Below, in pieces: positions 1-40,273 of a stretch of 40,273 nucleotides of DNA (position 1 is the stretch's first letter; every line of letters starts with the position of its first letter). The stretch comes from Pseudomonadota bacterium (lineage in GTDB: Bacteria; Myxococcota_A; Polyangia; Fen-1088): assembly GCA_017881315.1 (NCBI GenBank), contig JADGRB010000015.1, positions 1 through 40,273 on the forward strand. The letters are read 5' to 3'. The notes beneath the pieces are model-generated. The model saw only the letters and a list, made by a program, of their open reading frames with translations. It was not told the DNA's origin and did not search any database. The position numbers and the translations under genes were made by a program.

Positions 1-348
1 CAGCACCCCGACTATCCCGCCACCAAGTTCCCGGTGGTGCCCGGACAATACGCGTCGCTCACCGTCGCCTTGCCGGGCGGCATCGCCGGCGAGGCGCGCG
101 CGCGCGGATCGGGGGCAGCGGTCGGCCGCGGGCGCGTCGAGGCCGCCGGTCCCGACGGGGCCAGGGCCAGCACCGACCTTCAACGCGCCGGCGGCTTTCG
201 ATTGCCGCGCCTCGTTCCGGGGCACTGGCGGCTCACCATCTCGGCGCCGGGGTTTCGCCCCGCGGCGCAGGAGCTGGAGGTCCCGGCCAGCTCCAACCTC
301 GGCGAGATGTCGATCAGAGAGCTGCGCGTCGATCTCGATCCGACCTGA
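1..348 (+). CDS. C-terminal part of a carboxypeptidase-regulatory-like domain protein (5' truncated)
   Basis: The reading frame is open from base 1 and ends at TGA 346-348, so the start lies outside the window. The visible 115 residues look like a beta-sandwich of the carboxypeptidase regulatory-like/transthyretin type: Gly/Ala-rich strands, then an 'RLVPGHWRLTISAPGF' stretch typical of the 'G.Y.l.vsapGy' end of that fold. In this family such domains are usually add-on modules of secreted or outer-membrane proteins. No catalytic motif is visible and the parent protein cannot be named. Its last 35 bases overlap the 3' end of the convergent protease gene at 314-1282. Confidence 0.6.
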   Translation, partial: QHPDYPATKFPVVPGQYASLTVALPGGIAGEARARGSGAAVGRGRVEAAGPDGARASTDLQRAGGFRLPRLVPGHWRLTISAPGFRPAAQELEVPASSNLGEMSIRELRVDLDPT

Positions 349-1282
349 GACGACGTCGCCGGCGAGCGTGGGCAACGGCGATGCCGAGCGCGAGGAGGCT
401 GAGCGCCGCGCCCCGGCGCGGGTACCCGTCCGTCGCGCAGCCGCAGCCATCGTCGGGAAGGTTCAACGCGCAGACGTGCGGATCCCGCGCCGCCGGGTAG
501 ATGTCGCAGATCCCGCGCGCGTCATCGGGCGCGAGGACGCGCTTTGGGATTCCCGTGAACCCGGGCTCGACAAAGAACCACATGACGGATTGAGCCTCCC
601 GTACGTCGGTGGGTGTCGATGGCGGGTCGGGGCAAGTGGGGATCGGCTGGCCCTGATCGTCGTGGGGAACAATCACGTCGACCCCGGCGTGGAAACAGGT
701 GTGGCCGAGGCCAATGAAGTGACCGAACTCGTGCGTGATCGCGGTCTGCAGATCAATTGCGTCCGGCGTGTGGCCCAGTGCGGTCGACCCGGGATCCAGG
801 TTTGCCCAACTGACGCCGACCGCGTTGATGTCGATGTCGGTGTCGACGATTTCACCATCCGGTCGACTGGAGTGATAGGTGAACGCGATCACCTCGGGTC
901 CGAGGTCCGCGGGCCAGTCGGTGGTCTCGAAGACGATCGAGTTCTTGCCGTCGTAGCCGATCCCCGGAACCGGGCCGCCCGTCGACATGGACGGGACGAT
1001 CTCGAAGTACGGATGGCCGGTGCCGGCGTCGCCGTCCGGGCCGGGGCAGGTGACCTCGGACGGGCTCCAGGCGTGCGCGGCGGCGGCGATCGACTTTGCG
1101 ACCTCGTCGGAGGTCATCATGGAGAAACCGTTCAGATAGATGGTTACCGCGGCGCAGCTGCTCGCCCAGTAGAGTGGCGCGCCGTTGTCGCTGACCCCGC
1201 GCACGTAGGCCGCGGCGGGTCGCGCGGGGAGGGTCGAGGCGAGCGCGGCGGCGACCAGCGCGGTGGCGATCCGGGCGCGCAT
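314..1282 (-). CDS. Matrixin-like secreted zinc metalloprotease with C-terminal sorting-type tail
   Basis: 322-residue protein. The Met at 1282 was chosen because it opens directly into a signal peptide (Arg-Ala n-region, Ala/Leu core, AxA site near residue 28). The zinc site HEFGHFIGLGH lies at residues 184-194 and fits HExxHxxGxxH of metzincin/matrixin (M10-like) peptidases: three His ligands plus the catalytic Glu. A later 'QSVMW' stretch could supply the Met-turn. The C-terminus has C280 and C282, a hydrophobic helix (about 289-306) and a run of Arg, resembling the MYXO-CTERM surface-sorting signal. It follows the second protease at 1285-2193 after only 2 bases, so the two are translationally coupled. 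Substrate unknown. Longer upstream in-frame sequence is non-genic read-through. Confidence 0.85.
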   Translation of the reverse strand: MRARIATALVAAALASTLPARPAAAYVRGVSDNGAPLYWASSCAAVTIYLNGFSMMTSDEVAKSIAAAAHAWSPSEVTCPGPDGDAGTGHPYFEIVPSMSTGGPVPGIGYDGKNSIVFETTDWPADLGPEVIAFTYHSSRPDGEIVDTDIDINAVGVSWANLDPGSTALGHTPDAIDLQTAITHEFGHFIGLGHTCFHAGVDVIVPHDDQGQPIPTCPDPPSTPTDVREAQSVMWFFVEPGFTGIPKRVLAPDDARGICDIYPAARDPHVCALNLPDDGCGCATDGYPRRGAALSLLALGIAVAHARRRRRLRSDRDRRAAL

Positions 1283-1284
1283 CT

Positions 1285-2193
1285 TCAGCGCCGCGACGCG
1301 CGGCGTGCGCGCCGGGCGCCCGCCAGCAGCGCCGCGAAGACGCCCAGACCCACGAGCTCGATTCCATCCATCGGTGTGGGAACCGTCGCGCACGAGGCGC
1401 ATCCCCCCGCCGGCTGTGGCGGATGGTCGACCGGGTAGATCCCGCACAGGCCGGCCTGATCGTCGGGGGCCAGCGTCCTCTTCTGCGTGTCGCCCATCAT
1501 GGCCGACGGGTACATTGTGGTGGCCTGGACCGCCAGCGAGGCCTGGTCGCAGGCGGGAACCGGCTGACCGCTGTCGTCGGTGGGCTGCGGCAGGCTGCCG
1601 AGCGGGTTGTAGCAGGTGTGGTCGAGCCCGATCAGGTGCCCCATCTCGTGGGTGATGGCGTTCTGCAGGTCCATGTCGCCAGTCAGACCCGCATCCGCCG
1701 TCACGTCCGCCCAGACGTAGTCGAGGGTGTTGATTTCGATGTCGGAGTCGTAGATCTGGCCGGTCTTCTTGTTGGCGGTGTCGCTGGTGACCGCCAGGGC
1801 CATCGTGTCGTAGTCGGCCTCGCAGGTTCCGTCGGCGGCCAGCTGGCACCAGCTGGTGCTGCGGAAGACCACCGTGTTGAGGTGGTCGTAGGCGGGGATC
1901 GGCGTCGGGTCGGTCGACACGCTCAGCACCAAGTTCAAGTAGGTGCAGGCGTTCGCCCCCGCGCTCCAGGTGCTGGCCGCATCCAGGACCGCGGTGTCCA
2001 CCTGATCCGGGGTCATCGTCTGCTGGACGAAGTCATTGGGGTAAGCGGTGATCGGAACGGAGATCTGCCCCCAGAAGAATCCGTTGCCGCTGTCGGTCTT
2101 GTAGCGGACGTACGCCGCGGCGGGGCGGGCGAGCGACAAGACAGCGGCGACGGCGGTCGCGGTCAGGACCGCGGTTCCCCGAGACCGGGTCAT
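1285..2193 (-). CDS. Matrixin-like secreted zinc metalloprotease, paralogue of the next gene
   Basis: 302 residues starting at ATG 2193, whose A-T-G-A overlaps the TGA of the upstream gene. An N-terminal signal peptide ends near 'ARPAAA-YVR', the same 'AAAYVR' junction as in the neighbouring protease. The zinc motif HEMGHLIGLDH is at residues 182-192, with a downstream 'TTMYPSAMMGD' that can provide the Met-turn. The tail carries C265 and C268, a hydrophobic segment (about 276-292) and a terminal Arg-rich stretch, a MYXO-CTERM-like signal. The two proteases probably arose by tandem duplication. Known of the family: extracellular Zn-dependent peptidases. Inferred: surface anchoring or release, and co-expression with the 194-residue secreted protein. 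Confidence 0.87.
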   Translation of the reverse strand: MTRSRGTAVLTATAVAAVLSLARPAAAYVRYKTDSGNGFFWGQISVPITAYPNDFVQQTMTPDQVDTAVLDAASTWSAGANACTYLNLVLSVSTDPTPIPAYDHLNTVVFRSTSWCQLAADGTCEADYDTMALAVTSDTANKKTGQIYDSDIEINTLDYVWADVTADAGLTGDMDLQNAITHEMGHLIGLDHTCYNPLGSLPQPTDDSGQPVPACDQASLAVQATTMYPSAMMGDTQKRTLAPDDQAGLCGIYPVDHPPQPAGGCASCATVPTPMDGIELVGLGVFAALLAGARRARRASRR

Positions 2194-2774
2194 GGTCTGC
2201 CGCCGGGCGCCGCGGCCAGGGCGCGAACCTCGGCGCGCAGATCGGCGAGTGGGCGATCGCGGGTCTCGAACACCGGCGCCGCGCTGGCGGCCGGCGTCGC
2301 GCGCACGAAGTCGGCGCCGGCCCGATCGGGAGCGCTCACCATCCACCGCTTCGTGCCCCCCTCGCGGTGCAGGACGCGCTTGCCCTGCGCCATGCCGACG
2401 ACGCTGGCCTTGTCCGGGCGTCCGCGCAGAAAGACCAGCGCCCGCTCGCCGGGATCGAACCGCGTCATGCCCGCGATCGTCATCGTGATGTCGTCGACGG
2501 TCCCACCGGGTTGCACGACCAGCAGGTGCGTCGCGGGCGCCGCCGTCCCCTTCCAGCTGTCGACGACGACGAGATCGATCGTCGTGATGATCCGCTGATG
2601 CTGCTGATTCCAGGCGGCCTTGACCGACACCACGTCCACGACCGCGATCTGGTCCGCGCGCGCGACCATGTTCGGCAGATCGAGGGCCAGGATCAAGGAA
2701 GCCGACGCGGCGCGGGCGATCAGCAGGATCGCGATCAGCGCCAGCGGGGCAGATAGGCGACGTGCGGGAAGCAT
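2190..2774 (-). CDS. Secreted protein of unknown function, first gene of the protease operon
   Basis: 194 residues. The start at ATG 2774 gives a clear signal peptide (MLPARRL n-region, Leu/Ile-rich core, cut near 'RAASA-S') with GGTGG 4 bases upstream. The mature part is beta-rich: a 'MVARADQIAVVDVVSV' opening, 'TIDLVVVDSWKG', then 'VVQPGGTVDD' and 'FDPGERALVFLRG'. I recall this pattern in small secreted domains found beside myxobacterial matrixins, but I know no function. It overlaps the downstream protease by 4 bases (ATGA), so the three genes form one operon. No catalytic residues or metal motifs stand out; it could be an inhibitor, chaperone or adaptor of the proteases (inference from context only). 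Confidence 0.75.
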   Translation of the reverse strand: MLPARRLSAPLALIAILLIARAASASLILALDLPNMVARADQIAVVDVVSVKAAWNQQHQRIITTIDLVVVDSWKGTAAPATHLLVVQPGGTVDDITMTIAGMTRFDPGERALVFLRGRPDKASVVGMAQGKRVLHREGGTKRWMVSAPDRAGADFVRATPAASAAPVFETRDRPLADLRAEVRALAAAPGGRP

Positions 2775-2783
2775 CTCGCCACC

Positions 2784-2812
2784 ATGATACGGCGGAATAC
2801 CCACTTTGTTGA
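2784..2812 (-). promoter_or_regulatory. Candidate sigma-70-type promoter of the metalloprotease operon
   Basis: Read on the minus strand: TCAACA (4 of 6 to TTGACA), 17-base spacer, TATCAT (5 of 6 to TATAAT). The -10 box ends 9 bases before the ATG at 2774, so the predicted leader would be only a few bases long. Pattern match only. Confidence 0.4.
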
Positions 2813-2817
2813 GTCGC

Positions 2818-2852
2818 GCGGCACCGGTGCGGCCCGCGGCACCGGCGCGGCC
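2818..2852. repeat. Two-copy 18-bp tandem repeat
   Basis: GCGGCACCGGTGCGGCCC at 2818-2835 is followed at once by a copy (2836-2852) differing at one base. It lies between the ppk1 stop codon and the promoter of the protease operon. With only two copies in GC-rich DNA it may be a duplication without function. Confidence 0.5.
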
Positions 2853-2854
2853 AA

Positions 2855-5164
<2,310 letters not shown>

Positions 5165-5211
5165 GGCGGGGAGTTTACCCCATGGCTGGTGTCGGCGATG
5201 TTACATCACCC

Positions 5212-6216
5212 TTAATGCGCGTCGGAGAGGAAGCCGGTTCTCCGCTCGGGGCCCTGAAACGTCGCCTGGACGGCCCGCCGATCGCGGCGGTGGCCGTGCG
5301 CGCGCAGGCGGGCGCTCTTGAGCGTCTCTTCCACCAGATCCTCGAAAGAGAGCCCGGCGCCGTGGGCGATCTTGGGGAGCAGGCTGTTCGGCGTCATGCC
5401 GGGCAAGGTGTTCAGCTCCAGGACCACCTCGTTGCCCCGCTCGCTGACGATGAGATCGACCCGGGTCGCCCCTTCACAGCCGAGCGCGTCGTGTGCCAGC
5501 GTGGCCAGGCGTAGCGCCGATCGGTAACGCTCGGGCGACAGGCGCGCCGGCAGGTGGTACTCGGTCCGTCCGCTCGTGTATTTGTTGCGGAAGTCATAGA
5601 ACCCGCGCTTGGGCACGATCTCGACGGCGCCCAGCGGTTTTCCGTCGAGGATCCCCACCGAGATCTCTTTCCCCTCGATGAACCGTTCGACCAGGACGTC
5701 ATCGTCGAACCGGAGGGCCTGCTCGACCGCGGCCTCCAGCTCCAGCTCGTCGCGCGCGACCCGGATGCCCAGCGACGACCCTTCGCCCGCCGGCTTCACC
5801 ACCACCGGGAAACCGAACGATCCGTGTGTCTCCAGCAGGTCCTCGCCGCTGTCCGACTGCACCACGTAGCCCGGCGCGGTCGGGAGGTTGTTGAGGCGGA
5901 AGATCTCCTTCGCGCGCGCCTTGTTCATGGCCAGCGCCGAGGCCAGCACACCGGATCCCGTGTACGGGATCCCCAGCAGCTCGAGCAGCCCCTGGATGCA
6001 GCCGTCCTCGCCGTAGCGGCCGTGCAGCGCCACGAAGGCGACGTCGATGCGCGATTGTCGCAAGACGAGATCGACGTCCCGGTCGACAAACAGCGGCCAG
6101 GCGTCGTAGCCCCGGTCCGCCAGCGCCGACACGATCGCCTCACCCGAGCGGATCGAGATGTCCCGCTCCGCCGACAGGCCGCCCATGAGCACACCGATCT
6201 TGCGCTGTCCGATCAT
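5212..6216 (-). CDS. ddl: D-alanine--D-alanine ligase
   Basis: 334 residues. Cytoplasmic ATP-grasp enzyme joining two D-alanines for peptidoglycan precursors. Family marks: 'KIGVLMGGLSAERDISI' at the N-terminus, 'FVALHGRYGEDGCIQGLLE', 'GIPYTGSGVLASALAMNK', 'VVKPAGEGSSLGI' (ATP-binding loop), 'KEISVGIL', and the C-terminal 'VLELNTLPGMT' with metal-binding Glu/Asn. ATG 6216 fits the usual family start; GGAGG lies immediately against it, an unusually short spacing, with another GAGG 12 bases upstream. No longer start preserves homology. A second Ddl-like ATP-grasp protein is encoded at 8808-9926; this one is the canonical ligase. Confidence 0.96.
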   Translation of the reverse strand: MIGQRKIGVLMGGLSAERDISIRSGEAIVSALADRGYDAWPLFVDRDVDLVLRQSRIDVAFVALHGRYGEDGCIQGLLELLGIPYTGSGVLASALAMNKARAKEIFRLNNLPTAPGYVVQSDSGEDLLETHGSFGFPVVVKPAGEGSSLGIRVARDELELEAAVEQALRFDDDVLVERFIEGKEISVGILDGKPLGAVEIVPKRGFYDFRNKYTSGRTEYHLPARLSPERYRSALRLATLAHDALGCEGATRVDLIVSERGNEVVLELNTLPGMTPNSLLPKIAHGAGLSFEDLVEETLKSARLRAHGHRRDRRAVQATFQGPERRTGFLSDAH

Positions 6217-6374
6217 CCTCCACGGGTAACCTCGGGGCAGACGGGCGTCAAAAAATCTACCTGGATTTTGCGAGGGCCGCGCGGCGGCGCCGCCCGTTTC
6301 CCACCTCTGCCGCGGCGGCCTTCCGGACGCAAAGCCCCCTCGCGTCACCGCGATCTGTGATAAAGACGGGCGCA
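6217..6374. other. Divergent intergenic region between ddl and the HARE/Mrr-like gene
   Basis: 158 bases that must hold the promoters of both divergent genes. I see a perfect 12-bp palindrome GGCGGCGCCGCC at 6283-6294 and a short A/T-rich patch near 6249-6270, but no convincing -35/-10 pair on either strand. Confidence 0.4.
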
Positions 6375-8099
6375 ATGACGTTTCTGGAAGCGGCCTTCGA
6401 AGTCCTTCGTCGGGAGGGGAAGCCGCTGCATTACAAGGAGCTGACGGAGCGCGTCCTCGGCAAGAAGCTGCTGACCTTCGTGGGCCGCACGCCGGAGGTG
6501 ACGATGCAGACGCAGCTCACCGGCGCGGTCAAGAAGGCGCCGGGAAACCCCTTCGTGCGGGTGAAACCGGGGATCTTCGGCCTGCTCCGCTATCCCGAGC
6601 TGACGCCGGAAGAGCGGGCGGCGGCCGCCAAGGCCGAGGAAGCGCCCCCGCCGCGCGCGAGCGCAGCGCCGGCCCGGGCGGGCGCGACCGCCGAAGGCGG
6701 CGCCGCAGGTGAAGGCGGACGTCGTCGCCGTCGGCGGGGGGGCCGAGGCCACGGGCGAGACGACGTCGCCAGTCCGACCGCAAATCCGACCGGAGTTTCG
6801 ACCGGACTTGCTGCGGCTGGAGACGACGGCGAAGGCGACGAGCCCGCGCCGAGCGGCCTGTCGGCGGAAGCGCGGGCGGCGGCGTTGGCCGAAACGGGTG
6901 TCTTGGAAGGCGACGACGACGCCGCTGGCGATGAGGAGGACTCACGGGCGATGGACGCGATGGAAGACGACGAGACCACGGACGCGCCCGGCGCTGTCGA
7001 TGAAGGTGCGCCGCCTGCCGGCGTCCCCGACGGCGGCGAGGGAAGTCGCCCAGGTTTGGAAGCGGGCGGCGGCGCTGCCCGCGGCGCGGGTGCCCTGGCC
7101 GACGACGGTCGACGACGACGCCGCCGGCGCCGGCGCGGCGGGCGCGGTGAAGGGGAGGGCTTCGGCGATGCCCCGCGTGGGGGCGAGACGGCCGCTGCCG
7201 CGCCCAGCGCGGAGGCGTCCAGCTTTTCATCGACGGAATCGGGCCTCGAAATGGGCCCCGGCCCGGCCGATGCTGGCGGTTCGATGGGGCAGCCCGGCGC
7301 GGACGATGGCGATCGTCAGGGTCCACGCCGGATCATGACCCCGGTGGATGCGGCGATCGAAATCCTGCGCGGCCAGGCTCCAGGGCGCGGCATGCACGTC
7401 CGGCAGATCGCGGACGGTGCGGCCCGCCGCCGCCTGGTGCACGGCGAGCCCAACGAGGCCTGGCGGGTGATGCGGACGGCGCTCTCCGCCGAGCCGCGCG
7501 AGCGCCTGCGCGCGGGCCTGCGGCCGCGCGTTCGCGCCGCGGGCGCCGGGCTGTTCGCCCTGGCCCGTCGGCCACCGGACGCCGAGCTCGAGCGCGCCGA
7601 ACAGGTATTCGGCGAAGCGCGGCGCGCGCTGCGCGAGCGGACGCTGGCCGCGCTCGAGCGCCGCATCGCCGACCTGCCGGGCTCGGCCTTCGAGGCGCTC
7701 ACCCGCGTCCTGATCCAGCACGAAGGTTTCGGCCCGGCCACCTTCGTCAAACGGGTCGAGGGGACGGTTTATGTCGAGGCGAAGCGCGGTCGCGGCGCCC
7801 GCCCGTCGAAGTGCCTGATCGGCCTCCGCTTCGGCTCGTCCTCGGGCGGCCGCGCGAGCATCGGTGTGCTGCGCGAGGGGATCCTCGCGCGCGGCCAGGA
7901 CGAAGGCCTGCTCATGCTGGCGGGGCGTCTGGCCGAGGACGCGATCACCGAGTGGAAGAAAGCCGGCCCGCCCATCGAGATCGCGGACGGTCCGGCCCTG
8001 GCGGAGACCTGTGTGCGGCACGGCATCGGGGTCGTGAGCGCGATGGTCAGCGTCGATTTCGTCGATGCGGACTTCTTCGCGGAGATCGCAGAAGGCTAG
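6375..8099 (+). CDS. Double HARE-HTH protein with Arg-rich linker and Mrr-like C-terminal domain
   Basis: 574 residues from ATG 6375; an in-frame GTG at 6357 adds six residues and has no better signal. Residues 1-70 ('MTFLEAAFEVLRREGKPLHYKELTERVL') form a HARE-HTH (RpoE-delta/ASXL-type winged helix) domain. Residues about 90-315 are low-complexity Ala/Gly/Asp/Glu with two Arg runs near 115 and 250. Residues about 319-405 ('TPVDAAIEIL...GMHVRQIADGA') look like a second, more diverged HARE-HTH. Residues about 435-574 resemble the Mrr restriction-endonuclease fold ('FEALTRVLIQHEGF' start, 'PPIEIADGPALAETCVRHGIGV' end). The D...(E/Q)xK catalytic set is not clear; 'VEAKRG' is the only candidate. 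It probably binds nucleic acid; nuclease activity is uncertain. Its end overlaps the proposed lipB start by 35 bases. Confidence 0.75.
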   Translation: MTFLEAAFEVLRREGKPLHYKELTERVLGKKLLTFVGRTPEVTMQTQLTGAVKKAPGNPFVRVKPGIFGLLRYPELTPEERAAAAKAEEAPPPRASAAPARAGATAEGGAAGEGGRRRRRRGGRGHGRDDVASPTANPTGVSTGLAAAGDDGEGDEPAPSGLSAEARAAALAETGVLEGDDDAAGDEEDSRAMDAMEDDETTDAPGAVDEGAPPAGVPDGGEGSRPGLEAGGGAARGAGALADDGRRRRRRRRRGGRGEGEGFGDAPRGGETAAAAPSAEASSFSSTESGLEMGPGPADAGGSMGQPGADDGDRQGPRRIMTPVDAAIEILRGQAPGRGMHVRQIADGAARRRLVHGEPNEAWRVMRTALSAEPRERLRAGLRPRVRAAGAGLFALARRPPDAELERAEQVFGEARRALRERTLAALERRIADLPGSAFEALTRVLIQHEGFGPATFVKRVEGTVYVEAKRGRGARPSKCLIGLRFGSSSGGRASIGVLREGILARGQDEGLLMLAGRLAEDAITEWKKAGPPIEIADGPALAETCVRHGIGVVSAMVSVDFVDADFFAEIAEG

Positions 8100-8811
8100 G
8101 GGTCGCGCGCTGGAAGCCGTCTGGCGCTGGCTCGGTCGCGCGCCCTATGCGGCGACCGTTGCGTATCAGGAGCGGCTGCGCGCGGCGATCCTGAGTGGGG
8201 AGGGACCGGAGACGCTGCTCCTGTGTGAGCACGATCCGGTGATCACGCTCGGTCGCTCGGCGAACGCGTCCAACGTGCTGGCGTCTCCGGCCGAGCTGGC
8301 GCGTCGCGGGATCGCCGTCGAACGGATCTCGCGGGGGGGCGACGTCACCATTCATCTTCCCGGCCAGCTGGTCGGCTATCCGGTGGTGCGCCTGCGCCGC
8401 GGCGTGGTCGATCACATGACCGCCATGTCGCGCGCGCTCATTGCCGTGCTGGCCGAGCTCGGGGTGGAGGCGAGCTGGCGGCGCGACGCGCCCGGCCTGT
8501 GGGTCGCCGGCGCGAAGATCTGCGCGTTCGGCGTCAACGTGCACCGGCGGGTCGCCATCCACGGCTTCGCGCTCAACGTCGCGATCGACCCCGGCCCCTT
8601 CGCGCTCATCGTTCCCTGCGGGCTGACGGGCGCGCGGCTCACCTCGATCGCGGAGATCGCGGGCGCGGCGCCCACCCTGCCGACGATCGCCGCGCGCGCG
8701 GCGATCGCGCTCGGCTCCGAGCTGGGCGTGACGTTCCATTCCAAAATCGACCGATCTGCGCGCGACCCAATTGCAATGCGAGATTGGATCACTAAAATGA
8801 TCGGTGCGTGA
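8065..8811 (+). CDS. lipB: Octanoyl-[acyl-carrier-protein]:protein N-octanoyltransferase
   Basis: 248 residues. LipB moves octanoyl groups from acyl-ACP to lipoyl domains (E2 subunits, GcvH), the first step of endogenous lipoate synthesis. Visible motifs: 'LLCEHDPVITLGRSA', 'SRGGDVTIHLPGQLVGYPVV' (RGGxxTxHxPGQ), K151 in 'GAKICAFG' and C185 in 'IVPCGL'. The 34-residue spacing of this Lys/Cys pair equals that of the E. coli catalytic pair K169-type arrangement (K135/C169). ATG 8065 overlaps the preceding gene by 35 bases; no ATG/GTG lies closer to the conserved 'WRWLGRAPYA' opening, so the start is slightly uncertain. The stop overlaps the GTG of the next gene (GTGA). LipA is not in the window. 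Confidence 0.93.
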   Translation: MRTSSRRSQKARGRALEAVWRWLGRAPYAATVAYQERLRAAILSGEGPETLLLCEHDPVITLGRSANASNVLASPAELARRGIAVERISRGGDVTIHLPGQLVGYPVVRLRRGVVDHMTAMSRALIAVLAELGVEASWRRDAPGLWVAGAKICAFGVNVHRRVAIHGFALNVAIDPGPFALIVPCGLTGARLTSIAEIAGAAPTLPTIAARAAIALGSELGVTFHSKIDRSARDPIAMRDWITKMIGA

Positions 8812-9926
8812 AGTCCGCCGACAAGCCGCGCGTCCTGGTCGTCTACAACCGCGACTTCGAAAGCGCCGAGGACGATCCGGAGAATTGCGCCCGCGCCGAT
8901 ATTCGCGGGACGGCCGAAGACGTCGTGCGCGCTCTCGGCGGTGGCGCATACCGGGTGAGCGCGCTGGGCGTCACCGACGATCTGCTGGGTGCCGTCGCGA
9001 AGATCGTGGCCGAGGCGCCCGATGTCGTCTTCAACCTATGCGAGTCGATCGACGGCGTGAGCAGCCTCGAGCCGCTGTTGCCGCTCCTGCTGGAGCGCGC
9101 GGGTCTTGCCTACACCGGTTCCTCGCCGCTGACCTTGGGCCTGTCGCTGCACAAGCACAAGGCCAAGGCGGTATTGCGCGGCGCGGGCGTGCCGACGCCC
9201 GAAGCGGCGGTGCTGACGACCCCCGACGTCTCCAAGGTCGCGCTTCCGTTTCCTCTGATCGTCAAACCCGCCCGCGAGGACGCCTCGGTCGGAATCTCGA
9301 GCGACTCCGTGGTCCACGATCGCGCCGCGCTGGAACGCCAGGTGACCTTCGTGCTCGCCCGTTACCGGCAGCCTGCGCTGGTCGAGAGATACATCGAGGG
9401 CCGCGAGATCTACGTTTCGATACTGGATCGGCCGGGCGCCGAGATCGAGATCTTGCCCCTGCACGAGATCGATTTCTCCGAGATGCCCGTGGGACGCCCG
9501 CGCATCGTCTCGTTCGAAGGGAAGTGGGTGGAGTCCTCGCCCGAGTTCAGCGGAACCAAGCCGGTTCCCTGCACGGGGCTCACCACGGCCACCGTGGATC
9601 GGATCGCCGAGGTGGCCCGGACCGCGTTTGCCGCCATGGAGCTGCGAGACTACGCCCGTCTCGATCTGCGGCTTTCGGCAGACGGCACGCCCTACGTCAT
9701 CGACGTGAACCCGAACTGCGATCTTTCGGCGCGGGCGGGATTCGCGCGGGCCGCGCAGGCGGCGGGCCTGGATTACGCCGAGGTGGTTCGGCGAATCGTC
9801 GCCCTGGCCCTGACGAGGCGCCCCCGCGCGGATGCGATTCCCCTGGCGGTGCGCTCGCGCGTGGCCCATCGAAATCCCGTGGTCTTGGGCGATCGACCCG
9901 CTCGCCGCCGCGCGCGCTCGGGCTGA
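8808..9926 (+). CDS. D-Ala-D-Ala ligase-like ATP-grasp protein
   Basis: 372 residues, GTG start in a 4-base GTGA overlap with lipB. It has the layout of Ddl-type ATP-grasp ligases: 'VFNLCESIDGVSSLEPLLPLLLERAGLAYTGS' (as in 'VFP.LHG..GEDG..Q..LE'), 'HKHKAKAVLRGAGVPTPE', 'FPLIVKPAREDASVGIS' (ATP loop), 'GREIYVSIL' and 'DVNPNCDLS' near the C-terminus for metal ligation. The 'LHGxxGED' signature is replaced by 'NLCESIDG', so it is probably not the housekeeping ligase (ddl at 5212-6216 is). The C-terminal 35 residues are Arg-rich and outside the fold. Such enzymes ligate amino or imino acids; the substrate cannot be read from the sequence. Confidence 0.82.
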   Translation: MKSADKPRVLVVYNRDFESAEDDPENCARADIRGTAEDVVRALGGGAYRVSALGVTDDLLGAVAKIVAEAPDVVFNLCESIDGVSSLEPLLPLLLERAGLAYTGSSPLTLGLSLHKHKAKAVLRGAGVPTPEAAVLTTPDVSKVALPFPLIVKPAREDASVGISSDSVVHDRAALERQVTFVLARYRQPALVERYIEGREIYVSILDRPGAEIEILPLHEIDFSEMPVGRPRIVSFEGKWVESSPEFSGTKPVPCTGLTTATVDRIAEVARTAFAAMELRDYARLDLRLSADGTPYVIDVNPNCDLSARAGFARAAQAAGLDYAEVVRRIVALALTRRPRADAIPLAVRSRVAHRNPVVLGDRPARRRARSG

Positions 9927-9940
9927 GAGGCCCACGGGGC

Positions 9941-10927
9941 GTGGCGTCGCGTCGGTTGCCGCCTTTGGGGATACGCCCGCGAATGCCCGCGATCGATCCG
10001 GGCATCGGCCTGGGTCTCGGCCTGACTTTGGCGGTGGCCCTGGGCGTCTGGCTGCCCGCCTGCCGGCGGAAACCGACGCCGGCCGCGCCGGCGAAGCCCG
10101 TGCTGGGGACGATTGTCCTCCGGGACGTCACGCCCGGCGGTCACACACCGCCGTCGTTCGACGGGGCGTTCCTCGAGCACGCGCTGCGCGAGCGCCTCCT
10201 CGGCACGGCGATGTTTTCGTTCGGCACCGTCGCCGACGCAGGGACGAGCCCTGTGAACGATCTACAAGTCCAGATCGCCACGGAGGCGATCGAAGTCGGC
10301 GCGAAGGGGGAAGCGCACGCGCGGGTCCGGCTGCGCCTCGACGGCCGATCGAACGAAGCGCCTGGAGGGCTGTCGTTCGATCTCGCGGGGGAGGGGACCG
10401 AACGGTACGCGATTCTGCCCGGGCGGCCCGGGTCCGCTCTGGCCGCGATCTTCGACGGGCTCGTACTGCGGGTCGCCGGCGATCTGGTTGACGGGTTCGT
10501 GGCCCACCGCCGGCTGCGTGACGGTCCCGTCGCCGCCGTTCATGCCGCCCTGGCGGCCGATGGCGGCGAGCTGCGAGATGAAGCGATCCGTACGGTGGGC
10601 GAACGGAAGCTCCGGGAGGAGGCGCCGCTCCTGCTCAGGCTGCTCAGTGACCCGGACGAGAACACCCGCGACGCCGCGCTGGGCGCGCTCATCGAGCTCG
10701 GTGATCGGCGGGCCGTCACCGAGCTCGCGCGAACGCGCTCGCTGCGTGACCGACACGAGATGCGCAAGATCATAGAAGCGATCGCGATCCTGGGGGGGCA
10801 GGAAGCGGACGAATACCTCAGCTTCGTCGCGGCAACGCACGACGACGACGAGATTCGCGCCGCCGCCGGAGCCGCGCGCGCCCGCCTGCAACGCCGCGAG
10901 GGGGACCTCGCCGGGCCCGCGCCATGA
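9941..10927 (+). CDS. HEAT-repeat lipoprotein
   Basis: Predicted lipoprotein of 328 residues from GTG 9941; ATG 9983 gives 314. I prefer GTG 9941 because AGAGG stands 10 bases upstream and the start supplies the Arg-containing n-region a signal peptide needs; from ATG 9983 the leader has no basic residue. A Leu/Gly/Val core ends in LPAC, a lipobox. The middle has beta-type sequence without known motifs. The C-terminal third ('ELRDEAIRTVGERKL', 'DPDENTRDAALGALIELGDRRA', 'DDDEIRAAAGAARARL') is three to four HEAT-type helical repeats, a protein-binding scaffold. It follows the ATP-grasp gene by 14 bases, same operon. Function unknown. Confidence 0.75.
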   Translation: MASRRLPPLGIRPRMPAIDPGIGLGLGLTLAVALGVWLPACRRKPTPAAPAKPVLGTIVLRDVTPGGHTPPSFDGAFLEHALRERLLGTAMFSFGTVADAGTSPVNDLQVQIATEAIEVGAKGEAHARVRLRLDGRSNEAPGGLSFDLAGEGTERYAILPGRPGSALAAIFDGLVLRVAGDLVDGFVAHRRLRDGPVAAVHAALAADGGELRDEAIRTVGERKLREEAPLLLRLLSDPDENTRDAALGALIELGDRRAVTELARTRSLRDRHEMRKIIEAIAILGGQEADEYLSFVAATHDDDEIRAAAGAARARLQRREGDLAGPAP

Positions 10928-10950
10928 GGGGCAGCCGGCCGTCCGGGCCC

Positions 10951-11013
10951 CGACATATTGCCAACTAGATATTATTATAATTTTTTAGCTTAAATTGCAA
11001 TAAGATATGGTGA
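10951..11013 (+). promoter_or_regulatory. AT-rich promoter island before the kinase/sigma-54 activator gene
   Basis: About 60 strikingly AT-rich bases in GC-rich surroundings. An exact TATAAT is at 10976-10981; no good -35 box lies 16-18 bases upstream, so an activator may be needed. GCCAACT at 10960-10966 repeats the left half of the palindrome found at 16037-16053. TTGCA at 10995-10999 resembles a sigma-54 -12 box but has no GG twelve bases earlier, so I do not call a sigma-54 promoter here. Confidence 0.5.
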
Positions 11014-14000
11014 GTGCCGGCTGCCAATATAGTTGACGACCCGGATCCGGGCGGACTCCCAGCTCGATATCGGCTGGGCGAGCGTCTCGGCAGTGGCGCC
11101 GCCGGTGAGACCTTCGCCGCCGTCGACGCGACGACCGGCCTCAACTGCGTCCTCAAGATCTTCGCGCCCGACGCCGGCTCACGGCGGCTCGCGCTGGCGG
11201 AATTCCGGGGCCTCGAGACGCTGGCCCATCCGAGCGTCGCACGGTTCCGCGACATCGGCCGCTGCGACGATGGGCGCCTCTTCCTGGTCACCGATCGAAT
11301 CGTCGGCCCCGGCGTCGAAAGCGTGGCGAGCATCGCCGACGAAGCCCGCCGCCGGGCCGTCTTCCAGCGGGTGGCGCTGGATCTCGCCTCCGCCCTGGCG
11401 CACCTGCACGCGCGCGGCATCGTCCATGGCGATGTCTGTCCCGCCAACGTTCGGCTGTCGGAGGCGGCTGGGTCGGATCCACGCGCGGTCCTGATCGATT
11501 TTGGGTTGGCGGGCGCCCCCCTGCCCAGCGGCGGTGGGGCGCGCGGCACGCTCGGCTATGCGGCCCCTGAGGCGCTGACCGGTGCGCGATCGCCGGCGGT
11601 GGACCTGTTCGCGGTCGGCGCGACGCTGTTCGAGGCCTGGAGCGGAACGTCTCCCTTCGGTCAGGGCTTGTCGGCCGTCGAGCGCATGCTGGCCGGTCGC
11701 GCGCCCAGGCTCTCGTCGATTCGACCCGGGCTCGGCGAAGGCTGGGATCGATTGCTCGATCGATTGCTGGCCGCAGATCCCACCGAGCGGCCCGCGGGCG
11801 CACGGGAGCTCCTGCGCGAGGTGCTGCGGCTCTCCGCGGGCGAGGCCACCCCGACCGAGGTGGATCTGGGTGTTCCCTATCCAGAGGGCGATCCCTTGGC
11901 CGGGATCGTGGTTGGCCGACGGGCGGAGCGTGCCGCCCTGCGGGCGGCGCTCGACAAGCTGTCGGAGGGGATGGCGCCGACGTCGGTCCTGGCGTTGCTC
12001 GGGGCGCCCGGCGCCGGGCGGCGCACGCTCTTCGAGCTCGTCGCGCGCGACGTGGCGGTGGCGATCGCGGCGGGGACGATGGCGCCGATCGAGGTGTGGC
12101 GGGGGGATCTCGAGGCGCTGGAGCGCTTCCTCGGAATCGGTCCGGCCGGCCCCGACGAGGACGCCCAGCGCGCCGCCGAGGCGGCCATGGCGTCCGTGGC
12201 CGAGGCGATCGAGGTGCGGGCGCGCGACCGCCCGCTGTGCGTGTTTCTGGAGGAGGGTCCTGGCGCCGCGCTCTTCGCGGCCTTCGTGGCGGGCGCGCCA
12301 CCGACGGGACGGACGCTGCTGGTCCTGCCTTCCGTCTCACCGATCGAACGGCCGTTCGCGCTCGGGATCGCGCTCGCACCGCTGACGGCTCTCGAAGTCG
12401 GAGAGCTGGTCGCGGCGGGTGTCGACGTCTCGCCGCCGCCCGGGGTGACCGAGCGCATCGCCAGCGCCGCCCGGGGGAACGTCGCGCTCGCGGCGGTGCT
12501 GGCGCGTCGGCTCATCGCGAGCCTCAGATCGGGAGGCGACGCGGCGGTGGCGATCGAGCCTGGCGCCGATCTGGACCTGCTCCTGCAACGAAGCCTGGCG
12601 GCGCTGGTCCCGGAAGCCCAGCGGTGGGTGGTCGCCACCGCTCTGGTGGGGGACGACGCGGCGGGGGCTGCGGCCTTCGACGAAGAGACGGCGGCGCGCG
12701 CGTCATCCGCGGCACGCGCCGCGGGATGGATCGACCTCGGGCCGCAGGGGGAGCCCCGACTTCCCAGCGCCGCCCATCATCGAGCCGCTCTGGCCGCCGC
12801 GCCGCGGGCGATGGCCCAGGAGATCGCGGATAACGCGCTTCGATTTCTGGGCGCCGACGATCCGCGGCGCGCCGACGCGCTGGCGACCGCCGGCCAGGCG
12901 GGCCTCGCCGCGGAGGTTCTTCGGCGGGCCGCCTCGGCGGCGCTCGCGGTGGGCGCGGGTGGCCGGGCCGCGGCGCTCTTGGAGCGGGCCGACCTGCTCG
13001 CCCCCGCCGCCCTCGATTTCGCGGAGCGGCTCACCTTGGCGACGGGTCTGGGACTCCTTGGCCGCTACGACGATGCCGCGGCCGTGCTCAGGGCCGCCCG
13101 CGCACAGGCCCGCGGGGCGGTGGAGACGGCCACCAGCAGCGAGCGCGAGGCCTGGCTGCTCGCGCGGAGGGGAGATCTGGAGGGCGCCCGACTGACGCTC
13201 GAGCGGGGTCTCGCCGAGAGCGCCGCGGCCAGTCTGGCGGCGGTCGGCCTGCGCGCGCGCCTCGGTCGGTTGCTGGTCACGGCGGGCCGGTTCGCAGAGT
13301 CGCTGGCGATCGTCGAGCCGCTGCTGGGGGATCGGGACTTGCTAGCGACGGAGAGTGGGGCACGCGCGCTGTGCCTCGAATCGGCGCTCCTGGCCGGCGC
13401 CTACCTCGGCCAGCTGCCGCGCGCGCGGCAGCGCCTGGTGGAGCTCTCGGAGATGTCGGGCGCCAGCCCGACCCGGCTGGCCTATCTCGAAGGGTTGTTG
13501 GCGCAGCTGGCGGGCGACGAAGATCTGGCCCGCGAGGCCTACCGGCGGGCGTACCAGATCGGATCGCGGCAGAACGACGTCCACACGGTCGCCGCGGTGG
13601 CCTTGAACCTGGGCGGCCTCCTCACCGAAGAGGGCCTGTACGGGGAGGCGCTGACGGCCAGCGCGCGGGCGGTGCGGGAGCTGGGACGCCTGGGCGCCGC
13701 CGCCGAGCTGCTGCCGGCGCTGGTGAACGCCGCGAACCTGTTTGTCGAGCTCGGTGATCTCTCCGCCGCACGGCGAGCGATCGAGCGGGCGCGGGGCCTG
13801 GGACCCGGCGGCGCCACGACGCGGGCCCTGGCCACCGCGACCTTCGTCGAAGGCGATCTGGCGCGCCGGTCGGGGCAGCTGGAGGCCGCGGTGGGGCACT
13901 ACCGATCGGCGGCGGCTCTGTTCGCCGAGCTCGGGCAGCCGGCGGGCTCCGCCAGCGCGCTCCTCGCCGCCGCCGAGTTAATGGCACTCGGCGGTCGCTC

Positions 14001-16005
14001 CGACGAGGGGCGACGTGCGCTCGCGGAGGCGGAGCAGCTCCGGGGCCCGCGGGCCGAGCTGGCCGACGATCCCGAGCTCGCGCGGACCCGGGCCATCCTC
14101 GCGCTGGCCGACGGGGGCGGTGACGAGTCTCCCGGGGCGCTGGGGTACCGACTGGTCGAGCTCGCGCGCCGCGCCCGCGCCCGCGCGCAACGACCGCGCG
14201 CGTGGCGATTGGCCGCGCTGGCGGGCCGTCTCGCCGCGCGCGCCGGCGCGCAGGATGAGGCCCGCGCCCGCTTGGATCTGGGACGCGTCATCTTTGAGGA
14301 GGTTCGCATGGCCACACCGGAACATCATCGCGCCGCGCTCGATCGGGATCCCGACGCGGCCTGGCTCCGCCCCGAGGGTTCTCGGGCGCCCGGCGACGAG
14401 CCCGATGCGGCCCGCGCCATCGCCGCCGAATCGCGGTTGCGACGGCTCTTGCGGATCAACAAGCGCCTCAACAGCGAGCTGCGGTTGCCGCGCTTGCTGG
14501 AAATGATCGTCGACACCGTCATCGAGCTGACCGACGCCGAGCGCGGGTTTCTGTTGCTCGAGGACGATAGCGGGGAGCTCAACGTCAAGGTGGCGCGCAA
14601 CATCGATCAGCAGACGCTCGAGACCGCGGAATTCGAGCTCTCCCGATCGATCGCGCGGCAGGCGGCCGAGGGCGGCGAGCCGATCGTCACCATCGACGCC
14701 GCGGGCGACGCGCGTTTTCGGGAGGCGGTCTCGGTCTCTGATCTCCACCTCCGGTCGGTTTTAGCGGTCCCGCTGGTCATCAAGGGCCGCGCCGCCGGAA
14801 CGATCTACGTCGATCACCGGCTCCGCAAGGGGGCCTTCGATCAGGAGGACGTCCGGCTGGTGCTCGACTTCGCCGAGCAGGCCGCGATCGCGCTGGAGAA
14901 CGCGCGGTTGCTGGCCGAGCTGCGCCGCCGCGAGCGCCAGATCGAGGCGCTCAACCGGCGTCTCGAGACCGAGCTGGCGGCGCGCCGGGAGGAGCTGTCC
15001 GGCATCAAGGTCGAGCTGCGCGAGAGCCGCGAGGCGCTGGCCGTGCGCTACGACTACCGGAACATCATCGGGCGCACGCCCCGCATGCTGGAGCTGTTCC
15101 GGCTCATCGATCGCATCACCGACACCGCGCTGTCGGTCGTGATTCAAGGAGAGAGCGGCACGGGCAAGGAGCTGGTGGCGCACGCCCTTCATGCCAACGG
15201 CCCCCGCAAGGATCGCCCCTTCGTCAGTGAAAACTGCGCGGCGATTCCGGAGACGCTTCTCGAATCGACCCTGTTCGGGTACGTGCGCGGCGCCTTCACC
15301 GGAGCCGAGCACGACACGCGCGGCCTGTTCGAGATCGCGGACGGCGGCACCTTGTTCCTCGATGAGGTCGGCGAGATGTCGCCCGGCATGCAGGGGAAGC
15401 TGCTGCGGGTCCTGCAGGACGGAGAGATTCGGCGGGTCGGCAGCGAGCGGACGCGGAAGGTCGATGTCCGCGTGGTCGCGGCGACCAACCGCGATCTCAC
15501 GCAGATGGTCGAGGAGGGGAAGTTCCGCCGCGATCTCTTCTTTCGGCTCAACGTCGCGACGATCGCGCTGCCGCCGCTCCGCGATCGCCGCGACGACATT
15601 CCGCTGATGGTCGAGAGCTTTCTGGCCAAGCTGGCGAAGGCGGCGGGGCGGCCCGCGCCGAAGCCATTCGATCCGGCGGTGCTGGCATGCCTGCTGGCCT
15701 ATCGATGGCCCGGCAACGTCCGCGAGCTCGAAAACGAGATGATCCGCGCGGACGCGCTCTCAGGGCCGCGGATCACGGTGGGCGATCTGTCGCCCCGGAT
15801 CGCCGCGGGCGAGGTCGGCGGCGGGCGGACCGCCGAAGATCCCGACAGCCTGTCGCTCAAACCCCGGGTCGAGCGTCTGGAGCGCTCGCTCCTCCGTGAG
15901 GCGCTGGGCCGCTCCGGAAACAACCAGACCAAGGCCGCAGATTTACTCGGGCTTTCCCGCTTCGGCCTCCAGAAGAAGCTGAAGCGCTACAATTTCGTGG
16001 TCTGA
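11014..16005 (+). CDS. Ser/Thr protein kinase - NTPase - TPR - GAF - sigma-54 activator fusion protein
   Basis: 1663 residues, GTG start. Order of domains: protein kinase (about 18-275; VLK with K48, H138-G139-D140 in place of HRD, D162FG, 'GYAAPEA'); an NTPase-like region (about 290-560) with a P-loop-like GAPGAGRRT at 330-338 in which the usual Lys is Arg; Ala/Leu-rich TPR-type repeats (about 600-1100); GAF domain (about 1140-1300, 'AERGFLLLEDDSGELNVKVARN', 'SVLAVPLVIKGR'); coiled coil (about 1300-1345); AAA+ sigma-54 activator domain (1350-1575) with Walker A GESGTGKE near 1380, GAFTGA at 1426-1431 and 'GGTLFLDEVGE'; and a Fis-type HTH at the end ('NNQTKAADLLGLSRFGLQKKL'). It should open sigma-54 promoters in response to a signal sensed upstream. 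No response-regulator receiver domain. Probably soluble: no membrane helix. Confidence 0.95.
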   Translation: MPAANIVDDPDPGGLPARYRLGERLGSGAAGETFAAVDATTGLNCVLKIFAPDAGSRRLALAEFRGLETLAHPSVARFRDIGRCDDGRLFLVTDRIVGPGVESVASIADEARRRAVFQRVALDLASALAHLHARGIVHGDVCPANVRLSEAAGSDPRAVLIDFGLAGAPLPSGGGARGTLGYAAPEALTGARSPAVDLFAVGATLFEAWSGTSPFGQGLSAVERMLAGRAPRLSSIRPGLGEGWDRLLDRLLAADPTERPAGARELLREVLRLSAGEATPTEVDLGVPYPEGDPLAGIVVGRRAERAALRAALDKLSEGMAPTSVLALLGAPGAGRRTLFELVARDVAVAIAAGTMAPIEVWRGDLEALERFLGIGPAGPDEDAQRAAEAAMASVAEAIEVRARDRPLCVFLEEGPGAALFAAFVAGAPPTGRTLLVLPSVSPIERPFALGIALAPLTALEVGELVAAGVDVSPPPGVTERIASAARGNVALAAVLARRLIASLRSGGDAAVAIEPGADLDLLLQRSLAALVPEAQRWVVATALVGDDAAGAAAFDEETAARASSAARAAGWIDLGPQGEPRLPSAAHHRAALAAAPRAMAQEIADNALRFLGADDPRRADALATAGQAGLAAEVLRRAASAALAVGAGGRAAALLERADLLAPAALDFAERLTLATGLGLLGRYDDAAAVLRAARAQARGAVETATSSEREAWLLARRGDLEGARLTLERGLAESAAASLAAVGLRARLGRLLVTAGRFAESLAIVEPLLGDRDLLATESGARALCLESALLAGAYLGQLPRARQRLVELSEMSGASPTRLAYLEGLLAQLAGDEDLAREAYRRAYQIGSRQNDVHTVAAVALNLGGLLTEEGLYGEALTASARAVRELGRLGAAAELLPALVNAANLFVELGDLSAARRAIERARGLGPGGATTRALATATFVEGDLARRSGQLEAAVGHYRSAAALFAELGQPAGSASALLAAAELMALGGRSDEGRRALAEAEQLRGPRAELADDPELARTRAILALADGGGDESPGALGYRLVELARRARARAQRPRAWRLAALAGRLAARAGAQDEARARLDLGRVIFEEVRMATPEHHRAALDRDPDAAWLRPEGSRAPGDEPDAARAIAAESRLRRLLRINKRLNSELRLPRLLEMIVDTVIELTDAERGFLLLEDDSGELNVKVARNIDQQTLETAEFELSRSIARQAAEGGEPIVTIDAAGDARFREAVSVSDLHLRSVLAVPLVIKGRAAGTIYVDHRLRKGAFDQEDVRLVLDFAEQAAIALENARLLAELRRRERQIEALNRRLETELAARREELSGIKVELRESREALAVRYDYRNIIGRTPRMLELFRLIDRITDTALSVVIQGESGTGKELVAHALHANGPRKDRPFVSENCAAIPETLLESTLFGYVRGAFTGAEHDTRGLFEIADGGTLFLDEVGEMSPGMQGKLLRVLQDGEIRRVGSERTRKVDVRVVAATNRDLTQMVEEGKFRRDLFFRLNVATIALPPLRDRRDDIPLMVESFLAKLAKAAGRPAPKPFDPAVLACLLAYRWPGNVRELENEMIRADALSGPRITVGDLSPRIAAGEVGGGRTAEDPDSLSLKPRVERLERSLLREALGRSGNNQTKAADLLGLSRFGLQKKLKRYNFVV

Positions 16006-16036
16006 ATGGCCGATTCGAGAACCAGGTTGCGGCCAT

Positions 16037-16053
16037 CGCCAACTCGGTTGGCG
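16037..16053. promoter_or_regulatory. 17-bp perfect palindrome, candidate activator site or terminator stem
   Basis: CGCCAAC-TCG-GTTGGCG is a perfect 7-bp dyad with a 3-base centre, 32 bases after the activator gene and centred about 74 bases before the predicted sigma-54 start site. It could be the binding site of the activator's Fis-type HTH. It could also be a terminator stem for the 11014-16005 transcript, but no T tract follows. Confidence 0.45.
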
Positions 16054-16092
16054 TCTCGCCGTCCATCCAGGCGGGTTTATGCGACATCGCGT

Positions 16093-16108
16093 GGGCGTGG
16101 TTCTTGCT
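16093..16108 (+). promoter_or_regulatory. Candidate sigma-54 (-24/-12) promoter
   Basis: GGGCGTGgttcTTGCT matches TGGCACG-N4-TTGCW at 9 of 12 defined positions, including the invariant GG (16094-16095) and GC (16106-16107) exactly ten bases apart. The stretch after the -12 box is T/A-rich, as is usual. Predicted transcription start is about 16119, giving an 18-base leader with GAGG 11 bases before ATG 16137. It lies directly behind a gene for a sigma-54 activator. Confidence 0.55.
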
Positions 16109-16136
16109 GTTTATCTCTCACGAGGCAATCCGTACG

Positions 16137-16553
16137 ATGAGCTCACGTCGCGGTCGCTGGATAAAAATCGGTACGCTGCTCCTGGCGTTCGTGGGGCTCG
16201 GCGCCTGCATCGCGCCGATCCTCAATGTCCCGCCCCCAGGTGCGATGCAGATCTCGTTCACCTCTACGGTCATCACCGACGCCGACGGCGGCCAGAGGAC
16301 GGTTTGGACGACCGAGGGTGGACCTCTGCTGTCGGCCGCGCTGGCGACGTACTACGTTCGCGATAAGACGCTCGGGGCCGGGCTGTTCGCGACCGCGCGC
16401 GACGACGGCTCGTTCACGGCGCGCGACATGGACGGCACGGCGGGCGATCCGATCCAGATCTACTACGTGACGCCGGCCGGCGATTACAGCGAGTCGATCT
16501 GCGTCTTGCTGATGCCGGGTACTGCTTCGCCGGCGTCGCTCTGCCCGCCATAG
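16137..16553 (+). CDS. Small lipoprotein of unknown function
   Basis: 138 residues. ATG 16137 is chosen over the in-frame TTG 16104 because it has GAGG upstream and lies downstream of the predicted sigma-54 start site. The leader 'MSSRRGRWIKIG' plus a Leu/Val core ends in LGAC (C24), a lipobox. The rest is short beta-type sequence ('MQISFTSTVITDADGG', 'DPIQIYYVTPAGDYSESICV'), reminiscent of a small immunoglobulin-like or transthyretin-like domain, but I cannot assign it. It follows the 1663-residue activator gene and is the first gene behind the putative sigma-54 promoter, so it is a plausible target. Its last 70 bases overlap, on the opposite strand, the end of the small regulator gene 16484-16711. 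Confidence 0.75.
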   Translation: MSSRRGRWIKIGTLLLAFVGLGACIAPILNVPPPGAMQISFTSTVITDADGGQRTVWTTEGGPLLSAALATYYVRDKTLGAGLFATARDDGSFTARDMDGTAGDPIQIYYVTPAGDYSESICVLLMPGTASPASLCPP

Positions 16554-16711
16554 CCAGGGAGCCGGCGAACCTCCTCGCGCGCCAGCCGCCAGGCTGCCTG
16601 AATGATCCAGGAGATCGATCGGTCCTGACGGATCGCCTCGAGCTGCGTTTCGCCCAGCACGCTGGAGTTGAAGTACAGCGTCACTTTCTTCTTCGGCGAC
16701 GACGACGACAT
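16484..16711 (-). CDS. Small ribbon-helix-helix-like putative regulator
   Basis: 75 residues from ATG 16711. The N-terminal 52 residues, 'KKKVTLYFNSSVLGETQLEAI' through 'DRSISWIIQAAWRLAREEVRRLP', match what I remember of a small myxobacterial family (TIGR04563 type): a beta strand 'KVTLYF' followed by two helices, as in ribbon-helix-helix DNA-binding proteins. The last 20 or so residues ('GGQSDAGEAVPGIS...') look unstructured and are exactly the part encoded antisense to the lipoprotein gene 16137-16553. It is the last gene of a minus-strand group with two outer-membrane barrels, 18 bases after the stop of the second. A role in DNA binding is inferred from the fold only. No clear Shine-Dalgarno sequence. 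Confidence 0.75.
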   Translation of the reverse strand: MSSSSPKKKVTLYFNSSVLGETQLEAIRQDRSISWIIQAAWRLAREEVRRLPGYGGQSDAGEAVPGISKTQIDSL

Positions 16712-16729
16712 GGCAGGGGCCGGGAAACG

Positions 16730-17587
16730 CTAGGGTGAGATGCTCGCGGTCGACGGCAGGTAGAACACGATGTTCGCCGTCACCATGAAGGTGTGGCTCC
16801 AGGTGAGATCGTTCGCGTTCGCGACGCCGTCGCCGTTGTTGTCGCGGCCGGACGGATTGAGCTGGGCCATGATGTCGCGGAGCTCGACGTTGAGCGCCAT
16901 CCATTCATTGAAGTAGCTGTGCAGCCCGACGCCGAAGTTGGCGCCGAATTTGGCCCCGCTCACCTTGCAGGAAAACGGTCCTCCGGGCCCGCCCGACGCG
17001 GTCGGGGGGGCTGCCATGACGGAGCCACAGTCGGTGAGGCTGCTGCCGTCCGTAGGCGCGACGTTGAGCAACCCCGGACCGCCGAAGACATAGAAGTCGT
17101 AGTTCGCGAACATCTTGCCGGCCAGAGAGTACTTCCCGGTGAACGGCGTGAATTCGAGCTGGGCGCCCAGGATGCTGCTGATCTTCTGCATCGAGGCCTT
17201 GGCTGCGTCCCGGAGCGGTTCGTTCGGTGGCTGGCCCATGTCGGCGGCATAGAGCGAGTTCACCAGGTCGTTCTGAAAGGTCGTCGCGATGTTGGCCACC
17301 GCGAAGCCACCGAAGGCCGACAGGGAAAGCCAGTCGGTGATGTGGAAGCCGATCTTCAGGTTCAAGAACATCGTGTGGTAGAAATCTTGGTTCAGCGTGG
17401 TTCCGAATCCTGCCCCGACTTCCAGGCGGGTGGCGCGCAGCTCGAAGCGCTTTCGGATGGCGGGCGCATCGGCCAGGGGGCTCTTTCGCTGCGCCTGGGC
17501 GGCCAGTGGCACCGCGGTCAACGCCAGGGCCACGAGCAGCGCGGAGAGCCGGGATCGGCGATGTCCGCAGTTCGGCTTCATGTTCAT
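16730..17587 (-). CDS. Outer-membrane beta-barrel domain protein
   Basis: 285 residues. The start at ATG 17587 is supported by AAGGA eight bases upstream and by the signal peptide that follows (His/Arg n-region, 'LSALLVALALTAVPL', cut after 'AQAQ'). The mature protein has alternating-hydrophobicity strands typical of an 8- to 12-stranded barrel: 'RLEVGAGFGTTLNQDFYHTMFLNLKIGFHI', 'WLSLSAFGGFAVAN', 'YDFYVFGGPGLLN', 'GLHSYFNEWMALNVELRDI', and a last strand 'HTFMVTANIVFYLP'. This resembles the myxobacterial outer-membrane barrel domain family (TIGR04565 type, from memory). It contains a probable extracellular loop rich in Gly/Pro with a Cys pair. Same operon and fold as the gene at 17658-18650. 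Function unknown; could be structural or a pore. Confidence 0.82.
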   Translation of the reverse strand: MNMKPNCGHRRSRLSALLVALALTAVPLAAQAQRKSPLADAPAIRKRFELRATRLEVGAGFGTTLNQDFYHTMFLNLKIGFHITDWLSLSAFGGFAVANIATTFQNDLVNSLYAADMGQPPNEPLRDAAKASMQKISSILGAQLEFTPFTGKYSLAGKMFANYDFYVFGGPGLLNVAPTDGSSLTDCGSVMAAPPTASGGPGGPFSCKVSGAKFGANFGVGLHSYFNEWMALNVELRDIMAQLNPSGRDNNGDGVANANDLTWSHTFMVTANIVFYLPSTASISP

Positions 17588-17657
17588 GGGCTTGTCCTTT
17601 GTCGAGCGCCGGGTCGCTTGCAGGTTGAGATCCGCGTTCAGGTTCATGGACGCCGCC

Positions 17658-18650
17658 CTAACGGGGAGTCTTGTACTGGAACTTCGTCGGCAGATAGATC
17701 CCGGCGCCGACATAGAACATCAAGTTATTCACCAGCGCCGAATGCGCGTTGGCCTTGGCCTGATCGGCGGTCGTGATCCCGGCAGCGGCGCCGTCATTGA
17801 TCGGCTCGAACTTGTCGGGGACGATGTAGTCGCGCAGCGCGAAGTTCACTGTCAGCCAGTCGAAGAGGAAGAACCGGCTCCCGATGCCCACGTTGGGTGT
17901 GAGGTCGGTGTTCTGGAAGGCCAGCGAATCGTTGGCGGGATCGCGCGGGATCACCTTGGTGATCGTCACGCCGACACCGGCCGAGGCCCACATCTCCCAG
18001 TGCATGATCGACCGATTGAAGAGGGCGAACTTCCCATAGAGCGGGACGTACCCGAAGTTCAGCGAGCCCCCGTAGAGGTACTTATTCAGCGTGGGTGCTC
18101 GGTTGTACTCCAGGCCAACCAGCTCTTCCTGGTTGGTGAGCTGCTTGAGAAAATATTGTCCTTGAACCCCGATCCAGAACACGTCGGTCAGGTAGAAGTT
18201 GAGGTCCGCGCCGAAGACGTAGTGGCGGATCAAGCTATCGTTGACCGACATGCCGGTGAACGGCTGGAACTCGAATCGTCCGCCCTTGAGGAAACGCTTG
18301 CGCGGCACCACGACGATGTCGCTCCAGCTCAGGGTCGAGCTCGGCCGGACCACTTTCGGTCCGCCGCCGATATCTTCCTCGACCTTTGCGGGTTGCCCTT
18401 CCTCCGCCTCCAGACTTTCGCTGGGGGCGGCGGCCGCGCCGCCGGCTTTGCCGCCCGCCGCCGGTTTTGCGTCATCGGCGGGCGCGGCCTTCTGGTCGCC
18501 CGAATCGCCGCCGCCTGCACTGCTGTCCGCTGGTTGGTCCGCTGCCGCTGCCGGAGCCGCCGCCTTCCCGCCTCCCTTTTTCGCGTGTCCGGTCGCGGCC
18601 CACCCAACGATGGCAACCCATACGAAAAAGCAGATGGCCGGTCGCTTCAT
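17658..18650 (-). CDS. Outer-membrane beta-barrel domain protein with Ala/Gly/Pro-rich N-terminus
   Basis: 330 residues, ATG 18650 with GAGGG 4-8 bases upstream. Signal peptide 'MKRPAICFFVWVAIVGWAATGHA'. Residues about 24-95 are low-complexity Ala/Gly/Asp/Lys/Glu, likely a flexible periplasmic linker. From about 105 on, barrel-type strands: 'RFEFQPFTGMSVNDSLIRHYVFGADLNFYL', 'FWIGVQGQYFLK', 'SIMHWEMWASAGVGVTI', 'NVGIGSRFFLFDWLTVNFALRDYI', ending 'LMFYVGAGIYLPTKF'. The strand 'LTVNFALRDYI' parallels 'MALNVELRDI' of the neighbour, so the two are paralogues. First gene of the minus-strand group; promoter at 18742-18771. I do not know the function; the pairing suggests a hetero-complex or loci for gliding/envelope proteins (inference). 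Confidence 0.82.
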   Translation of the reverse strand: MKRPAICFFVWVAIVGWAATGHAKKGGGKAAAPAAAADQPADSSAGGGDSGDQKAAPADDAKPAAGGKAGGAAAAPSESLEAEEGQPAKVEEDIGGGPKVVRPSSTLSWSDIVVVPRKRFLKGGRFEFQPFTGMSVNDSLIRHYVFGADLNFYLTDVFWIGVQGQYFLKQLTNQEELVGLEYNRAPTLNKYLYGGSLNFGYVPLYGKFALFNRSIMHWEMWASAGVGVTITKVIPRDPANDSLAFQNTDLTPNVGIGSRFFLFDWLTVNFALRDYIVPDKFEPINDGAAAGITTADQAKANAHSALVNNLMFYVGAGIYLPTKFQYKTPR

Positions 18651-18741
18651 GATCCCTCGCTGTCTCTGGGGGGGTGGGAAAGCCGAAGGGCTAAAAGCTA
18701 AAAAATATCAAAGACTTACGGCTGAAATGTGAATTCCGCGC

Positions 18742-18771
18742 ACTATAGCACGCGGAAAAAAAACCAAGCAA
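18742..18771 (-). promoter_or_regulatory. Candidate promoter of the outer-membrane barrel operon
   Basis: On the minus strand: TTGCTT (3 of 6), 18-base spacer containing an 8-T run, TATAGT (5 of 6) followed by GCGCGG. Predicted leader is about 85 bases. The -10 box sits in an imperfect dyad CCGCGcacTATAgcaCGCGG (18736-18755), a possible operator. Confidence 0.5.
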
Positions 18772-18834
18772 CTAAAATTCCTCGGTCGGTCCCGGTCCCT
18801 GATTTCATGGTGGCGTCAATTCCGTTCACAATTT

Positions 18835-20166
18835 TCATGGAGGGGCGAACAGAGCCTCCACGAACTCCTCCGGATCGAAACGGCGAAGATCCTCCACGCG
18901 CTCTCCGACACCCACGTACCGCACCGGAATTTTGAGCTGATCTGCGATTCCGAGGATCACGCCGCCCTTGGCGGTGCCGTCCAGCTTGGTGAGCACGATG
19001 CCGGTGACCGACATGTCGCTCGTGAAGATCTGGGCCTGGGCAATGGCGTTCTGACCGCTGGTCGCATCGATGACCAGCCAGGTCTCGTGGGGCGCACCGG
19101 CGCTGGCCTTGCCGACCACGCGCCGGATCTTCTGTAGCTCCTGCATGAGATCGGTCTTGGTGTGAAGCCGTCCAGCGGTGTCGGCGATCGCCACATCGAA
19201 TCCCTCCCCGACGGCGCGCTTGACGCCGTCGAAGATGACCGACGAGGGATCGGCGCCCTCCTTGCCGCGCACGAGCGTCGCGCTGCTGCGCCCGGCCCAG
19301 ATCTCGAGCTGCTCCGCGGCGGCTGCGCGAAAGGTGTCACCGGCGGCCAATAGGACGCGCTTCCCTTCGGCGCCGAGCTTGGCGGCGAGCTTGCCGATGG
19401 TGGTGGTCTTTCCGCTGCCGTTGACGCCGATGACCAGCAGCACGAACGGTCGCGCGGAGGAGAAGTCGATCTCGGGCGCCGGGATCGCGAGCAGCTCGGC
19501 GCTGCGGCGCCGCAGAAATGCCCAGACCGCTTCGGGATCCTTCAGCTCGCGGCGGCTGAGCGAGCCGCGGATCTCCTCGAGGAGCTTCTGGCTGGTTTGC
19601 ACGCCGATGTCGGCGCTCAGCAGCACCTTCTCGATCTGGTCGACGAACGACGGATCCAGCTCCTTGCGACCGGTGAGGATCTCCCCGAGGCGCGCGATGA
19701 ACCCGGACGAGCGGGTGCGGGCCAACCCCGGCGCCAGCGCCGAGGCATCCTTACGCGCCGGCGCCGGGCGCGCGGGGACGGGAAGCGGAAATGGGATCAC
19801 CTGCGCGGCGCGCGGCTCGGCCTCGGGCTCGGCCGGCCCCGGCTCCGGCAGATCGGGCGGGGCGGCCGGCGGGGTGGGGCGGGTCTGGGGCGCACGGGCG
19901 GGCGCCGCGGCCGACGCGCGGGCCGAGGATGACGACGGCGATCGCCGCGGAGCCTCTTCGGGTTCTTCCTCGGCGGGTAGAGATTCGGGCCGTTTGTGCC
20001 GGGCAATCGGCTCGGGTGCCTCGCCAACTGCCTCGATCTGACGTCGCCGCGCCGCGCGGGCGCGGCGAACGAAAAGCAGGCCCAGGGCGCCGGTCACCCC
20101 CACGCCGCCCAGCACGGCGGCCAGCTGGTAAAGATCAGCTGTACTGAACGGCAGGGATGAATCCAT
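18835..20166 (-). CDS. ftsY: Signal recognition particle receptor FtsY
   Basis: 443 residues, ATG 20166. SRP-receptor GTPase that docks ribosome-SRP complexes at the inner membrane. A hydrophobic segment at about 10-33 ('[21 protein letters not shown]') followed by RRARAARRR suggests an N-terminal membrane anchor. Residues about 45-145 are a Pro/Ala/Glu-rich acidic linker. The NG domain fills 150-443: G1 [10 protein letters not shown] at 247-256, '[16 protein letters not shown]', 'DTAGRLH', '[12 protein letters not shown]' (G4) and '[20 protein letters not shown]' at the end. Its gene diverges from smc. No Shine-Dalgarno sequence is evident before the ATG; no upstream start improves the fit. 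Confidence 0.96.
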
Positions 20167-20274
20167 GGCGGGTGGGAGAGTATCATTAAACGTAGGCGAC
20201 TCACGGCGCCAGGCCGCGGTGTCGGCGGAAAGCATGCGGGAATTTGCACCAAGAGGCCCAGTGCGCGACGCTTG

Positions 20275-20304
20275 TTTACAGGTGCGAGGCCCAGGTGTTA
20301 CAAG
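20275..20304 (+). promoter_or_regulatory. Candidate smc promoter
   Basis: TTTACA (5 of 6), 18-base spacer, TACAAG (4 of 6), about 70 bases before the smc start. It lies in the 208-bp region shared with divergent ftsY, whose promoter I could not define; AT-rich 'TATCATTAAACGTA' at 20179-20192 is the likeliest place for it. Confidence 0.4.
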
Positions 20305-20374
20305 ATGACGCTGCCGTGACGATACACGTGACGTATGGTCTCGGCGGGACCCCCTACCGGTTGCGGAGGCGCGA

Positions 20375-23300
20375 TTGAAGATCAAGCGCATCGAGATCTG
20401 CGGTTTCAAGTCGTTCGTCGAGAAGACATCGATCGCGTTCCCCGATCCGGTGACGTCGATCGTCGGCCCGAATGGGTGCGGCAAGTCCAACATCGTCGAC
20501 GCGATTCGCTGGGTCATGGGCGAGCAATCCGCCAAGCACCTGCGCGGGCGCGCGATGGAGGACGTGATCTTCGCCGGCTCGGAGACGCGCGGTCCGGCTG
20601 GATTCGCGGAGGTCTCCCTCACCTTCGACGCGCGCGGCCTGGCCGCCGACGTCGCACCGGGTGGCGTGCCCTGGGGCGTGGCCGGCCCCGAAGACATCGT
20701 CGTCACGCGGCGGCTGCATCGCGACGGCGAGAGCGATTATCTATTGAATGGGGTGCCGTCGCGGTTGCGCGACGTGGTCGAGTTCTTCCTGGGCACCGGC
20801 GTCGGATCGAAGGCCTACGCGATCATTGAGCAGGGGCGCATCGGTTTCATCGTCTCGTCGCGCGCCGAAGACCGCCGCGGCCTCATCGACGAGGCCGCGG
20901 GAATCACCCGGTACAAATCCAAGAAGAAGGCGGCCGAGCGGCGGATGGAATCGACCCGCCAGCACCTCTTGCGAGTCTCCGACATCGTCGGCGAGATCGA
21001 CGGGCGGCTGCGATCGCTGCGCCTGCAGGCGCAGAAGGCCGAGCGCTACAAGCGTTACAAGGCGGAGCTAAAGGATCTGGACCTTTGGTCTTCGGCGCAG
21101 CGGTATCTGGGCTATCTCGCCGAGGAGAAGTCGGTCGCCGCCGAGATGGAGGACCTTCGGGAACGACACGATTCCGGCGCCGTCACGCTCGAGACCGAAG
21201 AGGCCGAGGTCGAGGCCGAGCGCCTGGCGGGAACCGAGGAGGCGAGCGATCTCGCGTCGGCGAAGGACGATCTGTTCGCGCTCTCCAACAGGGCGCAGCT
21301 CGGCATGCAGCGCGCCGCACATCACGACGCCGAGGCGGCCGATCTCGGCGCGCGGGCGGCGGCCGGACGCAAGGAGGCGGAGGATCTGCGCGCGCGCGCG
21401 CAGGCGCACGGCGCGAGCGTTCTCGAGATCGAGGGCCGGCTCACCGAGATCGACGGCGAGGCGGAGCGCCGCGAGCGCGCCTACGACGAGGAAGCGCTCC
21501 TGCAGGATGTGCGTCGGGCCGCGCTGGCGGAGGCACGCGGGGCGCTGGAGGCGGCGCTCGCTGCCCAGGCGCAGAGCAACGCGCGCCTCGCGCGATTCGA
21601 GGCGGAGCGGGTGGCCGCGCTGCAGAGGCGCGACGACTTGAGCGCCCGTCTCGGCGGCCTCGGGGGCGAGGACGCGACCGCCGGCGAGCGACTGACCGGG
21701 CTCCGCACCGAGGAGGAACGACTGCGGGAACACCTGGCGGTTCTCGAGGCCCGCGTCGAATCGGCCCGGCGGCGCGCCCTGGAAGACGAGACCCGGCTGG
21801 CGTCGCTGCGGACGGATCTGACACGCGGCGAGCTGGAGCTCGAGACGCTGCGCGAGGAAGCGCACCGGCGGCGGTCGCGGCTCGCGTCGCTCTCGGAGAT
21901 TCAAGATCGGTACGAACGCTTTCAAAAGGGCGTGCGCGCCATCATGCAGGAGCACCAGGAGGGCCGCGGCGCGGCCGGCATCAAGGGGATCGTGGCGGAC
22001 ATCGTGCGGCCTCCGCCCGAGCTGGAGGTCGCCGTCGAAGCGGTGCTCGGCGAGCGGCTGGGAAACGTGATCGTCGAATCCCATGAAGCGGGCGTCGAGG
22101 CCATTCAGTTCCTGAAGCAAAAGAGCGAGGGGCGTTCCTCGTTCATCCCAAGGGCGCTGCGCGCGCCGAGGGGCGAAGTGGTCTACGACGCGACGGCCGG
22201 CATGGGCGGCCTCCCCGGCGCGGGGAGTGGCGTCGGCGTCGCCGTCGCCGTCGCCGACATGGGCGACGGATTCGTTCCCGATGCGTCCGCGATCGCGGAT
22301 GCCTGGCCGCGCGGCGCTGGGGTCCGGGGGCCGATGCTGGATCTCATCGGCTACGATCGCCAATACGGCGAGGTCGCCACCTATCTGCTCGGCGACGTGC
22401 TGGTGGTGGAGGATCTGGAACGCGCGCTTTCTCTGTGGCGCGACACCAAGACCACCAAGACCATCGTCACCCTCGAGGGCGAGGTGATCGATCCACACGG
22501 CGTCGTGACCGGCGGTTCGCGCGAGTCGGCCCTGGCGGGCGTGCTGGAACAGAAGCGCGAGATCCGCGAGCTCGAGGCGGTGATGGAACGCCTCGACGCC
22601 GACGTCGAGTCGGCGCTCGCGCGGCACGTCGGCAAGAAGCAGGCCGCGGCGGACCTCACCCGGACGCGGGACGAGGTCGGTGCGACGCTGCGACAGGACG
22701 AGATGGCGCTGCTCGGCCAGGAGAAGGATCTGGAGCGGATCGTCGACGAGGTACGGCGACTGGAGGCGCGCCGGGAGACCCTGGCCGCGCAGACGGGCGA
22801 TCTCTCACGGTCGATCGCCGAGAACGATCTTCGCCTGGCGTCGGCGTCGGCCGGTCTCGACAGCGACGGTCTGACGCTGGGAGAGGTGGAGCGTCGGGCG
22901 GGCGAGCTGCGACTGCAGACGGTGGCGCTGGCCGAAGAGGTCGATCGCGCGAACGACCAGCTGACCACGCTCAAGGTCGCGGCCACCCAGGCGGTCGAGC
23001 GGCGTCAGAACGCGCGGCAGACCTTGGAGCGCCTCCTCAGCGATCGGGCAGAAGAAGAAGAGCGGGCCGGACGTCTCGAATCGACGATGGCCGAAGATCT
23101 GGCGCGCGCCGAGACGCTGCGGGCGGATTCGATCCAGCTTCGGGCGGAAGCTGAGCTCGCCCAGGCGGAAGCGGAGGCGCGCGCGCGCGCGCACGGCGAG
23201 CGGCAGGGTGCGCTCGAAGCGCGGCAGGCAGCCCTCGCGGAGCGGGAGGCGGTCTTGCGCTCGGCCCGCGCCGAGGTGGCGCGGCTCGCGCAGCTCCTGT

Positions 23301-24139
23301 CGCGTCTCGAGCTGCGTTGTCAGGAAGTTGGACTGCGGCGGACCGGGATCGAGGAGCAGGTGGCCGACCGCTACCGCGACGTCGCGATCGATCGGGTCGT
23401 GGCCGACTATCACCTGCGACCCCTCTTCGGGCCGGTCGAGGAGCAGCGAACGAGCGAGCTGCGGGGCCTCATCGAGCGCATGGGCGAGATCAACCTCACC
23501 GCGATCGAGGAGTCGGAGGAGCTGCAGAGGCGGTTCGACTTTCTCACCACGCAGAGGAGCGATCTCGAATCGGCGATCGGCCTGCTGGAGACGGCGATCG
23601 AGAAGATCAACCGGGCCTCGCGCAAGCGCTTCCGGGAGACCTTCGACGCCGTCAATACCGAGTTTCAAGCGGTCTTCCCGCGGCTGTTCGGCGGGGGCAA
23701 GGCTTGCCTGGTTCTCACCGACGAGAGCGATCTGCTGGAGACCGGCATCGAGATCGTGGCCAATCCGCCCGGCAAGAAGGTCAGTCAGAACATCGAGCTT
23801 CTCTCGGGCGGGGAGAAGGCTCTCACGGCCGTGTCGCTGCTGTTCGCCATCTTCCTGGTCAAGCCGTCGCCGTTCTGCGTGCTCGACGAGGTCGACGCGC
23901 CGCTCGACGAGGCGAACGTGGGACGTTTCAACCAGGTCGTGCGCGAGATGACCGATCGCTCGCAGTTCATCATCATCACGCACAACCGGCGCACCATGGA
24001 GATCGCCGATCGGCTGTGCGGCATCACCATGGAGGAGCCGGGCGTCTCCAAGCTGGTCGCGGTCAATCTGCGTGGCGGCGGCGGGCGGGTGGGTCGCGCG
24101 CAGGTGATCACCGAACCGAGCCCGGCGCTGCCGGCTTGA
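20375..24139 (+). CDS. smc: Chromosome segregation protein SMC
   Basis: 1254 residues starting at TTG 20375. The rare start is supported by GGAGG 7 bases upstream and by the standard N-terminus it gives ('[18 protein letters not shown]'). SMC dimers with ScpAB compact and segregate chromosomes. N-terminal head with Walker [10 protein letters not shown] at 31-39; coiled coil about 170-520; hinge about 530-700 ('[10 protein letters not shown]', '[14 protein letters not shown]', '[13 protein letters not shown]'); second coiled coil about 710-1050; C-terminal head with signature LLSGGEKAL near 1142 and Walker B '[16 protein letters not shown]' near 1167. The length is slightly above the usual 1150-1200. 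The hinge holds an extra Gly/Val/Ala-rich stretch ('[15 protein letters not shown]'). scpA and scpB are not in the window. Confidence 0.97.
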
Positions 24140-24191
24140 TGATCTCGACCGGCACCGACACCAGCTCGACCGGCAACTTGACTCCCATCGT

Positions 24192-24220
24192 TTGACGCGT
24201 TAGAGCGCCTCACCTACAAT
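24192..24220 (+). promoter_or_regulatory. Strong candidate promoter of the ferredoxin gene
   Basis: TTGACG (5 of 6), 17-base spacer, TACAAT (5 of 6). The expected start at about 24227 leaves a leader of only about 9 bases before ATG 24236. It probably also transcribes cmk. Confidence 0.65.
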
Positions 24221-24235
24221 TTTCAACGAGTACCA

Positions 24236-24529
24236 ATGGCCACATACATCACCGACGAGTGCATCAACTGCGGCGCCTGCGAGCCGGAGTGCCCGAACGA
24301 AGCGATCAGCGAGGGCGAGGACATCTACCTCATCGATCCGAAGCTCTGCACCGAGTGCGTCGGGTTTCACGACCACGAGGCCTGTCAGGCCGTCTGTCCG
24401 GTCGAGTGCTGCCTTCCGGATCCGAATCGACCCGAGACCGAGGATCTTCTGATCACCCGCGCCAAGTCGATTCACCCGGACAAAGAGTTCGGCGAGCCGT
24501 ACCCGTCCCGCTTCCGGAAGAGCGGCTAG
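24236..24529 (+). CDS. 2[4Fe-4S] ferredoxin (YfhL-like)
   Basis: 97 residues. Small cytoplasmic electron carrier. First cluster motif CINCGACEPEC-P at residues 9-20; second 'LCTECVGFHDHEACQAVCP' at about 38-56. The second motif has a longer insertion between its second and third Cys (CTEC...C...C), as in YfhL/FdxA-type ferredoxins, which usually bind two [4Fe-4S] clusters. The C-terminal tail of about 35 residues is acidic, then basic. It stands 12 bases before cmk, and its promoter at 24192-24220 is one of the clearest here. The redox partner is not evident from neighbours. Confidence 0.93.
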   Translation: MATYITDECINCGACEPECPNEAISEGEDIYLIDPKLCTECVGFHDHEACQAVCPVECCLPDPNRPETEDLLITRAKSIHPDKEFGEPYPSRFRKSG

Positions 24530-24541
24530 CTCTCCATCGAG

Positions 24542-25252
24542 ATGGGTGGCGGCGAGCCCAACGTGCCTTCGCCAAGGCTGATCGTCGCTATCGACGGGCC
24601 GGCGGGCGCGGGCAAGTCGACGGCCGCGCGGATGCTGGCGGGGGCGCTGGGGTACGCGCTGCTCGACACCGGCGCCATCTACCGGGTGATGGCGCTCCGG
24701 GCGCGAGAGCGTGGGATAGCCTGGGACGACGGTCCGGGCGTCGCCTCGCTCGCGGAGGGGCTCAGCATCTCCTTCAAGCTCGACGGGAGCGTGAACCGCG
24801 TCTTCGCCGATGGACAGGACCTCGGCACCACCATCCGCACCCCGGAGATCTCGGACGGCGCCTCGCGCGTGTCGGCGCTGCCCGAGGTGCGGGCGGCGTT
24901 GCTGGGTCTCCAGCGCCGGATCGGCGCGGCCGGGGGCGTGGTGGTCGAGGGGCGTGACATCGGGACGGTGGTCTTCCCGCACGCCGAGGCCAAGTTCTTC
25001 CTGACCGCCTCGGCCGACGAGCGGGCCCGTCGCCGCGTGGCGGAGCTCCGGGCGGCCGGCCGGCCGGCTGAGCTCGACACGACCCGGGCCGAGCTGGTCG
25101 CGCGCGACGAGCGCGATTCGACGCGCGCGGCCGCGCCGCTTCGCAAGGCGGACGACGCCATCGAGATCGATTCCAGCGCGCTCAACCCCACCGAAGTCGT
25201 CGATCGGATGGCGGCCCTGGTGGTAGAGCGGACGGTCGCCCGGACGCGTTGA
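24542..25252 (+). CDS. cmk: Cytidylate kinase
   Basis: 236 residues, ATG 24542 with GAG-rich but weak ribosome-binding sequence. Phosphorylates CMP and dCMP with ATP. P-loop GPAGAGKST at about 19-27; 'GYALLDTGAIYRVMA' (NMP-binding), 'GGVVVEGRDIGTVVFPHAEAKFFLTAS' and 'ARRRVAEL' (lid), with 'RDERDSTRAAAPLRKADDAIEIDSS' at the end, all standard for Cmk. It lies directly upstream of rpsA, the cmk-rpsA order also known from E. coli. Its stop codon TGA (25250-25252) is part of the -35 box of the rpsA promoter. Length is normal for the family. Confidence 0.96.
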   Translation: MGGGEPNVPSPRLIVAIDGPAGAGKSTAARMLAGALGYALLDTGAIYRVMALRARERGIAWDDGPGVASLAEGLSISFKLDGSVNRVFADGQDLGTTIRTPEISDGASRVSALPEVRAALLGLQRRIGAAGGVVVEGRDIGTVVFPHAEAKFFLTASADERARRRVAELRAAGRPAELDTTRAELVARDERDSTRAAAPLRKADDAIEIDSSALNPTEVVDRMAALVVERTVARTR

Positions 25253-25277
25253 CATTACCCAGGCGCGACGCTAAGTT
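25249..25277 (+). promoter_or_regulatory. Candidate rpsA promoter overlapping the cmk stop codon
   Basis: Exact TTGACA (25249-25254), 17-base spacer, TAAGTT (3 of 6, TA...T kept). Predicted start about 25284, giving a leader of about 120 bases that can fold (25301-25385). Confidence 0.55.
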
Positions 25278-25300
25278 TCGCCCCTTCATTTGAACCATTG

Positions 25301-25385
25301 GGGCGCCGAATGGTCGGCGCCCGACCGAAAAACCCGAACCCCCGCCGCGTGCGGGACAGCGAAGCAGTCGGCCCCCCAGCGGGCC
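25301..25385 (+). promoter_or_regulatory. Structured rpsA leader with three stem-loops
   Basis: Three perfect short stems in series: GGGCGCCGA-atgg-TCGGCGCCC (25301-25322, 9 bp), CCCGC-cgcgt-GCGGG (25341-25355, 5 bp), GGCCC-cccagc-GGGCC (25370-25385, 5 bp). The ribosome-binding site AGAGG (25394-25398) follows. S1 is known to repress its own translation through leader structure in E. coli; a similar role here is inferred. Confidence 0.5.
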
Positions 25386-25405
25386 CGGAAGGCAGAGGAA
25401 TACGC

Positions 25406-27187
<1,782 letters not shown>

Positions 27188-27196
27188 GGGCGACCT

Positions 27197-28516
27197 GTGG
27201 CATCGACAGCCACGCGCACGCTGGCGTGGCTGCGCCAGTTCGCGAAGCTCTGGGGCTTCGCGCTGTTCTGCGTCCTCGTCGTCTATCTCTTCCGCGAGGT
27301 CGTTCTTCCGTTCCTGTTCGCGATCCTGGTCGCCTACATCCTGGCGCCCATCGTCGCGCGATTCAGCCGGCTGCGCGTGGGGGGCAAGCCCTTTCCGCGC
27401 GCGGCCGCGGTGATCATCCTCTACATCAACATCATCGCGGTCCTCAGCCTGTTCCTCGGCTACTTCGTCCCCAAGCTCTCGGGCGATTTCGCGCGGCTGT
27501 TTCGCGAGGCGCCGCAGCTCTTCGCGCGGGTCAACCGCGAGTGGCTCCCGAAGGCCGGTGCCTGGGTCGACACGCATTTTGGGGCGGAGGCGACTCAGGA
27601 TGACGCCAACGATGACGCCACCACGCCCGCGGCCGTCGCGCCCGAATCGCCCCACGCGATCGTCCTCGAGCCACTCGCGGGCGGCCGCTATCGGATCGAT
27701 CTCGAATCGCTGGCGCTGGAGGTGCGTCCGGGCAACGACGGAAAGTTCGTCATCGCGCCGCCGCAAGCCGAGGAGGGCGGGGCCGGCCCGGGCGGAAAAT
27801 GGGAGCGATCGATCAAGCAATGGATGTCGCAGCGGCTCAAGTCGACCGAAGGGGAGAGCCAGCGCGCCATCGAGTATGGCCAGCTCTTCATCGGTGCGGT
27901 GGTCTCGGGCATCGGCCGGCTGTTCCTGGTCCTGATGGTGGCCGCCTTCATCCTGGTCGACCTGGTCCGGATTCAGGTCTTTCTCCGCTCGCTGGTGCCC
28001 GAGCAGTACCAGGGCGACTACGAGCACATCGCGGCCGGAATCGACCGAGGTCTGGCCGGCGTCATCCGCGGGCAGTTGCTGATCTGCTGCATCAACGGCG
28101 CGTTCACCTACATCGGCCTGCTGTTGTTCCACATCAAGTATCCACTGCTCCTGGCCGGCATCGCGGCCACCATGAGCCTAATTCCCATCTTCGGATCGAT
28201 TCTCTCGTCCGTCCCGATCGTGGCGATCGCTCTCATCTCGTCGGGGACCTTCGACATCAAGCCGGGCCTCTTCGTGCTGGCCTGGATCATCGGCATTCAC
28301 CTGATGGAGGCCAATCTGCTGAACCCCAAGATCATGGGCGACGCCGCCAAGATCCACCCGGTGCTGGTGGTCTTCGCCCTCATCGCGGGCGAGCACAGCT
28401 ACGGCCTCACGGGCGCGCTGTTCGCGGTCCCGGTCGCGTCGATCATCCAGACGATCTTCATCTACTACCGCCGCCGCCCGCGCGCGCTCACCGCGCCGGT
28501 CGTCCTAGAGACTTGA
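27197..28516 (+). CDS. AI-2E family permease
   Basis: 439 residues, GTG start with AGGGG nine bases upstream. Polytopic inner-membrane protein of the AI-2E/PerM family, some members of which export autoinducer-2 or small solutes or act as Na+/H+ antiporters. Paired N-terminal helices ('FALFCVLVVYLFREVVLPFLFAILVAYILAPI'), a third helix ('VIILYINIIAVLSLFLGYFVP'), then, after a soluble region, the conserved C-terminal helices with 'IKYPLLLAGIAATMSLIPIFGSILSSVPIV' and 'NPKIMGDAAKIHPVLVVFALIAG'. Residues about 130-215 are an Asp/Ala/Pro-containing insertion not usual for the family. Its last 12 bases overlap the end of the opposite-strand gene 28505-29359. Confidence 0.9.
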   Translation: MASTATRTLAWLRQFAKLWGFALFCVLVVYLFREVVLPFLFAILVAYILAPIVARFSRLRVGGKPFPRAAAVIILYINIIAVLSLFLGYFVPKLSGDFARLFREAPQLFARVNREWLPKAGAWVDTHFGAEATQDDANDDATTPAAVAPESPHAIVLEPLAGGRYRIDLESLALEVRPGNDGKFVIAPPQAEEGGAGPGGKWERSIKQWMSQRLKSTEGESQRAIEYGQLFIGAVVSGIGRLFLVLMVAAFILVDLVRIQVFLRSLVPEQYQGDYEHIAAGIDRGLAGVIRGQLLICCINGAFTYIGLLLFHIKYPLLLAGIAATMSLIPIFGSILSSVPIVAIALISSGTFDIKPGLFVLAWIIGIHLMEANLLNPKIMGDAAKIHPVLVVFALIAGEHSYGLTGALFAVPVASIIQTIFIYYRRRPRALTAPVVLET

Positions 28517-29359
28517 AACGTGCGGGACCCGATCCGGGCCGGCGATGAGCGCCGACCGATTCGGGACTTCGCGCCAACCGGAGCGCACGGCGACGTCGCG
28601 GTTGGCCTCGACGACGAGCGCCCTCAGCGCGTCGTGGGGCACGCGCCGCCTGTTCTGGTTGGTATCGGTCCTCTCCAGGCAGACCGGGCAGTCGGCGATC
28701 CCCTCGATGTGCAGATAACGGATCGGGTAGTCGCAGCCGGTCGCGACGAAACAGCGACCGTTGGTGGCGCAGATCGCGATCCGCAGCGCCGACGTGCCTT
28801 CGCCCACCAGCAGCCGATCGACGAAGGCCAGGCTGTTCCGTAGGGCCGCGTGCACCGCGGTCGGTGCCGGCGTGGGCTGGTCGAGGATTCCCGCGTCGTG
28901 GAGGAAGGCCAGGAACAGATGGAAGATGTGCTCGCTGGGCGACTTGCCGCGGATGTTGCGGCGCAAGAACGCCGGGATGCTTTCCAGGATCCGATCGCGG
29001 ACCGCGTCAAAGGCCGCTTCGTCGAGATCGCCGAGCGAGGCGAACAGCCAGGAGCGAAAACGGAACGGGTCGGCGTCCTCGGCGGCGATGTTGCCGTCGT
29101 GGCCGAGCCCGATGCGACCCACCAGCGCATCCGCCCGCGTGTCCCTCACGAGGCCGTACAGATCCACCGCGGAGGTTTCGGCGCGGGGGCGTTTCTGCAA
29201 CAGTACGTCGCCCCCTTGGACAAAACCCAGCCCGAACCCGTCCGGCGCCGCGTGCGCAGTCCGATCGCCCTGCGCTTGGAGCGCGGGACGAGCGGGAAAA
29301 AGAGCGCAGGCCAGATTCTCGGGCTCGTTTCCGAAGTAGGCGACGAGGTGCCTCACCAC
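28505..29359 (-). CDS. Class II glutamine amidotransferase-like protein lacking the N-terminal Cys
   Basis: 284 residues; starts at one of two adjacent GTG codons (29359 or 29356). The layout 'RHLVAYFGNEPENLACALFPARPAL...PDGFGLGFVQGGDVLLQKRP' recalls class II (Ntn-type, GATase_4) amidotransferases, where 'HPDGWGIGYY' follows an N-terminal 'MC' nucleophile. Here the residue after Met is Val or Arg, so glutamine hydrolysis by the normal route is unlikely. The rest has 'VGRIGLGHDG' and 'FRFRSWLFASLGDLD', both familiar from that family, and a Cys pair in 'ADCPVCLER'. The gene is divergent from queE with only 26 bases between them. It may have become a structural or binding protein, or my family call may be wrong. 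Confidence 0.6.
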   Translation of the reverse strand: MVRHLVAYFGNEPENLACALFPARPALQAQGDRTAHAAPDGFGLGFVQGGDVLLQKRPRAETSAVDLYGLVRDTRADALVGRIGLGHDGNIAAEDADPFRFRSWLFASLGDLDEAAFDAVRDRILESIPAFLRRNIRGKSPSEHIFHLFLAFLHDAGILDQPTPAPTAVHAALRNSLAFVDRLLVGEGTSALRIAICATNGRCFVATGCDYPIRYLHIEGIADCPVCLERTDTNQNRRRVPHDALRALVVEANRDVAVRSGWREVPNRSALIAGPDRVPHVSSL

Positions 29360-29385
29360 GACTTTAGAAGTATACGGACCCTTCC

Positions 29386-30021
29386 ATGAAAATCACGGAG
29401 ATCTACAGCAGCATCCAAGGTGAGACGCAGTACGCGGGTCTGCTCTGCACGCTGGTTCGAACCACAGGGTGCGACCTGCGCTGCGGCTATTGCGACAGCG
29501 CGTTCGCGTTCCACGGGGGAGGCGAGCTGACGCCCGACGAGATCGTGGCTGAGGTCGATCGCCTCGGTGCGCCGCTGGTGCTGCTCACGGGGGGCGAACC
29601 GATGCTCCAGCGGGAGATCCCCGCGCTCGCGGCCCGGCTTCTCGCGACGGGTTACAAGGTGATGATAGAGACGTCGGGCGCCCACCCGCTCGATGCCTTG
29701 CCGCCGGAGGTGGTCCGCGTCGTCGACGTGAAGACGCCGGCGTCCGGCGAGTCGGCGCGCATGCGCTGGGACTTGCTCGGCGCCTTGCGGCCCTGCGACG
29801 CGGCCAAGTTCGTCGTCGCAGACGAGCCCGACTATCAGTGGGCGCGCACGGTGATTCAAAAGCACGATCTGGGCCGGCGGACGGAGGTCCTGCTGTCCCC
29901 GGTTCACGGTCGCCTCGACCCCCGGACTCTGGTGGGGTGGATGCTGCGCGATCGCGTGCCGGCCCGCCTGAACCTGCAGCTCCACAAGTACGTGTGGGAC
30001 CCAGATGCCCGTCGGGTATAG
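29386..30021 (+). CDS. queE: 7-carboxy-7-deazaguanine synthase
   Basis: 211 residues. Radical-SAM enzyme converting 6-carboxytetrahydropterin to 7-carboxy-7-deazaguanine in the queuosine/7-deazaguanine pathway. 'MKITEIYSSIQGETQYAGLLC' is the standard QueE opening; the radical-SAM cluster motif is C29-x3-C33-x2-C36 ('CDLRCGYC'). 'LLTGGEPMLQ' is the SAM-binding GGE motif and 'IETSGAHPL' follows; the end 'LNLQLHKYVWDP' matches the family ('R...QLHK..W'). No other que genes are nearby. Start ATG 29386 is fixed by homology; the upstream gap of 26 bases is shared with the divergent gene and shows no strong promoter. Confidence 0.96.
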   Translation: MKITEIYSSIQGETQYAGLLCTLVRTTGCDLRCGYCDSAFAFHGGGELTPDEIVAEVDRLGAPLVLLTGGEPMLQREIPALAARLLATGYKVMIETSGAHPLDALPPEVVRVVDVKTPASGESARMRWDLLGALRPCDAAKFVVADEPDYQWARTVIQKHDLGRRTEVLLSPVHGRLDPRTLVGWMLRDRVPARLNLQLHKYVWDPDARRV

Positions 30022-30033
30022 CTTTGAAAAACC

Positions 30034-30134
30034 GATAGTTACTCGCGAAGGTTCTGGAGCTGATGTAAGATATTTCAATTGACAGGCCGCGCCGCGTCCT
30101 GCTAGCTTGCGAGCGATTTTAGGCAGTAACTATC
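30034..30134. repeat. 10-bp inverted repeat flanking a promoter
   Basis: GATAGTTACT at 30034-30043 recurs as its reverse complement AGTAACTATC at 30125-30134, 81 bases apart. The second arm lies just after the predicted start site of the 30079-30108 promoter; the first lies about 36 bases upstream of its -35 box. Candidate paired operator. Confidence 0.5.
30079..30108 (+). promoter_or_regulatory. Candidate promoter of the RodZ-like gene
   Basis: Exact TTGACA (30079-30084), 18-base spacer, TAGCTT (TA...T kept). The 'TTGACA...GCTAGC' look is common in GC-rich deltaproteobacterial promoters, from memory. Leader about 75 bases, AT-rich. Confidence 0.6.
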
Positions 30135-30189
30135 CAAAAACGTTAAAGAAAACTCGTAAATCCGACGAGCATTGGAGAGTTTCGACTCC

Positions 30190-30735
30190 ATGGACGACGA
30201 GCACTTTGGAAGCTGCCTCCGGCGCGCCCGAGAAGATCGGTCACTGACCGTCGGGGACGTCTCTGTATCGACGAAGGTGCCGCGGTCGGCGCTCGAGCTG
30301 CTCGAAGCGGGAACGCTTCAGGGCCTGCCCGCGCACGTTTTCGTTCGTGGCTTCATCCGCTCGTATGCCAAGGCCGTGGGCATCGCCGACGCGAAGCCGC
30401 TGGGCCTCTTCGATCGCGCGGTCAATTCCGAGACCGAGGCCGCCCGTGTGCTGTCGGCCAGCCCGGTGGTGGATCCCAGCCTGGCGGGCGGCATCGTCGA
30501 GGACGACGAGGCGGGCCGCCGCCGTGGGCTCGGCCTCGCGGTCTTCGTGATCATCCTGGTCCTCATCGCGACGATCACGCTGTCGCTGCTCTTGCGTCGC
30601 CCGCCGCAGTCGGGCGAGGGGCTCTCCTGGTCTCGGCCGCCGGCGACGAAGACCGTGGTGGCGACCGCGGCGATTGACCTGGGCGCCGTCCGCGAGAAGA
30701 CGGCGCCGGTCGCATCGTCGACGAATCTCGGCTGA
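30190..30735 (+). CDS. RodZ-like HTH membrane protein
   Basis: 181 residues from ATG 30190, chosen for GGAGAG nine to fourteen bases upstream; the in-frame TTG 30172 overlaps that site. The N-terminal HTH of the RodZ/HTH_25 type ('FGSCLRRAREDRSLTVGDVSVSTKVP', 'LELLEAGTLQGLPAHVFVRGFIRSYAKAVGI') spans about 5-70. After a linker, Arg-Arg-Arg precedes one membrane helix at about 113-137 ('GLGLAVFVIILVLIATITLSLLL'), and a short 45-residue Ala/Thr-rich tail ends the protein. RodZ links MreB to the envelope; this protein lacks the long periplasmic domain, so it is a short relative whose role is unproven. First of a probable operon with recO and a VOC gene. Confidence 0.82.
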   Translation: MDDEHFGSCLRRAREDRSLTVGDVSVSTKVPRSALELLEAGTLQGLPAHVFVRGFIRSYAKAVGIADAKPLGLFDRAVNSETEAARVLSASPVVDPSLAGGIVEDDEAGRRRGLGLAVFVIILVLIATITLSLLLRRPPQSGEGLSWSRPPATKTVVATAAIDLGAVREKTAPVASSTNLG

Positions 30736-30783
30736 TCCGGGCCAAGCACCCGCCAGGATTCCCGACTAAGATGACGGGGCCGC

Positions 30784-31566
30784 ATGGCCTCCTTCTCGAC
30801 GCCCGCCATCGTCTTACGCGCCGTCAACACCGGCGAGGCGGATCGGATCGTGACGCTGTTTGGACGCGACACGGGGCGGCTGTCGGCGCTCGCGCGCGGC
30901 GCGCGCAAGAGCCAGAAGCGCTTCGCCGGTGGTCTCGGGCTCTGCACGGTGGGCGTGGCCCTGCTGCGTGAGCGCGCCAACGTCGAGCTTCTGACTCTGG
31001 AAGGGTTCGACGGCACCGTCGGTCATGCCGCCCTCGGTGCGGACGTCGGGCGGATGGCGCACGCGGCCTACGCGGCGGAGCTGGTCAGCAAGCTCTGCGC
31101 GCCCCGGCAGGTCGAGCGCGCCGTCTACGACTGGCTGGCGGAGTTTCTGGCGTACCTCGACCTCGAGGGCGCCAGCGCCGAACGGCTGCGCGTCTTCGAG
31201 CTCGGTCTGCTGGGCGGCCTCGGTTTCGGTCCGGTGATCGCCACCTGCGCCGTCTGCGCCGGAGCGAGCACCGCGGGTCGCGACGCCTCCGCGGTCGCCT
31301 TCCGCTGGGATCCCGACCGTGGCGGCGCGGTCTGCGTCGCCTGCGCGCGGGGCGGCCGGCCGATCAGCGCCGCTGCCCGGGCGGCGCTGCTCCACTTTGC
31401 AGAGCTGCCGCTGGGGGCGGCGTCGCGCGAAGCCTTGCCGGCCGATCTGAACCGGGACTGCCGGGAGGCGCTGGCCGAGATCATCAACCACCACATCGGC
31501 GGGCCTCTCAAGTCGGTCGAATTCATCGCCAAGCTGAGCGCGGCGAGCTCGGGCGGGCGTTCGTGA
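30784..31566 (+). CDS. recO: DNA repair protein RecO
   Basis: 260 residues. RecO anneals SSB-coated DNA and loads RecA with RecR in gap repair. The N-terminal OB-fold is visible ('TPAIVLRAVNTGEADRIVTLFGRDTGRLSALARGARKS'), then helical 'AELVSKLCAP' and 'LRVFELGLLGGLGFGP'. A zinc-finger-like set 'CAVC...CVAC' is present (about 155-180), as in many RecO proteins. The end 'INHHIGGPLKSVEFIAKL' is typical ('YL.....LKSR.FL'). The GTGA overlap with the next gene indicates coupled translation. Ribosome-binding sequence is weak; the start is fixed by homology. Confidence 0.94.
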   Translation: MASFSTPAIVLRAVNTGEADRIVTLFGRDTGRLSALARGARKSQKRFAGGLGLCTVGVALLRERANVELLTLEGFDGTVGHAALGADVGRMAHAAYAAELVSKLCAPRQVERAVYDWLAEFLAYLDLEGASAERLRVFELGLLGGLGFGPVIATCAVCAGASTAGRDASAVAFRWDPDRGGAVCVACARGGRPISAAARAALLHFAELPLGAASREALPADLNRDCREALAEIINHHIGGPLKSVEFIAKLSAASSGGRS

Positions 31567-31973
31567 CCCGCCCGCCGCTGCTCGGTATCCGCCACGTGGC
31601 CCTCTTCGTCAGCGATCTGGCGGCGGCCGAGCGGTTCTGGCTCGACCTCATGGGCTACGCCGTCGAATGGCGGCCCGATCCCGACAACGTCTATCTATGC
31701 GGCGGCCGCGACAACCTGGCGTTACACCGCCGCGCGGCGAGCCCCGGGACCCCGGCAACTACCGAAAGACCCGTCCTCGATCACATCGGCCTGGCCGTCC
31801 CCGCGCCGGCGGACGTCGACGCCTGGGCGGCCCATCTCGAAGGGCGGGGCGTTGCGCTTGAGACCCGGCCCAAGACCCACCGCGACGGTTCGCGCTCGCT
31901 TTACTTCCGTGGACCCGAAAGGCTCCTGATCCAGATCATTCACCACGGACCGCTACGCGACGCCGATTCCTAG
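31563..31973 (+). CDS. VOC-fold (glyoxalase/dioxygenase superfamily) protein
   Basis: 136 residues, GTG start in a 4-base overlap with the recO stop. Two beta-alpha-beta-beta-beta modules: 'LGIRHVALFVSDLAAAERFWLDLMGY' with 'DNLALH', then 'VLDHIGLAVPAPADVDAWAAHL' with 'RSLYFRGPERLLIQII'. Expected metal ligands His ('IRHVA', 'LDHIG') are present; the final Glu common in 'N.iEl' is Gln here. Members bind divalent metals and act in detoxification, ring cleavage or resistance; the substrate cannot be read. Its last 21 bases overlap the end of the opposite-strand methyltransferase gene. Confidence 0.86.
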   Translation: MTRPPLLGIRHVALFVSDLAAAERFWLDLMGYAVEWRPDPDNVYLCGGRDNLALHRRAASPGTPATTERPVLDHIGLAVPAPADVDAWAAHLEGRGVALETRPKTHRDGSRSLYFRGPERLLIQIIHHGPLRDADS

Positions 31974-32774
31974 GTAGGCGCCGCGGCCGACGACCAGGGG
32001 ACCGTCGCCGAGGGTTGCGCGGACCCGTGAGCGAATGGTGGGGGCGGCGTCGGCCCAGCGCTGGCCGAGGCGGTGCCTGAGGAGAACCAGGGGCGCGTTT
32101 GTTCGCTCCATCATGTCCCAGAACGCGTCGAACGAAGGCGCCGTGAGCTGATGGTCGACCGTCTCGACCCTCACGTCGCCAAAGCCCACCGCGGTCAGCT
32201 CACTCCGTACCTCGTCGGGATCGGCCAGCGGTGGCCGGCCGCCCCCGAACGGCAAGCTGGGGATCATTTCGCGCGCCGTCCTGAGCAGCTCGCCGAACGG
32301 TCCCTCGAAGGGGACCCAGCTCGAGACCACGGCGAGACCCCCAGGCCTCAGCACCCGCCGCATCTCGCGCAATCCAGCGATTCGATCGGGGAAGAACATC
32401 AGACCAAACATCGAGAACGCGCCGTCGTACGCCGAGCTCTCGAACGGGAGCTTTTGTCCGTCGCCGAGGTGAATGTCGATCGCCTCGGCCAGGCCGGCCG
32501 CCTCGGCCCGCGTCCTGAAGGCGGCCACCATGCCTTCCGAGATGTCGATGGCGCTCACCCGCGCGCCCGCCGCCGCCGCCAGCAGACTGAGCGTCCCCGG
32601 TCCGGCGGCCACGTCAACGATCCGCGCGCCCTCGGGAAGCGCCGCCAAGCGGAGGGCCTCGCGCGCGAAGAGCTCGAAGAAGGGCAGCGCCTCCGCGGTG
32701 TAGTCGGCGGCCACCAGGTCCCAGGGCTCCGGTGTGGCGAGGGGGCTCGGCTGGCCAATAGGTCCATCCGACAT
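31953..32774 (-). CDS. Class I SAM-dependent methyltransferase
   Basis: 273 residues from ATG 32774; an in-frame ATG at 32843 would add 23 residues but would overlap the glyS start codon, leaving no promoter for either gene. SAM-binding motif I '[28 protein letters not shown]', motif II-like '[29 protein letters not shown]' and '[20 protein letters not shown]' are typical of UbiE/type 11 methyltransferases. The C-terminal part ('[17 protein letters not shown]') presumably forms the substrate lid. The substrate is not evident; the neighbours (VOC, glyS) do not help. Confidence 0.88.
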
Positions 32775-32841
32775 GCGGCCAAGTCTTTCCCCGACCAGGC
32801 GCCGAAGCAAGAGCCCCGCCGATCGATTAAAGTCCTGCGCC

Positions 32842-34479
32842 ATGCCTGCCTCATCCCTGGAACAGATCGTCAGCCTCGCGAAGCGACGTGGCTTCGTGTT
32901 TCCGTCCTCGGCCGTCTACGGGGGCCTCGGCAGCACCTGGGACTACGGGCCCCTGGGGGTGGAGCTGAAGAACAACGTCAAGCGCGCCTGGTGGCGGTCG
33001 GTCGTCTACGACCGCGACGACATGGAGGGGCTGGACGCGGCGATCCTGATGAACCGACTGGTCTGGAAGTATTCGGGGCACGAGAAGACCTTCGCGGATC
33101 CGATGACCGATTGCCGGAAATGCAAGGCGCGCCATCGCGCGGATCAGCTCTACCAATCCGCCACCGGGACGGACTACACCAACGCCGAGAGCTTCAACGC
33201 GGCCGCGCAAGCGGGAGAGCTGAAGTGCCCGAAGTGCGGTGAAATAGATCTGACGGACGCGCGACCGTTCAACCTGATGTTCAAGACCACCGTGGGCCCG
33301 GTCGACACCGGCGACGATTCGGGGCTGGCCTACCTGCGGCCCGAGACGGCGCAAGGAATCTTCGTCAACTTCGGCAACGTGCTGGACACCATGCGGAGAA
33401 AGCTGCCCTTCGGGGTGGCGCAGATCGGCAAGGCGTTCCGCAACGAGATCACGCCGGGAAATTTCACCTTCCGGACGCGCGAGTTCGAGCAGATGGAGAT
33501 CGAGTACTTCGTCAGGCCGGGCGACGACGAGGCCGCGCACCAGGCCTGGATCGACGCGCGCACCAAGTGGTACACCGACCTCGGCTTGCGGCCGGAGAAC
33601 CTGCGCCAGCGCGAGCAGACGAAGGAAGAGCTGGCGCACTACGCCAAGCGCTGCGTCGACCTCGAGTACCGCTTCCCGATGGGGTGGAGCGAGCTGGAGG
33701 GGATCGCGAACCGCACCGACTTCGACCTCAAGGCCCACAGCCGCAGCCCGGAGAACCCGGACGCGGTGGGGGAGCTCCGGTACTTCGACCAGGAGCAGAA
33801 GAAGCACATCGTCCCCTACGTCATCGAACCGTCGGCGGGCGCGGACCGGGCGACGCTGGCGTTTCTCTGCGATGCGTACGACGAATCGCTGGTCAAGGAG
33901 CCGCCGGCCGAAGAGACCGCCAAGCTGCGCGAGCTGGTGGAGAGCTTCGGTCGATCGGTCGACAAGCGCGATCCGAAGGCGATGGAGCCAGACACCAAGC
34001 GGCGTCTGGTGGAGGCCGCAGAGCGGATCGCGGCCGGCCTTCCGGGGACGCTGCCGGATCTGCTGGCGCTCTGCGACGATGCGGACTGCAACCGGATCGA
34101 AGTCTTCAAAAAGGTGCGGGGAAACGCGGAAAAACTGGGCGAGGAGCACACCCGTACGGTGCTGCGGCTCCACCCGCGCCTGGCGCCCATCACGGTGGCC
34201 GTCTTTCCGCTCAAGAAGAACGAGCCCCGCTTGGTCGAGCTGGCCCGCCGAATCAAGCGGGATCTCCAGGCCGCGGGCCTGCGGTCGGTCTACGACGATA
34301 CCGGCGCCATCGGAAAGCTCTACCGCCGCCAGGACGAGATCGGCACCCCGTTCTGCATCACGGTCGACTTCCAGAGCCTCGATGACCAGACCGTCACCGT
34401 CCGGGATCGGGACAGCATGGGGCAGGAGCGGCTGCCGGTCGGGGAGCTGGGCGGCGCCCTGCGCAGCAAAGTCGCATAA
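32842..34479 (+). CDS. glyS: Glycyl-tRNA synthetase, alpha2 (single-chain) type
   Basis: 545 residues. Class II enzyme charging tRNA-Gly. The opening '[46 protein letters not shown]' is the archaeal/eukaryotic and Thermus-type GlyRS, unlike the alpha2beta2 enzyme of E. coli. Class II motifs: 'LMFKTTVGP' with '[15 protein letters not shown]', motif 2 '[26 protein letters not shown]', and the anticodon-binding C-terminal domain with '[14 protein letters not shown]' and '[26 protein letters not shown]'. A zinc-type set 'CRKCKA' and 'CPKCGE' is near residues 93-132. There is an insertion of about 90 residues (about 350-430) before the anticodon-binding domain. A weak TAAAGT is 11 bases before the start. 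Confidence 0.96.
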
Positions 34480-34533
34480 TTTCGCGCAAGAAGGCTCTTC
34501 CTAAGGGGCGGGGGTCAGGGTAAATAAGCGCCC

Positions 34534-37422
34534 ATGCCAAGCCTCGCCAAGAGCCGCTCCAAGCCTACCAAGATCAGCAAGCTGAAGAAGGCCGTCAAAG
34601 GCCTGGTTTCAAAAGTCAGCCACAAGAACGGTCACAAGAACGGCGTTCGCGCCGCCGCCAAGGTGGTCCTCAAGAAGATCGCGCCCAGCGCCGGCAAGAC
34701 CACCAAGCGGGTCTACTTCTTCGGCGGCGCCAAGGCAGAGGGGAACAAGGAGATGAAGAATCTCCTCGGCGGCAAGGGAGCGAACCTGGCGGAGATGGCG
34801 AACATCGGCCTGCCGGTCCCCCCCGGATTCACCATCACGACCGAGGTCTGCACCGAGTTCTACGACAATGGCAAGAAGCTGCCCAAGGGCCTCGACGCGG
34901 ACATGCGCGGCATGGTGGCGCGGATGGAGAAGCTGGTCGGCGCCAAGTTCGGCGATCCGGTGAACCCGCTGCTGGTGTCGGTTCGCTCGGGTGCGCGGGC
35001 GTCGATGCCCGGCATGATGGACACCATCTTGAACTTGGGCCTCAACGACGTGACCGTCGCGGGCCTGGCCAAGAAGTCGGGCAACGAGCGCTTCGCCTTC
35101 GACAGCTACCGTCGCTTCATCGCGATGTACGGCGACGTGGTGCTCGGTCTCAAGCCGGAGAAGAAGGAGGATCACGATCCGTTCGACGAGATCCTCGCCC
35201 ACAAGAAGAAGGTCGAGGGTGTGAAGGTCGACTCCGACCTCTCGGCTCAGGCGCTCAAGGAGCTGGTCGTCGAGTTCAAGAGCGAGATCAAGAAACGGGT
35301 CGGCGTCGACTTTCCGACCGATCCGTACGCGCAGCTGGAAGGCGCCATCAAGGCGGTCTTTCAATCGTGGCAGAACGATCGCGCCAACCTGTACCGGCGC
35401 CTCAACAACATCCCGGCGGAGTGGGGGACGGCGGTCAACATCCAGGCCATGGTGTTCGGTAACAAGGGGGCGGACTCCGCCACCGGCGTCTGCTTCACGC
35501 GCGATCCGGCCAGCGGCGAGAACGTCTTTTACGGCGAGTTCCTGGTCAACGCGCAGGGCGAGGACGTCGTGGCCGGCATCCGCACGCCGCAGAAGATCGA
35601 GGAGCTCGGCAAGGTCCTGCCGGTCGCCTACAAGCAGCTGCTCGAGATCCGCAAGAAGCTCGAGAAGCACTACAAGGACATGCAGGACATCGAGTTCACC
35701 ATCGAGAACACCAAGCTCTACATGCTGCAATGTCGGAGCGGCAAGCGCACCGGCTTCGCCGGCGTGCGCATCGCCGTCGAGATGGTGGAAGAGAAGCTGA
35801 TCCCGAAGGAAGAGGCGCTGCGTCGGGTGGATCCCGAGGCGCTCAACCAGCTGCTGCGCCCGGTGTTTCTCCCGTCGGCCAAGAAGGCCGCTGTCGAAGA
35901 GGGGCGCCTGCTGGCCAAGGGGCTCCCGGCTGGTCCGGGCGCCGCCACCGGCAAGGTGGTGTTCTTCGCCGACGAGGCGGAGGCGCTGGCCGCGAAGGGC
36001 GAGACGAACCTCATCCTCTGTCGCCACGAGACCAGCCCGGAGGACATCCGGGGGATGAACGCCTCGCTCGGCTTCATGACCGCCTTCGGCGGCATGACCA
36101 GCCACGCGGCGCTGGTCGCGCGTCAGATGGGGAAGGTCTGCATCGTCGGTTGCGACGCGCTGTCGTTCGACTACCACGCGCGGGAGATGCGGGTCACCAC
36201 CGCCAAAGGCCCGATGATCGTCAAGGAAGGCGACTGGATCTCGATCGACGGTTTTGCCGGCGAGGTCATCGCGGGTCGCATCGAGACCACGCCGTCCGAG
36301 GTCATCCGGGTCCTCATCGAGAAGAACCTCGAGCCCTCGGCGGCGCCCGCCTACCAGCGCTACGCCAAGCTGATGAGCTGGGCGGACGCCGCGCGCAAGC
36401 TGCGCGTACGCGCCAACGCCGATCAGCCCGACCAGGCGGCGGCGTCGGTGGCGTTCGGAGCCGAGGGGATCGGGCTCTGCCGGACCGAGCACATGTTCTT
36501 CGGCGAAGAAAAAATCGGCCCGATGCGCGAGATGATCGTGGCCGAGAACGAGGCGGCTCGCCGCGCGGCGCTGGCCAAGCTGCTCCCGCTGCAGCGGGCA
36601 GACTTCCACGGCATCTTCGCGGCGATGGCCGGACGGCCGGTCACGATCCGAACGCTCGATCCCCCGCTGCACGAGTTCCTGCCGCACGACGAGGCGGGCG
36701 TTCGTGACCTGGCGGCCGCGACGGGCAAGTCGGTGGAGCAGATCCACGCGCGGATCGAGGAGCTCAAGGAGTCCAACCCGATGCTCGGTCACCGCGGCTG
36801 CCGGCTGGGGATCACCTACCCGGAGATCACCGAGATGCAGGCGCGCGCCGTGTTCGAGGCGGCCTGCGACCTGGCGGCCGAAGGCAAGCAGGTCTTTCCG
36901 GAGATCATGATCCCGCTGGTCGGCATCAAGAAGGAGCTGGACCTGCAGGCCGACCTGGTGCGCAAGACGGCGGCCGCCGTCTTCGCCGAGAAGGGGCGAA
37001 AGCTGAGCTACACGGTCGGCACCATGATCGAGGTGCCGCGCGCGGCGATGACCGCGGGTGAGATCGCCCAGACCGCGGAGTTCTTTTCGTTCGGGACCAA
37101 CGATCTGACCCAGACCACCTTCGGTCTGTCGCGCGACGACGTGCCGCGCGTCCTGGCGGCCTACCTGCAGCACGACATCTACTCGGTCGATCCGTTCGTC
37201 AGCATCGATCGGAAAGGGGTGGGGGGCCTCATGAAGATCGCGGTCGAGGCCGGACGGGCCCAGAAGCCCAAGCTCAAGATCGGCATCTGCGGCGAGCACG
37301 GCGGCGATCCCTCGTCGGTCGAGTTCTGCCACCAGCTCGGGCTCGACTACGTGTCCTGCTCGCCCTACCGACTCCCGATCGCGCGCCTCGCCGCCGCACA
37401 AGCGGCGCTCAAGACAACCTAG
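34534..37422 (+). CDS. ppdK: Pyruvate, phosphate dikinase with Lys-rich N-terminal extension
   Basis: 962 residues. Interconverts ATP + phosphate + pyruvate and AMP + PPi + PEP through a phospho-His. The usual start '[29 protein letters not shown]' begins only at residue 60. The preceding 58 residues hold 15 Lys and are histone-H1-like; their third codon positions are almost all G or C, so the extension is real coding sequence. Nucleotide-binding N-domain '[24 protein letters not shown]'; phospho-His H524 in '[16 protein letters not shown]'; TIM-barrel PEP domain with 'LCRTEHMFF', 'MIEVPRAAM', '[13 protein letters not shown]' and C919 in '[10 protein letters not shown]'. Ribosome-binding sequence is weak. 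Confidence 0.96.
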
Positions 37423-37451
37423 TACCCGCCAAGCTGGGTCGAAGAACAGGC

Positions 37452-39068
37452 ATGGACCGCGCCACGGCGCCTTCTCCCGCGGCTCCGCGACGGCGGGGGG
37501 AGGCCGCGCGTGCGCTGCTGGTCGCGGGCGCCTGCGCGGCCTCGGCCTGCGCGCTCAACCAGCAGGGGGTGACGCCGCCCGCCGACACCTTCTTCTATCC
37601 GGCCAGCGCCCTCGCCGATTCGACCGCGAGCTGGCTGTTCGTGACCAACTCGAACGCGGATCTCCGCTACAACGACGGGACCTTGGTGATGGTGGATCTC
37701 AACCAGGCCAAGCGGGATCGCACGGAGCGCGGCGGCCTGGTCCCGGCCGTGGGCGGCGTGCAGGAGACCTGGGAGCTCTGTCCGCAAGAGGACTACGTGA
37801 GCCCGCTCGACCGCGGCAATCCGCAGATCTGTTGCTGGGATCGCCTGGACCACAGCATCCTCAACTGCGACGAGCGCCGCTATGTGCAGGCCTCGGCCAC
37901 CGTCGCGATCGGTAGCTTCGCCGCCGGCATGGTCTGGCAGCCCTATTGTAGTGGGCGCTGCGACATGAAGAACATGATCTGCAGCCCGGACGCGAACCGA
38001 GGCCGTCTCCTGATCGGCGTGCGGGGCGATACCTCTTTGACGGAGGTCGACGTCGACCTCGCCAAGGCGAACCCGTTCGACTGTGGCCAGCCCGCCGGCA
38101 TGACTCCGGGCGAGTGCAACGCCGCGAGCCGCATCATCGACACGACGTCGGCTCTGGTGACCGAAGCGACCGACCAAGCCGCGCCTCTGGTTCCTCTCCC
38201 GGACGAGCCTTATGCGTTGGCGCTCGATCCCCAATTGGGTCTGCTCTACGTCGGTCACCTGGTCGGAAGCACCGCGACGATCGACACGGGTGGCGTTTCT
38301 CTATTCGATGTCTCGTCTTCGGCGCCGCTCACGAGCGACAACTTCATCTCCCCGTTCGGTAGCCCCTTCCCGGCAAATTCGGCCGGCTCCTTCGGGATCA
38401 CGGCGCTCAAGCTTCACGTGCCGCTCGGTCAGTCGACCGGCGGCGGCGCGACCCAGGAGGTCTTTGCCAGCTCGCGGTACATTCCGCTGGTCACGGCCAT
38501 GGTGCCCTTCGGCAATCTGCTCCATTGTCCGGGTGACGTCACCGACGAGGTCGTCGTGCCCGCCGGCGACACCTTCAACTCCGAGCTGGTCGGATCGGAG
38601 ATGCGCGGCATCGAGTTCATCGAACCGCCCGCGGCGGGTGCCTCCACACCTCCGCCGCCCGCCGAGCGCGCCTATGCGCTCCAGCGGGTCCCGCCGGCTC
38701 TGGTTGGGTTCGCCATTTCCACCAACAAAGCGGGCGGGACCAGCGCCACGCCGACCGACGTCCTCGAGACCTGCTCGAGCCCCACCTTCCTCTACCAGCA
38801 TGACGCCGGGGCCGGCAGCCGCCTCTTCGTCAGCTGCTTCGATACGGGCGAGGTCTATGTCTTCGATCCGACCGGCCCCACGCTGGAAACGATCTTCCAG
38901 GCGGGCCGCGGTCCGGCCGGTATCGTGTTCCCCGAGGCCGACCCCACGATTGCCTATCTGATCGGCTTCTCCGACAACAACGTGTCGGTCCTGGACCTGG
39001 CACCGGGGAGTGCCACGCAATACCACGTCATTCAGCGGCTCGGCTTTCCGAGCGTGACGCCGCGATGA
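37452..39068 (+). CDS. Beta-propeller-like lipoprotein
   Basis: 538 residues. A long basic n-region ('RRRGEAAR'), an Ala/Leu core and Cys at 28 ('VAGAC') or 33 ('ASAC') give a lipoprotein signal. The mature part has repeated short segments of the YncE/quinoprotein propeller kind: 'SWLFVTNSNADLRYNDGTLVMVDLNQAK', 'RGRLLIGVRGDTSLTEVDVDLA', 'PYALALDPQLGLLYVGHLVG', 'SRLFVSCFDTGEVYVFDP', 'IAYLIGFSDNNVSVLDLAPG'. It has many Cys in the first third ('CPQED', 'ICCWDR', 'CSGRCDMKNMIC'), likely disulfides. It starts 29 bases after ppdK and overlaps the next lipoprotein gene by 4 bases (ATGA). Cell-surface or periplasmic binding or scaffold role is inferred. Confidence 0.85.
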   Translation: MDRATAPSPAAPRRRGEAARALLVAGACAASACALNQQGVTPPADTFFYPASALADSTASWLFVTNSNADLRYNDGTLVMVDLNQAKRDRTERGGLVPAVGGVQETWELCPQEDYVSPLDRGNPQICCWDRLDHSILNCDERRYVQASATVAIGSFAAGMVWQPYCSGRCDMKNMICSPDANRGRLLIGVRGDTSLTEVDVDLAKANPFDCGQPAGMTPGECNAASRIIDTTSALVTEATDQAAPLVPLPDEPYALALDPQLGLLYVGHLVGSTATIDTGGVSLFDVSSSAPLTSDNFISPFGSPFPANSAGSFGITALKLHVPLGQSTGGGATQEVFASSRYIPLVTAMVPFGNLLHCPGDVTDEVVVPAGDTFNSELVGSEMRGIEFIEPPAAGASTPPPPAERAYALQRVPPALVGFAISTNKAGGTSATPTDVLETCSSPTFLYQHDAGAGSRLFVSCFDTGEVYVFDPTGPTLETIFQAGRGPAGIVFPEADPTIAYLIGFSDNNVSVLDLAPGSATQYHVIQRLGFPSVTPR

Positions 39069-40273
39069 GGCGCCTGGGCGTCATCGCCTTCGTGGCGGCC
39101 GCCGGGGCTTCCTGCAGTCCCGCGCCGAATCTGCTGCCCGTCAACGATCTCAGCCGGCCGACCGACGTGGCGTTCATGTGCTTCGGCGCCTTCGCGCCGG
39201 GACAAACCTCGGACGGTGGGGCGGCCGATGCCGACGGCGGGGGGACGCCTAGCCCGCTTGCCGTCTCGGGTCGACCGATGCGTTCCTGTCACCCGCAAAA
39301 TCTCTACGATCCGCCCGCCTCGACGTCCAGCCGGACGTTCGCGTTCATGCCCGAAAGCGCGAGCGGGGGGTTGACCATGGTCGACGCCGACAACTGGAAG
39401 CTGGTCGATCTCATCGCGCAGACCGGTGGCTACGGCCAGCTTCCGCTGGGCGAGCTTCCCATGCAGATCTCGGTCAGCGACGACGGCTGCCGCTTGATCT
39501 CCGCCAATCGGGGCTCTTGTGATTTGACCGTGGTCGATCCCGCCGTCTTGGTGGCGCCCGTCGTCAATCGACAGAACGATCCGAACGTCCTCGTCCCGAT
39601 GTCGCGCACGGCAGCCGACACGATCCGGCCCCTCCGGGGCGACGGCACTTCCCTGATCGCGGCGCCCTACGAAGCGGTGTTCCTGCCCCAGGACACCAGC
39701 CAGCTGGAAGGGGGGAGCCTGCTTTGCGGGGGCTTGGGCGAGCTGGCGCAGGTCGGCCCTTCCGGGTGGGGGACACCCGCGGGCACGCGGGTGCCTTGGT
39801 ATGCGCTCGTGACCTATCCGTCCTGCGATCTGATCGTGCTCCTCGAGTTGCCTTCGAGAAAGATCGTGCAGTCGGTCCGGGCGCAGCGGACGCCGGACGG
39901 GACCAGCGTCGCCTTCGTCGACGCGGGAACGTCGCCGGTTTGTCTCAACGACGACTGCGCCGGTCAGAGCGTCGCGCCTTTCGACGCCAGCGCCGCGGCG
40001 GGTGTCGATGCGGGCGCCGACGGCGCGACCGGCGGCGTCGCCGACGCGGGATCGCCGCCGGCCATCGACGCGGCCGCCGACACGGCTCAGCTCTCGGCCG
40101 ACAGCGACGCGGGCGCCGGGAGCATCGATGCGAACGTGCCGCCCTTCCCGGGAATTCAGCATCTCAACGTTCCTTACTTCGGGCCCGGACCCTTGAGCCC
40201 GAGCTCGATCGCGATCGTGCCCGACGGGAGCCGAGCCTACGTGTCGCTCTCGAACGCGTCCTTCGTGGCGTCG
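39065..40273 (+). CDS. Second beta-propeller-like lipoprotein (3' truncated by window end)
   Basis: Open for 403 codons from ATG 39065 to the last base, no stop seen. ATG overlaps the previous stop (ATGA). 'MRRLGVIAFVAAAGASC' is a lipoprotein signal with Cys at 17. Propeller-type segments: 'SRPTDVAFMCFGAF', 'SRTFAFMPESASGGLTMVDADNWKLVDL', 'MQISVSDDGCRLISANRGSCDLTVVDP', 'SIAIVPDGSRAYVSLSNASFV'. Two Asp/Ala/Gly-rich low-complexity parts (about residues 46-62 and 308-358, 'VDAGADGATGGVADAG') interrupt it; Asp-Ala-Gly linkers of this kind are frequent in myxobacterial lipoproteins. It is probably a partner or paralogue of the upstream lipoprotein. The opposite strand is also open over much of the stretch but codes for nothing recognisable. 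Confidence 0.85.
   Translation, partial: MRRLGVIAFVAAAGASCSPAPNLLPVNDLSRPTDVAFMCFGAFAPGQTSDGGAADADGGGTPSPLAVSGRPMRSCHPQNLYDPPASTSSRTFAFMPESASGGLTMVDADNWKLVDLIAQTGGYGQLPLGELPMQISVSDDGCRLISANRGSCDLTVVDPAVLVAPVVNRQNDPNVLVPMSRTAADTIRPLRGDGTSLIAAPYEAVFLPQDTSQLEGGSLLCGGLGELAQVGPSGWGTPAGTRVPWYALVTYPSCDLIVLLELPSRKIVQSVRAQRTPDGTSVAFVDAGTSPVCLNDDCAGQSVAPFDASAAAGVDAGADGATGGVADAGSPPAIDAAADTAQLSADSDAGAGSIDANVPPFPGIQHLNVPYFGPGPLSPSSIAIVPDGSRAYVSLSNASFVAS

Follow-up and report, generated by a model that had tools for sequence, protein, structure and literature searches.

What does a giant sigma-54 enhancer-binding protein, fused to a kinase-like domain, control? The question is raised by a 40,273-nucleotide stretch of a myxobacterial contig (hereafter the window), in which the gene for such a protein of 1663 amino acids (11014-16005, plus strand) is followed by a small lipoprotein gene. 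A first-pass annotation of this DNA had proposed that a dyad and a -24/-12 promoter between the two genes form a self-contained switch by which the activator drives this one lipoprotein, and that a half-site in the activator's own promoter would allow autoregulation. In the literature searched, chiefly open-access papers, no description of such a regulon and no described function for this kinase-fused activator were found.

The dyad, the promoter, the ribosome-binding site and the start codon are all present as annotated. The perfect dyad CGCCAAC-TCG-GTTGGCG (16037-16053, plus strand) forms the proximal operator and is conserved in homologous loci. The promoter GGGCGTGGTTCTTGCT (16093-16108, plus strand) comprises GG at 16094-16095, ten bases and GC at 16106-16107, with 9 of 12 consensus letters, and places the predicted transcript start of the lipoprotein gene at about 16119. 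The ribosome-binding site GAGG (16122-16125, plus strand) precedes the ATG at 16137 of a gene (16137-16553, plus strand) for a 138-residue product with a signal peptide, the lipobox LGAC, whose cysteine has an equivalent in the homologues, and a PPP motif after the cysteine. Overlooked in the first pass were a distal dyad GAGAACCAGGTTGCG (16017-16031, plus strand), which agrees with the motif in 8 of 10 letters and precedes the proximal dyad by 21 bp, an operator at 11023-11037 and further target genes elsewhere in the genome. A site in the register of the distal dyad recurs in relatives, and AAC-N3-GGTTG is conserved in the alignment of the upstream regions.

The 3' end of the lipoprotein gene is overlapped on the opposite strand by the gene for a TIGR04563-family ribbon-helix-helix-like protein (16484-16711, minus strand), adjoined by that for a TIGR04565 outer-membrane barrel protein (16730-17713, minus strand); recognisable pieces of one or both members of this pair also lie beside the lipoprotein in loci L010, L012, L015, L016, L019, L020 and L033. 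Elsewhere in the window, reading frames 314-1849 and 1285-3000 (both minus strand) encode two adjacent, similar secreted proteins with the zinc-protease-like motifs HEFGHFIGLGH and HEMGHLIGLDH. Two D-Ala-D-Ala-ligase-like ATP-grasp proteins are encoded at 5212-6375 (minus strand) and 8808-9926 (plus strand), the Pfam check having covered the second only.

The activator was identified from Pfam domains and motifs. It consists of a kinase-like domain, a long central region, a GAF domain, an AAA+ domain with lid, and a Fis-type helix-turn-helix (HTH). The AAA+ domain scores 234 bits against PF00158, with Walker A (GESGTGK, residue 1379) and GAFTGA (residue 1426) both intact, and the C-terminal HTH matches PF02954 at residues 1619-1659. 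Among orthologues the HTH motif LGLSRxGLxKK is invariant, and GAFTGA is kept in 60 of the 64 long ones. Sigma-54 itself (rpoN; PF04552, 216 bits) is encoded in the same genome, which has more than 30 sigma-54 AAA+ domains. The kinase-like domain of the window protein contains VLK, with its lysine at residue 48, as well as HGDVCPAN and DFG, with HGD in place of HRD, and HRD occurs in none of the 64 long orthologues. In a motif search, the Nannocystis orthologues L143, L146-L148, L152 and L157 were found to keep HGD...N and to have no VAIK-type lysine or DFG, which suggests that this part may be a pseudokinase in the Nannocystis lineage.

Conservation of the dyad and of the GG/GC pair in relatives, the check proposed with the first-pass annotation, was then determined. 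A protein-level search for the lipoprotein covered 59 genomes including the window's own, 25 of which contained a homologue, and the upstream regions of these 25 were chosen by protein similarity alone, not by motif. A dyad of the CAAC-N3-GTTG type, agreeing with GNCAACNNNGTTGNC at 9 or more of its 10 letters, was present upstream of all 25, and in 24 it was followed by GG-N10-GC scoring at least 8 of 12; L028 has a perfect dyad but GC-N10-GC instead. Both elements together were found in 3 of 5,000 dinucleotide shuffles (0.06%) and in 2.3% of 420-bp stretches drawn at random from the fetched loci, real sites included. When close relatives are aligned, the dyads, the GG and the TTGC stand out amid diverged DNA. 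The distance from the dyad to the -24/-12 element falls mostly into two registers, 55-58 and 76-79 bp, and deviates in L017, L021 and L026. The two registers look like a tandem arrangement with two helical turns (21-22 bp) from site to site, at least one of the two being strong; of the window's pair, the proximal dyad is perfect and the distal one weaker. Sequence comparison thus confirmed the predicted lipoprotein switch as evolutionarily conserved, not a product of chance, and the proposal of a sigma-54 promoter with an upstream dyad driving the lipoprotein gained support from the conservation of both elements.

The activator's C-terminus is encoded directly upstream of the lipoprotein in 20 of the 25 loci. 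In some families the activator is located elsewhere in the genome, and genomes that lack the adjacency have a single orthologue at another site. When named genomes were scanned with the HTH, 80 loci emerged, almost all in myxobacteria, including Nannocystis, Enhygromyxa, Polyangium, Minicystis, Sorangium, Kofleriaceae and many metagenome-assembled genomes. The activator gene of Nannocystis and Enhygromyxa is followed by one for a lipoprotein that shares the PPP motif, and most of the loci in Nannocystis also have a perfect dyad with a -24/-12 element, more widely spaced, in the intervening DNA; in distant Polyangiaceae the lipoprotein does not adjoin the activator. Sampling across the phylum placed the strongest HTH matches in the window's class, most of them within long proteins. 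Those from the other classes were weaker, occurred mostly in shorter proteins and were therefore left out of the orthologue count.

The same operator type occurs at the start of the activator gene. The dyad GCCAATATAGTTGAC (11023-11037, plus strand; 9 of 10 motif letters) lies inside the first codons, and 63 bp from it the site GCCAACTAGATATTA (10960-10974, plus strand) carries the half-site GCCAAC (10960-10965). This upstream site is a half-site only, below the threshold of the operator-pair count; at that spacing, orthologues have a more complete site, such as GACAACAAGATAGGC in L051. Full-length orthologues of the window's family have an operator at their own start, within the first codons or just beside them, and TATAAT or a similar -10 element between the operators, a few bases before the likely start codon. 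An operator pair in the 60-69 bp bin was found in 33 of 54 activator genes (32 of them at 62-67 bp), a set that includes close relatives, so that the counts are not independent; the other 10-bp bins held 3-9 pairs, and the Markov shuffles gave 0.13%. Because the operator overlaps the activator's first codons, it fits repression better than activation, and the recurrence of pairs 62-67 bp apart in orthologues suggests negative feedback. The geometry of operators straddling the start suggests repression, perhaps by looping, a direction of regulation that we deduce from the layout. The proposed autoregulation is supported, and the GCCAAC at 10960 on which it was based is real, but this half-site is the weaker partner of the operator at 11023-11037.

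The notion of a self-contained switch for one lipoprotein was not borne out: copies of the module also stand before additional lipoprotein genes in trans, and some families have the activator elsewhere in the genome. Only five exact dyads occur in the window's own genome, and in four of these the first letter of the -24/-12 element follows the dyad start by 54 or 55 bp. These four sites precede the window lipoprotein and three lipoproteins with a von Willebrand factor A (VWA)-like domain (C50, C186 and C244). The fifth (C386) was rejected as a target; the DNA around it looks coding and has no promoter at a suitable spacing. A further site (C27), with an imperfect dyad and a near-consensus promoter, lies upstream of another lipoprotein gene. 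A fixed-spacing scan of this genome with two mismatches allowed returned 34 matches against 29 for the reversed-pattern control, and for that reason only the exact matches and C27, with its near-consensus promoter, were retained. The statement that the activator drives the lipoprotein therefore holds in part: the adjacent activator is the likely dyad binder, but the lipoprotein is not its sole target. Upstream of the dyad at 1501-1515 of L060 (minus strand; G000:C244), GCCAAC/GTTGGC half-sites are repeated (GTTGGCCAACCTTGTGGC repeated), and this array before a VWA-like lipoprotein gene suggests a larger operator cluster.

Across genomes, the composite pattern of dyad and promoter matched 87 times where an HTH orthologue is present (40 genomes) and 7 times where none is (19 genomes), the corresponding counts for the reversed pattern being 26 and 9; several genomes with the orthologue have no exact composite match. 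This tally is an unbiased test of the co-occurrence of motif and activator. In relatives the pattern leads mainly to VWA-like and small PPP lipoprotein families. Among 31 relative loci that were fetched, 21 have VWA-like lipoproteins and two have small PPP lipoproteins, a fraction that is illustrative only, as the loci were picked partly by promoter quality. In L104 (217-4000, plus strand) one dyad with its -24/-12 element is followed by three consecutive genes for VWA-like lipoproteins.

We consider it probable (roughly 0.8) that the activator binds the tandem dyads, drives a sigma-54-dependent lipoprotein regulon and very likely limits its own expression. The module, its spacing, the set of genes downstream, the co-occurrence with the activator and the paired operators can be read directly in the genomes compared. 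DNA binding, sigma-54 dependence, activation, repression, the signal and the role of the products are what we infer from them. The activator would bind tandem CAAC-N3-GTTG-type dyads two helical turns apart, which lie some 75 and 96 bp before the start of transcription from -24/-12 promoters. It would thereby switch on a small envelope-lipoprotein regulon, with the adjacent PPP-motif lipoprotein as its member in cis and members in trans that are mostly VWA-like. Its own vegetative-type promoter would very likely be limited through the second operator pair, about 64 bp apart and straddling the start. The signal would presumably be received by the kinase-like and GAF parts.

The dyads might instead be bound by another sigma-54 activator or by an unrelated DNA-binding protein, with the kinase-fused protein acting elsewhere. 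The abundance of sigma-54 AAA+ domains in the genome would leave room for this, as would the families that have the site without the activator adjoining. We regard it as unlikely in view of the adjacency in 20 of 25 loci, the recurrence of the operator at the activator's own start, the restriction of the motif excess to genomes with its HTH, and the single orthologue found elsewhere in genomes that lack the adjacency. The repressive look of the operator at the activator's start would also accord with the dyads at the lipoprotein genes being repressor sites, a vegetative promoter being used and GG-N10-GC being incidental. This seems quite unlikely, as GG and GC are invariant in the 24 module loci, mostly at fixed distances from the dyad, and 60 of the 64 long orthologues retain GAFTGA, as would be expected if contact with sigma-54 is needed. 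Chance was also weighed: GC-rich DNA often offers GG-N10-GC, several weaker matches occurring per 420-bp upstream region, and the dyad could be a coincidence. Only 3 of 5,000 shuffles reproduce the module that 24 of the 25 homologous loci conserve, and this, together with the fixed spacings, contradicts the explanation, which is hardly credible. Binding of the dyads by the kinase-fused activator, with activation from the -24/-12 promoters, is the reading carried forward here.

Searches of the PDB with the small lipoprotein sequence returned nothing convincing. AlphaFold2, run on 30 aligned mature sequences, gave a confident model (mean pLDDT 91.1), a beta-sandwich with weak Foldseek similarity to Ig-like modules, including those of the adhesins Bap and SiiE (best E 0.006); these weak matches say only that the small lipoprotein is predicted to be an Ig-like beta-sandwich. 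The VWA-like lipoproteins scored 20.6-32.8 bits against the MIDAS family adhesin model NF052240, whose cut-off is 700 bits, with the weak profile similarity lying at the start of the VWA-like domain. The metal site DxSxS is DNSSS in C244 and degenerate in C50 (DDTPA) and C186 (DDTSA). Some of the predicted target lipoproteins resemble adhesins, and an adhesive function may be supposed for them.

These results provide a giant kinase-fused activator of one myxobacterial class with a predicted binding site, promoter architecture and target set. If true, they would connect signalling of the Ser/Thr-kinase/GAF type with lipoproteins of the envelope, some of them similar to adhesins of predation and gliding. 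The predictions of site, spacing, transcript start and target genes are sharp and can be tested in cultured Nannocystis and Enhygromyxa. A bolder and rather doubtful extension would be a class-wide myxobacterial regulon in which the kinase-fused activator turns on coordinated surface adhesins and limits itself through a DNA loop between the operators about 64 bp apart, as a negative-feedback switch for surface or prey contact.

Sigma-54 has been discussed as a controller of the bacterial exterior, for example through Rrp2 and lipoproteins in Borrelia (PMC3162934). A sigma-54 activator devoted to envelope lipoproteins would fit that theme; the part of that source drawn on here deals with general associations, and the present regulon is not among them. 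CglB of M. xanthus is a VWA-domain lipoprotein adhesin for gliding (PMC4488436, PMC12282271), to which some of the targets, as lipoproteins with a VWA-like domain, are likened by domain type without a claim of homology. Bd0875 of Bdellovibrio is a MIDAS-family adhesin (PMC11003981). CglB and Bd0875 offer precedents, at the level of function, for VWA lipoproteins that act as adhesins (PMC12282271, PMC11003981), with no claim of family membership. The targets share with Bd0875 and NF052240 a lipobox followed by a VWA/MIDAS-type domain, but they fall far below the family cut-off, they are longer, and two of the three VWA-like products of the window's genome are without DxSxS. With the GAF-gated enhancer-binding proteins NifA and NorR the activator shares a GAF input, an AAA+ domain with GAFTGA and a Fis-type HTH, as well as binding sites upstream of -24/-12 promoters, which are predicted for the window activator; the NifA model is its best NCBIfam match, below the NifA cut-off. 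Unlike NifA and NorR, it has a kinase-like domain fused at its N-terminus and a long central region, its predicted targets are envelope lipoproteins, and many of its orthologues carry paired operators 62-67 bp apart at their own start.
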